Origin: Bacteroidetes bacterium MedPE-SWsnd-G2
Lineage (GTDB): Bacteria; Bacteroidota; Bacteroidia; Flavobacteriales; Flavobacteriaceae
NCBI GenBank assembly: GCA_001874335.1
Contig: MPDE01000005.1
Coordinates: forward strand, 1 to 64,000
Direction: 5' to 3'
DNA length: 64,000 bases
Shown here in pieces: positions 1 through 64,000 of the stretch. A program made the position numbers and the translations under genes. A model generated the notes under the pieces. That model worked only from the letters and a program-made list of their open reading frames with translations. It ran no database searches and had not been told where the DNA came from. Each line of letters opens with the position of its first letter. Position 1 is the first letter of the stretch.

Positions 1-1
1 G

Positions 2-265
2 AACAAGTACCCAGAGATGACCATTTTGGCAACATCTCATACAGATAGTAGAGGATCAGATTCATACAACATGAGTTTATCAGACCGAAGAGCAAAGACA
101 ACAGTACAGTATGTTATCTCTAAGGGAATTGATGCGAGTAGAATTGTAGGGGAAGGAAAAGGAGAGACAGACCCAAAGGTAGATTGCAAAGGCAACTGCT
201 CAGAGGATGATCACCAAATGAACCGTAGATCACAATTTCTTATCACATCAGACAAGACGTTGTAA
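2..265 (+). CDS. OmpA-family C-terminal domain protein (5' partial)
   Basis: This is the last 87 residues of a larger gene whose start lies before the window; the frame is open to base 2. The visible part is an OmpA/MotB-like peptidoglycan-binding domain. It shows the SHTDSRGSDSYNMSLSDRRA region, where the family has a TD..G....N..LS..RA signature, followed by a VxxYVISKGID.SRI segment and a terminal NRRSQFLI. Such domains bind the peptide stem of peptidoglycan from an outer-membrane or lipoprotein anchor. The insert DCKGNCSEDDHQ before NRR is common in flavobacterial OmpA proteins, which often carry upstream TPR or PD40 repeats, but that part cannot be seen here. A terminator hairpin follows 57 bases downstream. 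Confidence 0.9.
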   Translation, partial: NKYPEMTILATSHTDSRGSDSYNMSLSDRRAKTTVQYVISKGIDASRIVGEGKGETDPKVDCKGNCSEDDHQMNRRSQFLITSDKTL

Positions 266-321
266 ACCACATAAAGCCCGTCATGGCTTTCCTAAATAAT
301 GACACCTAACTAACTAAACTT

Positions 322-353
322 AAAAACCCCATCAGTGATGATGGGGTTTTTTT
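322..353. terminator. Bidirectional rho-independent terminator
   Basis: The arms AAAAACCCCATCA and TGATGGGGTTTTT flank a short loop, with an A-run on one side and a T-run on the other. It sits between convergent genes (OmpA-domain gene on plus, small membrane protein on minus), so it can serve both. Its last bases overlap the minus-strand stop codon. Confidence 0.85.
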
Positions 354-726
354 ATACTGCTTGTAAAATAATAATGCCTAAGCCTAATCCAATAATAGGC
401 AAGCTCCATAGAAACCAAATATTTCTATTAGGTATTTTTCCCATGGTTTTAGCATTTAAAACTTTTCTCTTTTTACCGCTATATTGAATCCAGTTTTTAA
501 AGTAGATGATAATGCAGCAGATAACAAATAATGTCCAAGCTTTAGAGCTTGACATGGCATCTACATGCATATTACTAAAAAAAGCAGCAAAAAAAGACCC
601 TAAAACAAAGCAAATAACGCTTTGTAAGAGGCTTATATATGTGGTGGCTACCGAACTGGCTTTTTGTTTTAATTTGGGCTTATAATGGTTAAATACATTA
701 TAAAAGTATTGGTCAAATATCGTCAT
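352..726 (-). CDS. Small membrane protein of unknown function
   Basis: About 124 residues with three hydrophobic segments: SLLQSVICFVLGSFFAAFF, WTLFVICCIIIYF and a C-terminal LPIIGLGLGIIIL. The region between the second and third is rich in Lys and Arg, suggesting a cytoplasmic loop. I do not recognise the family. The longest open frame begins at an ATG at 753, but that ATG lies inside the right arm of the terminator of the preceding gene. A TATATTTG promoter element also lies between it and the next in-frame ATG at 726, so I prefer the start at 726 (MTIFDQYF). The stop is shared with the convergent terminator. The open frame and hydrophobic profile make a real gene likely. Confidence 0.6.
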   Translation of the reverse strand: MTIFDQYFYNVFNHYKPKLKQKASSVATTYISLLQSVICFVLGSFFAAFFSNMHVDAMSSSKAWTLFVICCIIIYFKNWIQYSGKKRKVLNAKTMGKIPNRNIWFLWSLPIIGLGLGIIILQAV

Positions 727-731
727 GTGGG

Positions 732-739
732 CAAATATA
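732..739 (-). promoter_or_regulatory. Putative -7 element TATATTTG
   Basis: Exact match to the flavobacterial -7 consensus TAnnTTTG on the minus strand, directly before the ATG at 726. If used, the transcript would begin at or just before that ATG. No clear -33 TTG was found at the expected distance. Confidence 0.35.
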
Positions 740-745
740 AAATAA

Positions 746-775
746 AAAGCCACATCTTAATTAAGATGTGGCTTT
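746..775 (-). terminator. Terminator of the DUF5689 lipoprotein gene
   Basis: A perfect inverted repeat with 15-base arms (AAAGCCACATCTTAA and its complement) is followed on the minus strand by a T-rich stretch. It lies 20 bases after the stop of the lipoprotein gene and overlaps the upstream extension of the small membrane protein frame. Confidence 0.8.
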
Positions 776-795
776 AAGTAATTTGTTAGGATTGT

Positions 796-2211
796 TTAGT
801 TTCCAGTTACTTCTAAATTGTCGATATGATATCTTGTAGTTGCCGAAGGATCTGAACCTTCATAAACAAATGCAATATTTATATCGCCATCTAAACAAGC
901 AATATTAATTGGACCTACAGTTTCAAAGTTTCCAAATCCGTTAGATGATCCCGTTGGGATTGCAGCATCTAATATTTGCCATTCAGCATCTGCCACATCT
1001 CCTGTAAAATTAGTTGAGATTAAAACAGATAAAATGTTTCCGTTATTGAAGTTTGTTTGAACGTCGAAGCTCAATTCTTCTCCAGTTGTACCATCCATAT
1101 TAATTGTAGGAGATACTAACCACACATCAATATTGTCTTCATCAGCATTAAATCCAGAGATTTGAGCATAGGTGTTATTGTCAAAATTTCCTAAGAAAAA
1201 ATCAGTGTCACCACCGCTAACATTTACGTTTGTCCAACCTGCAGCCTCTGCATTACCCATGTTACCACCGTAAGATTCGAAATTGTCAGACCAAAATGTT
1301 GCTCCTCCACCAGAAGGCTCTGTACATTCAACGAAATCTGGATCACAACGCTCGATACCATCAAAAGTAATATCCACTCTTGTGTTAATAATTAATACGC
1401 TAAAGTCATCTCCAAAATCTCTACTATAAACCCCTTTTATGCTTCCAATGTTTCCATCAACTGGTAATGATTTAAAATCGGCAAATGTACTTGTTTGTAA
1501 ATCTAATGTAGAATTGTCATCGCAACTTTCAAGAGTTCTAAATCCATCAAAATCATCACTTGCTTCACCAGCATATGTTAACCCTAATTGACTTCTATGA
1601 AATTGCGTGTTTTCTAATTGAATTAAAGTGTTTAAATCGGCTGAAGTTAAATCACCGATAGAAGTTACTTTTGGTGTTAATTCAACAACTTCAGAACCAC
1701 GTTGTAAGTAATTATTTAATTCAAACCCTTGTATTTGTCCAATGCCGTTTCCGTCTTGTTTACCAATAGCTAAAACACCATTGTCTTCGCCTACAGCTAA
1801 ACCGTTTAATTGGATGTAAACTTTACGGCCAACATCAAAAGTTTGGTATAATCCGCTTTCATCAATATCGATTCTAAAACCTAATCTTGGATCATCTGTA
1901 GATGTAGAGGCATCCATTTTATTTTGAACAATTAATTCTTCAAAAAAGTTACTTGCCTGGTCACTTGAAACTACGTAGCCTTCAATATAAATATCTGCTT
2001 CTTCATCGAAAACAGCTATTTGATCTCCATCTGCTACGGCTTGGTTATATCTCGCAACTACTGCTGCAAACGTAGTAATGTCTGATGCAGGTATATTAGG
2101 ATCTGTTACTGATATATCTGGAACACCATAATCATCATCACTTACACATGAAGTGATAAGGAGTGCCGCAGATATTACGCTCAATAAGGTTAATAATTTG
2201 ATTGCTTTCAT
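796..2211 (-). CDS. DUF5689 domain lipoprotein
   Basis: A lipoprotein of 471 residues. The signal peptide MKAIKLLTLLSVISAALLI runs into the lipobox TSC, followed by VSDDD, a typical Bacteroidota outer-membrane lipoprotein start. Residues ~40-270 match the DUF5689 pattern (ITTFAAVVARYN, IYIEGYVVSSDQASNFFEELIVQN), an OB-like fold found beside TonB receptors. The C-terminal ~170 residues (FWSDNFESYGG, VWLVSPTINMDG) resemble a choice-of-anchor J / jelly-roll module. The longer open frame starts at 2295, inside the receptor gene; the ATG at 2211 is chosen because the signal peptide begins there. It lies 32 bases after the TonB receptor and is probably its surface partner. The substrate is unknown. 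Confidence 0.85.
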   Translation of the reverse strand: MKAIKLLTLLSVISAALLITSCVSDDDYGVPDISVTDPNIPASDITTFAAVVARYNQAVADGDQIAVFDEEADIYIEGYVVSSDQASNFFEELIVQNKMDASTSTDDPRLGFRIDIDESGLYQTFDVGRKVYIQLNGLAVGEDNGVLAIGKQDGNGIGQIQGFELNNYLQRGSEVVELTPKVTSIGDLTSADLNTLIQLENTQFHRSQLGLTYAGEASDDFDGFRTLESCDDNSTLDLQTSTFADFKSLPVDGNIGSIKGVYSRDFGDDFSVLIINTRVDITFDGIERCDPDFVECTEPSGGGATFWSDNFESYGGNMGNAEAAGWTNVNVSGGDTDFFLGNFDNNTYAQISGFNADEDNIDVWLVSPTINMDGTTGEELSFDVQTNFNNGNILSVLISTNFTGDVADAEWQILDAAIPTGSSNGFGNFETVGPINIACLDGDINIAFVYEGSDPSATTRYHIDNLEVTGN

Positions 2212-2243
2212 TTTTATGTTTTTAATAAGTGTTGTTGTAATAA

Positions 2244-5081
2244 TTAAAATCTGAAGTACACATTTGCAAAATAGGTTGTACCACGCCCATACCAATATTT
2301 AGCTCCAAAAACTGGAGTGTCTAAAGCTTGATCGTCTCTTAACTGTCTGTAATTTGCATTACGTCCTTGTTCAAAACCACCAGTTTTATAAACCTCGTCT
2401 AACAAGTTGTTTATACTAGCAAAGAAACCAATATAATACTCACCAATTTTCCATGATTTACCACCAATAAGGTTCACCACCATATAGCTGTCAAACTTTT
2501 CTTGTTTTAACAATTCGGTAGCTAAAGCTTCGTCATAATCATTAAATACATTGCCATCAAAATCGGTATTGAAGTTGGAAGTTCTTGTTAACGGGTTAAT
2601 ATCTAAATAGGCATTACTTAAGAAGTTTGCCGTTGCACCAATCCACCAGTAATCAGGGTCTCTATATTCAAATCCTACCGAATATGCCATTTGTGGTCCT
2701 GCCGCTACTTTGTAATCTTCTAACTTTGATTCGCCGTAATTTCTAAATCCGTTACTGTCAAATCCAGCATCAAAAGCATCTTGGTTAGGCTCTGTTGTCA
2801 AATAAAGGTTTGGATTATTTGTATAAGTGTATTGACCTAATGCAGCAACACCTTTAAGTTTAATTGTTGGTGTTACTTGTGCCTCAACTCCTATTTCAGC
2901 TCCTAAATGTTGTTTGTCGATACCTTGCAGTACTTCTTGAACAAAAGCTTGATTGTCTCCACCTACACCATCGGCGAAATAAAATGAAATTTCTGTAGCG
3001 TCTTGAATTTGGGTATAATATCCTGTGATTTTCGCATTGAAAATAGGAGATCTAAATACATAACTTAAATCGGCATTAAGCAATTTCTCTTCGGTGATAT
3101 CTGGTGTGTTAGGTTGATCACCAACAATATTGTGATTTTCTCTTGAGTTAGAGAAAGTGTTTCTTAAAGAAGGTGCTTTAGTGATATAACCAAGGTTCGC
3201 ATCTATGACGTGTTTTCCAGAAACTTTATAGGTAAACCCTCCTTTAGCTCCAAACCCTGTAAAAGAAATTTTGCGGCCTTCACCGTAAGATGCTTCTCCA
3301 GGAAAGGCTCCGTTTTCATAAAGTCCTTTTCTAAAGTAAGTGGTACTTGTTACACTTGCACCTAAATAGAAATCAAACTTATTGTATTTAAACTGACCTT
3401 GCACAAAACCGTTAAAGATATCGGCATATAAGTTGTAATTGTATTTAAACTTATCACCTTCAGTTGCTATCCTATTTGGATTTTGAATATCATTTTGGAA
3501 ACTATCTGGATTGTTAGCTAAGTCATCAGCAAAACTATCGACATCTAAATAGCCATTAGCTCCAAATAAATCTATGATTTCAGCAAAGTTTTCAGATTTT
3601 AAAGTGCGGTAATTTAATGCGGCATCTAAAATTATGTTATCTGTAAGTTCTAAATTATAAATAGAATTTATCGAAAACTGCTTGTCATCTGTTCTGTCTT
3701 CGTAAAGCGCATATACTGCATTACCACCTCTATTCGTGTTTTCAATATTTGCACGATACAAGCTTGTCCAATCTATCTGACCATCATTTCTAAAAGCCTG
3801 TTCTGCACCATAGGCTAAACCTGGATTATCTGGTTCATTTCGTAAAAAGTAGCTCGGTAGATTTTGATAATAAGTAGGGCTTGGGTTGTTACCTCCGCCT
3901 TCTGGAAATCCATCGACTAAGTCTGTTCCACCATAATCTAATCGGCTATTTCCTATCGAGCCAAATTGGTACGCAACATTTGTGTTTAATCGCGATTTAG
4001 AATTGATTGTCCAATAATGGTTAAGCATAAAAATGGGCTCTTCAACCTCTTTTATTCTTGAATTCCTTTTATCGCCATCAAAATAACCCCAATATTCATT
4101 GTATTTAATACCTTTTAAGTCGTACACTTCTTGAGTGTTTGGCGAAGATTTACCTCTTCTATTAGGCGCATAAATGGCCGTGAAGTTTAAACTGTGTTTG
4201 TCATTTATCCTTTTTTCTACAGATGCAAAAATTGAATTTGAATCATATAATGTAGCATCTTGAAAACCTTCATTCCCCCAACGTCTACCAAGAGAGATGC
4301 TGTAAGCCCATCCGTTATCCAACAATCCTGACGAATATGAAGCCATTAATCGGTTAGCGTAACTTCGGTCTGATGAAGAATAAGTAAGTCGTCCACCTTC
4401 TCTATATTGAGAAGCTCTTACGTTAATGTTTGTAGTTCCTAAGGCGCCACCAAATGTATATGAAGAGGGCGCTAAACCATAGGTAAATTCTTGGTTTCTC
4501 AATACATCATTTAAACCTCCCCAGTTACTCCATTGAGGTCTTCCGTTATACATTTTATTCATCTCAACACCATTTATTAAAACGGTACCGTTTTCAGAAT
4601 CTAAACCTCTAATTCTGTAAAACGAAGAACTAAATTCAAATGCAGCTGTTCTTTGATAAACATCTCGTGAAGATGATAATAGTCCAGAAATGTTATCCGA
4701 TCCACTGGTGTCATCATTCAATTCATCATCTGAAAGCGCAATTGTGAATAAATCGGCATTGATTGAAGGGTCTATGGCCAAAGACATATCTGTAATATTT
4801 ACAGTTTGCCCTTCGTTAACCACAATTGGATAACGTTTGGTGATAAATCCTTCTTTTGAAATTTTTAAAACATGCTCGCCAAGAGGCACATCTACATTAA
4901 ATAAAAACTCTCCAAACTCATTGGTGAGTGTGGTTTGCTGAGTGGCCTCAATGGTCACTTGAACCTTCGGAATCGGATCGCTGGTAACCTCGTCAACAAC
5001 ACTACCTTTAATGGTCGTTTGAGCGTAAGAAGTCATGAGCGAAAAAAATCCCAATAAAAAAATTAAATAGTTTTTTTTCAT
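2244..5081 (-). CDS. TonB-dependent receptor with carboxypeptidase-like regulatory domain
   Basis: An outer-membrane transporter of 945 residues. A signal peptide ending in TSYAQ is followed by a CarboxypepD_reg-like beta domain (residues ~22-105, TTIKGSVVDEVTSDPIPKV). A plug domain follows (FSSSFYRIRGLDSENGTVLINGVEMNK, ~150-230), then a long 22-strand-type barrel ending in the aromatic YFANVYFRF required for BAM assembly. It is the first gene of a unit with the DUF5689 lipoprotein and is divergent from a secreted endonuclease/phosphatase-family gene, a recurring flavobacterial arrangement. I infer uptake of a phosphorus-containing or nucleic-acid-derived substrate, but nothing in the barrel proves it. 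The gene is full length. A weak -7 candidate, TACTTTTA, lies at 5133-5140 on the minus strand. Confidence 0.93.
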   Translation of the reverse strand: MKKNYLIFLLGFFSLMTSYAQTTIKGSVVDEVTSDPIPKVQVTIEATQQTTLTNEFGEFLFNVDVPLGEHVLKISKEGFITKRYPIVVNEGQTVNITDMSLAIDPSINADLFTIALSDDELNDDTSGSDNISGLLSSSRDVYQRTAAFEFSSSFYRIRGLDSENGTVLINGVEMNKMYNGRPQWSNWGGLNDVLRNQEFTYGLAPSSYTFGGALGTTNINVRASQYREGGRLTYSSSDRSYANRLMASYSSGLLDNGWAYSISLGRRWGNEGFQDATLYDSNSIFASVEKRINDKHSLNFTAIYAPNRRGKSSPNTQEVYDLKGIKYNEYWGYFDGDKRNSRIKEVEEPIFMLNHYWTINSKSRLNTNVAYQFGSIGNSRLDYGGTDLVDGFPEGGGNNPSPTYYQNLPSYFLRNEPDNPGLAYGAEQAFRNDGQIDWTSLYRANIENTNRGGNAVYALYEDRTDDKQFSINSIYNLELTDNIILDAALNYRTLKSENFAEIIDLFGANGYLDVDSFADDLANNPDSFQNDIQNPNRIATEGDKFKYNYNLYADIFNGFVQGQFKYNKFDFYLGASVTSTTYFRKGLYENGAFPGEASYGEGRKISFTGFGAKGGFTYKVSGKHVIDANLGYITKAPSLRNTFSNSRENHNIVGDQPNTPDITEEKLLNADLSYVFRSPIFNAKITGYYTQIQDATEISFYFADGVGGDNQAFVQEVLQGIDKQHLGAEIGVEAQVTPTIKLKGVAALGQYTYTNNPNLYLTTEPNQDAFDAGFDSNGFRNYGESKLEDYKVAAGPQMAYSVGFEYRDPDYWWIGATANFLSNAYLDINPLTRTSNFNTDFDGNVFNDYDEALATELLKQEKFDSYMVVNLIGGKSWKIGEYYIGFFASINNLLDEVYKTGGFEQGRNANYRQLRDDQALDTPVFGAKYWYGRGTTYFANVYFRF

Positions 5082-5160
5082 TTTTTATAGTTACGATTGA
5101 TTAAAATACTAAATATCAGTTATTAGGGAGCGTAAAAGTACATTATTTCTAATAAATATC

Positions 5161-5168
5161 TACATTTG
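5161..5168 (+). promoter_or_regulatory. Putative -7 element TACATTTG for the endonuclease gene
   Basis: Exact TAnnTTTG match 34 bases before the ATG at 5203, in the divergent region shared with the TonB receptor. No convincing -33 TTG is seen. Confidence 0.45.
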
Positions 5169-5202
5169 AAAAAAATTGTGAACCAATAATAATATTCAGA
5201 TA

Positions 5203-6255
5203 ATGAAACAATATAGATTAGTTGTTCTTGTGTTAGTTTTTACAGGATGTTTCATGGCAAATGCCCAAGAAAAGAAGAAGTTTAAAATACATACAATAGC
5301 TTTTTATAACCTTGAAAACTTATTTGATACCATCAACGACCCTAATAAGTTTGACGAGGCTAGCCCGATTATGGAGATGAAAGCTAATAGAGAAGAAGTG
5401 TATAAAAAGAAAGTCACCAATATGGCAAAGGTGATAGCCGATATAGGTTCATCCACAGCCAAAAACTCTCCCGCTATAATTGGTGTTTCTGAGGTAGAAA
5501 ACCGACAAGTTTTGGTAGATGTGGTTAATGACCCGAAACTTATTGCTAAGGATTATGGCATTATTCACTTTGATTCTCCTGATGCCAGAGGAATTGATGT
5601 GGCCTTGCTATATCAAAAAGGGTTGTTTCAGCCCATTTCAGAAAGTACACATGAATTGAAAATTTATGATGATACAGATAAAGATAGAATTTATACGCGT
5701 GACCAATTGTTAGTAAGTGGAAAGTTAGATGGTGATTTAATTCATGTTATCGTAAATCACTGGCCATCAAGAAGAGGAGGAGAGGCACGAAGTAGACCAA
5801 AGCGTGTTGCGGCAGCTAAATTGAGTAAGCATTTGGTTGATTCATTACAAGTTATAGATCCTTATGCAAAGGTGTTTGTTATGGGAGATTTAAATGATAA
5901 CCCAACAAATAAAAGTGTAAAAGACATTTTAAAAGCAAAGGGCGAAAAAGAAAACGTAAAGCTTAAAGGAATTTTTAACCCTATGGAAGGCTTTGCAAAA
6001 GATGGTTTAGGATCAAACGCGTATAGAGACAGTTGGAGTTTGTTTGACCAGATTATGTTTACTCAACCTTTGTTAGAAAAAGAGTATTCGTCTTTCAGGT
6101 ATTATAAAGCAGGAATTTTTAACACCAATTACCTCATAAGTAAATCGGGGAGATATAAAGGCTATCCTTTTAGAAGTTTTTCAAACGGCACTTTTACAGA
6201 TGGGTACAGTGATCACTTTCCAGTGTTTGTATATGTTGTCAAAGAAATTGAATAA
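5203..6255 (+). CDS. Secreted endonuclease/exonuclease/phosphatase family protein
   Basis: 350 residues with a cleavable signal peptide (MKQYRLVVLVLVFTGCFMANAQ). Family motifs appear in order: YNLENLFDTINDP near residue 30, the metal-binding Glu in GVSEVENRQ (about E97), VNHWPSRRGG near 187 and GDLNDNP near 228. The catalytic Asp-His pair is in SDHFPVFVYV close to the C terminus. This is the Mg-dependent DNase I-like fold, whose members cleave DNA, RNA or other phosphodiesters; the exact substrate is not readable here. Because it is exported and divergent from a TonB receptor/DUF5689 pair, I infer an extracellular or periplasmic role in releasing phosphorus-containing products for uptake. A bidirectional terminator follows. 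Confidence 0.9.
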   Translation: MKQYRLVVLVLVFTGCFMANAQEKKKFKIHTIAFYNLENLFDTINDPNKFDEASPIMEMKANREEVYKKKVTNMAKVIADIGSSTAKNSPAIIGVSEVENRQVLVDVVNDPKLIAKDYGIIHFDSPDARGIDVALLYQKGLFQPISESTHELKIYDDTDKDRIYTRDQLLVSGKLDGDLIHVIVNHWPSRRGGEARSRPKRVAAAKLSKHLVDSLQVIDPYAKVFVMGDLNDNPTNKSVKDILKAKGEKENVKLKGIFNPMEGFAKDGLGSNAYRDSWSLFDQIMFTQPLLEKEYSSFRYYKAGIFNTNYLISKSGRYKGYPFRSFSNGTFTDGYSDHFPVFVYVVKEIE

Positions 6256-6271
6256 GGTATAATGATAGAAT

Positions 6272-6310
6272 AAAAAAGGGGATGCAAAAGCATCCCCTTT
6301 TTTATTATTT
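6272..6310. terminator. Bidirectional terminator
   Basis: The arms AAAAAAGGGGATGC and GCATCCCCTTTTTT enclose an AAAA loop. It is placed between the convergent endonuclease gene and the four-helix membrane protein gene. Confidence 0.85.
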
Positions 6311-6318
6311 GTGCTGTA

Positions 6319-6768
6319 TTAAAACCATGTACTCCAAGGAATTTTGGCAAGTACGAGGATTAAGGCCAAGGTGTAAAAAATGGCAATCATTTTAAATTTT
6401 GGCTTTGAAGTTAATTTTTTCTTGTGTTTAGAATATCCGATTGTTATTAAGGCAATAGCGATAATCATTGTAAAAGGATGTTCTACAACAATAGACCTTA
6501 AGTTTGAGTCTTTCATAATTCCTCCCATTCCAACACTTTGGATAAGACCTATTTTATCTGAGACAAAAAAGTATACAATACCTAATATTAGTTGAATGTG
6601 AGATACAATTAAAGTAAATAGCGATAATCTAAAATCTTTAGCGTGAAATTCTTTATTCGAAAAGAACTTGTATAACGCATTAACTGCAGCTAATACAAGT
6701 ACAGCTAATACTAAATAAGACCAAATGGAGTGTAAAAATTTTGTAGTTTCTAACATATTGAATGACAT
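6319..6768 (-). CDS. Four-helix membrane protein, cytochrome b-like
   Basis: About 149 residues with four hydrophobic helices (FLHSIWSYLVLAVLVLAA, LSLFTLIVSHIQLILGIVYFF, FTMIIAIALITIG, FYTLALILVLA). Conserved-looking His residues lie in helix 1 (LHS), helix 2 (SHIQ) and before helix 3 (EHP). The pattern resembles small Bacteroidota membrane proteins sometimes labelled cytochrome b, in which such His could bind heme; binding here is only inferred. The longest frame starts at a TTG (6783) that forms part of a TATTTTTG promoter element, so the ATG at 6768 or 6756 is the better start. Monocistronic, with its own promoter candidate and a shared terminator. Confidence 0.7.
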   Translation of the reverse strand: MSFNMLETTKFLHSIWSYLVLAVLVLAAVNALYKFFSNKEFHAKDFRLSLFTLIVSHIQLILGIVYFFVSDKIGLIQSVGMGGIMKDSNLRSIVVEHPFTMIIAIALITIGYSKHKKKLTSKPKFKMIAIFYTLALILVLAKIPWSTWF

Positions 6769-6780
6769 ATTTGATTCCGA

Positions 6781-6788
6781 CAAAAATA
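6781..6788 (-). promoter_or_regulatory. Putative -7 element TATTTTTG
   Basis: Exact TAnnTTTG match on the minus strand, 12 bases before the ATG at 6768. Its TTG is the apparent TTG start of the longer frame, which decides the start in favour of the ATG. Confidence 0.45.
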
Positions 6789-6821
6789 AACAATATTTCG
6801 TAGGACAATAATTTTAGAGTT

Positions 6822-9173
6822 TTAGTTTGTAAAACTTATCTGTTTTGAAATTTCAAAGCCAGATTCATCAACTACCGTTAGTTTGTAATCTCCAGGTATA
6901 GGTGAAATTGCCAATTCATGAATGTCCTTAGTTAGTCCTAAATATTCTGCATCTAAATACCAATATACTTTAGATGCCGGTTTTGAATGTGCAATTTTAA
7001 GAATTACGGGGTTTTGTTTTTCATTAAAATCTAAAGGCAAAAATATATTTTGATTGTTTTTAGGATATATAAACTCCATGATTTCACCTTGATCCGAATA
7101 ACAATCTTCTCTATAAGGCGGAAGAGATTTGTAATACGGGTTTTTTGTATTGTAGTAATAGGCCATAAGTGGAGGTAATTGAAACCATGACTTCTGGGTA
7201 ATTTGTGAAATATTTTCACAAGATGAATTGACTTGATAGGTTTCGGTTTGATCTAAATGTACTGTGATATGATATGGGCAAGGTTCGGTTTTTAAACCAG
7301 AGTTAGGGACATACTCCTGCCTCAATTCATCACAATTTACACCTGCTCTAAATCCGCTTTGTTTGCATACATTTATTTCTGTAAGCTCATCATAAGGTTT
7401 TGAAAACCAATTAGATTTTGGGAGTAAGGCATAAAGGTCAAATAATAATGGAGCTGCTGCTTGTAGGCCGACTAATCCTGGTCTTCCTTCTCCATCGGCA
7501 TTTCCTACCCAAACGCCTATTACGTAATCTTTTGTTGCTCCAATGGCCCAAGCATCTCTAAACCCAAAACTTGTTCCAGTTTTCCAAGCAATATCTTGAG
7601 AAGAGTCATAATACTCCCAATTGTCTTCGCCTTCTGGTCTGTTCACTTGCTTCATGCTATTTAAGGTCATATAAACAGAGCCAGCGTCAAATATGGTTTT
7701 ATCTTGAGTAAGCTTGCCAAAATTTTGAACATCAGAATTTATTATAGATAAATCACAAAACTCATTGGTGAAATATTGACTCGAGTGTTCATTAAAATGA
7801 TTTACAGTGCCAGAATATGCTGCGTAATTTTTACATAAATCCCATAGGTTACTCTCAGCACCACCCAAAATTAATGACAATCCATAATGATTAGCGTTAA
7901 AACGAAGGTCCTTAAATTTTAACTCTTGAAGTTGGTTGTAAAACCGTTGCAAGCCATATTCTTTTAACATAATAGTTGCTGGTACATTGAGAGAGCGAGA
8001 TAAAGCCTCACTTGCGGGTACGGCACCATCAAAGGTCTTATCGTAATTTTGAGGTTTATAATTCCCAAAAACAGTAGGTACATCTGGAACCAAACTATTT
8101 GGAAGTAAATTTCCAGCGTCAAGCATGGCTGTATATAAAAAGGGCTTTAGAATACTTCCGGTGCTTCTTGCCTTATTAATAACATCAACATCTTTTTGGT
8201 GCTTGGCATCAGTGGGAGCGTTACCAATATAACTCAGTACTTTTCGGGTTTTAACGTCAATAATAAGAATCCCTAGGTTAAATATTTCATTTTGTTTTAA
8301 TCTTAAATAGTGCGAAGCTGCAATTTGATTTGCACGAAATTGTAATTCATAATCAATACTTGTCTGAATGGATTGCCCAGAATTAGAATTTTTAATTTTC
8401 TGCAATAAGTGAGGGGCTAAACGCGGAAGAGGAAAGGGCTTTTGAGGAAGCGGTTCTGACAAACTTAATTTATAAGTCATTTCATCAATGTCGTTATTCT
8501 CCCAAAGTTTTTTTAGAAGCCTATTTCTTTTCGCTAATAAAAATTTCTGGTTTTTACCCGGGTAAATTAAACTGGGTGCATTTGGTAAAACCGCCAAAGT
8601 TGCACATTCACTCCACGATAAATCAAAAGGGCTTCTGTTGTAATATCGCCATGAAGCAGCTTCTAATCCTATTACATTTCCTCCAAAAGGAGCGTTGCTA
8701 CAATATAAATTTAAAATGTGTTTTTTGCTGTGTCTCAACTCAAGTCGTGTAGCTAATACAATTTCTTTGAGCTTTTCTGAATAAGTTCTCGATTTGCCCT
8801 TTCGCGACAACCTTATAACTTGCTGGGTTAATGTACTGCCTCCTCGTTTTACCTTTTTAGACGATAAATTATCTTTTAGTGCTTTAAAAATTGATACAGG
8901 ATTAAATCCAGGATGATCATAGAAATAGGCATCCTCAAATTGAAGGATACAGGTTTCAAATTTACTAGGAATTCGATCTGAAAAAGGAAATCGCCATTGG
9001 CCATCATCAGCAATTTTAGCCCCTAATAATCGCGAATCATTACTTGTAATTACTGTTGCAGTAGGCTCGCTAAAAAGCACCTTAGGTAAGCAAAAATAAT
9101 AGGCAATACTGCATAATAAAACCACTAAGGTTTTAATCTTATGTCTATAAAAATATGAAAGGATGTTTTTCAA
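6822..9173 (-). CDS. pbpC: Penicillin-binding protein 1C (bifunctional transglycosylase/transpeptidase)
   Basis: A peptidoglycan synthase of 783 residues. After one N-terminal helix comes a GT51 transglycosylase domain with EDAYFYDHPG (catalytic Glu), GGSTLTQQ, and the EKLKEIVLATRLE and ILNLYCSNAPFGG motifs. The transpeptidase follows, with the SILK tetrad in STGSILKPF (about S339), SLN near 393 and KTGT near 529. A C-terminal BiPBP_C-like domain (last ~90 residues) completes the 1C architecture. The start is TTG, overlapping the stop of the upstream monooxygenase gene in a TTGA arrangement, so translation is probably coupled. The alpha-2-macroglobulin gene, a frequent partner of pbpC, lies 2.3 kb away. 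All catalytic motifs are intact. Confidence 0.95.
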   Translation of the reverse strand: MKNILSYFYRHKIKTLVVLLCSIAYYFCLPKVLFSEPTATVITSNDSRLLGAKIADDGQWRFPFSDRIPSKFETCILQFEDAYFYDHPGFNPVSIFKALKDNLSSKKVKRGGSTLTQQVIRLSRKGKSRTYSEKLKEIVLATRLELRHSKKHILNLYCSNAPFGGNVIGLEAASWRYYNRSPFDLSWSECATLAVLPNAPSLIYPGKNQKFLLAKRNRLLKKLWENNDIDEMTYKLSLSEPLPQKPFPLPRLAPHLLQKIKNSNSGQSIQTSIDYELQFRANQIAASHYLRLKQNEIFNLGILIIDVKTRKVLSYIGNAPTDAKHQKDVDVINKARSTGSILKPFLYTAMLDAGNLLPNSLVPDVPTVFGNYKPQNYDKTFDGAVPASEALSRSLNVPATIMLKEYGLQRFYNQLQELKFKDLRFNANHYGLSLILGGAESNLWDLCKNYAAYSGTVNHFNEHSSQYFTNEFCDLSIINSDVQNFGKLTQDKTIFDAGSVYMTLNSMKQVNRPEGEDNWEYYDSSQDIAWKTGTSFGFRDAWAIGATKDYVIGVWVGNADGEGRPGLVGLQAAAPLLFDLYALLPKSNWFSKPYDELTEINVCKQSGFRAGVNCDELRQEYVPNSGLKTEPCPYHITVHLDQTETYQVNSSCENISQITQKSWFQLPPLMAYYYNTKNPYYKSLPPYREDCYSDQGEIMEFIYPKNNQNIFLPLDFNEKQNPVILKIAHSKPASKVYWYLDAEYLGLTKDIHELAISPIPGDYKLTVVDESGFEISKQISFTN

Positions 9174-9475
9174 CTTTTGCTGTATTCACGTTCAACTTTA
9201 CAGATCTTTACATTGTACCAGTCATACCATTCTTCAATACCTTTTTTTTGAGCTAAAAGATGTTCTGAGTTTGTTTTCCACGCTTTAATATCGTCTAAAG
9301 TTTGCCAATAGCTAACAGTAATCCCTATTTCATTTCGTGCACTTTCAATGCCTAAAAAACCATCTTGAGATTTGGCGAGCTGTTCCATACGATTTGCCAT
9401 TTCTTCATAACCTTCAATTTTTTTATTAAGACCTGATGTAAATATAACGGCGTAGTAGTGGTTTTGTGATTGCAT
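9170..9475 (-). CDS. Antibiotic biosynthesis monooxygenase (ABM) domain protein
   Basis: A protein of 101 residues of the dimeric ferredoxin-like ABM fold (YYAVIFTSGLNK, QDGFLGIESARNEIGITVSYW, DDIKAWKTNSEHLLAQKKG, then WYDWYNVKICKVEREY). Members include heme-degrading enzymes and small cofactor-free monooxygenases, but many are of unknown role, and no heme-ligand motif is obvious here. Its last codons overlap the TTG start of pbpC by four bases, so the two form one unit with this gene first. Why a small ABM protein precedes a cell-wall synthase is not evident from the sequence. Confidence 0.85.
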   Translation of the reverse strand: MQSQNHYYAVIFTSGLNKKIEGYEEMANRMEQLAKSQDGFLGIESARNEIGITVSYWQTLDDIKAWKTNSEHLLAQKKGIEEWYDWYNVKICKVEREYSKS

Positions 9476-9610
9476 AAAATAAATTTAATTCAGAAGGTTA
9501 TGACTTTTGAAGTTTAACGAAAACGATTGCGTAGATTGATTTCAAAATCGACTACTAATATAGAACAATAACGTAATTTTGAGGAGGTATAATTCTACGT
9601 TTTTTTAACT

Positions 9611-11488
9611 TTGACATCACGGTTTAAGCATTTTTTAAGTTTCGTTGTATTCCTTTTAGTGGGCGTTTATTCCTATGCGCAATTGGGATTTTGCGAAGGT
9701 AATTCGGGCGTTCCAATTTTTACTGAAAATTTTGGATCAGGAACTACTACCGGGCCACCATTGGCATTGGGAACAACGACCTATACTTATGCTAGTGAGG
9801 CGCCAAACGACGGGTTTTACACCGTGTCTTCAACTACCAATTGGTATGGTTGGCACAATACTCCAGATCATACACCAAACGATACTAATGGAAAATGTTT
9901 GGTTGTAAATGCCGATTATACTGCTGGCGAATTTTTTAGAACTTCAATTACTGGATTATGTGAAAACACATCGTATGAGTTTTCGGCTTGGTTAATTAAT
10001 TTATTGCCAGGAAATAATCCGTTTTGCGATAATGGTGGAATCCCAATAAATGTAAAATTTGAAATTTGGGATGCTTCAGATTCTAATCTTTTGGCATCAG
10101 GAGATACTGGGGCTATTCAAGGTACAATTAATCCGGTTTGGGAAAAGTACGGCTTAGTATTTCAGACTTTACCAAGTCAAGGTGAAGTGATTTTGAAAAT
10201 GATTAATAATGCTCCTGGTGGTTGTGGAAATGACTTGGCTATTGATGATATAGAATTCAAATCTTGTGGAGACTTTGTGGTAATTGAAGATGAAAATCTT
10301 CAAAATGAAATAGTAGAATGCGCAGGTCAAGTAGTCCAATCACAGGTATTTACGGCGGTTCCTGATTATTCGGTTTTTGATAGTCATGCATACCAATGGC
10401 AAAAAAGCACTAACAATGGCCCTTGGCAAGATATACCTGGAGCTGTAGAAGAAAGTTATACCACACCTATTATTTTTGAACCCACTTCCTTTAGAGTGAA
10501 ATTTGCACAAGACGAGTTAAATTTAGGTAACAGCTATTGTAATTCAATTTCTGAAGAGTTTGTTGTGGATTTTATGTCTATTCCCGATGCACCACAATCT
10601 GATGGCGATGTGAGTTTCTGTGGTGATGATTTTGGTGAGATTTCTGTCTCAGTACCCGATGATGTTATTGTGAACTGGTATGATTCATTAAGTGACGGCG
10701 AATTGCTTCTTGAAAACAGTACAACATTTTATCCCGAATCTGAAGGTGTATATTATGCCGAAGCGGTGTCTGAAATGGGAGGCTGTAAATCACAATTTAG
10801 AACAGAAATAGAAGTGAATTTGCTTCAAGCACCGGTAGTTGAAGATGAAGTACAATGGTTTTGTGAAGGAGAAGAAACGACATTATATGCCAATGTAATT
10901 GATACCTATTATTTATGGAATACGGGCGAGACGGTTTCTCAGATTACTGTTAGCACTCCAGGTATTTATACTGTTTTGGTAACCAAGGGTAATGGATGCT
11001 CTGAGGTCAAAACCATTGAATTAATTCAAATTGATTCTCCTATAATTGAATCTATAGCGGTTGATGGTAATGATATTATGGTAATTATGGGTAATGAAGG
11101 TGATTTCGAATATTCTTTAAATGGAATAGACTATCAGCAATCACCATTATTTAATAATGCATCTGGTGGGTTATACTCAATTACAGTGAGAGAAACCAAT
11201 GGTTGTGGAGCAGCAGTTATCGATTACTTACATTTTGTAATTCCTAAATTCTTCACGCCAAATGGTGATGGTTATAATGATACTTTTGATTTAGCTGGGA
11301 TTGAATATTATAGATCGTATGAAGTCAGTATTTTTGATCGTTTTGGCCGATTGCTTGTGAGCTCTGTTAAGGGACCATTTTCTTGGGATGGTACATTTAA
11401 CGGTTCGGCATTGCCATCTTCAGATTACTGGTATTCAATCCGAATTGATGACCAAAGTTATTTTGGGCATTTCAGTTTAAAACGCTAA
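9611..11488 (+). CDS. Secreted protein with gliding motility-type (T9SS type B) C-terminal sorting domain
   Basis: 625 residues. The signal peptide is FLSFVVFLLVGVYSYAQ. A beta-sandwich at residues ~30-210 (FTENFGSGTT, WYGWHNTPDHTPNDTNGKCLVVNAD) contains Cys pairs. Ig-like or PKD-like repeats span ~220-530, including GVYYAEAVSEMGGCKSQ. A C-terminal ~90-residue CHU_C domain (PKFFTPNGDGYNDTF, IFDRFGRLL, WDGTFNGSALPSSDYWY) directs export by the type IX system as a type B substrate. The likely destination is the cell surface or medium, possibly as an adhesin. No in-frame ATG precedes the signal peptide, so the start is TTG at 9611. That TTG sits within a TAACTTTG promoter-like sequence, which is a conflict. 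Confidence 0.88.
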   Translation: MTSRFKHFLSFVVFLLVGVYSYAQLGFCEGNSGVPIFTENFGSGTTTGPPLALGTTTYTYASEAPNDGFYTVSSTTNWYGWHNTPDHTPNDTNGKCLVVNADYTAGEFFRTSITGLCENTSYEFSAWLINLLPGNNPFCDNGGIPINVKFEIWDASDSNLLASGDTGAIQGTINPVWEKYGLVFQTLPSQGEVILKMINNAPGGCGNDLAIDDIEFKSCGDFVVIEDENLQNEIVECAGQVVQSQVFTAVPDYSVFDSHAYQWQKSTNNGPWQDIPGAVEESYTTPIIFEPTSFRVKFAQDELNLGNSYCNSISEEFVVDFMSIPDAPQSDGDVSFCGDDFGEISVSVPDDVIVNWYDSLSDGELLLENSTTFYPESEGVYYAEAVSEMGGCKSQFRTEIEVNLLQAPVVEDEVQWFCEGEETTLYANVIDTYYLWNTGETVSQITVSTPGIYTVLVTKGNGCSEVKTIELIQIDSPIIESIAVDGNDIMVIMGNEGDFEYSLNGIDYQQSPLFNNASGGLYSITVRETNGCGAAVIDYLHFVIPKFFTPNGDGYNDTFDLAGIEYYRSYEVSIFDRFGRLLVSSVKGPFSWDGTFNGSALPSSDYWYSIRIDDQSYFGHFSLKR

Positions 11489-11522
11489 TAAAAGGGGATC
11501 TTTTCAGACCCCCATATGTCTT

Positions 11523-14500
11523 TTATTTGTTAATAGTAATCCATTTTCCAAGCCCTCTAACAAAGTAATTGTTATCATACATAGCTTCTGCTTGCACACC
11601 AGGTAAATAATATTGTCCTAAGTAAGATGCATTGAGCATGGTGTTAAATGTTTTTGATTCGCCAGAAGACATATCAAAATAATAGTTAACGCGGTCATCT
11701 CTTATATCAATATAACGTGCATGGTTTGCTGTAGCTTCCCCAAATTCAGAAAACCTAGTATTGATAATTTCCCATCCAGAAGGAAATATTTGTGTTAAAG
11801 CGACATCTTTAACAGCTTCATTTTTTAAATTTTTAATGCTAATGGACGCCACAAAATCTTGACCTTGCTGTAGCTTAGAAACATCAATTATTTCTCCGCT
11901 CAATGTTTTGTATGTTACATTTACGTCTAATCCTTTAGTGCTACTAATCTCTTTACCTAAAGGGAGTTTGCCAGAATTTAGAACTCTAACATAAACAGTG
12001 TTGTCTTTTTGGTTTTCAATGGTTAAATCTAATTTGTTTTCATATAAAGACAAATCTCTTTGGGCTATACTTTTTGTGGTGTTAAGCGTTTGGGATTTTC
12101 CATTAATCGTATACTTAATAGCCATTGATTTTCCACCGTTTGAGGTTACCATTTTTGATAAGGCCAAAAGGCTATAAGCTGTTGATTGTGTGCTTAACCA
12201 ACGATCTCCAGAAAGCACATTGGCTATATATTGTGCTGTTTCTCTAGTATTTCCATTATTAGTAAGCACCATAGTTTCTAATGCCATAGCTCTATTTCGG
12301 TCTGTTGAGCCATAGGTTCTATAGTCATAAGTATTTGAGCCAAAATTTAAATTTGCATTTTGGGATAAACTTATGCTCGCTTCTCGCTGTCCTGCTAAGG
12401 CATATGCAGCTGCCAATCTCCAACGCGCTTCGTTTGACAACGCTTCAAATTCCTTCAGCCTGTTCATAGCAGACAAGTCTGGTTGACCTGCTAATGCTAA
12501 GGTATAAAGTCGGTAGGCCTGGGCTAAATCCGAATTATAACTATTATATGTTGGTTTCCAGTTTCTGGCTTCTTTTTGCTGATATCGTATCCAATTAGAT
12601 TTGAAAGTTAGCGGGAGAACGTATCCTTTTTTCTCTGCTTCAATCAGAAAATGACCAGCATAAGTTGTACCCCAATCACTGGTTCTGTTTTCTCCCATCC
12701 AATAGGACATACTGCCATCAGGAAGCTGAAAATGACTCAAACGGGCAATGCCCTTTTTAATATTATTATTTATGGCATTTAATTTATTAGATGGTAAATC
12801 GAAAATATCTCCCATAAATAACTGAGGAAAGACACTACTTGTGGTTTGTTCCACACATCCGTGCGGATATCTAATCAAATATTCAAGTCGCCTAGTGAAA
12901 TCTATTGGAGGTAATGTTGAAAATTCTAAAATTGCCGTGTTGCTTCCTGTCTCACCAAAAGCAGTTACTACAGTACTTTGTGTTGTGGTCCCATCTAAAA
13001 CTAAATCGGTAGTTTTTGATGTAAAAGGATTAGGGTTAAACACATCTAATTCTACCTTATATTTTGAAGTTTCTCCATTTGATGTTGCAATGACTTCAAT
13101 GGTTCCAACTCCTCTTGAATCGGAGACATCTAAATCAAAATACGCCATTTTTTCATCTGGTCTATCAAATGATAATAGTTGATTTTGATCCCCAATAACT
13201 TTAATTCCGTTACTTAAATTAAGAGATAATTTTACTTTAGAGATAGATTTTTCCATTGCAAAAACAGTAACGGGAAGTGTTACCTTTTCTCCTGGAGATA
13301 GTTTTCTTGGTAAACTTGCTAAAACCATTAGCGGTTTCTTTACAACAGTGGTTTCTTCGGCGTTTCCGTAGGCTGCTGTTTTTGTGTTTCCCGCAACAAC
13401 CATTGTACGAACAGATCCAATATAATTGGGTAGTTTTATTTTGTGGGTATTGGTTTTGCCATCTTCTAAATAAAATGGCCCCAAATATTTTACAACAGGC
13501 TTAAACCTGTTTGCTTTTTTCTTTTTTCCTGCAGCTGCACTTCCATCGCCACCAACTTCAAAAACTTGGTCAATACTACCGCTATAGGCACCGACAACAT
13601 CATCATATAAATCCCAAGTCTTCACTCCTAAAGCTTCTCTTGCATAAAAGGTGTCCCAAGCATTTGGTGTTTTAAATCGGGTTAGATCTAATAGTCCTTC
13701 TTCAACGACCGCAACTGTATAAGTCATTGCATTCCCGGTTTTTTCAGAAACTGAAACCTCAAACTCTTGCTCAGGCTTTAAGGACTTTGGCATTGTAATC
13801 TCTGGCTGAATTAGTGTTCCTGGATTCTCAACAAGCAAAGGAATAACACCATATAATCTCACAGGCAAATCATTTTTAACCGAAGCATGGGGTTGTAATA
13901 ATGAAATATTTACAAAGATGTTAGGTGTCATTTCTTCAGTAATAGGAATCTCTACTTTAGACATTCCTTTTGTGGTTTTAACCCACTGTTGTTTAAGTAT
14001 TTCAGTACCGTTTTCAATACTAATAAGTGCATTACCTTCTGAACTTGATGGGAAATTTATAACCGCAGTTTCACCAACATTATACTTCTTTTTATCCGAA
14101 GAAAACACAAGCATTTTTGCAGCTTCCTTGTCTGAAGAAGGGCTTTGTTCCCACCAGTTATCATAGAAATACATGGTTGCTCCTGTTGCGTGTCCACTAT
14201 TAGGATTTATAACTCTAACCAAATACCGGCCTCTTTGGTGTTTTGGAATATTGAGTTTAAATGATCCCTTCCCATTACTATCGGTAGATAGTGTTCTTGA
14301 GATATAAGGTTCATGGTATGCACTGGAGTTATAGCGTGATAAATTATCTCGTGAAGAATCCCACCACCATCTCCAATTGATTTTGTAAACCTTTAATTGA
14401 AGCTTGTCACTTTTAACAGGTTTTCCTTTTGCGTTTATTACTACAATGTTTAATTGGTGATTGTCGCCAGTGGCATAGGACCCATAGGTATCGGCTTCTG

Positions 14501-17090
14501 GGAGTTTTAAACCAACAAAAGACTTGTATGGTGCATATGTTTTTGAAAAGGCATCCATAGAAAAATCGCCACCATTTTCAAAAACGCGAGTTAAAAACTG
14601 CACCTTAAGTAATCCAGGTGCCTGATTGCCAATAGAAATCGATTTTCTAAAATTAGTAGTTCCGTTTTCATTTAATTTACCCTCAAAAACATCAAATTCC
14701 TCAGTGCTAAAATCTCTGGTTGGATCATTAAAGCTATAGTTTGGATAATTTTTAAATCCTTCAGTTGTACTTGAGAATTTTGCTTTTATTTCTGCCTTAA
14801 GATTTTTAGCAACGGCGCCGTGTAGCCAAGTAGAACTTAATTCTCCAGCTATTGGTTGTTCTGAAGAAAGTAACTCTTGATCAAAATCTAATTTTAATTT
14901 AAGTCGGTTAGGCTTAATCGTTTCAATTTTTAAGGTTTTATTGAACGAAGCACCTCCAACAGAAACTTGTGCATTCCAGTTTCCTGTTTTGGCTTCAGAA
15001 GAGGTTGGTACATTAAAACGATGAAAATTGTTTAATCCATTAGTTGAAATGGTTTTATAAACAAGTTGGCCTTGAGGGTCGCTTATTTCTAATTTTACGG
15101 GATGTCCCTCTGGCAAAGGATTGGCATTATCACTTAACATAAAAGAAAGGTGTAAAGTATCTCCAGGTCTCCAAACTCCACGCTCCCCGTAAATGTAACC
15201 TTTAAGTCCTTTTTGTAGTTTTTTACCAGAAACATCAAACTTGCTTAATGATAATGCTTTACCATCTGTGAGTCTTAAATAGGATACTTGATTATTGAAA
15301 CTTGCAATGGCAAAAGCCGCATTTTTTTTGGTCTGAATTTTTGCTAAACCGTCATTTCCGGTTGTTGTAGATCCAATTTCTTGCTGTTGGAAATTGTAGA
15401 TTTTAATATTAGCCTTCCCTATTGGAGCTGTAGAAAGAATGTTATTTACCGCAAAATGATAAGTATTATTGGTGGTCCGTTTTCCAATGATTCCAATATT
15501 TGAAGCTACTAAGTTTTGGGCAATAATTCGGTCTTCATTATAATAAGCATCGTGACATGGGTTTTCACGTTCTTGCCAGTTATAAGTGAAATTTCTATAC
15601 GAATAGATTCGGTCATCCCAATACGCTTCTTCAGTATCATCTTCGTCAAATTCACTTGAGTCTAAATACGAATTATAGTTTTCTTCTTCGTCATAGTAAT
15701 ATTCATCTTCATAGAAATCGTCTTCATTTGAAGCCGTTGAACTTGCATTGCAATTGTACAACGAATAGTGTTTGTTAAAGCTAAGTTCTACTCTGTATAT
15801 TGCTCCGGGATCTGCCGTAAAATATTTTGATAAATCGATACCATAAGCCTTCCATTGCCCAGAGTTTTCTTTGGTGTTTTTTATAAGAGGTATGGTGGCT
15901 TTGGCAACGCGTCTTCCTACTCGTCTAATCGCACTTTGCCTATCACTATTTATGTTGTTGCTTTGCAAAAATTGAAGCACATTATCTTCAAATATTTTAA
16001 TAATCCTAACATCAACCGCCTTTAAGTTTACAGCTTCAAAGTTGAAGTTTAAATGATCAGAATTTGGTAGGATAGAGCCGCTATTAACCAATCTTACACT
16101 TGGTTTTTTAGCTCTAAAAGAAACCGATTGTGAGAAGGTAGATTTAAGTTTATATCCCGATGTGTTTTTAATTCCTGTAAACACATCTAAAATCACATCT
16201 CCCATTAAGTTAGTGTCAGGATACAATTTCAAGACATTTCCTCTTACCACATATCTAATATCTTTTACATTCTCTAAACTTACAAGACCATCAAAGTTTT
16301 GCTGCTTTTGGATTGGGTCTGAAAAGTTAATAGAAACGTGCTGCTCTGGGTATTGATATGCTGTAACATCAATTATTGTAAAGTTGTTTTTACCCGGTAT
16401 TTGAATGGTGTTTTCTCCCGTATTATCCGATTGTATAGCACTACCATCCCATGAAATTAGTATTTCACTATCCAATTCTTTTCTCTGAATACTATCTACT
16501 TTAAAGGCAAAGTAAGTTCCAGTTTCATAGCCTTCGTCAAATTCAATGTTTAAAGATCGGTTTTCCTGTGAAGCAATTACAAGTTGCTTAGCTTGCTCTA
16601 AATTTATTTTGTCAGCAGATTTTATAGCGCCTTCTAAATATTGCCACTCCTGGCCGTAAGATTGTAAAGCATTTGTAACAACGTTAAAATTTGGTGCTAT
16701 GGTTGAGGTTTTGAAGGTATATGTTTTAAAACCTTCAGGGATATTGGGGTAAAGCTCGTTTAGACTTAAACTGATATTGTACTCCTGGTCAGGTTGTAGA
16801 TTAGTTTCTGGAACAATTTTAAATCCGCGGTTACTTATTGTAACTACAGAAAATTTGAATTTTGGAGCTGAAGAAATAAAACTACCATCTATGGTTTGTC
16901 CGGGTTGCCAACCGTTAATTGGGGCGGCTAAATTCACAAAAATGGCATCTTCTATAGATAAAGGTCCTGTGCTGGTGTATGAAATATAATCCTTGTATTT
17001 AAAAATGTTATCAGGATCTTTTTTCTTGGAATTACAAGACAAAAGTGTCCCGATACAAAGGCAGAGGATTACAATTTTTTTTAATAACAT
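11523..17090 (-). CDS. Alpha-2-macroglobulin family lipoprotein
   Basis: A large lipoprotein of 1855 residues. The signal peptide ends at the lipobox LLSC followed by NSKKK. Macroglobulin-like beta domains make up the first two thirds (YIYGERGVWRPGDTLHLSF is the MG2-type signature). The thioester domain contains GCVEQ near residue 1410, the CxEQ motif that forms the internal thioester, followed by an alpha-helical toroid (PDGSMSYW) and a receptor-binding-like domain. Bacterial homologues are thought to trap proteases attacking the envelope and are often encoded with pbpC, as here. A very acidic, tyrosine-rich insert lies at residues ~450-517. A TACGTTTG promoter element lies upstream. The gene is convergent with the type B-sorted gene, with only 34 bases between stops. 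Confidence 0.94.
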   Translation of the reverse strand: MLLKKIVILCLCIGTLLSCNSKKKDPDNIFKYKDYISYTSTGPLSIEDAIFVNLAAPINGWQPGQTIDGSFISSAPKFKFSVVTISNRGFKIVPETNLQPDQEYNISLSLNELYPNIPEGFKTYTFKTSTIAPNFNVVTNALQSYGQEWQYLEGAIKSADKINLEQAKQLVIASQENRSLNIEFDEGYETGTYFAFKVDSIQRKELDSEILISWDGSAIQSDNTGENTIQIPGKNNFTIIDVTAYQYPEQHVSINFSDPIQKQQNFDGLVSLENVKDIRYVVRGNVLKLYPDTNLMGDVILDVFTGIKNTSGYKLKSTFSQSVSFRAKKPSVRLVNSGSILPNSDHLNFNFEAVNLKAVDVRIIKIFEDNVLQFLQSNNINSDRQSAIRRVGRRVAKATIPLIKNTKENSGQWKAYGIDLSKYFTADPGAIYRVELSFNKHYSLYNCNASSTASNEDDFYEDEYYYDEEENYNSYLDSSEFDEDDTEEAYWDDRIYSYRNFTYNWQERENPCHDAYYNEDRIIAQNLVASNIGIIGKRTTNNTYHFAVNNILSTAPIGKANIKIYNFQQQEIGSTTTGNDGLAKIQTKKNAAFAIASFNNQVSYLRLTDGKALSLSKFDVSGKKLQKGLKGYIYGERGVWRPGDTLHLSFMLSDNANPLPEGHPVKLEISDPQGQLVYKTISTNGLNNFHRFNVPTSSEAKTGNWNAQVSVGGASFNKTLKIETIKPNRLKLKLDFDQELLSSEQPIAGELSSTWLHGAVAKNLKAEIKAKFSSTTEGFKNYPNYSFNDPTRDFSTEEFDVFEGKLNENGTTNFRKSISIGNQAPGLLKVQFLTRVFENGGDFSMDAFSKTYAPYKSFVGLKLPEADTYGSYATGDNHQLNIVVINAKGKPVKSDKLQLKVYKINWRWWWDSSRDNLSRYNSSAYHEPYISRTLSTDSNGKGSFKLNIPKHQRGRYLVRVINPNSGHATGATMYFYDNWWEQSPSSDKEAAKMLVFSSDKKKYNVGETAVINFPSSSEGNALISIENGTEILKQQWVKTTKGMSKVEIPITEEMTPNIFVNISLLQPHASVKNDLPVRLYGVIPLLVENPGTLIQPEITMPKSLKPEQEFEVSVSEKTGNAMTYTVAVVEEGLLDLTRFKTPNAWDTFYAREALGVKTWDLYDDVVGAYSGSIDQVFEVGGDGSAAAGKKKKANRFKPVVKYLGPFYLEDGKTNTHKIKLPNYIGSVRTMVVAGNTKTAAYGNAEETTVVKKPLMVLASLPRKLSPGEKVTLPVTVFAMEKSISKVKLSLNLSNGIKVIGDQNQLLSFDRPDEKMAYFDLDVSDSRGVGTIEVIATSNGETSKYKVELDVFNPNPFTSKTTDLVLDGTTTQSTVVTAFGETGSNTAILEFSTLPPIDFTRRLEYLIRYPHGCVEQTTSSVFPQLFMGDIFDLPSNKLNAINNNIKKGIARLSHFQLPDGSMSYWMGENRTSDWGTTYAGHFLIEAEKKGYVLPLTFKSNWIRYQQKEARNWKPTYNSYNSDLAQAYRLYTLALAGQPDLSAMNRLKEFEALSNEARWRLAAAYALAGQREASISLSQNANLNFGSNTYDYRTYGSTDRNRAMALETMVLTNNGNTRETAQYIANVLSGDRWLSTQSTAYSLLALSKMVTSNGGKSMAIKYTINGKSQTLNTTKSIAQRDLSLYENKLDLTIENQKDNTVYVRVLNSGKLPLGKEISSTKGLDVNVTYKTLSGEIIDVSKLQQGQDFVASISIKNLKNEAVKDVALTQIFPSGWEIINTRFSEFGEATANHARYIDIRDDRVNYYFDMSSGESKTFNTMLNASYLGQYYLPGVQAEAMYDNNYFVRGLGKWITINK

Positions 17091-17122
17091 AGGAGTAGAA
17101 GTTTAATTGAGACTTAATAGTG

Positions 17123-17130
17123 CAAACGTA
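17123..17130 (-). promoter_or_regulatory. Putative -7 element TACGTTTG for the alpha-2-macroglobulin gene
   Basis: Exact TAnnTTTG match on the minus strand, 32 bases before the ATG at 17090. No matching -33 TTG is obvious. Confidence 0.45.
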
Positions 17131-17209
17131 GTCTTTTTCGTAATATATGTACGAGTGAATTTTGACTTTTGGATGTTAAACTTCTAATTTTTTTTAAGGA
17201 TTGAATTTT

Positions 17210-18244
17210 TTACTCCTTGTACATTCCAATAATCAATTTGCCTTTATCATTCATGGAAGCTCTAAACATCCCTTCTGTGTTAAATTCAAAAACCATATTG
17301 CCGTTTTTGTCAATTGCAATTACCCCGCCATCACCCCCAAGGGTTTTTACTTTAGCAAGAACTTCTTTTGAAGCTTGCTTCAAACTTAGACCTTTATAAT
17401 CCATCAGAGCAGAAATGTCATGAGCTACTTGTGCGCGAATAAAATACTCACCCCAACCCGTACTTGAAATGGCGCAGGTGTTATTGTTAGCATAAGTACC
17501 AGAGCCAATGATAGGAGAATCACCAATGCGTCCCCAGCGCTTGTTTGTCATTCCTCCGGTTGATGTGCCCGCAGCTAAATTTCCATCTTTATCTAAGGCA
17601 ACACAGCCAACAGTGCCAAATTTAGAGCCTTTTAGTTTTTCATTATGATAGGCCGTTTTTTTTGAAGCGTTCTTGTTTTCATTCTCTTTAACCCAGATTA
17701 ATTCCTTAAAGTTTCTCTCTGTGTAAAAGTAACTTGGTTCCACAATTTGTAAACCTTGTTCTTTGGCAAAAGTTTCTGCTCCCTTTCCCGATAGCATGAC
17801 ATGTGGCGAATTGTCCATTACAGCTCTGGCTAAATTAATTGGATTTTTAACGATTGTCGTCCCTGAAGATGCACCTGCATTTAAGGTTTTACCATCCATG
17901 ATTGAAGTGTCGTGCTCGTTTGTTTCCTCATTTGTAAACACCGCGCCTTTTCCAGCGTTAAATAAGGGGGAGTCTTCTAAAACCATTATGGTTTGTTGAA
18001 CGGCATCTAAACTCGTACCGCCATTTTTTAAAATGTCGTAGCCTTTTTTTATGGCTTCTTCGAGTTTAGCTTCTATTTTGGCTTCAATTTCTGGAGGAAT
18101 ATTCCCTTTTTTAATTGGTCCAGCACCGCCGTGAATTACAATTGAAAACTCAGGTTTAGGCTCAAAATTAGTGTTGGGTGTTTGAGTTTTACCGCAAGAA
18201 AAAAATAATAAAAGAGCAATACATAAAAGACTAAACTTAGACAT
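17210..18244 (-). CDS. Isoaspartyl peptidase / L-asparaginase (Ntn hydrolase), lipoprotein
   Basis: 344 residues. A lipoprotein signal ends at FSCGK. The mature protein begins with FSIVIHGGAGPI, the N-terminal signature of plant-type asparaginases. The autoprocessing site is GTVGC near residue 211, where the Thr becomes the N-terminal nucleophile of the beta subunit, followed by the substrate-binding GTSTGGMTNKRWGRIGD and GSGTYANN. Such enzymes hydrolyse beta-aspartyl dipeptides and asparagine. The lipobox suggests action in the periplasm or on the outer membrane. It stands alone between the alpha-2-macroglobulin gene and a divergent aldehyde dehydrogenase. A weak -7 candidate, TAACTTTA, lies at 18271-18278. 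Confidence 0.93.
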   Translation of the reverse strand: MSKFSLLCIALLLFFSCGKTQTPNTNFEPKPEFSIVIHGGAGPIKKGNIPPEIEAKIEAKLEEAIKKGYDILKNGGTSLDAVQQTIMVLEDSPLFNAGKGAVFTNEETNEHDTSIMDGKTLNAGASSGTTIVKNPINLARAVMDNSPHVMLSGKGAETFAKEQGLQIVEPSYFYTERNFKELIWVKENENKNASKKTAYHNEKLKGSKFGTVGCVALDKDGNLAAGTSTGGMTNKRWGRIGDSPIIGSGTYANNNTCAISSTGWGEYFIRAQVAHDISALMDYKGLSLKQASKEVLAKVKTLGGDGGVIAIDKNGNMVFEFNTEGMFRASMNDKGKLIIGMYKE

Positions 18245-18363
18245 TGGTTTTAGGAAATTGGTTAGGCTTTTAAAGTTAGGGCTTTAAGATTTAATTGTTC
18301 TAAAAGAAGGCTAATAAATTACTATATTCGCATCAAATTCAATAAATTTAAAAAACTATATAT

Positions 18364-19917
18364 ATGGAAGCAGTTGCTACTGATTTCGGAATTCAAGAAG
18401 CTTTAGACCAGTTAGGTGTTAAGGCTTTAAACGATGGGTCATCTACGGGATCAAATAATTTTGCAAGTGGAGATGTCATTGAAAGTTATTCTCCAGTTGA
18501 TGGAAAACTAATTGGAAAAGTTAAAACAACGACAAGAGAAGATTATGATAAAGTGATGGATTCTGCGACTAAAGCATTTTTGTCATTTAGAGATATGCCT
18601 GCACCTCAAAGAGGTGAGATTGTACGTCAATTTGGTAACAAATTAAGAGACTTAAAGGAGCCTCTTGGTAAATTGGTGTCTTACGAGATGGGTAAATCTT
18701 TGCAAGAAGGTTATGGTGAGGTTCAAGAGATGATTGATATCTGTGATTTTGCTGTTGGGTTGTCTCGTCAATTAAACGGTCAAACTATTCCTTCTGAGCG
18801 CCCAGGTCACGTTATGAGAGAACAATGGCATCCAATTGGTGTTGTTGGTATTATTTCTGCCTTTAACTTTCCAGTTGCTGTTTGGGCATGGAATACGGCT
18901 TTAGCTTGGATTTGTGGTGATGTTTGTGTTTGGAAAGCTTCTGAAAAAGCACCCCTTTGTGCTGTAGCTTGTCAAAATATCATTGCTGATATATTAAAAG
19001 AAAATAACTTACCTGAAGGTATTTCTTGTATCATTAATGGTGATTATAAGGTTGGGGAGTTTATGACAACGGATTCAAGAATCCCGTTAGTATCTGCTAC
19101 TGGGTCTACAAGAATGGGGCGCATAGTTGGAGCAACTGTTGCTGAGCGTTTTGGGAAATCGTTATTAGAGTTAGGTGGTAACAATGCAATTATTATTACG
19201 CCAACTGCTGATCTTAAAGTAGTGGTTCCTGGTGCTGTCTTTGGCGCTGTTGGTACTGCTGGACAACGTTGTACATCTACACGTCGATTAATCATTCATG
19301 AATCTGTTTATGATACAGTAAGAGATGCTATTGTTGGTGCTTACGGCCAATTAACTATAGGAAATCCTTTAGATGAAAAGAACCATATCGGACCATTAAT
19401 TGATCAGGATGCTGTAAACACATATTTAGCTGCAATTGAAAAAGCAAAAGCTGAAGGTGGTAAAGTATTAGTTGAAGGTGGCGTTTTAGAAGGTGAAGGT
19501 TACGAATCTGGATGTTACGTTAAACCAGCAATTATTGAAGCTGAAAACCACTTCGAGATTGTTCAACATGAGACATTTGCTCCTGTATTATACTTAATGA
19601 AGTATACAGGTGAAGTAGAAAATGCTATTGCTTTGCAAAATGGCGTTGCTCAAGGATTGTCTTCTGCTATAATGACCGAAAGCATGAAAGAAGCTCAGAA
19701 GTTTTTATCATATGCTGGTTCTGATTGTGGTATTGCCAATGTAAATATCGGTACATCTGGAGCTGAAATTGGTGGAGCCTTTGGAGGTGAAAAAGAAACT
19801 GGTGGTGGACGTGAGTCTGGGTCTGATGCATGGAAAGTGTATATGAGACGTCAAACTAACACTATTAATTATTCAGACGAATTGCCTTTAGCTCAAGGCA
19901 TCAAATTTGATTTATAA
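18364..19917 (+). CDS. ALDH7-family aldehyde dehydrogenase (probable aminoadipate-semialdehyde dehydrogenase)
   Basis: A cytosolic NAD(P)-dependent dehydrogenase of 517 residues. The nucleophile is C303 in TAGQRCTSTRR and the general base E269 in LLELGGNN. The strongly conserved end (GTSGAEIGGAFGGEKETGGGRESGSDAWKVYMRR, in parts) is typical of the antiquitin/ALDH7 family, which oxidises alpha-aminoadipate semialdehyde in lysine breakdown and other aldehydes. No other lysine-catabolic gene is beside it, so the physiological substrate remains inferred. Monocistronic: it has a near-consensus -7 TATATTCG at 18323-18330 and a strong terminator after the stop. Confidence 0.93.
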   Translation: MEAVATDFGIQEALDQLGVKALNDGSSTGSNNFASGDVIESYSPVDGKLIGKVKTTTREDYDKVMDSATKAFLSFRDMPAPQRGEIVRQFGNKLRDLKEPLGKLVSYEMGKSLQEGYGEVQEMIDICDFAVGLSRQLNGQTIPSERPGHVMREQWHPIGVVGIISAFNFPVAVWAWNTALAWICGDVCVWKASEKAPLCAVACQNIIADILKENNLPEGISCIINGDYKVGEFMTTDSRIPLVSATGSTRMGRIVGATVAERFGKSLLELGGNNAIIITPTADLKVVVPGAVFGAVGTAGQRCTSTRRLIIHESVYDTVRDAIVGAYGQLTIGNPLDEKNHIGPLIDQDAVNTYLAAIEKAKAEGGKVLVEGGVLEGEGYESGCYVKPAIIEAENHFEIVQHETFAPVLYLMKYTGEVENAIALQNGVAQGLSSAIMTESMKEAQKFLSYAGSDCGIANVNIGTSGAEIGGAFGGEKETGGGRESGSDAWKVYMRRQTNTINYSDELPLAQGIKFDL

Positions 19918-19940
19918 TTAATCGAGATACGATAATTTAT

Positions 19941-19972
19941 AAAAGGCCGTTTCTTTACGAAACGGCTTTTTA
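19941..19972 (+). terminator. Terminator of the aldehyde dehydrogenase gene
   Basis: The arms AAAAGGCCGTTTC and GAAACGGCTTTT carry one bulged G and enclose a short loop, followed by further T. It lies 23 bases after the stop codon. Confidence 0.8.
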
Positions 19973-20078
19973 TGTTTAAAAAGAAGAGAAAGTCAAATTA
20001 TAAGTTACTATACGCTTTGATAGGATTTTTTCCGGCAGAAATCATTATTCTACTCCTAATTTAGTTACAGTTGGGAGC

Positions 20079-20128
20079 AAAAAAAAGCCTTATAAACAAT
20101 ACTTAAAAAAGTACAGAATAAATAAGGC
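20079..20128 (-). terminator. Terminator of the AKR-SDR-AlbA_2 operon
   Basis: On the minus strand, GCCTTAT pairs with ATAAGGC around a nested TACTT/AAGTA hairpin and is followed by eight T residues. It lies 119 bases after the stop of the AlbA_2 gene. Confidence 0.6.
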
Positions 20129-20143
20129 GATTTAATTGATTAA

Positions 20144-20165
20144 TAGCAGTGTAAAACTACTGCTA
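20144..20165. repeat. Short inverted repeat TAGCAGT/ACTGCTA
   Basis: Perfect 7-base arms with an 8-base loop, in AT-rich non-coding sequence just downstream of the AlbA_2 gene. It could be part of the 3' untranslated region; no function is apparent. Confidence 0.4.
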
Positions 20166-20246
20166 ATTAGCTTGTTAATAGAACAAATATTATAATTGGT
20201 GTGTTAATTAATATGGCTGGTTGTGCTTTTTGTATAGTTAACACAA

Positions 20247-21380
20247 TTAGTTGTATTTTACCTTTCTCAAAATTCTTAGAGCCTCCTTCAATTGTCGATA
20301 AACAGTAGAATTATACGATTTGATGACGGTCTTAGATTCATTTAATTTATCCATTGCTAAAGGAAATCCGTTAAGGGAACAAAGCAGATGAGTTTCTGGT
20401 AAATTTTGTAAATCTTCTTCTTCATTTTTAGATAGTGAATACCCCTTTTTTAACTTTTCAATAATGGCATTATTTGAGTTGTAAATATGATGCAGTGATT
20501 TCTTATCAAATTGAGGTGGATCAAAAATCAATTCGCTAGTAATGGAATATGTCGCGTTGTTTGAAAATTTTATTAATGTTTCTTCTAAAGGGTAAAATTT
20601 GTAGTTCTCTTTTAATCCTAATTTTACATATTCAGTAATCTTGAAATAATCACCATTATAAGCAATAGAAACTTCATCTAAAGCAGAGTAAAATAATCTC
20701 ACCTGCTCATTAATTAGTTCAATGTCTACTCGGGAATAATAGTCTTTTCCCTTAACCGTTTTCTTTTGCCCTGCCCAGCACATTACAAAATACTCCTTAA
20801 ATACTTTGTAAGTAGGGTTGTAATCTCGCTTAGAATTGTAAAATTCGAATACGCCATCTAAGGTGTATTGAATGTTGTTTTGAGCGTGGTTTTCTATGGC
20901 GTTGACAATTTCAGAATTGATATCTTCAATTTTCAAATCAAATACTTTGGGCATGCTAATGCTTCCGTCTCTAAAAAATACAGTTCCACCGTAGTATTTC
21001 CATATGTTTTTTTTAAGCGAAGTAATTCCGTTTTGAGCCCTGATGGTCACTAAACCAACTACTTTTTCTTCAGTTAAATGAGGAAAAGGGATATTCTCAT
21101 ATTGGACAATTGGCGGATTTGTAAGATAAGCGTTGATTAAATTTTGAATCTTACTATCGTCAAAAAAATCAACGCCAGTTATAGTACTATCTTCATCTTC
21201 AACTCCAATAACAATGTAGGCGTTGTTTTTAGGATTGCTATTTGAAAGTGCGCAAACATGCTTTAAAAACTTTGCTTTTCCTTCTTTATCAGAGATATTT
21301 ATTTTTCGCTTTTTATCATAAAAACTATTCTCATCATTGTGAGCTAAAAGGTTTTTGATAAGTAAGCGTTTATTAATCAT
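20247..21380 (-). CDS. AlbA_2 (Schlafen-like) nucleic-acid-binding domain protein
   Basis: 377 residues. The first ~140 residues (KAKFLKHVCALSNSNPKNNAYIVIGVEDED, ITGVDFFDDSKIQNLINAYLTNPP) match the AlbA_2 / divergent AAA_4 fold shared with Schlafen-like proteins, which binds nucleic acid. The remaining ~230 residues are mixed alpha/beta and unrecognised, and I see no Walker A motif despite the common label ATP-binding protein. It is the last gene of a three-gene unit, overlapping the SDR gene by four bases, with a terminator downstream. A regulatory or RNA-related role is possible. No phage-defence genes are adjacent. Confidence 0.75.
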   Translation of the reverse strand: MINKRLLIKNLLAHNDENSFYDKKRKINISDKEGKAKFLKHVCALSNSNPKNNAYIVIGVEDEDSTITGVDFFDDSKIQNLINAYLTNPPIVQYENIPFPHLTEEKVVGLVTIRAQNGITSLKKNIWKYYGGTVFFRDGSISMPKVFDLKIEDINSEIVNAIENHAQNNIQYTLDGVFEFYNSKRDYNPTYKVFKEYFVMCWAGQKKTVKGKDYYSRVDIELINEQVRLFYSALDEVSIAYNGDYFKITEYVKLGLKENYKFYPLEETLIKFSNNATYSITSELIFDPPQFDKKSLHHIYNSNNAIIEKLKKGYSLSKNEEEDLQNLPETHLLCSLNGFPLAMDKLNESKTVIKSYNSTVYRQLKEALRILRKVKYN

Positions 21381-22129
21381 TGCTCTTTTTTAACTATAGT
21401 ACTATTGGCCTGAGCGGTGCAAAACACAAGAATATCGGCAAGATTAACATGTGGAGGTCTTGAAACAGCAAAGTATATAATATCTGCAATGTCTTCAGGT
21501 TGTAAAGCTTTGTAGCCAGTGTAAACATGATCTGCTTTAGCCTCTCCTTTAAATCTCACTTTAGAAAATTCGGTTTCGACCAATCCTGGATTTACCGCAC
21601 CTACTTTAATGCCGTAAGGGTTTAAATCGATTCTCATGCCTTCGGTAATCGCTAAAACTGCATGTTTACTGCCGCAATACACATTGCCTTTAGGGTAAAC
21701 TTCTTTTCCTGCCGAGGACCCAATATTTATAATTTGCCCAGATTTTCTTTTAGTCATTTGCGGAATAATAGCTTCGCTGACATATAAAAGTCCCTTGACA
21801 TTAATGTCTATCATTGCGTCCCAGTCTGTTAAATCTCCAGTTTCAATCGGGTCTAAGCCATGAGCGTTACCTGCATTATTAATGAGAATATCAATGGTGT
21901 TGAATTCTTCAGGGAGTCCTGTAATAGCGTTTTTAACAGCTACTTTATCTCTTACATCAAAAGTTAAGGTGTGAACTTTTACCTTATCTGATAATTTTTC
22001 TTTTAAACTGTCAAGTCTATCTTGACGTCTTCCGCATAATACTAAATTAATATTATGATTTGCGAAGGTTTGGGCTGTAGAGCGGCCTATGCCACTTGTT
22101 GCCCCAGTTATGAAAGCGGTTTTGGTCAT
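21377..22129 (-). CDS. Short-chain dehydrogenase/reductase (YdfG-like)
   Basis: 250 residues, a cytosolic classical SDR. The nucleotide-binding TGATSGIG is at residues 8-15, followed by the NNAG motif (84-87) and catalytic Ser138/139, Tyr151 and Lys155 (YCGSK). Arg residues after the second strand (CGRRQDR) favour NADP(H). The overall pattern resembles YdfG-type 3-hydroxy acid dehydrogenases acting on serine-like substrates, but specificity cannot be read safely. It starts 9 bases after the aldo/keto reductase stop and overlaps the AlbA_2 gene by four bases, so the three are co-transcribed. Confidence 0.9.
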   Translation of the reverse strand: MTKTAFITGATSGIGRSTAQTFANHNINLVLCGRRQDRLDSLKEKLSDKVKVHTLTFDVRDKVAVKNAITGLPEEFNTIDILINNAGNAHGLDPIETGDLTDWDAMIDINVKGLLYVSEAIIPQMTKRKSGQIINIGSSAGKEVYPKGNVYCGSKHAVLAITEGMRIDLNPYGIKVGAVNPGLVETEFSKVRFKGEAKADHVYTGYKALQPEDIADIIYFAVSRPPHVNLADILVFCTAQANSTIVKKEQ

Positions 22130-22138
22130 TGTTTGTTT

Positions 22139-23008
22139 TTATGGGACTGGTTGGCCTTGAGCGGCTTCTAATAATTTAAACCAATCTTCAAGATTTAATG
22201 TTATAGTCGTTGCTTCAATAGCGTTTTTTAATCTGGAACTAGTTGTGGTTCCAACTACAGGGATAATCCTGGAAGGATGCTGCATTAACCACGCTAATAT
22301 AATTTGATCTGCTGATGCGTTATAATCATCGCAAAGCACATTGATAAGGTTTAATAAATCCTTTGATCTTAGGTTGTCCGTTTTAAAAACAGCTCCCAAA
22401 GGAGACCAGGCCATAGGCTGTATGTTTTTTACACTCATATAATCGAGAGAGCCATCAAACATTGCAGAGGCTTGTGTTAAAGAGCATTCAATTTGGTTAA
22501 CTTTGATGTCAATACCAGCATTTAAAAGTAATTCGGTTTGGGTGTTTGTAAAGTTAGAAACTCCAAATGTCTTTACTTTTCCCTCTTTTTTAAGGCGGGT
22601 AAAAGCTTCAAAAACTTCTTCAACTTTTAATAGAGGGCTCGGCCTATGCAATAAAAAAGTGTCTAAATAATCTGTGTGTAGATGTTTTAGCGAGTTGTTT
22701 GCGGTTTCAATGATATAATCTTTGCTGTAATTATAGTGTTTTATAGTATTGGGTCTTTTTTCGGAAAGCAATTGTATCCCACACTTGCTGATTAGCTGAA
22801 TGTCTGGTCTTGAACAATTACTCGCTTTTAATGCAGCACCAAATTCTTCTTCAGTTGAATAATCTCCATAAATATCGGCATGGTCAAAAGTGGTAATCCC
22901 TAATTCTAAGCAAGTATGAACTAAGTTGCTCATTTCGAGTTTAGAGAGTTTTTTACCCCAAGCACCCCACGTCATTGTGCCAGCTATTATTTTAGAATAG
23001 TTTCCCAT
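22139..23008 (-). CDS. Aldo/keto reductase (YdhF-like)
   Basis: 289 residues, a TIM-barrel oxidoreductase. The catalytic tetrad is visible: D42 and Y47 in FDHADIYG, K75 in ISKCG and H121 in LLHRPSP. The motif GVSNFTNTQTELL and the late IPVVGTTTSSRL match the NADPH-binding region of the YdhF group. It is the first gene of the AKR-SDR-AlbA_2 unit. The natural substrate is unknown. Two small NADPH oxidoreductases together suggest carbonyl detoxification or metabolism of a small sugar- or amino-acid-derived aldehyde, which is only inference. Confidence 0.9.
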   Translation of the reverse strand: MGNYSKIIAGTMTWGAWGKKLSKLEMSNLVHTCLELGITTFDHADIYGDYSTEEEFGAALKASNCSRPDIQLISKCGIQLLSEKRPNTIKHYNYSKDYIIETANNSLKHLHTDYLDTFLLHRPSPLLKVEEVFEAFTRLKKEGKVKTFGVSNFTNTQTELLLNAGIDIKVNQIECSLTQASAMFDGSLDYMSVKNIQPMAWSPLGAVFKTDNLRSKDLLNLINVLCDDYNASADQIILAWLMQHPSRIIPVVGTTTSSRLKNAIEATTITLNLEDWFKLLEAAQGQPVP

Positions 23009-23071
23009 CTTAGTTTTAAGGTTAAATAGAATAATAAAAATAGAAAACTAAAGCCGATACCTGCCAAGTTG

Positions 23072-23103
23072 AGCTGTTAATTTTTAACCAATTATTAACA
23101 GCT
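23072..23103. repeat. 10-base perfect inverted repeat upstream of moxR
   Basis: The arms AGCTGTTAAT and ATTAACAGCT enclose a 12-base loop in the divergent region between the aldo/keto reductase gene and moxR, 73 bases before the moxR start. There is no T-run, so it is more likely a protein-binding site or a 5' structure than a terminator. Confidence 0.5.
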
Positions 23104-23175
23104 ATACCAAAAAAAAAATATCAATTTGCAATGCTCGTATTAGCATACTATATTGAGCCCGAAAAATAAGAGAGA

Positions 23176-24177
23176 ATGGAAGAAACAACTACTATTGATA
23201 TTAAGAGTATTAACGAAAAAATTGAAAAAGAAAGTGCCTTTATTGATTTGTTAACCTTTGAATTAAATAAGGTAATTGTTGGTCAAAAGCACATGGTCGA
23301 AAGACTTTTAATTGGTTTGTTAGGTCAAGGCCATATTTTATTAGAAGGTGTGCCTGGGTTGGCAAAAACTTTAGCCATAAACACCTTGTCACAGGCTGTT
23401 GATGGTAGCTTTAGTCGTATTCAGTTTACTCCAGATTTACTGCCAGCAGATGTTGTAGGTACCTTGATTTACAATATGAAAGAGAATGATTTCTCTATTA
23501 AAAAGGGGCCTATTTTTGCAAATTTCGTATTAGCTGATGAGATTAACAGGGCGCCAGCAAAGGTGCAATCAGCACTATTAGAGGCGATGCAAGAAAAGCA
23601 GGTTACTATTGGTGATGAAACTTTTGTTTTAGACAAGCCGTTTTTAGTTATGGCAACGCAAAACCCAGTGGAGCAGGAAGGTACTTATCCGCTTCCCGAA
23701 GCACAGGTTGACCGTTTTATGCTGAAAACTGTTATCGATTACCCAAAATTAGAAGAAGAACAATTAATTGTAAGAGCTAATTTAAAGGGGCAATATGAAA
23801 AAGTAAATCCAGTTATTTCTGTAGATCAAATTTTAAGAGCACAGAAAACGGTTCGTGAAGTTTATATGGATGAGAAAATTGAGAAATATATTCTTGATAT
23901 CATTTTTGCAACACGTTACCCTGAAAAATATAAATTATCAGAATTAAAACCTCTTATTTCTTTTGGAGCTTCGCCTCGTGGTAGTATAAACTTGGCAACT
24001 GCTGCTAAATGTTTTGCTTTTATCAAACGAAGAGGATATGTTATCCCTGAAGATGTGAGAGCTGTTGTGCATGATGTGTTAAGACACAGGATTGGTATTA
24101 CATATGAAGCTGAGGCTGAAAATGTAACTTCAGAAGAAATTATTAATAAGATTGTAAATGTGATTGAGGTGCCTTAA
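23176..24177 (+). CDS. moxR: MoxR-type AAA+ ATPase
   Basis: 333 residues. Walker A is EGVPGLAKT (residues ~57-65), Walker B is VLADEINRAP (~116-125), and sensor 1 lies in MATQNPVEQEGTYPLPEAQ, diagnostic of the MoxR family. These ATPases act as chaperones that mature partner von Willebrand A proteins. It opens the bat operon, followed by DUF58 and the VWA proteins BatA and BatB, which are its probable clients. The 63-base gap to the DUF58 gene holds a 7-base inverted repeat (GTTGATT/AATCAAC at 24194-24218), the only sizeable gap within the operon. Confidence 0.95.
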   Translation: MEETTTIDIKSINEKIEKESAFIDLLTFELNKVIVGQKHMVERLLIGLLGQGHILLEGVPGLAKTLAINTLSQAVDGSFSRIQFTPDLLPADVVGTLIYNMKENDFSIKKGPIFANFVLADEINRAPAKVQSALLEAMQEKQVTIGDETFVLDKPFLVMATQNPVEQEGTYPLPEAQVDRFMLKTVIDYPKLEEEQLIVRANLKGQYEKVNPVISVDQILRAQKTVREVYMDEKIEKYILDIIFATRYPEKYKLSELKPLISFGASPRGSINLATAAKCFAFIKRRGYVIPEDVRAVVHDVLRHRIGITYEAEAENVTSEEIINKIVNVIEVP

Positions 24178-24240
24178 AAAAAAGCACCCTTAGGTTGATT
24201 GCTATAGGCAAAATCAACAGAAAACAATCTAAAATACTTC

Positions 24241-25107
24241 ATGGATACAAAAGAATTACTAAAAAAAGTACGAAAAATTGAGATTAAGACAAGACGATTG
24301 TCTGATCATATATTTGGAGGAGAATACCATTCAACCTTTAAAGGGCGTGGTATGACTTTTAGTGAAGTTCGTCAATATCAGTTTGGAGATGACGTTAGGA
24401 ATATTGATTGGAATGTTACCGCGCGTTATAATGAGCCCTATATAAAAGTTTTTGAGGAAGAGCGTGAATTAACCATGATGTTAATGGTTGATATATCTGG
24501 TTCTGAATTTTTTGGAACCGCCTCTCAATTTAAAAACGAAGTCATTACTGAGATTGCTGCAACTCTTGCTTTTTCGGCAACACAAAACAATGATAAAATT
24601 GGGTTAATCTTATTCTCAGATGATATTGAGTTGTTTATCCCACCTAAAAAGGGACGATCTCACGTGTTGAGAATTATTAGAGAACTTATAGAGTTTAAGC
24701 CAAAAAGCAAAAACACAAATATTGCAGGAGCCTTAAAATTCATGACTAATGTTATGAAAAAGAAAGCTATTGTATTTGTCTTATCAGATTTTATTGGTGA
24801 AGATTATAATCAAACCATGAAAATTGTTGCTAAAAAGCATGATGTGACTGGTATTAGAATTTATGATCACAGGGAAGAAGAAATGCCAAATATTGGTATG
24901 GTTCAAATGCAAGATGAGGAAACAGGAGAGTTGATGTTGGTAAATACAATGTCTAAAACTGTAAGACGAAATTATTCAAATTACTATGCCGATCGCGTAA
25001 GTTATTACAAAGATAGTTTTACTAAATCTGGTGCGGGTGTTATTAATTGCCGTACCGATGAGAGTTATGTGAAAAAACTATTGGGATATTTTAAACAAAG
25101 AGGATAA
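24241..25107 (+). CDS. DUF58 domain protein (VWA-like partner of MoxR)
   Basis: 288 residues, cytosolic. The DUF58 signature is GDDVRNIDWNVTARYNEPYIKVFEEERE in parts, residues ~49-77. It is followed by a von Willebrand A-like segment with MMLMVDISGSEFFG, where DxSGS is a MIDAS-like metal site. DUF58 proteins almost always sit directly after moxR and are thought to link the ATPase to membrane VWA proteins. The stop is followed at once by a GTG codon of the next frame. Confidence 0.92.
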   Translation: MDTKELLKKVRKIEIKTRRLSDHIFGGEYHSTFKGRGMTFSEVRQYQFGDDVRNIDWNVTARYNEPYIKVFEEERELTMMLMVDISGSEFFGTASQFKNEVITEIAATLAFSATQNNDKIGLILFSDDIELFIPPKKGRSHVLRIIRELIEFKPKSKNTNIAGALKFMTNVMKKKAIVFVLSDFIGEDYNQTMKIVAKKHDVTGIRIYDHREEEMPNIGMVQMQDEETGELMLVNTMSKTVRRNYSNYYADRVSYYKDSFTKSGAGVINCRTDESYVKKLLGYFKQRG

Positions 25108-25119
25108 GTGTTGAGATTT

Positions 25120-26763
25120 ATGTTATTAAAACAGAAATATAAAATCAATTTGAAAAATAACGTACTGTTGTTTTTTCTTTTTTGTTTGGCCTCATTTAGT
25201 GGTTTTAGTCAAACGACTACAGCTGCTATAGATTCTACTACAATTAAAATTGGGGAGCAAATCTTATACAAGATTGAAGTGGAGGTAGATACCACTCAGC
25301 TTGTAGTTTTTCCAGAAGGGCAGTCGTTTGCGCCTTTAGAAATGGTCAATTCATTTGATCCAGATACCACAAAAAACGGATCGATTTATCAAATTATAAA
25401 AACCTATGGATTAACACAATTTGATTCAGGTAAATATACCATCCCAAGACAAAAAATTATAATTGGGGATAAAACCTTGTTTACAGATTCTATGAAGGTT
25501 GAGGTAAACATGATAGAAGTAGATACCACCAAACAAGGATTATATGATATAAAACCTATTATTTCAGTTGACCAGGTTTCAGGTGATTGGTGGATTAATC
25601 TTTTAATTATCCTCCTTGTTTTAGCCATATTAGCCGCTATTTTATATTGGTTTTTATGGCGTGAAAAGCCATTATCTGAAGAAGAGAAAATAGCCCTGCT
25701 GCCTCCTTATAAGAGGGCAAAGTTGGCATTGAAAAATCTTGAGAACAGTAGTTATCTTCAAAATGAAGAGATTAAAACCTATTATTCAGAATTGACTTTG
25801 GTAGTGAAAAAATACTTGGATGAAAAAGTATATGAGCACGCCTTAGAAAGTACTACCGATGAGCTTATTGATCGTTTAAATTTATTGCGAGAAGGCAACC
25901 AAATTGATCTTGATAAAAAGACGATTAAAAACATTCAAGATATATTAAAACGTGCCGATTTAGTAAAATTTGCTAAAAGTGAGCCAGATATTGCTTTGGC
26001 AGAAATTGACAGAAATACTATTGATTCAGAAATTGACCATGTAAAAGAAGCACTTCCTGAACCTACTGAGCAAGAAAAAATGTTAGATCAAAAATACAAG
26101 GAAGAGCAGGAACGCAAAAAGAAAAAACGTAAAGTTATTATTTCTGTCTGCGCAGGTCTTGTCGTAATTATAGGCTTGTTTATTGGTTTTTCTGTTAAGT
26201 ATGGTTTTAACTATGTTAAGGATACCATTTCTAATAATCCAAGTTTAGAATTGTTAGAAGGCAAGTGGGTTTACAGTCAATACGGTGTGCCTCCAATTAT
26301 GATTTCTACGCCTCAGGTTTTAGCACGAGTAGAATCTCAAGTGCCTGTTGAAATGAAAGATAAAATTGATGTTACAACATTTGGCTATGAGTCTAAACTA
26401 AGTGACTTCGGTGTAGTGCTTTCAACGTCAATATTTAAGGAGCAAGGGGAGAATAAAATTGAATTGCCTCAGGTGTCTGAAAGTAATATTTCTCAATTTG
26501 AAGCACAAGGGTTTACAGATATTTTGGTGAAAAGAGAACAGTTTATAACGCCTAATGCTGCCGAAGGTCTTAAAACTTTTGGAACCTTTAATATGCCAAG
26601 TGAAGATGGAGGCAATTCTGTTTCAGGAGAGTATGTGTTGCTTCATTTTACTACCGAAAATGTGTTGCAACAAATTGTTATTACTTGGAAGGCTAAGGAT
26701 CAATATGCCAAAGAGATTGCAGATAGAATATTAAATTCAGTCGAATTAAAACTAACCGAATAA
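25120..26763 (+). CDS. Composite BatD-like / DUF4381-like membrane protein with extra C-terminal domain
   Basis: About 547 residues. A signal peptide ends in SGFSQ and is followed by a BatD-like beta domain (~35-165, IKIGEQILYKIEVEVD). The first transmembrane helix (WWINLLIILLVLAILAAILYWFLW) leads to a cytosolic helical part resembling DUF4381 proteins (YKRAKLALKNLENSSYL, ELTLVVKKYLDEKVYEHALESTTDELI). A second helix (VVIIGLFIGFSVKYG) precedes a C-terminal external domain of ~190 residues that I do not recognise. The frame is open from GTG 25108; the ATG at 25120 is preferred. Its stop overlaps the batA start (TAATG). It is probably a periplasmic sensor or scaffold of the Bat complex. Confidence 0.8.
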   Translation: MLLKQKYKINLKNNVLLFFLFCLASFSGFSQTTTAAIDSTTIKIGEQILYKIEVEVDTTQLVVFPEGQSFAPLEMVNSFDPDTTKNGSIYQIIKTYGLTQFDSGKYTIPRQKIIIGDKTLFTDSMKVEVNMIEVDTTKQGLYDIKPIISVDQVSGDWWINLLIILLVLAILAAILYWFLWREKPLSEEEKIALLPPYKRAKLALKNLENSSYLQNEEIKTYYSELTLVVKKYLDEKVYEHALESTTDELIDRLNLLREGNQIDLDKKTIKNIQDILKRADLVKFAKSEPDIALAEIDRNTIDSEIDHVKEALPEPTEQEKMLDQKYKEEQERKKKKRKVIISVCAGLVVIIGLFIGFSVKYGFNYVKDTISNNPSLELLEGKWVYSQYGVPPIMISTPQVLARVESQVPVEMKDKIDVTTFGYESKLSDFGVVLSTSIFKEQGENKIELPQVSESNISQFEAQGFTDILVKREQFITPNAAEGLKTFGTFNMPSEDGGNSVSGEYVLLHFTTENVLQQIVITWKAKDQYAKEIADRILNSVELKLTE

Positions 26764-27764
26764 TGTTTGAAGGAATAGAGTTTTTAAACAAAGAGTTATT
26801 TTGGTTATTATTAATAATACCCTTAGCTGTCGTTTGGTATGTGATGAAACATAATAAGCAAACGGCCGAGTTAAAAGTGTCATCACTAAAAGGGTTTAAG
26901 ATCACAAATTCGTGGTTACCTAAAGTAAAACACCTATTGTTTGTACTTAGAATATTGGCAATGGCTTTAATTATTACAGCTATTGCAAGACCGAGAACGG
27001 TTGATATTTCTACCAAAACAAAGACCACACGTGGTATTGATATAGTGATGGCTATCGATGTTTCTGCAAGTATGTTAGCAAAAGATTTACTTCCAAATCG
27101 ATTAGATGCGTTAAAAAATGTAGCGTCAGAGTTTATAAAAGGCCGCCCAAATGACCGAATTGGTTTGGTTGAATACGCAGGAGAAAGCTATACAAAAACA
27201 CCTATTACAAGTGATAAATCTATCGTGTTAAGATCTCTTGATGAGGTGAAATACAATACTATTATTGAAGGCGGTACCGCAATTGGTATGGGCTTGGCTA
27301 CTTCTGTAAATAGATTAAAAGATAGTAAAGCAAAGAGTAAGGTCATTATACTACTAACCGATGGTGTAAATAATTCGGGGCAGATAGACCCTAAAATAGC
27401 AAGTGATTTGGCTGTAGAGTTTGGTATTAAGGTCTATACAATTGGTCTTGGTACAAATGGAATGGCGCTTTCTCCAGTAGCAATTAGAAATGGAAAATTT
27501 CAATACAAACGAGTACAGGTAGAAATTGACGAGGAGCTTTTAGAAGAAATTGCTGAGGTTACTGGAGGTAAATATTTTAGAGCGACTAATAATAAAAAGT
27601 TAGAGGATATTTACGCCGAGATAAACAAATTAGAAAAGACCGAAGTAGAGGAGTTTAAATTCTATAATTACGAGGAAAAGTATAGGCCGTTAATAGTTTT
27701 GGCACTGTTGTTTTTAGTTATAGAAGTGTTGTTGCGTTCAACTGTGTTTAGAAGTTTTATATAA
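26763..27764 (+). CDS. batA: BatA, membrane von Willebrand A protein
   Basis: 333 residues. Two N-terminal helices (ELFWLLLIIPLAVVWYVM and LLFVLRILAMALIITAIA) precede a VWA domain with an intact MIDAS (DVSASM, D99-S103; later TDGVN). A C-terminal helix (PLIVLALLFLVIEVLL) completes the BatA/BatB architecture. The ATG overlaps the previous stop by one base, showing tight coupling. Bat proteins were named for aerotolerance in Bacteroides fragilis and probably form an inner-membrane complex matured by MoxR; their molecular activity is not settled. Confidence 0.93.
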   Translation: MFEGIEFLNKELFWLLLIIPLAVVWYVMKHNKQTAELKVSSLKGFKITNSWLPKVKHLLFVLRILAMALIITAIARPRTVDISTKTKTTRGIDIVMAIDVSASMLAKDLLPNRLDALKNVASEFIKGRPNDRIGLVEYAGESYTKTPITSDKSIVLRSLDEVKYNTIIEGGTAIGMGLATSVNRLKDSKAKSKVIILLTDGVNNSGQIDPKIASDLAVEFGIKVYTIGLGTNGMALSPVAIRNGKFQYKRVQVEIDEELLEEIAEVTGGKYFRATNNKKLEDIYAEINKLEKTEVEEFKFYNYEEKYRPLIVLALLFLVIEVLLRSTVFRSFI

Positions 27765-27765
27765 G

Positions 27766-28803
27766 ATGTATCAATTAGAAGAAAAAATATGGTTTTGGAT
27801 TATGGCAATTATTCCTGTAATTGTCTTATTCTATTTGTTACTTCAGTTTTGGAAATACCGAAGCCAAAAAAACTTTGGAGATTCTAATTTACTCCGAAAA
27901 TTAAGTCCTAATAAATCAAGATTTAAGTCCATTTTAAAATTAGTGGTGTTTTGCTTAGCAATTGCAAGTTTGTCCATGGGCTTGGTAAATCCTAAAATAG
28001 GAACCAAGTTAGAAACTGTAAAGCGTGAAGGCGTTGATATAGTTTTTGCTGTAGATGTTTCAAAAAGTATGTTGGCAGAAGATATTGCACCTAACAGACT
28101 GGAAAAAGCAAAGCAACTGGTGACTCAAATTATTAATAATTTGGCGAGTGATAGGGTTGGTATAATAGCCTATGCAGGTAAGGCGTTTCCGCAGTTACCA
28201 ATCACTACAGATTATGCTTCTGCAAAAATGTTTTTACAGAACATGAATACGGATATGTTGTCTTCTCAAGGTACCGCCATCAATGAGGCTATTAACTTGG
28301 CTAAAACGTATTACGATGATGAGGAGCAAACTAATCGTGTGTTAATAATCATTTCTGATGGAGAAGATCATAGTGACGAAGCAGCAAGTGTAGCTGAAGA
28401 GGCGGGTGATGAAGGTATCAGAATTTTAACCATTGGAGTAGGAGATGTAAAAGGAGGGCCGATACCAATAAAGCGCAACGGCGTAGTTTTAAATTATAAA
28501 AAAGACAACCAAGGAGAAACTGTTATCACGAGGCTAAACGAAGAAACACTTCAAAGGATTGCCGATGAAGCAAACGGAAAATATATAAGAGGGAAGGTGA
28601 CTGCGGAAGTTGTTGAGGAAATTAGAGAGATCCTTAACGGAATGGATAAAAAGGAGTTTGAAGCCAAACAGTTTGCTGACTTTCAAGATCAGTTTCAGTG
28701 GTTTTTAGGCTTCGGATTATTATTGTTATTTATCGATATATTTTTGTTGGATCGTAAGACGGCTTGGTTACGTAAGTTGAATTTATTTAACGAAAACTTA
28801 TGA
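27766..28803 (+). CDS. batB: BatB, membrane von Willebrand A protein
   Basis: 345 residues with the same layout as BatA: N-terminal helices (IWFWIMAIIPVIVLFYLLL and LVVFCLAIASLSMGLV), a VWA domain with MIDAS DVSKSM (D97-S101) and SDGEDHSDEA, and a C-terminal helix (WFLGFGLLLLFIDIFLL). It begins two bases after batA and is probably an ancient duplicate of it, likely assembling with BatA. The stop overlaps an ATG at 28800 in an ATGA arrangement. Confidence 0.93.
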   Translation: MYQLEEKIWFWIMAIIPVIVLFYLLLQFWKYRSQKNFGDSNLLRKLSPNKSRFKSILKLVVFCLAIASLSMGLVNPKIGTKLETVKREGVDIVFAVDVSKSMLAEDIAPNRLEKAKQLVTQIINNLASDRVGIIAYAGKAFPQLPITTDYASAKMFLQNMNTDMLSSQGTAINEAINLAKTYYDDEEQTNRVLIIISDGEDHSDEAASVAEEAGDEGIRILTIGVGDVKGGPIPIKRNGVVLNYKKDNQGETVITRLNEETLQRIADEANGKYIRGKVTAEVVEEIREILNGMDKKEFEAKQFADFQDQFQWFLGFGLLLLFIDIFLLDRKTAWLRKLNLFNENL

Positions 28804-28853
28804 TGGTTACAGTTGAAAAATTAGTAATATTCAAGCTTATAAAGGGTTTAAAG

Positions 28854-29687
28854 ATGAAAAATTTCTTGTTTTTAGTGGTGTTTCTTATCGGAGGATTGGG
28901 CTTTGCGCAAGAGAAAAATGATGCCGAGTTGAAAGCAGAACGTAATGCTGTAAATTTAGTCTATAGCGGAAATGAACTACTTGATGGCGAGGATGTCATT
29001 GCTGCTGAAATGGAATATAGAAAGGCAATTTCAGAACAATCAACTAATGTGGCAGGCACTTACAATTTAGGGAACACGTATTATAACTCTGGACATTTTG
29101 AAGAGGCCTTATTTAGACATCAACAAGCAGCTAAAAAGGCGAAAACAAAGACTGAAAAACATATGGCTTTTCATAATATTGGAAACATTTTAATGAAAAG
29201 TGAAAAGTGTAAAGAAGCGGCTGAAGCTTTTAAAAATGCACTTAGAAATGATCCCACAGATGACGAAAGCCGTTACAATTACGTGATTGCTAAAAAATGT
29301 GCTGAGGAACAGGAAAAAGAGAACGAAAAAGATAAAAAGGACGACCAAGAAAACAAAGACGAAAATAAGGATAAGGACGACCAAGAAGAAAAGCAAGATC
29401 AAGAAGATAAAAAAGATCAAAACGAGGATAAAGGCGATCAAGATAAGCAGGATGGTGAAGATCAAAAGGATGATGAAGGAAAGCCTAAAGAAGATAAAAG
29501 TGATGAAGGTAAAGGAGATGATCAAAAGAAAGACAAAAAGAAGCCTAAACCACAACCGGGTCAATTGTCTCCTCAACAAGTAAAAAATCTTTTAGAGGCG
29601 ATGAACAATCAAGAACAAAAAGTCCAGGAAAAAATAAATGCTGAAAAGCAAAAAGGGGTTAAAATTAAAACGGAAAAAGATTGGTAA
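28854..29687 (+). CDS. batC: BatC, TPR protein with highly charged low-complexity tail
   Basis: 277 residues from the preferred start. A signal peptide (MKNFLFLVVFLIGGLGFAQ) is followed by TPR repeats (~50-150, AGTYNLGNTYYNSGHFEEAL). A long stretch made almost only of Lys, Asp, Glu and Gln (~150-245) follows, then a short conserved end (LSPQQVKNLLEAMNNQEQKV). The open frame starts at ATG 28800, overlapping the batB stop, which would add 18 residues before the signal peptide; both starts are possible. The periplasmic TPR part probably mediates contacts within the Bat complex. The charged tail resembles that of other BatC proteins. Confidence 0.9.
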   Translation: MKNFLFLVVFLIGGLGFAQEKNDAELKAERNAVNLVYSGNELLDGEDVIAAEMEYRKAISEQSTNVAGTYNLGNTYYNSGHFEEALFRHQQAAKKAKTKTEKHMAFHNIGNILMKSEKCKEAAEAFKNALRNDPTDDESRYNYVIAKKCAEEQEKENEKDKKDDQENKDENKDKDDQEEKQDQEDKKDQNEDKGDQDKQDGEDQKDDEGKPKEDKSDEGKGDDQKKDKKKPKPQPGQLSPQQVKNLLEAMNNQEQKVQEKINAEKQKGVKIKTEKDW

Positions 29688-31459
29688 TGAGATTTAAGAG
29701 TATCATTATAACATTGCTGATGGTGGTTTCTCAGTTTGCTTTTGCTCAAGTAAAGTTTGAAGCAAAGGTGAGTAAAAAGAAACTCGGAATTAATGAACGA
29801 TTGCGTATTGATTTTGAAATGAATAAGGATGGGGATAATTTTAATCCACCAGATTTTTCAAACTTTACCGTAGTAGGTGGCCCAAACCAAGCGGTGAGTA
29901 ATTCTTGGGTAAACGGAAAACGTTCGTATTCTAAAACATACACTTATTTTCTGGCACCTAAACGCAGAGGGAGCTTCAAAATTAGACAGGCAGCAATAGA
30001 AATTGAAGGTGAGATTTATAAAACTTCGCCTATTTCAATTACAGTGACAGAAGCAGTCGATAAACCCAGGGATGGAAATAATGCACATTATATTGCCTCA
30101 GAAAACATTCATTTAGTAGCAGAAGTTTCAAATACTAGCCCATACATTAATGAGGCTATTTCTGTTGTTTATAAACTTTATGTGTCCCCTAATACAGGAG
30201 TAAGTAACTGGAGAGAAATTGACAATCCGAGATATAACGATTTTTGGAGTCAAAACATTGAGGTCAAGGGACTAAATGTCAAGAACGGGACTTACAAAGG
30301 AGAAGATTATAGATATGTTGTTTTAAGGAAAACAGTGCTTTATCCGCAAAAAACAGGAAAATTAAAAATTGAACCCCTAAGTTTAGATATCACGGTTGAT
30401 GTTCCGACAGATAGACGTGATATTTTTGGAGGGCGTTTAATGACTAAAGTACATAAAACGGTATCAGCAGGGAGTAAAACTTTGAATGTAAAACCACTTC
30501 CAGAAAAAGGAAAACCTTCCGATTTTACCGGTGCAGTTGGTGATTTTACCTTTAAAATGAGAGCCTCAAAAACGAGTTTAAATGCTTCAGAATCTTTACA
30601 GGCTCGCATTGAAGTTGCAGGTGCTGGTAATTTAAAATTATTTGAATTGCCTAAGTTGTCATTGCCGAGTTCTTTAGAGGTGTTTGAGCCAGAGCATAAT
30701 ATTGATGTTAGAACAGATTTAAAAGGAATGAAAGGACGTATTTCAGATAGTTATACCATCGTTCCCCAGTATAAAGGAAAGTACCCTATTCCTTCTGTTT
30801 CATTTTCTTATTTCGATTTAAAAACAAAATCATATAAACGTATTTCGTCTGGTGATATCGTTATTGATGTTTTAGAAGGGCCTACTAATTTATCTACTGG
30901 AGATAATAATTTGACGGTTAATAATACCAATAAACAGCGAGTGATTGAGTCAGGAACTCAATTTGCATTTATAAAAACGAAAACAAAATTTAGCTCGGTA
31001 AAAAGTAAACACTTTTTTCAATCTACTAAGTTTTGGGCATCATTAATATTACCGCTGTTGGCAATTCCCTTAGCAATGGTTGTTCGTAAAAAGAAGGCTC
31101 AAAGAGATGCTGATGTTGATGGCAACCGAATTAGAAAGGCAGATAAGCTGGCGCGTAAATTTTTATCGACTTCAAAAAAGGCACTTGGAAACAAGGAGGC
31201 TTTTTATGTGGCTTTAGAAAAGGCATTGCATAATTATTTGAAAGCAAAACTTCATATTGAAACCAGTGAAATGAGCAAGGAACGCATCGAGGAGTTGCTG
31301 CTTAAAATGAATGCTGATGCTTCAACAGTAAATGACTTTGTGGCCTTACTTGAGAATTGTGAATTGGCGAGGTATACTCCAATTACTAATGTTGAAATGC
31401 AACAGGATTATGATAAATCAGTTCAAGTAATTTCAAAAATTGATAAGCAATTAAGATAG
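29687..31459 (+). CDS. batD: BatD, oxygen-tolerance family membrane protein
   Basis: About 590 residues. A signal peptide ends in SQFAFAQ. Three or more beta-sandwich repeats follow (FEAKVSKKKLGINERLRIDFEM, FTFKMRASKTSLNASESLQARIEV), then a helix near residue 450 (FWASLILPLLAIPLAMVV) and a cytosolic helical tail of ~110 residues. This is the BatD (Oxygen_tol) family layout. The ATG at 29687 shares one base with the batC stop (TAATG); a TTG two codons earlier is in frame but less likely. The tail resembles the cytosolic part of the composite protein encoded earlier in the operon. Confidence 0.93.
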   Translation: MRFKSIIITLLMVVSQFAFAQVKFEAKVSKKKLGINERLRIDFEMNKDGDNFNPPDFSNFTVVGGPNQAVSNSWVNGKRSYSKTYTYFLAPKRRGSFKIRQAAIEIEGEIYKTSPISITVTEAVDKPRDGNNAHYIASENIHLVAEVSNTSPYINEAISVVYKLYVSPNTGVSNWREIDNPRYNDFWSQNIEVKGLNVKNGTYKGEDYRYVVLRKTVLYPQKTGKLKIEPLSLDITVDVPTDRRDIFGGRLMTKVHKTVSAGSKTLNVKPLPEKGKPSDFTGAVGDFTFKMRASKTSLNASESLQARIEVAGAGNLKLFELPKLSLPSSLEVFEPEHNIDVRTDLKGMKGRISDSYTIVPQYKGKYPIPSVSFSYFDLKTKSYKRISSGDIVIDVLEGPTNLSTGDNNLTVNNTNKQRVIESGTQFAFIKTKTKFSSVKSKHFFQSTKFWASLILPLLAIPLAMVVRKKKAQRDADVDGNRIRKADKLARKFLSTSKKALGNKEAFYVALEKALHNYLKAKLHIETSEMSKERIEELLLKMNADASTVNDFVALLENCELARYTPITNVEMQQDYDKSVQVISKIDKQLR

Positions 31460-31461
31460 AA

Positions 31462-32211
31462 ATGAGAGCAGTACTATTTAGTTTATTTGTTTTGATATCA
31501 TGTCTTGGGTTTTCCCAAAACACGGCTTTATTTGAAAAAGGAAATGCCTTGTATAACGAAGGGAAATATGCAGAAGCTATTGATGTCTATGAGGCTATTT
31601 TAGAAAGAGGTAAACACTCTGAGGAGTTGTATTTTAATTTGGGTAATGCCAATTATAAAATGAACAGAATAGCACCAAGTATCTACTATTTTGAAAAGGC
31701 ATTGCAGTTAAACCCTAATGATAAAGAGATTCAAAATAATTTGAATTTTGCGCAAAATATGACCATTGATGATATTGAAATTTTACCTGATGTAGGATTT
31801 AGGAAAGTGGTTAAAGATGCAGTAAATACTCTAAACTATGACCAATGGGCTTATGCTACGGTTGGGGTGACTGTTTTGTTTGTTATTCTATTTTTGGTTT
31901 ACTTTTTGTCTTATGCGTCAACAACAAAAAGAATGTCATTTATTGGTAGTGGTGTTGCCATGGGTGTTGCATTAATTTGTTTGACATTCGCGTTTTTGAA
32001 ATTTAATATTGAAAGCAAAAATAATCCAGCTATAGTTTTTGCGGTAGAAAGTCAAGTAAAGACAGAGCCTAATCTAAGGAGTTCTGAAGCCTTTAAATTA
32101 CACGAGGGCACAAAAGTGCAGTTGATTGATACTGTAAAAAACTGGAAAAAAATTAAATTATCAGACGGTAAAACAGGATGGGTACCTAACGAAGATGTAA
32201 AGGCTTTGTAA
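31462..32211 (+). CDS. batE: BatE, TPR and SH3-like membrane protein
   Basis: 249 residues. A signal peptide ends in LGFSQ and is followed by TPR repeats (NALYNEGKYAEAIDVYEAIL, LYFNLGNANYKMNRIAPSIYYF), two transmembrane helices (YATVGVTVLFVILFLVYFLS and FIGSGVAMGVALICLTFAFL) and a C-terminal bacterial SH3 domain (VKTEPNLRSSEAFKLHEGTKVQLID, WKKIKLSDGKTGWV). The SH3 may bind peptidoglycan in the periplasm. It is two bases after batD and is the last recognised bat gene. Confidence 0.92.
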   Translation: MRAVLFSLFVLISCLGFSQNTALFEKGNALYNEGKYAEAIDVYEAILERGKHSEELYFNLGNANYKMNRIAPSIYYFEKALQLNPNDKEIQNNLNFAQNMTIDDIEILPDVGFRKVVKDAVNTLNYDQWAYATVGVTVLFVILFLVYFLSYASTTKRMSFIGSGVAMGVALICLTFAFLKFNIESKNNPAIVFAVESQVKTEPNLRSSEAFKLHEGTKVQLIDTVKNWKKIKLSDGKTGWVPNEDVKAL

Positions 32212-32239
32212 GAGATTAGTACTTTTCTTATTCATTTAG

Positions 32240-32254
32240 TATCTTTAAAAGATA
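32240..32254. promoter_or_regulatory. 15-base palindrome before the small secreted orphan gene
   Basis: TATCTTT-A-AAAGATA is a perfect palindrome around one base, ending 10 bases before the ATG at 32265. Its left half (TATCTTTA) also resembles the -7 element with one mismatch. It could be a promoter with overlapping operator, or chance in AT-rich sequence. Confidence 0.35.
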
Positions 32255-32264
32255 ATCGATAAAT

Positions 32265-32558
32265 ATGTCAAATAGAATTATTGTCTTTTGTTTTACATTG
32301 TTGTTTTCCATCTCGTTTTGTGGACCTTCATTTGTGTCAACATTTGATTGTAATTATGTCATAACTATTGATTTAGAACCTAATGATAAAGAATCAAGTG
32401 AAACCAATAATTCTAACCTTGACGAATTGTTTTATGAAACTAAGGATTCAGATTTTATTACTTCCGAGAGAAGTTTATTAGCTTATATTCCTTACTCCAC
32501 AAATTTTTATCAAAATTTACAACTGGAGTGCACCAATCCACCACCTGACTTAATATAG
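32265..32558 (+). CDS. Small secreted protein of unknown function
   Basis: 97 residues. A hydrophobic N terminus (IIVFCFTLLFSISFCG) looks like a signal peptide, possibly with Cys19 as a lipid site though the lipobox is poor. The rest is acidic and Ser/Asn-rich and ends in TNPPPDLI. I recognise no domain. It lies between batE and a SulP transporter, 53 bases after batE, with no terminator between. It could therefore be a last bat-operon gene or an independent gene driven by the palindromic promoter-like site upstream. Plausible start and signal peptide support a real gene. Confidence 0.6.
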   Translation: MSNRIIVFCFTLLFSISFCGPSFVSTFDCNYVITIDLEPNDKESSETNNSNLDELFYETKDSDFITSERSLLAYIPYSTNFYQNLQLECTNPPPDLI

Positions 32559-32629
32559 GTTGTTTAGGGTTTTAAAATTGATGTTTTTCATCAACAGAAA
32601 AATGGTTAACTTAATCTATAATTTATTTC

Positions 32630-34477
32630 ATGAAAAATTTATTTTCTAATTTTAAGGGAGATTTCTTTGGTGGGCTTACCGCAGGAATTGTTGCATTGCC
32701 GTTGGCATTGGCTTTTGGTGTTGCTTCTGGTCTCGGGCCAGATGCAGGATTATATGGCGCTATATTTTTAAGTTTCTTTGCGGCCTTGTTTGGAGGAACT
32801 AGTACTCAAATATCAGGACCCACCGCACCAATGACGGCTGTTAGTGTTGTTTTAATTGCTGGTATTATTGCTTCAAATGATGGTGATGTAAATAGTTCTT
32901 TACCTATAATTTTAATGGTCTTTTTACTGGCTGGAGTATTCCAAATTGGTTTAGGGGTATTAGGTATAGGGAAGTATATTAAATATATACCCTATCCCGT
33001 TGTGTCTGGTTTTATGACTGCCATCGGGTTAATAATTTTAATAACACAGATTCAACCGGCCGTAGGTTATTATCCAGAAAATGATAAAGCATTTGTTGAA
33101 ACATATAAGCCTCTTGCAGAAGATTTAATTCTCGAAAAAATATTAAGAGAGGAAGCCAATGAAGGTATTCTAGTTCTTGAAGATTTTAATGAAACCCTTC
33201 AAAGAGCCCAAGAGGTTACGGAAGAAGAAATATATAGAGAAGCCAAAACTTTGGCAGCAAATGAAGCTTCAAGCACTTTAGGAGCTTTAAAAACTATTCC
33301 GCAAGCATTAGCTCATTTAAATTGGTTAGAATTAATATTGGCCTTAGGGACAATTTTTATTATATATGGCTTTAAACGGATCACAACCGCTATACCTAGT
33401 ACTTTGGTAGCGCTGGTAGTGATGTCTGGAATTGCGATGGGATTTAGTTTAGATTATGTTCCTATTGAAGAAATTCCATCTGGATTCCCAGTGCCACATT
33501 TCGAAATATTTACAGGGCTCAGTCTCGGGGCATTAGCGCCATATGTGTTCACCGCTTTAACGCTTGCCCTTTTAGGTGCGATAGACAGTTTATTGACAAG
33601 TGTTGTAGCCGACAATATGACCAAAACAAAACATAATTCAAATAAGGAGCTGATAGGTCAGGGTATTGGGAATTCAATTTCGGCCTTGTTTGGAGGTTTG
33701 CCAGGTGCAGGTGCTACAATTAGAACGGTAGTAAATATTGAATCAGGTGGTAAAACCAAATTATCAGGGATGATTGCTGGTATAGTGTTACTGTTTATTT
33801 TGTTAGCAATAGGACCTTTAGCATCAAAAATTCCGGCTGCAGTTTTGGCGGGTATTTTAATTACTGTAGGTATTGGGGTAATGGATTATAAAGGGTTAAA
33901 AGCTATACCTAACCTGCCAAAGGACGTTAAATTAGGACCGATTAAATTAAGCTCGGAGGTGTTAATAATGACAGTAGTATTAATACTCTCAACATTCTGG
34001 AACCTAGTTTATGCTGTGGGTATTGGATTAATTTTATCGTCTTTATTCTTTATGAAGAAAATTGGAGATTTAACAGCAAAACGTTCTGGAGTTAAACCTT
34101 TAAAAGAAGAATTATGGGAAGATGAATTGGGTATGCCCGAACATTTGACAACATCTGTAGTAATTAAACACATTAAGGGGCCTCTGTTTTTCGGATCGAC
34201 AAGTGATTTTCAAATGTTGGCAAAACAAATCCCTGATGATGCTTCATTTGTGGTTATTAGACTAGACCGAATGCAGTATATGGATCAATCGGGATTATAT
34301 GCCATGGAAGATGTGTTATTAAATCTCACCCAAAACGGAAAAGTAGTATTACTTGTGGGCGTATTAGAGCAACCCTTGTATATGTTAGAACGCATTGATA
34401 TTGTACCAGATTTGATTTCTACAGATCATATTTTTGAAGATTTTAAATCTTGCTTAGCCTGGATAAAAGAACATTAA
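32630..34477 (+). CDS. SulP-family inorganic anion transporter with STAS domain
   Basis: 615 residues. The SulP signature appears in helices 1-3 (DFFGGLTAGIVALPLALAFGVASG, QISGPTAPMTAV), with about 12-14 hydrophobic segments in all. A cytosolic STAS domain occupies ~500-612 (LDRMQYMDQSGLYAMEDVL, with DQSG at the usual site). The substrate could be bicarbonate or sulfate; no carbonic anhydrase or sulfate gene is adjacent to decide. An acidic helical insert of ~75 residues (~150-228, including FNETLQRAQEVTEEEIYREA) lies between membrane segments. Monocistronic, with a terminator following. Confidence 0.93.
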   Translation: MKNLFSNFKGDFFGGLTAGIVALPLALAFGVASGLGPDAGLYGAIFLSFFAALFGGTSTQISGPTAPMTAVSVVLIAGIIASNDGDVNSSLPIILMVFLLAGVFQIGLGVLGIGKYIKYIPYPVVSGFMTAIGLIILITQIQPAVGYYPENDKAFVETYKPLAEDLILEKILREEANEGILVLEDFNETLQRAQEVTEEEIYREAKTLAANEASSTLGALKTIPQALAHLNWLELILALGTIFIIYGFKRITTAIPSTLVALVVMSGIAMGFSLDYVPIEEIPSGFPVPHFEIFTGLSLGALAPYVFTALTLALLGAIDSLLTSVVADNMTKTKHNSNKELIGQGIGNSISALFGGLPGAGATIRTVVNIESGGKTKLSGMIAGIVLLFILLAIGPLASKIPAAVLAGILITVGIGVMDYKGLKAIPNLPKDVKLGPIKLSSEVLIMTVVLILSTFWNLVYAVGIGLILSSLFFMKKIGDLTAKRSGVKPLKEELWEDELGMPEHLTTSVVIKHIKGPLFFGSTSDFQMLAKQIPDDASFVVIRLDRMQYMDQSGLYAMEDVLLNLTQNGKVVLLVGVLEQPLYMLERIDIVPDLISTDHIFEDFKSCLAWIKEH

Positions 34478-34481
34478 AATG

Positions 34482-34517
34482 AAAATCCTCTAAGATTATT
34501 GCTTAGAGGATTTTTTT
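34482..34517. terminator. Bidirectional terminator
   Basis: The arms AAAATCCTCTAA and TTAGAGGATTTT enclose a 9-base loop, with T-run and A-run on opposite sides. It lies between the convergent SulP and CvpA genes and overlaps the CvpA stop codon. Confidence 0.85.
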
Positions 34518-35040
34518 ATACTTGTTGATTTTCGTTTTCTTCTGTTTCAGTTTCTGTATTACTATTTAGTAAGTCTGGAAAAATCATGGGCACTATAGAT
34601 TTCACAGGTTCGTATAGCACAGATTTATTAATATCTTCTTCATCGGCAAATGGCAGTGTGGTATTGATACGGTCAAAAAATAAAAGTAAAACACTTAAAA
34701 TCACCCCAAATTTAAGAGCGCCGAAAACACCTCCCAAAAACTTGTTTACAATTCCTAAGGCAGCAAAATCTGCTAATTTGGTTAATGCTTTTCCTGCCAA
34801 GGCAATAACTAAAACAATAATAATAAAGGTAATGGCAAAGGCAGCAAGATTGATGTAGTTTTCTTCCCAGTCTACCTTTTCTACTAAAACATCTGCAGCA
34901 TAATTACTAAAATGAATCGCACCGTAAACACCGGCCACAAGAGCTACAAGCGAAGCTACTTCCACAAATAACCCTTTCATAAATCCGCGAACCAATCCAA
35001 ATAAGAGTAAGGCTCCTAAAACAATGTCAAAAATGCTCAT
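34516..35040 (-). CDS. CvpA family membrane protein
   Basis: 174 residues or so from the ATG at 35040. Four transmembrane segments are present: IFDIVLGALLLFGLVRGFMKG, ASLVALVAGVYGAI, INLAAFAITFIIIVLVIALAG and VFGALKFGVILSVLLLFF. The N-terminal DxxxGxxxxxGxxRG and later GKALTKL patterns fit CvpA, named for colicin V production and known in several bacteria for envelope stability. The frame extends upstream to 35112, but the extension does not belong to the family and lies toward the divergent promoter, so the internal ATG is used. The acidic C-terminal tail (TETEENENQQV) is variable. Confidence 0.88.
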   Translation of the reverse strand: MSIFDIVLGALLLFGLVRGFMKGLFVEVASLVALVAGVYGAIHFSNYAADVLVEKVDWEENYINLAAFAITFIIIVLVIALAGKALTKLADFAALGIVNKFLGGVFGALKFGVILSVLLLFFDRINTTLPFADEEDINKSVLYEPVKSIVPMIFPDLLNSNTETETEENENQQV

Positions 35041-35130
35041 CGGTTTTTCAATTTTAAACAAATATAGAAGAACACAAATAATATTACTCCATTTTGTAGC
35101 AGAGAAATGCATTGGTCCCTTATAGTTTAT

Positions 35131-35138
35131 TAACTTTG
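35131..35138 (+). promoter_or_regulatory. Putative promoter, -7 TAACTTTG
   Basis: Exact TAnnTTTG match 16 bases before the ATG at 35155, with a TTG at 35112-35114 spaced 16 bases away, close to the 17-23 expected in flavobacteria. Confidence 0.5.
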
Positions 35139-35154
35139 CTTTTTTTAAAATATT

Positions 35155-35511
35155 ATGTCAAGGGACGAACAATTAAAAGAACGATGGGATGCAGTAGTTG
35201 AGAAACTATCATTGCAATTTGCCGAAGGTGACACCTTAGATTTGGACGCAATTATTTATTTAATTGGAGTTCAGGAATTAGGGCAATTAAACAGAAGGTT
35301 TAAAAAAGATCAGAAATTAGACCTTATGCATATTGCAATTTGCAGGCTTTTAGAGCCTTATGGTTATTATGAGTTTGATTACATCGATGATGATGGTTGG
35401 CCTCATTATACAACCAAGGAAGACTTACCGCATTTAAAAGCTGGTGAACAAAGTATTTTAATGAAAGAAGCTATAGTAAACTATTTTTTAGAAGCAGAAT
35501 TTATAGCTTAA
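35155..35511 (+). CDS. Conserved Bacteroidota hypothetical protein
   Basis: 118 residues, soluble and acidic, predicted mostly helical (RDEQLKERWDAVVEKLSLQF, LDLDAIIYLIGVQELGQL, KLDLMHIAICRLLEPYGYYE). The sequence style is that of a short conserved cytosolic protein. I know no function. It has its own promoter candidate and precedes pheS by 36 bases; pheS also has its own -7 element, so linkage may be loose. Confidence 0.75.
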   Translation: MSRDEQLKERWDAVVEKLSLQFAEGDTLDLDAIIYLIGVQELGQLNRRFKKDQKLDLMHIAICRLLEPYGYYEFDYIDDDGWPHYTTKEDLPHLKAGEQSILMKEAIVNYFLEAEFIA

Positions 35512-35518
35512 GATTTAG

Positions 35519-35526
35519 TAAATTTG
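35519..35526 (+). promoter_or_regulatory. Putative -7 element TAAATTTG for pheS
   Basis: Exact TAnnTTTG match 21 bases before the pheS ATG. No leader peptide or attenuator is visible in the 36-base gap. Confidence 0.5.
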
Positions 35527-35547
35527 CAGTCATTTTGAATTGATATC

Positions 35548-36567
35548 ATGATAGATAAGATTAAAGAGTTTAAAGCTGAAGCAGAAGCATTTCAAGCGCA
35601 TACCAAAGAAGAAATTGAGGCATTCCGAATTAAGTTTTTGGGAAAGAAAGGGATTTTAAATGATTTTTATGGAGAGTTGAAAAACATTTCTAATGACCAA
35701 AAAAAGGAATTTGGTCAAGCTATAAATCAATTGAAAAATGCAGCTCAAAATACGGTTGCAGCTTTAAAAGAGGATATTGAAAATAAGGAAGAAGATAGCG
35801 GCGTTTATGGCGATTTATCTCGTCCGGGATCTCCAATTAATATAGGAGCAAGACATCCAATATCTATAGTTAAAAATCAAATTATTGATATCTTTTCAAG
35901 AATAGGTTTTAACGTTAGTGAAGGGCCAGAAATTGAAGATGACTGGCATAATTTTACGGCTTTAAATTTACCAGAATATCACCCAGCAAGAGATATGCAG
36001 GATACGTTTTTCATTCAAACAGATCCAGATGTGTTATTGAGAACGCATACCAGCTCTGTTCAGGTGAGATATATGGAAAAAAATCAGCCACCAATCAGAA
36101 CCATTTCTCCAGGTAGAGTATTTAGAAACGAGGCTATTTCGGCGCGTTCACATTGCTTTTTTCACCAGGTAGAAGGTTTGTATATTGATAAGGATGTGAG
36201 TTTTGCAGATTTAAAGCAAACACTACAATATTTTACTACAGAGATGTTCGGGAAATCTAAAATTAGATTGCGTCCTTCATATTTTCCATTTACAGAGCCA
36301 AGTGCAGAAGTAGATGTGTATTGGGGATTAGAAACCGAAACAGATTATAAAATGACCAAAGGTACAGGATGGTTAGAGATTATGGGTTGTGGAATGGTTG
36401 ATCCAAATGTATTGGAAAACTGTGGTATTGATTCTAAAGAATATTCTGGATTTGCATTTGGTATGGGAATAGATCGTATAGCCTTATTATTGCACCAAAT
36501 AAATGATATTCGTTTATTGAGTGAAAATGATGTACGCTTTTTAGAGCAGTTTAAATCGGCATTGTAA
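35548..36567 (+). CDS. pheS: Phenylalanine-tRNA ligase alpha subunit
   Basis: 339 residues, the usual length. An N-terminal coiled-coil (~1-90) that contacts tRNA is followed by the class II catalytic core. Motif 1 lies around [21 protein letters not shown], motif 2 in [25 protein letters not shown] and motif 3 in [22 protein letters not shown]. It charges tRNA-Phe with the beta subunit, whose gene (pheT) is not in this window, as is common when pheS and pheT are unlinked in Bacteroidota. Confidence 0.97.
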
Positions 36568-36573
36568 TTAGCC

Positions 36574-36969
36574 ATGAGAAAGGATATTGAAATACCCGTT
36601 GTTGAAGGTGTATATGTAGCTGTAGTAAGTGAGTTTAATGATGTTTATAAAACTCAAGACTGGAATGCCTACATCATTAACGATAAAGAAGTGCCTATTG
36701 ACATGGTGCTTATTATTTCTACAGGATACGATGACCAAAAGATTACGTCTACCATGCGCCATAAATTAGAGGTTTTGCCTCCTAAAAGTTATGGCAAAAT
36801 AGAATTGATGCAAGAGGATGTTTTGACGTTGACAAATAACTTTTTGGTTACCTTTTTTGAGGGTTATAAAATGTTTGAAAAAACCTACTCTTTTCCTAAG
36901 AACAGTATTAATCAAAAGGCTTTGCAAAGCGTTCCATTAATGGATGTAAAAGGGGTATTGGTTAAATAA
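36574..36969 (+). CDS. Conserved hypothetical protein downstream of pheS
   Basis: 131 residues, soluble, predicted beta-rich (VVEGVYVAVVSEFNDVYKTQDWNAYIIND, HKLEVLPPKSYGKIEL). It begins six bases after pheS and is surely co-transcribed. I do not recognise a family. The two-sheet pattern without Cys or His clusters gives no catalytic hint. Its stop is separated by one base from the stop of the convergent gpsA gene, with no terminator hairpin between. Confidence 0.75.
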   Translation: MRKDIEIPVVEGVYVAVVSEFNDVYKTQDWNAYIINDKEVPIDMVLIISTGYDDQKITSTMRHKLEVLPPKSYGKIELMQEDVLTLTNNFLVTFFEGYKMFEKTYSFPKNSINQKALQSVPLMDVKGVLVK

Positions 36970-36970
36970 C

Positions 36971-37972
36971 TTAGTTTAGTTTATCGGTAAGTTTTTTGAT
37001 TACCTTTTTAGGGTTTTTACCATCGTATAGTATGGCGTAAACAGCATTGATTATAGGTAATCTTGCCTTTTTAGTTGCATGTTCATTAATAAGATGTGCA
37101 CTTTTTGCAGCGTAGTATCCTTCGGCAATCATATTCATTTCCATTTGAGCAGACTTTACGGTGTAGCCTTTTCCAATCATGTTACCAAACATTCGGTTTC
37201 TAGAAAATACAGAATATCCAGTTACAAGTAAATCACCCAAATAAGCAGAGTTATTGATGTTTCGTTTCATTTTATGCTGCTTTTTTATAAAACGATTCAT
37301 CTCTCTAATGGCATTACTCATTAAAACACTTTGAAAATTGTCTCCGTACCCTAAACCATGCGCAATACCAGCAGCAATGGCATAAATGTTTTTAAGCATT
37401 ACAGCATATTCTACACCAATAATATCATCACTTATTTTGGTTTTAATATAGCTGCTTGATAATCGGTCGGCAATATGTTTTGCTTTAGTGTCATCAGAGC
37501 AAGAAATAGTTAAATAAGACAGGCGTTCAAGGGCAACTTCTTCTGCATGGCACGGTCCTGCAATTACTGCAATATTGTCAAAAGGAACCTTGTACTCATG
37601 ATGAAAATGTTCTCCAACCAATTTTCCTGTTTCAGGGATTATGCCTTTAACTGCAGAAACAATTATTTTAGACGAAACATCTACATCTAACTTTGCTAAT
37701 TCGTTGTACATAAATGCAGATGGTATTACAAATATTAATACATCTGCGTATTCAGCTATTTCGTTAATGTCATTACTAATCTTTAGTTGTTCGGTTTTAA
37801 ACTCAACCGAACTTAGGTAGGATGGATTATGCTGTTCTTTTAAAAGATGTTCTTTTGTATAGACGCTTCGCATGTACCAACCTACTTCATCTAGGTTTTC
37901 ACAAAGCATTTTTACAATTGCAGTGGCCCAGCTTCCTGCTCCAAATACAGCATATTTTAAAGAATTATCCAT
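36971..37972 (-). CDS. gpsA: NAD(P)H-dependent glycerol-3-phosphate dehydrogenase
   Basis: 333 residues, cytosolic. It reduces dihydroxyacetone phosphate to sn-glycerol 3-phosphate for phospholipid synthesis. The Rossmann motif FGAGSWATAIVKML is near residue 9. The catalytic Lys lies in AVMLKNIYAIAAGIAHGLGYGDN, and the NAIREM and GDLLVT segments are typical. A TATTTTTG promoter element lies 24 bases upstream. It is convergent with the hypothetical gene after pheS, with a one-base gap. Confidence 0.95.
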   Translation of the reverse strand: MDNSLKYAVFGAGSWATAIVKMLCENLDEVGWYMRSVYTKEHLLKEQHNPSYLSSVEFKTEQLKISNDINEIAEYADVLIFVIPSAFMYNELAKLDVDVSSKIIVSAVKGIIPETGKLVGEHFHHEYKVPFDNIAVIAGPCHAEEVALERLSYLTISCSDDTKAKHIADRLSSSYIKTKISDDIIGVEYAVMLKNIYAIAAGIAHGLGYGDNFQSVLMSNAIREMNRFIKKQHKMKRNINNSAYLGDLLVTGYSVFSRNRMFGNMIGKGYTVKSAQMEMNMIAEGYYAAKSAHLINEHATKKARLPIINAVYAILYDGKNPKKVIKKLTDKLN

Positions 37973-37996
37973 AGTTTACATAATGATTCTGTTTCG

Positions 37997-38004
37997 CAAA
38001 AATA
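37997..38004 (-). promoter_or_regulatory. Putative -7 element TATTTTTG for gpsA
   Basis: Exact TAnnTTTG match on the minus strand, 24 bases before the gpsA ATG, in the divergent region. Confidence 0.45.
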
Positions 38005-38048
38005 ACGATTTTAAAAGTTATTTTTCTAAAGACTTGAGGTCTAAAATC

Positions 38049-38056
38049 TATTTTTG
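38049..38056 (+). promoter_or_regulatory. Putative -7 element TATTTTTG for the lipoprotein gene
   Basis: Exact TAnnTTTG match 47 bases before the ATG at 38104. The two -7 elements of this divergent region are 44 bases apart and point outward. Confidence 0.45.
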
Positions 38057-38103
38057 GCATAGCTTTTGGTTTCTTACTGATATACAAATCAAATCAACGA
38101 CCT

Positions 38104-39045
38104 ATGAGATCACTAAAATTACTTTTATGTTTTGCCTTAATAGCAAACTTATTTTCATCATGTTCTTCTGAGGTTTACATAGATGATTATGTGCCGCCTC
38201 CAGGACTGACCTTAAACCAATTATTAAGCTCACATGAATTGTGGTATGTGAATTTAAATGAAACTATTGGTTATGGAGAAACCCCTTGGATGCATATGGC
38301 GTTTACGTTATCGTTTAGAAACGGCGTTTTGTACGCTAATAATAATCTTGTTGGTATTGGTAGTCAAGGTAACGGTTTTGGAGTAGCTACAGGTAATTAT
38401 GACGCTTATGATATGATTTTAGATGTGTATCATGTTATTGATGGCTATTCAACATTTGATGTGTATCAAATCGATTATAATACAATCGAATTGTATAATC
38501 CGTATACAGATACATCTTATTTTCTTGATGGATACCAAAGAAATGATTTTGATTATGACTATGTGTTTTATGACAATATTCATTATTTCTTGCAAGAATA
38601 TGAAGCTTGGGAGAAGACGTATACCAGTCAAGTAGGAAGCATCAATGAATTTGATAACGAAAATTATTTGCAATTTTTACCTGGTAATAACGACTCAATG
38701 TTTAGAAGTTCACAAGACTTTGATGTCAATGATTACAATGACATTTATTGGGATTATACTGGAGATTATTTTGTAAACAATATACCTGATAATTTTTACC
38801 TTAAAAACTTAACATTAGATTATGATTTTTTTGGCATTGAACAATTTGAATTAAGCGTTATTAATGATGCAAGGATAGAGCTTTATCATTTGTCATCTGG
38901 AACCTTTTACGAATTTACAGGTAGAGGATATATTCAATTTTTGAGACAAGCTAACGACAATGATGGTGAGGCAAATAAAAGGACTAAAATGAGAAAGCAG
39001 AAAACGGCTAAAAAAGATAACCCAAGAGAAAATGAAAGAAGCTAA
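38104..39045 (+). CDS. Tyr/Asp/Asn-rich lipoprotein of a flavobacterial family
   Basis: 313 residues. A lipoprotein signal peptide ends at LFSSCSSE. The body is unusually rich in Tyr, Asp, Asn and Phe (for example DSYFLD-like and DFDYDYVFYDNIHYF stretches) with short conserved phrases such as LSFRNGVLYANNN, IELYNP and SVINDARIELYH. It recalls a flavobacterial lipoprotein family that databases sometimes mislabel as a nicotinic acid mononucleotide adenylyltransferase; no nucleotidyltransferase motif is present. The function is unknown, probably at the outer membrane. A basic tail of ~30 residues closes the protein. A strong terminator follows. Confidence 0.8.
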   Translation: MRSLKLLLCFALIANLFSSCSSEVYIDDYVPPPGLTLNQLLSSHELWYVNLNETIGYGETPWMHMAFTLSFRNGVLYANNNLVGIGSQGNGFGVATGNYDAYDMILDVYHVIDGYSTFDVYQIDYNTIELYNPYTDTSYFLDGYQRNDFDYDYVFYDNIHYFLQEYEAWEKTYTSQVGSINEFDNENYLQFLPGNNDSMFRSSQDFDVNDYNDIYWDYTGDYFVNNIPDNFYLKNLTLDYDFFGIEQFELSVINDARIELYHLSSGTFYEFTGRGYIQFLRQANDNDGEANKRTKMRKQKTAKKDNPRENERS

Positions 39046-39070
39046 ATTTGGTTGGTTATTTAGTTTCTGG

Positions 39071-39106
39071 AACGCTCAACTAATTTTTATTGGTTGAGCG
39101 TTTTCA
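39071..39106. terminator. Bidirectional terminator
   Basis: Perfect 10-base arms AACGCTCAAC and GTTGAGCGTT enclose a 12-base loop, followed by TT and a T-rich stretch. It lies between the convergent lipoprotein and TlpA-like genes. Confidence 0.75.
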
Positions 39107-39107
39107 T

Positions 39108-40421
39108 TTATAATTTATCTAAAGACAAGATTAGAGTGTCAAAATCTTTTGGCTTGTCAATTATTGTTTTTTCCTTGTTTAATAAAATGAATGACGGTGT
39201 ACCATTTACATCATATGCATCTGCAATAGGGCTATTCCATTTACCCATTGCTAAAACATGTATAAAATTAGGGTAATTGAGTGTTTCGTTTTGCCAAGAA
39301 TCAATACTTTCTTCTAAGCCAATAGCAATTACTTGAATAGATGAATTGTTTTTTAAATATGATTTAATTTTTGGTAGCTCTTCTAAGCAGTGACCACAAG
39401 TGCTACTCCAAAAAATAAGTAAATAATTGTCTGCAGTATTTAAGTCAAGTAAATTGGTGTTAACGGTACGTTCATTATCGGAATAAGAAATTTCAAAATT
39501 ATGCGCTTTTTCGCCAACGCTGTTTTTCTTGTATTTAGTTAATGCGCTCATCAAATCAGTGTCATTAGTTGATTCTGCAAGTTCTAAAAGGTAAGTTTCA
39601 GAAACATAATTAGCGACTGCCGGTTCTTCTAAAATGGTCATGTTTTCCCAAATCATTGTGAGAAGGCTTTTTTTAATTTTAGGATTGTTAAAACCAATGT
39701 AATCTACCAAATCATCAATATGACTAATATAGGTTGCATCATCGGCGTTAGGAGGCATAGCAAATATGTAAGTAATGACGCGCTCCATTAAAAAATCGGA
39801 GCTCTGCAAAATTGGATTTCCGAAATCTATATGTTTTAAATAATTAGATTTTAAGTGTTTTGAATAGGTTGAAACATCCTCAAACGACTTTGGAATATAT
39901 GGTGCGTTTGCTTTTATGAAATTTATAGCTATGGTCCCATAAGCTGCACCTTCAAAGGCATCTTGTGTTTCTTTAAGTGTTTTAAAAATATCTAAATAAG
40001 CTTTTTCATTGGTACTCCCTTGGGCATAAAAATTGCTAATGGTCAAATTAATGAGCTCCATACTTTTGGTGTATGAAATCCATAATTTGTTTTCATTAGA
40101 TTCGATAAATTTAAGGCCGTTTTCTAAGCTAAATTCCAATTTTACATCTTCTAAACCGCTATAAATTAAATCAAAATTGTTCTCTTCTGGTGGAGTTGCA
40201 TAGATGATTTTGTATATCCCTTTAGCTGCTGTCGAGTCCAATGCAATATTAAAGGAGCCATCACTATTTATTTTACTTCTATTTATATAATTTGAACCTG
40301 ATGGCGTCGACTTGTATAAAAAGGCGTAAGTGTAATCTTTTGCAGGCGAAAATTTTCCAGTTATATTGTGTTGTCCAAAAACACCTAAAGGTAAAATGAG
40401 TAAAAGAAGTAAATATTTCAT
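39108..40421 (-). CDS. TlpA-like thioredoxin-fold protein (periplasmic)
   Basis: 437 residues. A signal peptide (MKYLLLLLILPLGVFG) is followed by an N-terminal DUF4369-like beta domain (~20-110) and a helical middle. The C-terminal thioredoxin-like domain has the redox motif CGHC (near 341-344) in FWSSTCGHCLEELPKI and a cis-Pro region at VNGTPSFILL. Such proteins reduce or shuffle disulfides in the periplasm; the client is unknown. It is 27 bases after mfd on the same strand and may be co-transcribed with it. Confidence 0.88.
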   Translation of the reverse strand: MKYLLLLLILPLGVFGQHNITGKFSPAKDYTYAFLYKSTPSGSNYINRSKINSDGSFNIALDSTAAKGIYKIIYATPPEENNFDLIYSGLEDVKLEFSLENGLKFIESNENKLWISYTKSMELINLTISNFYAQGSTNEKAYLDIFKTLKETQDAFEGAAYGTIAINFIKANAPYIPKSFEDVSTYSKHLKSNYLKHIDFGNPILQSSDFLMERVITYIFAMPPNADDATYISHIDDLVDYIGFNNPKIKKSLLTMIWENMTILEEPAVANYVSETYLLELAESTNDTDLMSALTKYKKNSVGEKAHNFEISYSDNERTVNTNLLDLNTADNYLLIFWSSTCGHCLEELPKIKSYLKNNSSIQVIAIGLEESIDSWQNETLNYPNFIHVLAMGKWNSPIADAYDVNGTPSFILLNKEKTIIDKPKDFDTLILSLDKL

Positions 40422-40448
40422 GAAATAAAATTTTCTGATTAGGCACTA

Positions 40449-43400
40449 TTATTGTGCCACAATTGGTTTTAAAACGCTAAGTGCTTGTTGTACAGTTTTA
40501 ATGTTTTCAAATGTAAGTAATAATCGCAAGCCAGCTCGGGTTTGTTTTTCTTTCATCTTACAAGCAGAAGGATGACTCTGAACATAGCTTAATACTCTTG
40601 TAAAACCAGGACTTTGATAAAACGCACTTTGTTGATCATTTATAAAATAACCAATAAGTCGGCCTTGCTTCATGATTAGTTTTTCTAAACCAATTTGAGT
40701 AGCAACCCATTTTATTCTAACACTATTAAACAGGTCTATTACAGGAATTGGTAAATCACCAAATCTATCGATAACATCAGATTCAAATTTTTGTAATTCT
40801 TCTTCAGTTTTAATCTGATTTAATTGAGTGTAGAGGTTTAAACGTTCAGTTATATTATTGACATAATCGTCCGGAAATAACAATTCGAAATCTGAATCTA
40901 TTGTTATTTCTTTGACATAAATTTTGTCTTCGGCTTTATCGTCATAGAGGTCTTTAAATTCGTTTTCTTTTAATTCTTCAATAGCTTCATTCAATATTTT
41001 TTGATATGTATCAAAGCCTATTTCATTGATAAATCCGCTTTGTTCTCCACCAAGTAAATCTCCAGCACCACGAATTTCTAAATCTTTCATGGCGATATTA
41101 AATCCGGAACCTAGCTCAGTAAATTGAGAAAGTGCTGAGATTCGTTTTCTTGCATCATCAGTCATAGCCGAATATTCTGGTGTGATAAAATAACAAAATG
41201 CTTTTTTGTTAGAACGCCCAACACGACCTCTCATTTGGTGTAAATCACTTAACCCAAAATTATTGGCGTTATTGATAAAAATGGTATTGGCATTTGATAC
41301 ATCCAATCCACTTTCAATAATTGTGGTGCTTACTAAAACATCAAACTCACCATTCATGAAGGATAGCATGAGTTGCTCTAGTTTTTTGCCTTCCATTTGT
41401 CCGTGACCAATACCTATTTTTGCATCTGGTACTAATCGCTGTATTAAGCCCGCAACTTCTTTAATGTTTTCAATTCTATTATGGATGAAAAACACTTGTC
41501 CCCCACGTTGTATTTCATAAGATACGGCATCTCTAATAGTTTCTTCCCCAAATCTAATCACATGACTTTCTATCGGGTACCTATTTGGTGGAGGAGTAGT
41601 AATAACCGATAAATCTCGAGCAGCCATCAAGCTAAATTGTAGTGTTCTTGGAATTGGTGTTGCAGTAAGTGTAAGTACATCAACGTTTTCTTTAATCGAT
41701 TTTAATTTTTCTTTTACAGCAACTCCAAATTTTTGTTCTTCATCAACGATTAACAAGCCAAGATCCTTAAACTTCACGTTTTTATTTACCAATTGGTGGG
41801 TACCTATAATGATATCAACATGTCCTTTCTCTAATCGCTCTAAGGTTTCTCTTTTTTGTTTTGCTGTTCTAAACCTATTCACATAATCAACGGTAACCGG
41901 CAATTGTTTTAATCGTTCAGAAAAAGTTTTTTGATGCTGAAATGCCAGTATTGTTGTGGGTACGAGTATGGCAACTTGTTTTCCATTATCCACTGCTTTA
42001 AATGCAGCTCTTATGGCAACTTCAGTTTTTCCAAAACCAACATCACCACATACCAATCTATCCATAGGGCGTTCACTCTCCATATCTGATTTGATATCTG
42101 CTGTTGCGGTAATTTGATCGGGAGTGTCTTCGTAAATAAAAGAGGCTTCTAACTCATGTTGTAAATAACTATCTGGGTCGTATTGAAACCCTTTTCTGGC
42201 CTTTCTTTTTGCGTATAGTTTGATCAGGTTAAAAGCAACTTCCTTAACCCGTTTTTTAGTTTTTTGTTTAAGCGTTTTCCAAGCAGGGCTTCCTAATTTA
42301 TAGATTTTAGGAGGTTTTCCATCTTTACCATTAAATTTGGTGATTTTATGTAAAGAGTGAATGCTTAAGTAGAGCACATCTCGTTCACCGTATACCAATT
42401 TTATCGCTTCTTGTTTTTTGCCTTCAACATCAATTTTTTGTAACCCTCCAAATTTTCCAATGCCGTGATCTATATGTGTCACATAATCTCCAATTTCTAA
42501 ATTTGTGAGTTCTTTGAGTGTAATAGCCTGCTTTTTGGCGTATCCGTTTTTTAAATTAAACTTATGGTAACGCTCAAAAATTTGATGATCTGTATAGCAG
42601 ATTATTTTATTGTCGTTATCGACAAACCCCTGATATAGTGAAAGTACAATTGTTTTATAATGAACCTCTTGTTCTACATCCTCAAAAATATCATGAAATC
42701 GTTTGGCTTGCTGCTCACTTGAGCATGCCACAAAGTTTTTATACCCTTTGTTATGATTTTCGTTTAGATTATTTATAAGTAAATCAAATTGTTTATTGAA
42801 GGAAGGTTGAGGATTAGTATTAAATTTTATGTCTTCAGATTGATTTGAAGAAAATAAATTACTGGCCCCAAACTCAACAACAGTAAAGTCTAAAAACTGT
42901 CGTTTTAAAAGTTCTGAATTACAAAAAAGTTCTTCAGGTTTTGAGTGTTTTATAGTTTCAGAAAGTGTGCTAAATGCCATTTGGGCTTTACCAAAAAAAT
43001 CATCAATTCTATTAAATATAAGATCTGAATTTTTTGAGAATATTACTGTTTTTGAAGCAATATATTTGAGAAAACTTTCTCGGTTTTCTTCGAGAAACTT
43101 GTTTTCAACATTTGGAATGATGTTGATGCGTTTAACTTGGTTTATTGATAGCTGAGTTTCGACATCAAAGGTTCTAATACTATCAACTTCATCTCCAAAA
43201 AACTCTATCCTATAAGGTTCATCATGGGAAAATGAAAACACATCTACAATTCCTCCACGCACTGAAAACTCTCCAGGTTCGGTAACAAAATCAACGCGTT
43301 TAAATTTGTACTCAAATAAAACTTCGTTTACAAAGTCTATAGAAAGCTCTTCCTGAACAGCAATTTTTAAAGTGTTTCGCTCCAGCTCTTTTCGAGTTAC

Positions 43401-43796
43401 TACTTTTTCAAAAAGGGCATCGGGATAGGTTACAATTACTGCCGGCTTTTTTCTCGAATTTATTCTATTCAGGACTTCGGCTCTAAGTAATACATTAGCG
43501 TTGTCTGTTTCTTCAATTTGATAAGGCCTACGGTAACTTCCGGGATAAAACAACACATTTTTTTCATCCAAAAGTAATTCCAAATCATTCAGATGAAACG
43601 CGGCTTCTTCCTTGTCATTAAAGACTAATAAAAATGGTTTTTCAGCAGATTTAAAGGCTTCAGAAATTACAAAGGATAAAGACGAGCCTATAAGCCCCTT
43701 TAAATGGGTTTTGCTTTCGGTTTTGGCAATAGCCATCTGCAGTTTTTGCAGTTGCAAAGACTGTGCATAGGTTTGCGAGAGAACAGATTTACTCAA
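40449..43796 (-). CDS. mfd: Transcription-repair coupling factor
   Basis: 1115 residues. It removes RNA polymerase stalled at DNA lesions and recruits UvrA. The N-terminal UvrB-like region is followed by the CarD-like RNA-polymerase-interacting domain (IGDYVTHIDHGIGKFGG, ~430-490). The SF2 translocase has Walker A GDVGFGKTE (~585) and DEEQ (~685) in LLIVDEEQKFGV, with the later HQMRGRVGRSNK motif VI. A TRCF C-terminal domain ends the protein. The start is TTG at 43796: an in-frame stop lies three codons before it, and the next Met is 21 residues later. A TATATTTG element lies 16 bases upstream. Confidence 0.97.
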   Translation of the reverse strand: MSKSVLSQTYAQSLQLQKLQMAIAKTESKTHLKGLIGSSLSFVISEAFKSAEKPFLLVFNDKEEAAFHLNDLELLLDEKNVLFYPGSYRRPYQIEETDNANVLLRAEVLNRINSRKKPAVIVTYPDALFEKVVTRKELERNTLKIAVQEELSIDFVNEVLFEYKFKRVDFVTEPGEFSVRGGIVDVFSFSHDEPYRIEFFGDEVDSIRTFDVETQLSINQVKRINIIPNVENKFLEENRESFLKYIASKTVIFSKNSDLIFNRIDDFFGKAQMAFSTLSETIKHSKPEELFCNSELLKRQFLDFTVVEFGASNLFSSNQSEDIKFNTNPQPSFNKQFDLLINNLNENHNKGYKNFVACSSEQQAKRFHDIFEDVEQEVHYKTIVLSLYQGFVDNDNKIICYTDHQIFERYHKFNLKNGYAKKQAITLKELTNLEIGDYVTHIDHGIGKFGGLQKIDVEGKKQEAIKLVYGERDVLYLSIHSLHKITKFNGKDGKPPKIYKLGSPAWKTLKQKTKKRVKEVAFNLIKLYAKRKARKGFQYDPDSYLQHELEASFIYEDTPDQITATADIKSDMESERPMDRLVCGDVGFGKTEVAIRAAFKAVDNGKQVAILVPTTILAFQHQKTFSERLKQLPVTVDYVNRFRTAKQKRETLERLEKGHVDIIIGTHQLVNKNVKFKDLGLLIVDEEQKFGVAVKEKLKSIKENVDVLTLTATPIPRTLQFSLMAARDLSVITTPPPNRYPIESHVIRFGEETIRDAVSYEIQRGGQVFFIHNRIENIKEVAGLIQRLVPDAKIGIGHGQMEGKKLEQLMLSFMNGEFDVLVSTTIIESGLDVSNANTIFINNANNFGLSDLHQMRGRVGRSNKKAFCYFITPEYSAMTDDARKRISALSQFTELGSGFNIAMKDLEIRGAGDLLGGEQSGFINEIGFDTYQKILNEAIEELKENEFKDLYDDKAEDKIYVKEITIDSDFELLFPDDYVNNITERLNLYTQLNQIKTEEELQKFESDVIDRFGDLPIPVIDLFNSVRIKWVATQIGLEKLIMKQGRLIGYFINDQQSAFYQSPGFTRVLSYVQSHPSACKMKEKQTRAGLRLLLTFENIKTVQQALSVLKPIVAQ

Positions 43797-43812
43797 GACA
43801 GTTTATTTTCTA

Positions 43813-43820
43813 CAAATATA
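43813..43820 (-). promoter_or_regulatory. Putative -7 element TATATTTG for mfd
   Basis: Exact TAnnTTTG match on the minus strand, 16 bases before the TTG start codon of mfd, implying a very short leader. Confidence 0.45.
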
Positions 43821-43923
43821 TGGCATACGGCTTAATTAATAGTTGCTAAAATTTTGCTAATTAGTACGGTTTTAAATTGCTTAAAAAAGAATAGGTTTAA
43901 TTTTAAAAGGCATTAACTTTAGT

Positions 43924-43931
43924 TATATTTG
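43924..43931 (+). promoter_or_regulatory. Putative -7 element TATATTTG for the TerB-like gene
   Basis: Exact TAnnTTTG match 24 bases before the ATG at 43956. Confidence 0.45.
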
Positions 43932-43955
43932 CTCGACTTTTAAAAACCAAAAATT

Positions 43956-44387
43956 ATGTCATTTTCAGATTTATTTGATAGTGGATTTAAAAAGCGAAAT
44001 GAAGATCATTTTGCAGCCATTGTTCGTGTTGCCATGGACGACGGTATTATTTCTGACGAAGAAAAAGCTTTTTTAGATAGACTTGCTCACAATTTACAAA
44101 TTGGAGAAGAAGATTATAAAAAGATTTTAACAGATTACCAAACACACCCTATTAATCCTCCAACGAGTTATGTGAGACGTTTAGAACGTTTGTATGACTT
44201 GGCAAGAATGGTTTATGTAGATAGCGTTAAAGGTGAAGCTGAAGAACGATTACTAAGAAAGATTGGTGTTGGTCTTGGGTTTACGCCTGAAAATGTAAAA
44301 TATGTGGTGAGTAAAGCCTTAGATTTAGTAAGTGAAGGTGTTGAATTAGATACTTTTATTGCTGAAATAAAATTTATGAACAGATAG
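43956..44387 (+). CDS. TerB-like (tellurite resistance TerB family) protein
   Basis: 143 residues, cytosolic, all helical and acidic. The repeat-like segments DGIISDEEKAFLDRLAHNLQI and VKGEAEERLLRKIGVGLGFTPENV match the TerB helical fold, in which acidic residues may bind metal. Despite the name, flavobacterial homologues stand alone without other ter genes, as here, so a role in tellurite resistance is doubtful. It has its own promoter and a strong terminator. Confidence 0.85.
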   Translation: MSFSDLFDSGFKKRNEDHFAAIVRVAMDDGIISDEEKAFLDRLAHNLQIGEEDYKKILTDYQTHPINPPTSYVRRLERLYDLARMVYVDSVKGEAEERLLRKIGVGLGFTPENVKYVVSKALDLVSEGVELDTFIAEIKFMNR

Positions 44388-44410
44388 TTTTAACTAGTGT
44401 TCAAAGCATA

Positions 44411-44444
44411 AAAAAAGCGAGTTATTTAATAACTCGCTTTTTTT
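44411..44444. terminator. Bidirectional terminator
   Basis: The arms AAAAAAGCGAGTTA and TAACTCGCTTTTTT enclose a 5-base loop between the convergent TerB-like and fbp genes. Confidence 0.85.
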
Positions 44445-44459
44445 ATGTTGATGACTCAA

Positions 44460-45467
44460 TTACTTGGCGTTTTCCATAAATTCTTCGGCCTTTTCAACCA
44501 TGGCTTTACTACCGCAAATAAAAGGTACACGTTGGTGCAGCTCGGTAGGTTGAATGTCCATAATTCTTGTAAACCCATCACTTGCTTTTCCACTAGCTTG
44601 TTCTGCTAAAAATGCCATAGGATTACATTCGTACAATAATCTTAATTTTCCGTTCGAAGATTTAGAGCTTTTAGGGTACATGTAAATCCCACCCTTAATC
44701 ATATTTCTGTGAAAATCGGAGACTAATGACCCAATATATCTTGATTTGTATGGTCTATCAGCTTCTTCCATCTGGCAGTATTTGATATAGTCTTTTATCC
44801 CTTGTGGGAAATGAATATAATTCCCTTCATTTACAGAATATATATTGCCGTTTTCAGGGAATTGCATGTCTGGATGTGAAAGGTAGAACGTACCGATAGC
44901 AGGGTTTAAGGTAAAACCGTTTACACCAGCTCCTGTTGTGTATACTAACATAGTTGATGTTCCATATACTACATAACCGGCAGCAACTTGCTGATTTCCT
45001 TTTTGAAGAAAATCGTCAATAGTTACAGGAGTTCCTACTGGAGTTACCCTTCTGTAAATTGAAAAAATTGTACCAACAGAAACATTTACATCAATATTTG
45101 AAGAACCATCTAAAGGGTCAATTAAAACTACATATTTATTTTGGTTACATTCATCTTGACTATTTATACTGATAAAATCGTCTTCTTCCTCACTTGCGAT
45201 ACCGCAAACAATATTTCTATTAGTAAGTGTTTGAATAAATTTATCGTTAGCGTAAACATCTAATTTTTGTTGATCTTCACCTTGAATATTAGTGTCTCCA
45301 GCAGCACCAATGATGTCTACTAAACCAGCTTTGTTAACCTCGTGATTAACAACCTTTGCTGCCAATCTTATCGAGTTGATAAGTCGGGATAATTCGCCTG
45401 AAGTATATTTAAAAGCAGTTTGGTTTTCAATGATAAATTCTCCTAGAGTTTGGTTTTTTCGAGACAT
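44460..45467 (-). CDS. fbp: Fructose-1,6-bisphosphatase class 1
   Basis: 335 residues, cytosolic; it hydrolyses fructose 1,6-bisphosphate in gluconeogenesis. The metal-binding [21 protein letters not shown] region (~119) and the late [21 protein letters not shown] are the class 1 signatures. [10 protein letters not shown] gives further acidic ligands. A near-consensus -7 sequence (GATATTTG) lies at 45492-45499 on the minus strand. Monocistronic. Confidence 0.97.
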
Positions 45468-45564
45468 TTAGATTGGGTATTAAATTTTGTGCAAATATCG
45501 TATTTTTTATTCAACTATAACGTTTTCGAAAGGGTTTAATAAAGACTAGTTTGTTACTTTAAAC

Positions 45565-45572
45565 TATATTTG
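45565..45572 (+). promoter_or_regulatory. Putative -7 element TATATTTG for the GNAT-aspartate kinase-olsF unit
   Basis: Exact TAnnTTTG match 15 bases before the ATG at 45588. Confidence 0.45.
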
Positions 45573-45587
45573 ATTAAAAATATTTGA

Positions 45588-46067
45588 ATGTCAGTTATTG
45601 TAAGAATTGCTACCCAATTAGATATGCCAAAAGTTCTCGAATTAATTCAGGAATTGGCTGTTTTTGAAAAAGAACCAAATGCGGTTGAAGTTACTGTTGA
45701 TGATTTGATTAGAGATGGGTTTGGAACACAACCTGTTTTTAACTGTTTTGTTGGAGAATCAAACGGAGAAGTAGTGGGAATGGCACTGGTATATAAACGA
45801 TATTCTACATGGAAAGGCGTGTCCCTTCATTTGGAAGATTTAATTGTAGCCTCTCATTTTAGAGGTCAAGGCTTAGGGACTTTATTATTGGATGAGGTTG
45901 TGAAATATGGAAAGTCTTTAGGTGTAAAGCGCATAAATTGGGAGGTGCTTGACTGGAATACTCCCGCTATCGAGTTTTATGAAAAAAAGGGCGCAAATGT
46001 TATGAGAGATTGGGATGTGGTACATTTAAATGAATCGGCAATAGAAAACTATTTATCTAAATTGTAG
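45588..46067 (+). CDS. GNAT N-acetyltransferase (SSAT-like)
   Basis: 159 residues, cytosolic. The GNAT fold is visible with the acetyl-CoA pyrophosphate loop RGQGLGTLLL near residue 90 and the preceding LHLEDLIVASHF strand. The start (VRIATQLDMPKVLELIQELAVFEKEP) and end (NWEVLDWNTPAIEFYEKKGA) resemble the diamine/thialysine acetyltransferase (SSAT) group, so a polyamine or lysine-like substrate is possible. It begins a three-gene unit: aspartate kinase follows one base after its stop. Confidence 0.9.
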   Translation: MSVIVRIATQLDMPKVLELIQELAVFEKEPNAVEVTVDDLIRDGFGTQPVFNCFVGESNGEVVGMALVYKRYSTWKGVSLHLEDLIVASHFRGQGLGTLLLDEVVKYGKSLGVKRINWEVLDWNTPAIEFYEKKGANVMRDWDVVHLNESAIENYLSKL

Positions 46068-46068
46068 T

Positions 46069-47331
46069 ATGCAAGTATTTAAATTTGGAGGCGCATCAGT
46101 AAAAGACGCAAAAGGCGTTGTTAACCTGGCAAAAGTGTTACGAACTACCGGTTTTGAAAATACTTTGGTGGTGATTTCTGCTATGGGAAAAACAACCAAT
46201 GCAATGGAAGCTGTAATTCACAATTATTTTGGAGCAAAGGCAGAATTGCAAAGTGCATTGCAGGAAGTAAAGAAATTTCATAACGAAATTTTGTTAGAGT
46301 TATTTGAGAACACTGAGCATCATGTCTATAAAAAGGTTGCCAATTTGTTTTCAGAACTAGAGGTGTTTTTTAAACTAAATAAATCACCTGATTATAATTT
46401 TGTTTACGATCAAGCAATAGGTTTTGGTGAGTTGGTTTCGACAGCTATTGTTAGTGCTTACCTTAATGAAATAGGCATGACAAATGATTGGCTTGATGTT
46501 AGATCGCTGATTAAAACAGACAGTTATTATAGGCGTGCTAATGTAAATTGGGATGACACTCAAGACGCAATTTTAAATCGGGTAAATAAAAACAACCTAT
46601 CCATTACCCAAGGTTTTATTGCCAGTGACTCTAATAATTTTACGACTACTTTAGGTCGTGAAGGAAGTGATTATTCGGCTGCAATTTTCGGGTACTGTTT
46701 AAACGCTACTGCTGTTACTATTTGGAAAGATGTACCTGGGGTTTTAAATGCGGATCCAAGGTACTTTGAAAACGCACAACTATTACATCAAATTTCATAT
46801 GCAGAAGCCATTGAATTGGCCTTCTATGGGGCATCAGTTATTCATCCTAAAACACTGCAACCTTTGCAACAAAAGGAGATTGTTTTATACGTAAAGTCGT
46901 TTTTAAACCCTGAAAACGCTGGAACAAAGGTGAGTAAGGAGGTGAAGATTTTGCCAGAGATTCCTTGTTATATTGTTAAAAAGGATCAAGTATTAATATC
47001 TTTGTCCTCTTTAGATTTTTCATATATTGTTGAAGATAACATCTCAGAAATTTTTGGATTGTTACATCACTATAAAATGAAGGTGGGCTTGATTCAAAAT
47101 TCGGCAATTAGTTTTTCCGTTTGTATTGAAAATGGATATGACAATTTAGAGAAGTTATTACAGCATTTAAAGGCTAAATTTAAAGTTAGCTGTAGTGATA
47201 GTGTTTCTTTATATACCATAAGGCACTATGATAAAAACACAGTAGAACAGTTAGAATCAGGAAAAACTGTTTTATTAAAACAATTAACACAACATACAGT
47301 ACAAATCGTTTTAAAGCAAGATAAGCTTTGA
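46069..47331 (+). CDS. Aspartate kinase (monofunctional)
   Basis: 420 residues. It phosphorylates aspartate, the first step to lysine, methionine and threonine. The amino acid kinase domain has KFGGASVKDAKGV at the N terminus, TTLGREGSDYSAAIFG near 200 and the WKDVPGVLNADPR loop. The C-terminal ~120 residues form ACT-like regulatory repeats (VLISLSSLDFSYIVEDNISEIFG), which usually bind lysine or threonine; they are divergent here. No other diaminopimelate or threonine genes are nearby. It sits between a GNAT gene and olsF with gaps of 1 and 27 bases. Confidence 0.92.
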   Translation: MQVFKFGGASVKDAKGVVNLAKVLRTTGFENTLVVISAMGKTTNAMEAVIHNYFGAKAELQSALQEVKKFHNEILLELFENTEHHVYKKVANLFSELEVFFKLNKSPDYNFVYDQAIGFGELVSTAIVSAYLNEIGMTNDWLDVRSLIKTDSYYRRANVNWDDTQDAILNRVNKNNLSITQGFIASDSNNFTTTLGREGSDYSAAIFGYCLNATAVTIWKDVPGVLNADPRYFENAQLLHQISYAEAIELAFYGASVIHPKTLQPLQQKEIVLYVKSFLNPENAGTKVSKEVKILPEIPCYIVKKDQVLISLSSLDFSYIVEDNISEIFGLLHHYKMKVGLIQNSAISFSVCIENGYDNLEKLLQHLKAKFKVSCSDSVSLYTIRHYDKNTVEQLESGKTVLLKQLTQHTVQIVLKQDKL

Positions 47332-47358
47332 TTGTACATGATTAATAGAGCATAATAT

Positions 47359-49188
47359 ATGGGGTTAGTTACCGCCAAAGAGATATCAAAAGCAATTAAT
47401 TTAGATAAGTTAGGGTTTATAGGCACATTCTGTGGATGGGTTATCATGAAAACCTTACGCATTGATAAGCTAAATGCTGTTTATAATAAAAATAAGCATC
47501 TTAGTGATGGTCCTTTTTTAAAAGCTATTTTAGAAGATTTTCAATGTAAATATGAAGTTCCCGAGGAAGACTTAAAACGTTTACCTAAGGACGGTGCTTA
47601 TATTACAATTTCAAATCACCCTTTAGGTGGTATTGATGGTATTGTATTACTTGACATGATGGTGAATCAGCGAGCTGATTATAAGATTATGGCTAATTTT
47701 ATGTTGCAAAGAATAGCACCGCTAAAACCCTATATCATGGCCGTAAATCCGTTTGAAACTCGAAAAGATATAAAGTCGAGCTTGGAAGGGTTTAAGTTGG
47801 CAATAAAACATTTGAGAGATGGACATCCCTTAGGGATATTCCCTGCAGGAGAAGTGTCTACTGCGGTTGATGGCAATATGATTGTAGATAAACAATGGGA
47901 AGAAGCTGCAATGAAATTAATTCAAAGAGCAGAAGTTCCAATCGTCCCAATTTATTTTCACGCTAAAAACAGTAAACTGTTTTATAGGTTGTCTAAAATG
48001 AATGATACCTTAAGAACGGCAAAATTGCCTTCAGAGATGCTTAACCAAAAGCGAAAAATTATTAATGTTAGAATAGGAAAACCAATTTCGGTTAAGAATC
48101 AAAAGGAGCACCAGAATTTACAAGAATTTAGTGAGTTTTTAAGAAAGAAAACTTATATGTTGGCAAACTCATTTGAGGAAAAGCCAAAAATTTTGGATAA
48201 TATTCAATCCAGTTTAAAAGTACCTAAGGCAGTGAAGCCTCCTAAAAAAATTATTGGGGAAATTGATAGGGATTTAATTTTAAAAGAGGTTGATGATCTT
48301 AGAGATAATGATCACAAACTACTAACGAGTAAAACTTATGAGGTCTTTTTAGCTCCTGCCGAAAAGATTCCTAATTTAATACAGGAAATAGGTAGATTAC
48401 GTGAAATTACTTTTAGAGAAGTAGGAGAAGGCACCAATGAAGCTATTGATTTAGATGTTTTCGATTCTTATTACCACCATATGTTTTTGTGGGATGCCCA
48501 TAACGAATTATTAGTTGGTGCTTATAGAATGGGGCTCGGTGGTCAGATATTTGAAAAGTATGGAATTGATGGATTCTATATGCACGATTTGTTTAGGTTT
48601 GAGCCAGAACTTTATAAAATGATGAGTGAAAGTATAGAGCTTGGGCGAGCTTTTATTATTAAAGAATATCAGCAAAAGCCAATGCCTTTATTTTTACTTT
48701 GGAAAGGAATTGTACATACCACATTAAGGTATCCGGAACATAAGTATTTAATTGGTGGTGTAAGTATAAGTAACCAATTCTCAAATTTCTCAAAATCGTT
48801 AATGATTGAGTTTATGAAATCTCATTATTACGATCCTTACGTTGCCCAATACGTGCATCCTAAAAAAGCATTTAAGGTAAAACTAAAGGATGCAGATAAA
48901 GATTTTGTGTTTGATTCGACTGAAGCAGATTTGAATAAATTTGATAAGATTATAGATGAAATAGAACCAGGTAGTTTGAGATTACCTGTGCTTCTAAAAA
49001 AGTATATTAAACAGAATGCGAGGTTGGTAAGTTTTAATGTTGATCCTTTATTTAATAATGCTGTAGACGGATTGATGTATATTAAAATTGCTGACCTTCC
49101 TGAGAGTACAGTTCGACCTGTTATGGAGGAGTTTCAAGCTGAAATGGAGCAAAAGTTTAATTCGGCTAATGGCGATGTAGAAGAATAA
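47359..49188 (+). CDS. olsF: Bifunctional OlsF-type acyltransferase (ornithine/amino-lipid synthesis)
   Basis: 609 residues. The N-terminal half is a PlsC/LPLAT acyltransferase with the NHPLGGID motif (NHx4D, near 87-92) and FPAGEVST near 161. The C-terminal half is an OlsB-like GNAT N-acyltransferase (IGRLREITFREVGEGTN, LLVGAYRMGLG, FYMHDLFRF). This fusion matches OlsF, shown in Flavobacterium johnsoniae and Serratia to make ornithine lipids. The C-terminal half attaches a 3-hydroxyacyl chain to the amino acid and the N-terminal half adds the second acyl chain. Whether ornithine or glycine is used here cannot be read. A bidirectional terminator follows. Confidence 0.88.
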   Translation: MGLVTAKEISKAINLDKLGFIGTFCGWVIMKTLRIDKLNAVYNKNKHLSDGPFLKAILEDFQCKYEVPEEDLKRLPKDGAYITISNHPLGGIDGIVLLDMMVNQRADYKIMANFMLQRIAPLKPYIMAVNPFETRKDIKSSLEGFKLAIKHLRDGHPLGIFPAGEVSTAVDGNMIVDKQWEEAAMKLIQRAEVPIVPIYFHAKNSKLFYRLSKMNDTLRTAKLPSEMLNQKRKIINVRIGKPISVKNQKEHQNLQEFSEFLRKKTYMLANSFEEKPKILDNIQSSLKVPKAVKPPKKIIGEIDRDLILKEVDDLRDNDHKLLTSKTYEVFLAPAEKIPNLIQEIGRLREITFREVGEGTNEAIDLDVFDSYYHHMFLWDAHNELLVGAYRMGLGGQIFEKYGIDGFYMHDLFRFEPELYKMMSESIELGRAFIIKEYQQKPMPLFLLWKGIVHTTLRYPEHKYLIGGVSISNQFSNFSKSLMIEFMKSHYYDPYVAQYVHPKKAFKVKLKDADKDFVFDSTEADLNKFDKIIDEIEPGSLRLPVLLKKYIKQNARLVSFNVDPLFNNAVDGLMYIKIADLPESTVRPVMEEFQAEMEQKFNSANGDVEE

Positions 49189-49207
49189 ATATTCTAAAAT
49201 AAGATAT

Positions 49208-49245
49208 AAAAAAAGGCATCATTTAATGATGCCTTTTTTGTTTTT
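49208..49245. terminator. Bidirectional terminator
   Basis: The arms AAAAAAGGCATCATT and AATGATGCCTTTTTT form a long stem with a minimal loop between the convergent olsF and arsC genes. Confidence 0.85.
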
Positions 49246-49254
49246 AAAAGTGTT

Positions 49255-49671
49255 TTATAAATGCTCAGAGACAAAATTAGAACAGTAGTCTTTAATTTCA
49301 TTTCTGGCCTTTAAAAAGGCAGCATGTTTTTCTTCGTCTGTGCCTTCAACCTTAGAAGGGTCAAAGAAATTATGATGTAATCGCAATGCATTTTTACTTG
49401 GAATAAACGGACAGTTTTCATTGGCATGATCACAAACAGTGATGATAAAATCAAAGTTTATATTGTCGTATTCCGTTACGTTGTTAGACGTATGTCCTGT
49501 AATGTCAATGCCGTCTTCTTGCATGATAGATACTGCACCAGGGTTTAGACCATGTGTTTCAATACCTGCGCTATAAATAGTTGCTTTGGTATTTGCAAAT
49601 TGATTTAAATAGCCATGAGCCATTTGACTTCTGCACGAGTTTCCTGTGCATAATACTAAAATATTCTTCAT
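49255..49671 (-). CDS. arsC: Arsenate reductase, low-molecular-weight phosphatase (thioredoxin) type
   Basis: 138 residues, cytosolic; it reduces arsenate to arsenite. The phosphatase-type P-loop VLCTGNSCRS gives C8-x5-R14. A second redox pair lies in TVCDHANENCP, matching the Cys82/Cys89 triad of thioredoxin-coupled ArsC. The open frame extends upstream to 49755 into the DUF6428 gene; the ATG at 49671 begins the family's N terminus and is chosen. Last gene of the arsR-DUF6428-arsC unit, ending at a terminator. No arsenite exporter follows. Confidence 0.92.
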   Translation of the reverse strand: MKNILVLCTGNSCRSQMAHGYLNQFANTKATIYSAGIETHGLNPGAVSIMQEDGIDITGHTSNNVTEYDNINFDFIITVCDHANENCPFIPSKNALRLHHNFFDPSKVEGTDEEKHAAFLKARNEIKDYCSNFVSEHL

Positions 49672-49684
49672 CCTAATTGGTTTA

Positions 49685-50176
49685 TTAGCAGCAACCACTA
49701 CTTGGTTCGCAACAGCTTTGTTCTTTTTGTATGGTTTCAGGTTCTGGTACACCACAAATACCTTTGGCTTTGCAGTCGGTTAATTCTGTAGTTAGCTTTA
49801 TTAAAATAGCTTGATCTAAAATTTCAAATGCAGATACTGTTAATTGAGTAGTGTGAAATTGGTGGTTTCCATATTCAAATTTCACCTGAGTATCTAAATC
49901 AAAACCTTTTATGCGGTCTACTTTTTTAAGAATGCCTAAGGCTTTGTAAGCAGACATGTATTCTGTTTTTCCTAATTCAGAAGGGCTTTCCCAAAGTTGA
50001 ATTATAGTTTCATTCCATGCATCTTCTTGAGCACCGCAATCTACAGATGCTATAGCAATATGTTTTACTTCAGTAATGTGATAATTAGCACCAACTAGCA
50101 TGTTTGGAGCATATTCAAAAAGTAAAGACTTGTCTTGATGCTGACTCAATAATTCAATAAAAGTTTGTGTTTTCAT
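49685..50176 (-). CDS. DUF6428 family protein with Cys-rich tail
   Basis: 163 residues, soluble. The body (ANYHITEVKHIAIASVDCGAQEDAWNETIIQLWE) matches the DUF6428 family that sits inside Bacteroidota arsenic operons. The C terminus has CKAKGICG and ends in SCCEPSSGCC, five Cys in ten residues, well suited to binding arsenite or another thiophilic metal. The function is unproven; a metallochaperone or arsenite-handling role is inferred from position and Cys. It is 9 bases after arsR and 13 before arsC. Confidence 0.85.
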   Translation of the reverse strand: MKTQTFIELLSQHQDKSLLFEYAPNMLVGANYHITEVKHIAIASVDCGAQEDAWNETIIQLWESPSELGKTEYMSAYKALGILKKVDRIKGFDLDTQVKFEYGNHQFHTTQLTVSAFEILDQAILIKLTTELTDCKAKGICGVPEPETIQKEQSCCEPSSGCC

Positions 50177-50185
50177 ATGTTATAA

Positions 50186-50509
50186 TTAGCAGCAATTAGA
50201 TGCTGTGTTATTGAAAAATGTATTTAATTCTGATTGTATGGATTGCCAGCGCTCTACGTTTATGCAGTAGCAAACGCTTTTTCCTTCGATCTCTCCCTTT
50301 ATGAGGTCAACACTTTTTAGTTCTTTTAAGTGTTGCGAAATGGTGGCTTGTGCCAATCCAATTTCTTCGACTAAGGTGCTACAAATACAAGAGTTTTGTG
50401 TGCTTATATATTGTAAAATTGCAATTCGAGCAGGATGCCCTAATACCTTAAAAAACTTTGCCAATTCGTTTTGGCGTTCTGTAAACATTTGAGCTTTAGT
50501 TGTTCCCAT
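50186..50509 (-). CDS. arsR: ArsR-family transcriptional repressor
   Basis: 107 residues. A winged helix-turn-helix (VLGHPARIAILQYIS, GLAQATISQHLKELKSVDLI) carries a Cys pair C41-I-C43 at the start of helix alpha3, the arsenic site of classical ArsR, and a second pair at the very end (NCC). Metal binding releases it from DNA and opens the operon. An 18-base near-palindrome lies 16 bases upstream of its start and is the probable operator, so the gene would repress itself. First gene of arsR-DUF6428-arsC. Confidence 0.93.
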   Translation of the reverse strand: MGTTKAQMFTERQNELAKFFKVLGHPARIAILQYISTQNSCICSTLVEEIGLAQATISQHLKELKSVDLIKGEIEGKSVCYCINVERWQSIQSELNTFFNNTASNCC

Positions 50510-50524
50510 GGTATCTGATTTATG

Positions 50525-50542
50525 TATCGCAATATTACGATA
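50525..50542 (-). promoter_or_regulatory. Probable ArsR operator
   Basis: TATCGCAATATTACGATA is a palindrome of 18 bases with a single mismatched pair. It lies 16-33 bases before the arsR ATG, where a repressor would block the promoter. The ATCG...CGAT flanks around an AATATT centre fit the style of ArsR/SmtB operators. Confidence 0.65.
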
Positions 50543-50549
50543 ATAATAA

Positions 50550-50586
50550 AAAACAAAAAAGCCAATATCTGTTAAATATTGACTTT
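50550..50586 (-). terminator. Terminator of the coiled-coil protein gene
   Basis: On the minus strand AAAGTCAATAT pairs with ATATTGGCTTT (one G-T wobble) and is followed by a T-rich run. It begins five bases after the stop of the coiled-coil gene and lies just upstream of the ArsR operator, insulating the ars operon. Confidence 0.7.
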
Positions 50587-50590
50587 CTAA

Positions 50591-50962
50591 TTATTTTTTA
50601 AACAATTTGTCTATCACTTCTTTGGCTTTAGTAGTGACATTGTCTATGGTTTCTTTAGTGTCTTCGGTTAGTTCTGAAAGTTTTTCACTGGCTTCTGCAG
50701 CTAATTGGTCTGCCTTAAACTGTGCTTTATCAAAAGCATCTTTCGCTTCATCTACTAATTCACTAGCTTTTTCTGTGGCTTCTTCAGAAAATTTAGAAAA
50801 CTTTTCGGTTGCCTCATCACTTGCTTCACTTGATTTTTCTTTAAACTCCTGAGACATTTCCTTAGCCTTTTCTTCCGCCTTAACGGCTGCTTTTCTACTT
50901 ACAGATTTCGCTTTATCTAATAGCTCGTTAAATTCTTCGTTTAAGCTTTTTTCTTCAGACAT
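50591..50962 (-). CDS. Charged amphipathic-helix (LEA/apolipoprotein-like) protein
   Basis: 123 residues with no signal peptide. Almost the whole chain is made of Lys, Glu, Ala, Asp and Ser in an 11-residue-like helical rhythm (AVKAEEKAKEMSQEFKEK, EEATEKASELVDEAKDAF). This resembles late-embryogenesis-abundant group 3 proteins, the soluble part of YtxH proteins, or apolipoprotein-type helices. Such proteins can protect membranes or proteins during desiccation or salt stress. The role here is inferred from composition only. It has its own terminator. Confidence 0.75.
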   Translation of the reverse strand: MSEEKSLNEEFNELLDKAKSVSRKAAVKAEEKAKEMSQEFKEKSSEASDEATEKFSKFSEEATEKASELVDEAKDAFDKAQFKADQLAAEASEKLSELTEDTKETIDNVTTKAKEVIDKLFKK

Positions 50963-51002
50963 GATTTCAAGTTTTATTTTAAAGATACTAAATCTTAGTT
51001 AG

Positions 51003-51389
51003 TTATTGAAACGCTTTATCTACAGGCTCCCAGAGTTCAAGTTTATTGCCTTCTGGATCTAAAATCCAACCAAACTTGCCATAGTCATATTCTTCAATTT
51101 CACCAACCACTGTGACGCCTTCTTTTTTCAGGACTTCTAATAATTCAACTAAGTTTTCAACTCGAAAATTCATCATAAATGGCTTATCACTTGGGCTAAA
51201 ATACTTGGTGTCTTTTGGGAAGGGTGACCACTGTGTTGAGCAATCGTTTCCTTCTTTGTCTTTCCACCAAAACGTACAACCATATTGGTCTACTGGAAGG
51301 CCTAAATGTTTGCCGTACCAAGATTTTAAATCGTTAGGGTTTTCAGTTTTAAAGAAAAAGCCGCCAATTCCTGTTACTCTATTTTTCAT
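51003..51389 (-). CDS. VOC-family (glyoxalase/dioxygenase fold) protein
   Basis: 128 residues, one vicinal-oxygen-chelate module pair (VTGIGGFFFKTENPNDLKSWYGKHLGL ... FGWILDPEGNKLELWEP). A metal-ligand Glu is present at LELWEP. Reaction unknown. It overlaps the preceding DUF1801 gene by one base (TAATG type) and is the last gene of the long minus-strand unit. Confidence 0.9.
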   Translation of the reverse strand: MKNRVTGIGGFFFKTENPNDLKSWYGKHLGLPVDQYGCTFWWKDKEGNDCSTQWSPFPKDTKYFSPSDKPFMMNFRVENLVELLEVLKKEGVTVVGEIEEYDYGKFGWILDPEGNKLELWEPVDKAFQ

Positions 51390-51850
51390 TATTTCGATTT
51401 TTTAATGTTGGTTTCATATAGGTCTATCCATTGCTTTCCGTTCATTTTCTTCACCAATTCACCAATAAGTTGATACGGAATATCATTCATTTTTTTGAAT
51501 CGGATACAACTTTTACCCATGTCTAATTTGTATTTACAATGGTTGGGGTATTCGGTTACAAACCAGTCATAAAGCTCCTTGTCGGCGTAAATCCCCATAT
51601 GATAAAAAGCCACAAAGTTTTTTTGAGAAGCAATATTCATTAGTGGTAATGGTAATTTTGGGTTGCAGTGATAGCCATCTGGATAAATTGAATGTGGGAT
51701 AACGTAACCTAACATGCCGTAATTCATACATTCTTCTATGTCTTTAGACATGTTGTCAAGTACGGTTTGTCGTAGTTTTTGTATTGGTTCTACGCGATCT
51801 TCGGGTAAATTATCAATATATTCTTGAGGCGTTTTTGCGTCAGAAGTCAT
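51389..51850 (-). CDS. DUF1801 domain protein (YdhG-like)
   Basis: 153 residues, soluble. The family pattern is clear: TPQEYIDNLPEDRVEPIQKLRQTVL, then ECMNYGMLGYVIP, FVAFYHMGIY and GKSCIRFKKMNDIP. The fold is related to the frataxin-like YdhG proteins, and the molecular role is unknown. It starts three bases after the hydroxyacid dehydrogenase stop and shares one base with the VOC gene. Confidence 0.88.
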   Translation of the reverse strand: MTSDAKTPQEYIDNLPEDRVEPIQKLRQTVLDNMSKDIEECMNYGMLGYVIPHSIYPDGYHCNPKLPLPLMNIASQKNFVAFYHMGIYADKELYDWFVTEYPNHCKYKLDMGKSCIRFKKMNDIPYQLIGELVKKMNGKQWIDLYETNIKKSK

Positions 51851-51852
51851 AG

Positions 51853-52797
51853 TTAATAAGTTTTAAAGTGTTTAATGATTTTGTCAACAATAGTTTGGGC
51901 TAATTTCTCTTTACTTTCCACAGTCCAGCCCGCTACATGTGGGGAAAGAATAGTTTGTTTGGATTGGATAAGATATTTAAAAGCTTCAGGCATTTGGTTA
52001 TCCGAAAATAGATTTTCAAACGATGATTTTTCATATTCTAAAACATCAAGTCCCGCACCTAAAATTTGGCCAGATTTAATGGCGTTCACTAAATCTATAG
52101 TAACTACGCTTTTTCCTCTTGCTGTATTAATAAACCAAATCGGGTTTTTAAATTTGGCAATAAAATCGGCATTAATCATATGTAATGTGTGAGCAGTTTG
52201 AGGTGTATGTAAACTTAGGACATCAACCTTTTCAAAAAAGGTTTGTAAGTCTGTTTGAGTTGCATTTTCATCGCCTACATTAGGTTTGATGTCATAGGCT
52301 AATACCTCGACATCAAAGCCTCTCAATTTCTTTGCAAAGGCTTTACCCATGTTTCCATAGCCTATGAGTCCGACAGTTTTTCCATCTAATTCAATGCCTC
52401 TGTTTTCTTCTCTACGCCATTGTCCTTGCCTAACCTCTTGATCGGCTTGGTTTAGCTTGTTGAATAAAGATAACAGCATTCCTAAGGCGTGTTCCCCAAC
52501 CGCATTTCTGTTGCCTTCTGGAGCGGCAATAAGTTCTATGCCTTTGGACTCTGCGTAGTCACAATCAATATTTTCTAATCCAGCTCCAACCCGAGCTATA
52601 AATTTTAGATTTTTAGCATGGTCAATAAATTGTTGGTCTATTGAAAACCGACTTCTAATTACAATACCGTCATATTCTTTGATGACTTGTAAAATATCCT
52701 CTTTTGAAGTGTTGTATGCCGTTTCATTTTGAAAGCCATTTTTGTTTAACTCTTCAATAAGAAGGGGGTGATTTGTATCTATATGTAAAATTTTCAT
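51853..52797 (-). CDS. D-2-hydroxyacid dehydrogenase (phosphoglycerate dehydrogenase-like)
   Basis: About 314 residues. An NAD-binding Rossmann motif (VGLIGYGNMGKAFAKKL) lies in the middle. The catalytic Arg is in INTARGKSVV, the Glu in LDVLEYEK and the His in LSPHVAGWT. The length matches the short type lacking an ACT domain. The substrate could be 3-phosphoglycerate or another 2-hydroxyacid. The frame extends upstream to 52890 into the cupin gene; the ATG at 52797 begins the family sequence (MKILHIDTNHP) one base after the cupin stop. Confidence 0.9.
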   Translation of the reverse strand: MKILHIDTNHPLLIEELNKNGFQNETAYNTSKEDILQVIKEYDGIVIRSRFSIDQQFIDHAKNLKFIARVGAGLENIDCDYAESKGIELIAAPEGNRNAVGEHALGMLLSLFNKLNQADQEVRQGQWRREENRGIELDGKTVGLIGYGNMGKAFAKKLRGFDVEVLAYDIKPNVGDENATQTDLQTFFEKVDVLSLHTPQTAHTLHMINADFIAKFKNPIWFINTARGKSVVTIDLVNAIKSGQILGAGLDVLEYEKSSFENLFSDNQMPEAFKYLIQSKQTILSPHVAGWTVESKEKLAQTIVDKIIKHFKTY

Positions 52798-52798
52798 T

Positions 52799-53164
52799 TT
52801 AAATTTTTGGGTAATCGGTAATTGTTTTATTTGTGATCGTTTCTCCTGTATGGGCGAGGTTTTTCTTTTCAAAAAGCAACACATGTGCAACTTCGTTATT
52901 TAGGGTTGCTGGTTTGTGTTCTATACCCTTAGGGACTACGATCAACTCTCCTTCTTTCACGGTTTCAACACGGTCTCTAAAGTGCATTTTTATGGTGCCT
53001 TTTATAACTTGAAATAATTCGTCTTCGTTATCGTGTTTATGCCAATCAAAGTCACCTTTAAATTTAGCAATAATAACATTCATATCATCAACTTCAGCGA
53101 TGATGTGTGGGTGCCAGGTAGTTTTGAATTTTGAAAATTTTGAGGAGATGTCTATGGCTTTCAT
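52799..53164 (-). CDS. Cupin domain protein
   Basis: 121 residues forming one beta-barrel. Metal-ligand candidates lie in DWHKHDNEDELFQVIKG (HxHxxxxE) and in PKGIEHKPA. It is a small single-domain cupin that could be an enzyme or binding protein; the substrate is unknown. It lies 23 bases after mgtE and abuts the hydroxyacid dehydrogenase gene. Confidence 0.9.
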   Translation of the reverse strand: MKAIDISSKFSKFKTTWHPHIIAEVDDMNVIIAKFKGDFDWHKHDNEDELFQVIKGTIKMHFRDRVETVKEGELIVVPKGIEHKPATLNNEVAHVLLFEKKNLAHTGETITNKTITDYPKI

Positions 53165-53187
53165 AGTTTAAAGGTACAATAAGTCCT

Positions 53188-54564
53188 CTAAAAATGGAGC
53201 ATTAGTTTTGCAATATAGAAGAATAAAAAGATACCAAATATATCGTTACTTGTTGTGATAAATGGCCCTGTGGCAATAGCAGGGTCAATGCCTTTTTTGT
53301 CTAAAATTATGGGTACAAATGTTCCGATAAGTGCTGCAACTATAATAACACAAAGCATAGAAATGGCAATGGTTAGGCTAAATTCTAAATCCATTCCTGT
53401 GGCGTATCCAAACAAAATAACAAGAAGACCAAGCACAATACCATTAATTAAGGATAAGCTTATTTCTTTTAACAGCCTGTTAAACAAGCTTCCTTTTACA
53501 ACATCATTGGCCAAACCTTGTACGATAATCGCACTGGATTGCACACCAACATTACCAGCCATAGCGGCAATAAGAGGCGTAAAGAAGAATAACTTTGAAT
53601 ATTTTTCGTTGGTCATGATTTCTTCATAACCTTCCATAATAAAAACACTTCCTAATCCTCCAAGAAGCCCTAAAACTAACCATGGCAAGCGTGCTTTTGT
53701 TAATTCCCAAACGGTATCATCAGCTTCAACATCTTGGGAGATACCTGCTGCTAATTGATAATCTTTCTCGGCTTCTTCCTTCATGACATCTACAACATCA
53801 TCGATGGTAATTCTACCTAAAAGAATACGGTTATCATCTACAACGGGAATGGCTTCAAGATCATATTTTTGCATCACCTTGGCAACATCTTCAACATCCT
53901 CATTGACATCAACAAAATCTACTTTCGGAATATAAACTTCAGAAATGTTAGCACGTGGGCTGGCCATTAAAAGATCTTTTAATGACAATCGACCTATCAG
54001 TTTACCATCGTTATCTACAACATAAATGGAATGAACTCGTGTTACATTTTCAGCTTGAGAACGCATTTCTTTTACGCATCTTGTGACAGACCAATTTTCA
54101 TTGACTTGTACAAGTTCTTTTGCCATTAATCCACCAGCAGTATCTTCATCATAAGACAATAATTCTTTAATGTCTTCAACAAGCTCGGTGTCTTCAATTT
54201 GTGCAATTACTTTTTCCTGACGATGTTCTGGAAGTTCAGAAATGATATCTGTAGCATCATCAGAGTCAAGTTCTTCAATTTCTTCGGCAATCTCCTTTGC
54301 AGAGAGGTTTTTTAAAATCTTTTCTCTATCGTCATCATCTAACTCTTTTAAGATATCGGCAGTTTTTTCACTGTCTAATAACTTAATGATGTAGGTAGAA
54401 TGTTCTAAAGATAATTCTGAAAATATTTCGGCAATATCAGCATAGTGGAAATCCTCAAGGAGTGTCAAAATACCTGAATTATTTTTAACATCGACCATTG
54501 CTTCAATTGAAGCAATTAGCTTTTTGTTAATTTCGAATTTGATATTTTTCTCCGTATTCTCCAC
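53188..54564 (-). CDS. mgtE: Magnesium transporter MgtE
   Basis: 458 residues. A cytosolic MgtE N domain (~20-135, many EELDSDDATDIISELPE-like repeats) is followed by two CBS domains (~135-260) that sense Mg2+. The C-terminal membrane part has five helices, including the selectivity region PLIAAMAGNVGVQSSAIIVQGL and a late PIILDKKGIDPAIATGPFITTSNDI. It is a Mg2+ channel of the inner membrane. The start codon is GTG (54564); no ATG fits the family N terminus. It lies 8 bases after rsmA. Confidence 0.96.
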   Translation of the reverse strand: MENTEKNIKFEINKKLIASIEAMVDVKNNSGILTLLEDFHYADIAEIFSELSLEHSTYIIKLLDSEKTADILKELDDDDREKILKNLSAKEIAEEIEELDSDDATDIISELPEHRQEKVIAQIEDTELVEDIKELLSYDEDTAGGLMAKELVQVNENWSVTRCVKEMRSQAENVTRVHSIYVVDNDGKLIGRLSLKDLLMASPRANISEVYIPKVDFVDVNEDVEDVAKVMQKYDLEAIPVVDDNRILLGRITIDDVVDVMKEEAEKDYQLAAGISQDVEADDTVWELTKARLPWLVLGLLGGLGSVFIMEGYEEIMTNEKYSKLFFFTPLIAAMAGNVGVQSSAIIVQGLANDVVKGSLFNRLLKEISLSLINGIVLGLLVILFGYATGMDLEFSLTIAISMLCVIIVAALIGTFVPIILDKKGIDPAIATGPFITTSNDIFGIFLFFYIAKLMLHF

Positions 54565-54572
54565 CTGTGTTT

Positions 54573-55352
54573 TTATAAAATATTGTCGTTTTGAATTTGA
54601 GATGTTAGCTCTATAAATTGAGCAACACTTAATTGCTCAGGTCGTTGCCCAAATATAGTATTTGCTTTTAAATTATCAGATAAATTCAATTGTTTTAAGC
54701 TATTTCTAAGTGTTTTTCGCCTTTGATTAAATGCCATTTTTACGACCTTATAAAATAAGGCCTCATCACAAGGAAGATTGTAATTTTCCTTTCGTTTTAA
54801 AATAAGCACACCAGAATCTACCTTAGGGGGTGGATTAAATACCGATGGAGGTACAGTAAACAAATAAGTGGCTTCGTAAAAAGCCTGCGCTAAAACAGAT
54901 AGAATGCCATAGGCTTTACTGCCTTCTTTCTCGCAAATTCGTTGAGCTACTTCTTTTTGGAACATCCCTGAAAACTCAGGAATCTGATCTCGCATTTCAA
55001 GTGTTTTAAAAACAATTTGAGTAGAAATATTATAAGGGAAGTTTCCAATTATGGCAAATTGTTCATCCCCAAAAGTGTCTTTTAAATTGTACTTTAAAAA
55101 ATCTTTTTCAATTATTCTTGGTGCAAGATTAAGGTAGTTTGCTTTTAAGTATTCTACAGACTCTGTGTCAATTTCTACCACATGAGTTGTGGTATCTTTT
55201 TTGAGTAGATACTTGGTTAGCACTCCCATTCCAGGACCAATTTCTAAAACATGATTATAGCCATTTAGAGATAAAGAATCGGCAATGTCTTTAGCAATTG
55301 ACTCATCATTTAAAAAATGCTGGCCAAGATGTTTTTTTGCTTTTACAGACAT
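54573..55352 (-). CDS. rsmA: 16S rRNA (adenine1518-N6/adenine1519-N6)-dimethyltransferase
   Basis: 259 residues, also called KsgA. It dimethylates two adenines near the 3' end of 16S rRNA during ribosome assembly. The family start [12 protein letters not shown], the SAM motif [16 protein letters not shown] and the catalytic NFPYN (NLPY type) are present. The C-terminal helical domain ([15 protein letters not shown]) is also typical. It is in the middle of the nine-gene minus-strand unit, four bases after the DUF4286 gene; rsmA-mgtE adjacency is common in Bacteroidota. Confidence 0.97.
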
Positions 55353-55356
55353 AATT

Positions 55357-55680
55357 TTAGTTATATGTTACCGAAAACTCATCAATAATTCTAAGTTCAG
55401 TTCTAAAGGCTAAGGCTTTATCTGCAAATTTTTCAAGAGCATCCTTTCTTAGTCTTTCTGCGTGGTTTTTATAGTAATTATCTAAGTCTTCTCTGGTTTT
55501 AGCTCTATATTGAATAGAATACGTATAGCCATGAACCTCTTCATCAGTGATTACTTCAGAAAATTTAGCTTCAGTAAAATGTCCTGTTGCCAAAACTACT
55601 GCTATATGATGCTTAATCCATTTTAACCATTCGTCCTTAACACTCTTTTCTATGTTAACAGTAACGTTATAAATGTACAT
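55357..55680 (-). CDS. DUF4286 family protein
   Basis: 107 residues, soluble, ferredoxin-like ([59 protein letters not shown]). The family is Bacteroidota-specific and of unknown function, frequently beside rsmA. The longer frame from 55725 overlaps the GNAT gene; the ATG at 55680 directly after the GNAT gene is the family start. Confidence 0.88.
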
Positions 55681-55681
55681 A

Positions 55682-56191
55682 TTAATAATTTTTTGCAAAT
55701 AACAGAAGTTCTTTGCCATCATCAAAGGGAAATATCCTTTTTTGGTAAGTTAAGCCTATTTTTTGTAATAATTTAATTGAGCCTTGGTTGTTGGGTTGGG
55801 TAATTGCTAAGAGCGTTTTGAATTTAAAAGTTTTAAGGCCATAGTCTAAGGCGAGTTTAGTAGATTGATAGCCATATCCTTTGTTTTGATAGTCGGGTAA
55901 AAACGCAAATCCAACTTCAGGAAACTTCAATTCATCTCGTTTTATAAAGCCTGTAACCCCAATATGTTGAGATGGTTGGTGGTTTAATGTGATTTTGTAA
56001 AAGCCAAATTCATGGTCTTTATAACATTTGAGATAAACATTCTCTATGTGGTTTTCAGCTTTCTTTAAGCTGTCTATATTTTTATCTCCAATATATTTTT
56101 TCCAACTTTCAGAATTCATTAATTCAAAAATAAAAGGGGCGTCAGCGAGCGTTAATTTTGAAAGTGAAATATCTGAGTTTTTGGTAATCAT
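55682..56191 (-). CDS. GNAT N-acetyltransferase (RimJ/RimL-like)
   Basis: 169 residues. The acetyl-CoA loop is DYQNKGYGYQSTKLALDYG, and ITQPNNQGSIKLLQKIGLTYQKR is the typical end of RimJ/RimL-type acetyltransferases (protein N-terminal or small-molecule amines). The start ISLSKLTLADAPFIFELMNSESWKKYIG fits the family. The substrate is unknown. Four bases separate it from the TPR gene stop. Confidence 0.9.
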   Translation of the reverse strand: MITKNSDISLSKLTLADAPFIFELMNSESWKKYIGDKNIDSLKKAENHIENVYLKCYKDHEFGFYKITLNHQPSQHIGVTGFIKRDELKFPEVGFAFLPDYQNKGYGYQSTKLALDYGLKTFKFKTLLAITQPNNQGSIKLLQKIGLTYQKRIFPFDDGKELLLFAKNY

Positions 56192-56195
56192 AGGC

Positions 56196-57974
56196 TTAAT
56201 TTATAGCATCACCTCTTAATTTTCTGAATTGTTTTCGAGCTTCAATAAAATAAATGGAATCTTGGTGTTCAAACAGAATGGCTTCATACAACGGCTTGGC
56301 TTTTTCGGCCATGTTAAAAACCTTGGCGTATAAATTAGCTAATGCAAAATAGGCATCGTCTGCAAGGATATCTTCTCTATAATTAGCAATAATATAGTTG
56401 TAATTTTCTATGGCTGAATCAAAATCTCCTTGGGCTTCAAATAATTGTGCTTGTTTAAAAAGCGCTTGGTCTTCAATAGATTCGCCTTTGTGCTCAGTTC
56501 TGATGATGTCCAGTAATTTAATAGCTTCAGAGCTGTTGTTTTGGAAGGCTAACAAATCGGCTTTAGAGTATAGTTTTAGGCTCGTTTGTAGGCTGTCCTC
56601 ATACTTATTGTCTGAGATTAGTAGTTTTAAATCTAAAGCATCATTTGCGATTAGCTGTGATGTAGACGATTTTAAAATCTTTAGTTGAGATTCAGCCCAA
56701 TCAAAATCGCCCTTATAATAACTGGTTTTAGCTACTTTAAAACGAGCTTCTTGAGATATGGTACTGTTTTTCAAATTCATTTGAATTTGTGAATAATAGA
56801 TAAGCGCCTCATTAAACTTTTCTTGATAGACTAAAACATCTCCTAATTTGAGCTTTACTCTTGATTCTTGAAACTTGTTTAAATTAAGCTTTAAACAGTT
56901 TTTAAGTTCCTTGATAGCGTCTTCTGGTTTGTTGAGGTAGAAGGCAACAAAATTACTTTTGGCAACCTGAATTAGTAAAGTAGAAGGTGTTATACCATAG
57001 GTTTTAATAAGGTTTTTATAGTTTTTGTGAATCGACTCATAATCAGATGGTTCGGCCTGAGCAACTTTTATGTCTAAAATGTATTCGTTAGCAGCTAATA
57101 TTGAATCAATATTAAGTGAGTTTTCAATAATATATTCAAAAATACTAATAGCAATGTCATATTGTTTCTTGTCACTGGCTGTTAGTCCCAATTCAAAAAT
57201 GCGGTCTAAACTTTCTGGGTTTCTTTTGTATATGGCTTTTTCTTGAGTAAAAGACTTTTTATAATCTTCTTCCTGAACGTACAACCAGCTTAATAGTTCA
57301 TTCCATTGTAAGTCTGGGGTGGTTTGGATTTTTTTGAGCAGTGTTTTTTTTAGTAAAACATTATTTTCATTGGTAGCGTCTTCAGACACAAAACCACTAA
57401 AGATGCGTTTTACATTATTTAAATATTCGGGCTTAGTAGAAAGGTAATTTAAGTAGCTGTTGTATAATGCCGATATATTGCCTTGTTCACCATAAATACG
57501 AGCGAGTTGAATATGGTAATTTAATTCCGCATTTAAAGACATGCCTTTGTTGTACGCCTGAATGGCCTCAGGTAGCAGGGAGTGGTCTTCGAATGCTTTA
57601 CCTATACTATAGGTGAAATTTGGTCTTTCATCTATTTTATCGATGGCTAACTGGTAATTAGCTTTTGCCTTGTCAAGGTTTTCTTTAAGCTGATAATTAT
57701 AACCTAATTCTACAAATAAAACAGGACTTTTGCTTAAGGTCATTCGTTTTAATAACAACTTTTCGGCTTCATCAAAATCTCCTAACTGTTGGTTAATCTT
57801 TACCAATTGAACAACATACTTGTAGCTGCCTGGGTTTTTTTCAAATAGTTTTTGGTAGGCTAATAAGGCCTTTTCAAATTGCCCCTTTTTATAATAGCTA
57901 AGCGCTAATTGATCCTTCTGAGCATAAGATTGGACCGCAAACAACAAGGATAGTATTAAAAGCAATTTTTTCAT
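56196..57974 (-). CDS. Secreted TPR-repeat protein
   Basis: 592 residues. A signal peptide (MKKLLLILSLLFAVQSYAQ) is followed by tetratricopeptide repeats almost throughout (LALSYYKKGQFEKALLAYQKLF, FELGLTASDKKQYDIAISIFEYI, ALFKQAQLFEAQGDFDSAIENYNYI). The periplasmic superhelix probably binds proteins; the partner is unknown. It is the first gene of a nine-gene minus-strand unit (TPR, GNAT, DUF4286, rsmA, mgtE, cupin, hydroxyacid dehydrogenase, DUF1801, VOC) with gaps of 0-23 bases. A 9-base inverted repeat abuts its ATG. Confidence 0.88.
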   Translation of the reverse strand: MKKLLLILSLLFAVQSYAQKDQLALSYYKKGQFEKALLAYQKLFEKNPGSYKYVVQLVKINQQLGDFDEAEKLLLKRMTLSKSPVLFVELGYNYQLKENLDKAKANYQLAIDKIDERPNFTYSIGKAFEDHSLLPEAIQAYNKGMSLNAELNYHIQLARIYGEQGNISALYNSYLNYLSTKPEYLNNVKRIFSGFVSEDATNENNVLLKKTLLKKIQTTPDLQWNELLSWLYVQEEDYKKSFTQEKAIYKRNPESLDRIFELGLTASDKKQYDIAISIFEYIIENSLNIDSILAANEYILDIKVAQAEPSDYESIHKNYKNLIKTYGITPSTLLIQVAKSNFVAFYLNKPEDAIKELKNCLKLNLNKFQESRVKLKLGDVLVYQEKFNEALIYYSQIQMNLKNSTISQEARFKVAKTSYYKGDFDWAESQLKILKSSTSQLIANDALDLKLLISDNKYEDSLQTSLKLYSKADLLAFQNNSSEAIKLLDIIRTEHKGESIEDQALFKQAQLFEAQGDFDSAIENYNYIIANYREDILADDAYFALANLYAKVFNMAEKAKPLYEAILFEHQDSIYFIEARKQFRKLRGDAIN

Positions 57975-58002
57975 ATTACTAATTTATGTAATTATTAGTA
58001 AT
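57975..58002. repeat. 9-base inverted repeat abutting the TPR gene start
   Basis: The arms ATTACTAAT and ATTAGTAAT are perfect complements separated by 10 bases, and the first arm touches the ATG at 57974. The placement suggests an operator or a translation-control hairpin for the nine-gene unit; there is no T-run. Confidence 0.5.
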
Positions 58003-58030
58003 GTACTGTGTAGTTTATGAATGTTATAAT

Positions 58031-58062
58031 AAAAAAAATGCCCAAACAAAGGTTTGGGCATT
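58031..58062 (-). terminator. Terminator downstream of serS and the split micro-gene
   Basis: The arms AATGCCCAAAC and GTTTGGGCATT with a 4-base loop are followed on the minus strand by eight or more T. It lies 27 bases after the end of the frame-disrupted micro-gene and 292 bases after serS. Confidence 0.85.
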
Positions 58063-58088
58063 ACCAGTCAAAATAAATGTGCTATCAA

Positions 58089-58227
58089 TCAATTTTTTGC
58101 AAAAAGATCCATGTATTTTGCTTTGGTATTATCGTAATTAGATCTATTGTCTAAGGATTTATAAAAATATCTTAGTTAAAAGAACAACCATGGACACCAA
58201 AATCACTATGCGTTTTATATTTTTCAT
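58089..58227 (-). pseudogene. Micro-gene for a ~45-residue membrane-anchored peptide, broken by one base
   Basis: An ATG at 58227 opens MKNIKRIVILVSMVVLLTKIFL and stops at 58159. In the next frame, open right there and lacking a start, comes YKSLDNRSNYDNTKAK and then YMDLFAKN, ending at TGA 58089. Removing one base from the run of five A (five T on the coding strand, 58163-58167) joins them into one 45-residue protein: a basic N terminus, one hydrophobic helix and a polar tail. A strong terminator follows 27 bases later. It could be a decayed gene, a sequencing error in the homopolymer, or a frameshifted gene. I know no family. Confidence 0.5.
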
Positions 58228-58353
58228 AAGTAGGTTATTCAGGGACTACAAAATTTGTAAAAAGATGGGCGATTCCCAAGTTTTTAACCGTTTTTTCGTT
58301 GAACAACCTATTTTTATAACATTTTACAGAGTGTTTGTAGGATTATATCTACT

Positions 58354-59625
58354 TTACTGAATAATGTTAAAACCTGTATAAGGTATTAGAGCTTCAGGAA
58401 TTTCAATACCATCTTCTGTTTGATAATTTTCTAAAATTCCAGCAAGAACTCTAGGTAAAGCTAAAGAGCTTCCGTTAAGCGTATGTGCCAATTCTTTTTT
58501 ACCATTGGCATTCTTAAATCTTAGTTTAAGTCTATTGGCTTGAAAAGTTTCAAAATTTGATACTGATGAAATTTCTAACCATCTATTTTGCGCGGTTGAA
58601 AATACTTCAAAATCATAAGTAATGGCAGACGTAAATCCTAAATCACCACCACATAATCTTAGAATCCTGTAAGGTAATTTAAGCTCTTGTAAAATGCCTT
58701 TAATATGGTTTACCATTTCTTCTAAAGCATCATATGAGCGGTTAGGGTGCTCTACTCTTAATATTTCTACTTTATCAAATTGATGTAAACGGTTTAAACC
58801 TCTAACGTGTGCACCATAACTTCCAGCTTCTCTTCTAAAGCAAGGAGTGTAACCTGTAATTGCAATGGGCAAATCAGATTCGTTTAACAAATCGCCTCTA
58901 AACAAGTTTGTTGCTGGTACTTCTGCAGTAGGAATTAAATACAAATTGTCTTCTGTAACATGGTACATCTGTCCTTCTTTATCAGGTAATTGTCCGGTTC
59001 CAAAACCAGAAGCCTCATTTACTAAATGTGGTAATTGATATTCGGTATATCCTGCGGCTGTATTCTTGTCTAAGAAATAAGCGATAAGAGCACGTTGTAA
59101 TCTTGCTCCTTTTCCTTTGTACACAGGGAAGCCAGCTCCAGTAATTTTGTTTCCTAAATCAAAATCAATGATATCATATTTTTTGGCTAATTCCCAGTGG
59201 GGTTGCGCATCTTGGTGCAATTCAGGTACTTCTCCCTCTTTGAAGATTTCTAAATTATCTTCGTCTGTGTTACCGGCTGGCACAATTGGATTTGGCACAT
59301 TAGGTAATTTGTATAATAACTCGTTTAGTTTTTCGGTAACGGTATTTAAGTTTTCACCAAGAGATTTAGACTGCTCTTTTAAAGCAGCTGTTTTTTCTTT
59401 AAGAATGTTAGCTTTTTGTGCTTCACCAGATTTAAAAAGAATTCCTATTTCTTTGGATAGGCTATTAGATTCAGATAATACTTGGTCTAATTCTGTTTGG
59501 CAGCGACGACGGTCTTCATCAAACTGCAATACATCTTCAATCATTTGACTCGCATCTAAGTTTCTTATTGCTAATCTCTTGATTACATCTTCTTTGTTGT
59601 CTCTAATAAAAGCTACTTGTAACAT
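58354..59625 (-). CDS. serS: Serine-tRNA ligase
   Basis: 423 residues, the normal length. An N-terminal long coiled-coil arm (~30-105, LGENLNTVTEKLNELLYK) that grips the tRNA-Ser variable arm precedes the class II core. Motif 2 lies in FRREAGSYGAHVRGLNRLHQFDKVEI, the TAEVPATN seryl-adenylate loop precedes it, and motif 3 is in LALPRVLAGILENYQ. The 5' leader is about 90 bases and contains three consecutive hairpins. A TTG-N23-TACTTTTG promoter precedes it. Confidence 0.97.
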   Translation of the reverse strand: MLQVAFIRDNKEDVIKRLAIRNLDASQMIEDVLQFDEDRRRCQTELDQVLSESNSLSKEIGILFKSGEAQKANILKEKTAALKEQSKSLGENLNTVTEKLNELLYKLPNVPNPIVPAGNTDEDNLEIFKEGEVPELHQDAQPHWELAKKYDIIDFDLGNKITGAGFPVYKGKGARLQRALIAYFLDKNTAAGYTEYQLPHLVNEASGFGTGQLPDKEGQMYHVTEDNLYLIPTAEVPATNLFRGDLLNESDLPIAITGYTPCFRREAGSYGAHVRGLNRLHQFDKVEILRVEHPNRSYDALEEMVNHIKGILQELKLPYRILRLCGGDLGFTSAITYDFEVFSTAQNRWLEISSVSNFETFQANRLKLRFKNANGKKELAHTLNGSSLALPRVLAGILENYQTEDGIEIPEALIPYTGFNIIQ

Positions 59626-59640
59626 GATTATATATTTTAA

Positions 59641-59708
59641 GTTTTGAGCAGATCAAAACGAAATTGAACTAAAAGCAAAACTGCTTTGTACCACGACAAT
59701 AGCGTGGT
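59641..59708 (-). promoter_or_regulatory. Three-hairpin leader of serS
   Basis: Between the promoter candidate and the serS start, three hairpins follow one another on the minus strand, each with a perfect 6-base stem. They are ACCACG/CGTGGT with a 7-base loop (59690-59708), AAAGCA/TGCTTT with a 4-base loop (59672-59687) and GTTTTG/CAAAAC with a 7-base loop (59641-59659). The loop of the third (ATCTGCT) can also pair with AGCAG in the second. No T-run or T-box element is present. Confidence 0.45.
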
Positions 59709-59718
59709 TAATAATTGG

Positions 59719-59726
59719 CAAAAGTA
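59719..59726 (-). promoter_or_regulatory. Promoter of serS, -7 TACTTTTG
   Basis: Exact TAnnTTTG match with a TTG (59750-59752) 23 bases upstream, inside the 17-23 spacing expected. It implies a leader of roughly 85-90 bases. Confidence 0.6.
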
Positions 59727-59759
59727 CTAAGATTTTATAAGGGGTAAAACAAAAAGCTT

Positions 59760-61067
59760 CTATTTTGAAGGAAGTAACCAATCGGAATGCTTAAAAGGCT
59801 CCCAAGGGACACTCGCCAAATCTACTTTAGGGTCGATAAGTTGTTTTTTAGGTTTGCCATTTACACTTATATGGCAATTTACGAACACCTGCACATCTTG
59901 CCCATTTGCGGCAAATTTTTGTTTCAGAATTTGTGCAAATTGCCAAATAACATCTGGTTTTCCTGAGGCGCTTCTTATTTGTTTTCTGCTTAAATATTCA
60001 GATAGCTTTATGGGAATTCTAATGTTATTTGCTTTGTCAACAACTGTATAATGAGCATAACCTTCTTTCGAGCGGAGCATCATGCGCCAAGACATACGAT
60101 GACCTTCTTCGGTCCAAAGTACATCATCTTTAAATCCCCAGTGTCTTAATGGTAGTGCAATTTGAATAATAAAATACACCGATAAAACGGCAATCATAGC
60201 TTTGCTGAAGCTCGGGGTTTTTACCATGTGGTTTGCAAATGGCTTTTTTCGACGTAAAAATAATTTTCTAATGGTTTTAGGTTCGAAGAAAAACACCGAA
60301 AACCCAAGTGCTAAGTATGGAAATATTCCAACTTGAAAAACTATCGAGTTAAACAAATGAAAACCGATGGATGCCATAAAAGCATATTTTCGGGTTGGTT
60401 TCCAAAGTAACATAGGTATGATTAACCCGTCATATAGAATTCCGCCATAGGCTAATACATAATGCAAGGGTTTGTATTGCAGCCATTCTCCAATAATGAG
60501 ATAATGTTGCTTGTTTTTCATTAAAATCTCAATGACTGTTGTGTCCAACCAGTCAGGGTAAATTTTTGCAATAGACCCATAGGTGTACACAATAAACATT
60601 TGAAGGATTAGGATAAACCGACACCACTGAGGCATACCATCGCTTCTAATTTCAGGGTTATATTTGCTGTCTAGAGCATATGCTCGGTTAGCAGGCATCA
60701 AAATCATTAAACCGTTGAGTAACATTAATAGGTAATAATGATTGTTATATGAGGACTTTTGCATGAAATAGGTCGCTGCCCACATAATGCTAAATCCAAT
60801 AATGCCAATTCTATATTTATAGCCTAACATGACTAAAAGGCCAAACCCACCCATAATTGCATAGAAGAGGTACATCCAATTACCAGGTAATGGTTGTAAC
60901 CATTCAAACCCAATAAAAGAAAAGGTAAAATCAGGGTCTATTAAGGTGCGCTTTACCCATCCGGTAAAAATAGCACCTACACTTTCCAGAAATATTAATA
61001 AGCCAAATAGTATTCTAAAAACAATTAGAGCACTATTATCTATGTATTTAAAAAGAAAATTATTCAT
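59760..61067 (-). CDS. HTTM-domain membrane protein (vitamin K carboxylase-like)
   Basis: 435 residues. About eight or nine transmembrane helices carry the HTTM pattern (ALIVFRILFGLLIFLESVGA near the start, FLESVG, SSYNNHYYLLMLLNGLMILMPANRAYALD, ILQMFIVYTYGSIAKI), followed by a C-terminal soluble part of ~130 residues. The family includes gamma-glutamyl carboxylase and many bacterial proteins of unknown reaction. Its ATG overlaps the ribF stop by eight bases, so it is translated with ribF. Link to flavin metabolism is only positional. Confidence 0.88.
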   Translation of the reverse strand: MNNFLFKYIDNSALIVFRILFGLLIFLESVGAIFTGWVKRTLIDPDFTFSFIGFEWLQPLPGNWMYLFYAIMGGFGLLVMLGYKYRIGIIGFSIMWAATYFMQKSSYNNHYYLLMLLNGLMILMPANRAYALDSKYNPEIRSDGMPQWCRFILILQMFIVYTYGSIAKIYPDWLDTTVIEILMKNKQHYLIIGEWLQYKPLHYVLAYGGILYDGLIIPMLLWKPTRKYAFMASIGFHLFNSIVFQVGIFPYLALGFSVFFFEPKTIRKLFLRRKKPFANHMVKTPSFSKAMIAVLSVYFIIQIALPLRHWGFKDDVLWTEEGHRMSWRMMLRSKEGYAHYTVVDKANNIRIPIKLSEYLSRKQIRSASGKPDVIWQFAQILKQKFAANGQDVQVFVNCHISVNGKPKKQLIDPKVDLASVPWEPFKHSDWLLPSK

Positions 61068-61992
61068 TTAGGGTTGCGATAAAAGCCAAGCTATCAATTT
61101 TATCTTGATGTAATTGTTGTTTCAATTTATCTAAGGAATCAAATTTTTGCTCGTTTCGCAAGTGATGTAAGAAATTTAATTTAAGAACTTTGGAATATAG
61201 GTCTTGATTAAGGTCAAATAGATGTACTTCTATTGATTGTTTAGTACCATTAACTGTGGGATTGTTTCCAATATTCATCATCCCGTAAATCGGTTTGCCA
61301 TCAATTACCGTAGATACCACATAAACGCCTTGTTTAGGAATGAGTTTATAATTTTCAGGGATGAATATATTTGCAGTTGGGTAGCCAATGGTTTGACCAA
61401 TGCTTTTTCCTTTTATAACTTCTCCTGTAATAAAAAAAGGATAACCCAGGTATGAATTTGCAGTTTGAATTTCACCAGAATCTAATGCTCGTCTAATTTT
61501 TGTAGAACTGACAGCAACGTTTTCTAAATCTTTAACAGAAATCTCTTCAACGTCAAAGCCAAATTCTTGACCATAGGTTTTTAGGGTTTCAAAATCGGCA
61601 GTTCTTCCTTTGCCAAATTTATGGTCGTAACCTATAATAACATGTTTGGCGTTCAGTAAATCGACTAATACCGTTTTTACATAATCCCTTGCAGACATAT
61701 TTGCAAAATCGGCAGTAAAAGGCATTACATATAAGCTTTCTAATCCAAATTGAGATAATACCTCTTGTTTTTCGGTAATGGTATTTAAAAGTTTGATACT
61801 GCTTTCACTTTGAAGTACCATTCTTGGATGTGGGAAAAAAGTTAAAATAAGTGAGCTTAAGTTTTTCTCTTTCGCCACTCGGTTTAAACGTTTTATAATC
61901 TTTTGATGACCAATATGTACACCATCAAAAGTACCAATTGTGATAACAGAAGGTGTTTTAGGGTATGGGTTTGAGCTGTTATAAACGTTCAA
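61060..61992 (-). CDS. ribF: Bifunctional riboflavin kinase / FAD synthetase
   Basis: 310 residues. The N-terminal FMN adenylyltransferase domain has ITIGTFDGVHIGHQKI and LTFFPHPRMVL. The C-terminal riboflavin kinase domain (~185-300) has GKSIGQTIGYPTANI and YGMMNIGNNPTV. It makes FMN and FAD from riboflavin. The first codon is TTG (61992); no ATG is available between the upstream in-frame stop and the family start. It precedes and overlaps the HTTM gene. A weak -7 candidate (TACTTTTA) lies just upstream. Confidence 0.96.
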   Translation of the reverse strand: MNVYNSSNPYPKTPSVITIGTFDGVHIGHQKIIKRLNRVAKEKNLSSLILTFFPHPRMVLQSESSIKLLNTITEKQEVLSQFGLESLYVMPFTADFANMSARDYVKTVLVDLLNAKHVIIGYDHKFGKGRTADFETLKTYGQEFGFDVEEISVKDLENVAVSSTKIRRALDSGEIQTANSYLGYPFFITGEVIKGKSIGQTIGYPTANIFIPENYKLIPKQGVYVVSTVIDGKPIYGMMNIGNNPTVNGTKQSIEVHLFDLNQDLYSKVLKLNFLHHLRNEQKFDSLDKLKQQLHQDKIDSLAFIATLNE

Positions 61993-62026
61993 TGCTATAA
62001 TTTTTGGTAAAAGTAGCTATTAAAGG

Positions 62027-62066
62027 AAACAAAAAAAAGAGGACAGATGTATATCCGTCCTCTTTT
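62027..62066 (-). terminator. Terminator of the M43 protease gene
   Basis: On the minus strand AAAAGAGGAC pairs with GTCCTCTTTT around a 12-base loop, and more T follows. It lies 20 bases after the protease stop and before ribF. Confidence 0.8.
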
Positions 62067-62085
62067 CTATAAGTTATTATTTACC

Positions 62086-64000
62086 TTATTTTTTTACGAA
62101 AGGTAAAGTAACAGTTGCATTGTCTTTAGAGATTCTAATAAAATACATTCCAGTATTTAAATCAGTAGTATTTAAAGATAAATCAGCTGTGTTAGAAATT
62201 GTCTTTTTCCCCATTGACTGTCCTAAAACATTGTAGATTTCGTAAGCTGTAGGAAGGTCGTTAGTATTGTTTAATCCAATAGTTAACACATGAGATGTTG
62301 GATTAGGATAAACCTTAATACCGCTATTTACAAAGTAATCTTCTAGACCTAATGTCAATGTAGAGATTGTTACAGTTTCAGAATCTGAAAATTCTCCACC
62401 AGAGAAAATTACTGTTGCATCATCAGTTGTTAACTCGTAAGATCCAATACCCCAAGCACAGCAAATACCATCACCATATCCGTCATTGATTGTGAAGCTG
62501 TAGCACATGTTAGGAGAAACCATAAACGTTTCGTTAATTGTTGTAGTTACACCATCAGTATATGGTCCTCCACTATAAAGTACTCCATCTTCATCACTAA
62601 ATGTCCAAGTAGTTTCACTACCATAGTTGTCTGGAGTTATTGCTAAATTAACTTCAGTTGTCGATGGGAAGCTAGATGGAGCAGAAAATGATTCAGAAAT
62701 TAAATCGTTACAATCTCTTAAATCGGTGTTTCCATTAGGATTAGAAATAGAAATGTTTACGATATGGTCTCCACCAGAAGTAGCTAGGGTAGGTAAGTCT
62801 ACGTCTTCAAATTCGGCATAGGCTAAGTTACCATTCCAAGTAAATGAAGAAGAAGAACCACCGTCAATGTCATAAGAAATAAGGGCAGAAGTCATTGCAA
62901 TATCACCGTAGTTAGTAACTCTAATTTGAGGCGTAATTTCGCTTGAACATCCTGTACCTTGATTTAAATCCATTAACTCTAGACTTCCATCATAATCAAC
63001 AGCAGCTAAAGGTGTACATACAGAAGAAGATACTGTTGAAGGTCTGTTAGAAGCGGTAGCTAAAGTATTTATTACTCTTGCTTTTTGATCATTGGTAAAT
63101 AGGTTCATACAGGCATCATCAGTGTAATCCATGTAGTTTTCAACCATGTCAAATGACCCAGAAGGTGTAGAACAAGAATCTACGAAAGATGGGCAACCAT
63201 AGTTAGGTGCTGCAGTTGCAGGTGTATCATCACAAAAGTCACCAGATCCATTACATCCACCTTGAAAAGTGTGATATAATCCTAAATAGTGTCCTACCTC
63301 ATGAGTCATTGTACGTCCTAAGTTAAATGATCCAGGAATCGAAACACCTGCAGCATCGTTTGAACCAAAATAAGTGTAGTTAGAAACTACTCCGTCACTT
63401 TCAGCCGGTCCGCCTGGAAATTGTGCAAATCCTAGTAATGATCCATCAGAAAAGTTCACAGACCACATGTTCATATATTGAGAGGCATCCCAATATGTAG
63501 CAGGTTTTAATACAGAGTCTGTGTTTCCACCTGGTCCAGACCATGATGTGCTTACTGCAGACATGTCTATACGGTCAATTCCGTTAGTTACACATCCGTC
63601 CGGTGTTTGTTTTGCTAAGCAAAATTCTATTTCAACATCAGCACCATCTGGATGAGCATTCCATCCATTTGTGCCAACCATTCTTCTGTAATCTTCGTTT
63701 AAAACATCGATTTGAGAAATAACTTGAGCATCAGAAATATTAGCTCCAGTACCAATTGGTTCTCCATTGTGGATAACGTGAACTACCACGGGAATGGTGT
63801 ATTGTAAAACCCTGTTTGGGTTTTGCGCCATGTCAGCTTTAATTTGCTGGATTAAAGGTGCGTTCTTTTCTTCGTAAAACGTGCTCCCCATCATTTTAGG
63901 GTTCGTTTTTAATAAGTGCGCATTGTACTCGTCAGCGGCACATTTAATAATGCCATCAGCATTTCTTTGGGCATTAGAAATTAATGACTTTTTTTCTTGT
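62086..64000 (-). CDS. Secreted M43-family (pappalysin-like) zinc metalloprotease with T9SS type A tail (5' partial)
   Basis: The frame is open to the window edge. The first Met (63894) is internal, because residues such as CAADEYNAHLLKTNPKMM precede it and belong to the family. The catalytic zinc motif HEVGHYLGLYH is complete, followed by the CxxxGDFCxDTP region (DFCDDTPAT) and the Met-turn ENYMDYTDDACMNLF. The middle holds beta modules, including NMCYSFTINDGYGDGICC. The last ~75 residues (IKVYPNPTSHVLTI, YEIYNVLGQSMGKK, GMYFIRISKDN) are a type A sorting domain for export by T9SS. It is probably an extracellular protease; the signal peptide lies outside the window. Confidence 0.93.
   Translation of the reverse strand, partial: QEKKSLISNAQRNADGIIKCAADEYNAHLLKTNPKMMGSTFYEEKNAPLIQQIKADMAQNPNRVLQYTIPVVVHVIHNGEPIGTGANISDAQVISQIDVLNEDYRRMVGTNGWNAHPDGADVEIEFCLAKQTPDGCVTNGIDRIDMSAVSTSWSGPGGNTDSVLKPATYWDASQYMNMWSVNFSDGSLLGFAQFPGGPAESDGVVSNYTYFGSNDAAGVSIPGSFNLGRTMTHEVGHYLGLYHTFQGGCNGSGDFCDDTPATAAPNYGCPSFVDSCSTPSGSFDMVENYMDYTDDACMNLFTNDQKARVINTLATASNRPSTVSSSVCTPLAAVDYDGSLELMDLNQGTGCSSEITPQIRVTNYGDIAMTSALISYDIDGGSSSSFTWNGNLAYAEFEDVDLPTLATSGGDHIVNISISNPNGNTDLRDCNDLISESFSAPSSFPSTTEVNLAITPDNYGSETTWTFSDEDGVLYSGGPYTDGVTTTINETFMVSPNMCYSFTINDGYGDGICCAWGIGSYELTTDDATVIFSGGEFSDSETVTISTLTLGLEDYFVNSGIKVYPNPTSHVLTIGLNNTNDLPTAYEIYNVLGQSMGKKTISNTADLSLNTTDLNTGMYFIRISKDNATVTLPFVKK

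What the first reader, a model, noticed from the sequence alone, without database searches (positions are those of the whole stretch)
58089..58227. Hidden ~45-residue membrane micro-gene split by a single base in a homopolymer
Seen: a 22-codon ATG frame (basic start, hydrophobic helix) runs into a stop. The next frame is open immediately and encodes a well-formed polar tail ending 27 bases before a strong terminator. Deleting one T of the coding-strand T5 run fuses them into one 45-residue membrane-anchored peptide. Inference: a conserved small protein downstream of serS that is decayed, frameshifted during translation, or split by a sequencing error. It is too short for normal gene calling in either state.
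Basis: partly seen in the sequence, partly recalled or inferred. Interest (0 to 1): 0.6.

Follow-up and report, generated by a model that had tools for sequence, protein, structure and literature searches.

The report
Conserved membrane micropeptide with RNA element
The 22-residue membrane peptide after serS is a complete, conserved mini-gene rather than half of a broken one, and the supposed missing tail lies on a conserved RNA element that ends in a transcription terminator; neither had a passing match in the family libraries searched.

Summary
The 22-codon ORF (58227-58159, minus) is intact. Of 130 serS-downstream loci from as many genomes of the family, 83 kept matches carry it: 30 with the stop after 21-23 codons, 53 with an in-frame form of 38-48 residues. 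It evolves as protein (pN/pS 0.22). The +1-frame tail has no relative at E <= 0.01 in 209 loci, and its length is ordinary (5 of 30 short loci have one as long). The tail overlaps a conserved RNA element (58129-58031) that ends in the terminator. A covariance model finds it in 88 of 130 loci, 41 of which built the model, and strongly only once in the own genome. No Rfam family passes. In G146 and G147 the RNA stays beside the downstream TPR gene while serS is separated. Best reading: a ~215-nt transcription unit encoding a membrane micropeptide plus a 3' RNA module, perhaps dual-function. The terminator helix is firm. The inner helices are supported but not proven: a sequence-only alignment shows no covariation. 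Transcription, translation and function are untested.

The parts
58159..58227 (-). Intact micro-ORF, 22 codons plus TAA: MKNIKRIVILVSMVVLLTKIFL, basic N-terminus and one hydrophobic helix
   Evidence: found in 83 of 130 loci after two regex hits were dropped; pN/pS 0.22
58031..58129 (-). Conserved RNA element ending in the intrinsic terminator; outer bipartite stem P1, small hairpin P2, asymmetric bulge (AAUAGCA in most relatives, GAUAGCA in the window)
   Evidence: R1 match 95.2 bits, E 4.7e-12 (the window is one of the 41 sequences in R1), next best match in the genome E 0.2; fold z -3.61 whole, -0.72 without terminator; relatives
58069..58089 (-). Most conserved sequence block, ATTGATAGCACATTTATTTTG in the window (relatives mostly GATTAATAGCACATTTATTTTG)
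   Evidence: one match in the window, 0.02 expected with up to 3 mismatches; the 20-mer TTRATAGCACATTTATTTTG in at least 118 stretches of the genome collection, 80 returned
58037..58062 (-). Intrinsic terminator stem-loop, followed by a T-run
   Evidence: double-sided changes in 11 of 11 pairs of this helix and in 7 of 11
58092..58163 (-).
58249..58279 (-). Promoter-like pair TTG (58279-58277), 20 bases, AAATTTTG (58256-58249); predicted start near 58244 (inference)
   Evidence: read; TAnnTTTG is the -7 box given in PMC9723704; the window's AAATTTTG aligns with GAaGTTaG of relatives; not tested by experiment
58354..59625 (-). serS, upstream gene
56196..57974 (-). TPR-repeat protein with signal-like N-terminus; usual downstream neighbour

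Best explanation
Between serS and a TPR gene lies a separate small transcription unit of about 215 nt. It encodes an intact 22-residue single-span membrane micropeptide and, after its stop, carries a conserved RNA element that runs into an intrinsic terminator. Shown by comparison: conservation of both parts, protein-like evolution of the peptide, mostly single copy, fixed place. Inferred: transcription from its own promoter, translation, insertion with the basic end inside, and a regulatory role of the RNA. The likeliest mechanism is a dual-function transcript: the peptide acts at the inner membrane, while the 3' RNA (conserved bulge in a terminator-borne fold) acts by base pairing or protein binding. 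The '+1 tail' is largely this RNA read as codons.
For: Micro-ORF: 83 of 130 serS-anchored loci kept; pN/pS 0.22 in 376 close pairs against 0.67 and 9.4 in the shifted frames, and 0.27 over codons 7-21, where the finding rule asked only for a hydrophobic make-up; codon-position differences 5627/1131/8853 against a flat upstream control. RNA: R1 hits 88 of 130 loci, one each, 41 of them model members; 95 of 299 whole genomes, 94 with one match, of which three weak hits (G035, G105, G138) lie away from this locus and look spurious; one strong copy in the own genome. A 20-mer scan not anchored on serS returned 80 loci: 75 with serS directly upstream and 5, cut short upstream, with the TPR gene downstream. 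Paired cells 87.0% against 79.7% in shuffles and at most 46.1% when slid (model-fitted alignment). Promoter-like motif in 23 of 30 short and 20 of 49 long loci with RNA, 3 of 9 with RNA alone, 2 of 35 with neither, 3% of single-base shuffles. Two loci without micro-ORF have promoter motif and RNA (L093, L129).
Against: No transcript or protein data. Covariation of the inner helices P1 and P2 is seen only on alignments fitted to the model: on the sequence-only alignment A1 it equals shuffles (0.162 against 0.163). Alignment-free tests support P1 moderately (own arm better in 75% of 130) and P2 hardly (57%). Without the terminator the window's own fold is ordinary (z -0.72). The promoter motif was written after seeing the alignment and fits fewer than half of the long loci. 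The RNA could serve only as the 3' end of this mRNA.
Confidence: 0.6

Rival explanations
1. One reading: one ~45-residue membrane protein, broken by one base (decay, frameshifting or sequencing error).
For: The fused frame exists; the genome is a draft of 19 contigs and reads were not available. The fused query matched 146 of 209 loci against 140 for the head alone, a small gain.
Against: Stop conserved in 30 short loci; tail without relatives at E <= 0.01 in 209 loci. In the 299-genome search every match at E < 0.01 outside the own genome starts at residue 1 or 2; those that reach into the tail pass stops or run along other proteins' own tails. Tail length ordinary; tail overlaps the conserved RNA.
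Confidence: 0.03
2. The RNA is a cis-acting leader or attenuator of the TPR gene, with the micro-ORF as its leader peptide; read-through of the terminator is the regulated step.
For: The RNA stays beside the TPR gene where serS is kilobases away (G146, G147); four rows outside the main clade (G021, G249, G077, G287) have RNA and TPR gene without a micro-ORF found.
Against: I noticed no alternative antiterminator, but ran no search for one; a promoter-like TATATTTAC lies between terminator and TPR gene in many relatives (read); the peptide looks constrained as a hydrophobic helix, unlike leader peptides with runs of one amino acid (recalled).
Confidence: 0.14
3. Ordinary small membrane-protein mRNA with a conserved 3' end that only protects or terminates the transcript; no trans-acting RNA.
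For: Of 128 loci not chosen by the RNA, 79 of 84 with a peptide also have the RNA; the terminator is the firmest helix.
Against: 9 of 44 of those loci scored without peptide have the RNA, though at least one (G158) has a peptide-like match further off; a 20-base block outside the terminator is more conserved than termination needs.
Confidence: 0.2
4. Type I toxin: a short hydrophobic toxic peptide, silenced by RNA.
For: Size and shape (22 residues, one helix) resemble type I toxins such as Ibs or TisB (recalled).
Against: Mostly single copy at a fixed locus in dozens of genera; the ~40-residue form with a polar tail is not typical (recalled). An antisense RNA was not searched for.
Confidence: 0.06
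5. The micro-ORF is the surviving head of a once longer secreted protein, and the RNA block partly the relic of its last codons.
For: Two genomes (G146, G147) have a protein that starts like the micro-ORF (164 residues from that start) and ends RIIESFLNKI inside the RNA block; a distant one (G234) has a related protein here.
Against: Only 7 of 299 genomes match that protein at all: three strongly, at this locus, and four weakly at places I did not check. G146 and G147 are sisters inside the main clade, outside the long-form group. pN/pS suggests the head is useful now. A later fusion is as likely.
Confidence: 0.12

Closest known systems
Dual-function sRNAs that also encode a small protein (SgrS/SgrT, Spot 42/SpfP, RNAIII/hld; recalled)
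   Same: Short single transcription unit, small peptide ORF, conserved structured RNA, intrinsic terminator
   Different: No sequence relation known to me (not searched beyond Rfam); regulatory function not shown here; different phyla (recalled)
Flavobacterium psychrophilum sRNAs Rfp1-89, such as Rfp18 (PMC9723704: passages, outline with abstract, and part 1 of one section seen)
   Same: Small RNAs of the same family of bacteria, some strongly folded
   Different: The 12 of 18 passages shown give no position for Rfp18, and serS does not occur in the main text. None of the drawn genomes of a large unnamed genus, g127, which may be Flavobacterium (inferred), matches model R2. Identity with an Rfp RNA was not tested
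DUF2633 / PF11119 small membrane proteins
   Same: Weak profile match of a relative's 40-residue form over the helix, E 0.0011
   Different: 19.2 bits, below the 25-bit cut-off; the window's 22-residue form has no match
Flavo-1 (named in PMC9723704) and other Rfam motifs
   Same: RNA motif in Flavobacteriaceae
   Different: No Rfam family reached its gathering score on window 57900-58450 or on seven relatives

Membership tests
   tail 0 of 209 loci at E <= 0.01, head 140 of 209
Conserved small membrane protein downstream of serS | Same ORF at the same locus in related genera, evolving as protein | tested here: met
   83 of 130 kept; pN/pS 0.22, and 0.27 over codons 7-21. K2, N/T3, the R and a hydrophobic make-up of residues 7-22 were part of the finding rule, so their constancy is no evidence
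Small regulatory RNA with intrinsic terminator | Conserved sequence at a fixed intergenic place, ending in a terminator | tested here: met
   terminator helix has double-sided changes
Small regulatory RNA with intrinsic terminator | Inner helices supported by covariation free of the model | tested here: inconclusive
   fitted alignments yes, sequence-only alignment no, arm-swap tests moderate for P1 and weak for P2
Dual-function RNA | RNA regulates targets independently of the peptide, and the peptide is made | not testable with these tools
   needs expression and mutants
DUF2633 (PF11119) | Score above the curated cut-off | tested here: not met
   19.2 against 25 bits for a relative's 40-residue form; no match for the 22-residue form
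Known Rfam family | Score above the gathering threshold | tested here: not met
   window 57900-58450 and seven relatives, none
Type I toxin-antitoxin | Toxicity and an antisense RNA antitoxin | not tested
   no antisense search made; toxicity needs a bench test

The most novel reading that the evidence does not exclude
An undescribed dual-function RNA of one clade of Flavobacteriaceae: an old structured RNA beside a TPR gene acts as a regulator, and a membrane micropeptide gene arose inside its transcript, grew a tail in one lineage (22 to ~40 residues) and became or came from a 164-residue secreted protein in another, so that birth or reduction of a gene can be followed step by step upstream of one conserved RNA.
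Probability: 0.25. Interest if true: 0.65.

Novelty: new member of a known kind. Interest (0 to 1): 0.45.

Why it matters
It adds a conserved peptide family too short for ordinary gene calling and an RNA element without an Rfam match, both at one easily found place in many flavobacteria, where few regulatory RNAs are described. It also shows how an open frame beside a stop can look like a broken gene while it lies on a conserved RNA.

Tried and rejected
Rejected: frameshift or decay of a 45-residue gene. Rejected: the conserved block as a sigma-A promoter; its TATTTTG is one base short of TAnnTTTG, the base after it is not a fixed pyrimidine as the SM5 box needs, and the terminator follows at once (read). 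Led nowhere: default RNAalifold on the first alignment found only the terminator; Rfam; NCBIfam for the peptide. Paper searches on Flavobacteriaceae sRNA with small protein, Bacteroidetes dual-function sRNA, candidate structured RNA in Flavobacteria, and Winogradskyella small RNA: I saw listings only (titles and abstract openings), and none names such an element; one paper was opened in part, PMC9723704. Not done: PHROGs or PADLOC, structure prediction of the peptide, search for antisense RNA or antiterminators, target prediction in the whole genome.

Limits of the counts: the 130 loci are the closest by serS among 294 genomes with a serS hit, not a random draw. The micro-ORF rule (start, K2, N or T at 3, an R, hydrophobic residues 7-22) found 85; I dropped L153 (false) and L148 (odd position, otherwise a plausible peptide) by hand. 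'None' means none within the searched stretch; G158 (L048) has a peptide-like match further away. labels 136 loci: 8 added because of R1 hits and 2 of the 130 replaced by longer pieces; counts without those are the 128. In one search the rule reported a micro-ORF in 75 of 80; two of these picks (L212, L233) are not it. The one search tests used 148 of 163 sequences, 130 distinct; there P1 beat shuffled arms in 87%, and the 36-base P2 stretch had mean z -0.63 against 0.11 for an upstream control.

Full report
What was claimed. The three elements are in the sequence as described.

The head is a real gene. With the fused peptide as query, 299 genomes of the family gave matches of which the strongest mostly cover residues 1 to about 26 and often meet a stop there. 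To avoid choosing by the peptide, I anchored on serS: 294 of 299 genomes have it, and I took the downstream DNA of the 130 closest. A rule on start, basic residues and hydrophobic make-up found 85 micro-ORFs. After dropping two by hand, 30 are short (21-23 residues, 24 genera) and 53 long (38-48 residues, 47 of them 40 or 41). Between close pairs, differences fall at codon positions 1, 2 and 3 as 5627, 1131 and 8853, against a flat pattern in the 66 bases upstream. pN/pS is 0.22 in the true frame and 0.67 and 9.4 in the others; over codons 7-21, where the rule asked only for a hydrophobic make-up, it is 0.27. Positions that the rule did not fix are also conserved: L13 in 79 of 83, L10 in 76 of 83, K19 in 70 of 83. 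Pfam gives a relative's 40-residue form only a sub-threshold DUF2633 match (19.2 against 25 bits), and NCBIfam gives neither form one.

The split is not supported. Thirty short loci stop after 21-23 codons with TAA, TAG or TGA. The long form goes on in the same frame with an unrelated polar tail. The window's +1 tail matches none of 209 loci at E <= 0.01, while the head matches 140 and the fused peptide 146. Its 24 codons are not unusual: the 30 short loci have +1 tails of 2 to 31 codons, five of them at least 24.

What the tail lies on. Between the micro-ORF and the terminator, relatives share a noncoding block: CCA...CAGGATAATTGAATCAT...GATTAATAGCACATTTATTTTG..TGG and the terminator in most short loci, GTCCCCAATCGAG...TTAATAGAACATTTATTTTGGTTGG and the terminator in much of the long clade. 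A covariance model R1 from 41 of these sequences finds one copy in 83 of 100 and 5 of 30 loci, 47 of the 88 being outside the model, and in the own genome one strong copy (95.2 bits, E 4.7e-12; next best E 0.2). In 299 whole genomes it matches 95, 94 of them once. I looked at 12 outlying matches: eight lie by the TPR gene with serS upstream, while those of G035, G105 and G138 and the second match in G170 have neither in the 4-8 kb fetched and look like plain terminators at other gene ends. In 75 serS lies directly upstream; in the other five, cut short upstream, the TPR gene lies downstream. In a draw of 296 genomes of the order the second model R2 matched six, all of the same family.

How good is the structure? 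The free fold of the window and of L064, L100 and L102 gives the same plan: a two-part outer stem P1, a small hairpin P2, an unpaired bulge around AUAGC, and the terminator; L073 has the stems with a different bulge. On the model-fitted alignment of 83 sequences 87.0% of cells pair, against 79.7% in shuffles and at most 46.1% when slid; without the terminator 81.6% against 76.1%. An alternative register of P1 gives 76.4% against 72.1%. On 79 distinct rows from the pattern scan, partly the same species as in the model, 94.3% pair against 91.0%. Against this: on the sequence-only alignment A1 the inner helices show no more covariation than shuffles (0.162 against 0.163, two double changes against 2.2). 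In arm-swap tests P1 is better with its own arm in 75% of 130 sequences and P2 in 57%. The mean fold z without terminator is -1.73 over 83, but the window alone scores -0.89 or -0.72. So the terminator and the sequence block are firm, P1 is likely, P2 is open.

Transcription unit. In short-form relatives the region after serS shows a terminator-like ATCGTTGAA...TTCAACGATTTTTT, then TTTTG and, about 19 bases on, GAaGTTaG, then ~25 bases to TAACCTACTTATG. The window has TTG, 20 bases, AAATTTTG at the aligned place. The -7 box TAnnTTTG and the median 24-base leader are from PMC9723704 (part 1 of its section 15; other passages); the -33 TTG is recalled. A pattern for the promoter occurs in 23 of 30 short and 20 of 49 long loci with RNA, 3 of 9 with RNA alone, 2 of 4 long and 0 of 1 short loci without RNA, 2 of 35 with neither, and 3% of single-base shuffles; it was written after seeing the alignment.

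Which part is older? A tree of the TPR N-terminus (116 of 136 loci, midpoint root, bootstrap not settled) puts every short- or long-form row it holds in one clade of 92 rows (97/84), eight rows of which have neither part. Short forms are spread over several of its branches, long forms lie in one 54-row group, and four rows outside (G021, G249, G077, G287) have the RNA with no peptide found. In G146 and G147 serS is kilobases away and the RNA stays with the TPR gene. There the gene in the micro-ORF's place encodes a secreted-looking protein (164 residues from the shared start) whose last codons, RIIESFLNKI, lie in the RNA block; G234 has a relative of it. Whether the micro-ORF is the head of a lost longer gene, or the longer gene a later fusion, I could not decide.

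Verdict. A conserved, intact micropeptide gene with a conserved 3' RNA element, most likely one small transcription unit and possibly a dual-function RNA. Conservation is shown; expression and function are inferred.

Noticed in passing
   Followed up: partly
L295 4123-4731 (-): A distant genome (G234, serS 73% identical) has a related secreted-looking protein in the same place, ending just before the RNA element.
   Followed up: partly
window 58291-58335 (-) and the same place in relatives, e.g. L098, L037, L044: A long-loop hairpin ATCGTTGAA...TTCAACGATTTTTT after serS, conserved in short-form relatives but poorly kept in the window; likely the serS terminator.
   Followed up: no
window 58230-58236 (-) and relatives, e.g. 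L035, L083: The seven bases AACCTAC just upstream of the micro-ORF start are strongly conserved in short-form loci, although these bacteria lack Shine-Dalgarno sequences (PMC9723704); reason unknown.
   Followed up: no
L048 (G158): About 1.1 kb of other DNA lies between serS and the RNA element, and a peptide-like match lies just upstream of the RNA, so the two seem to have stayed together.
   Followed up: no
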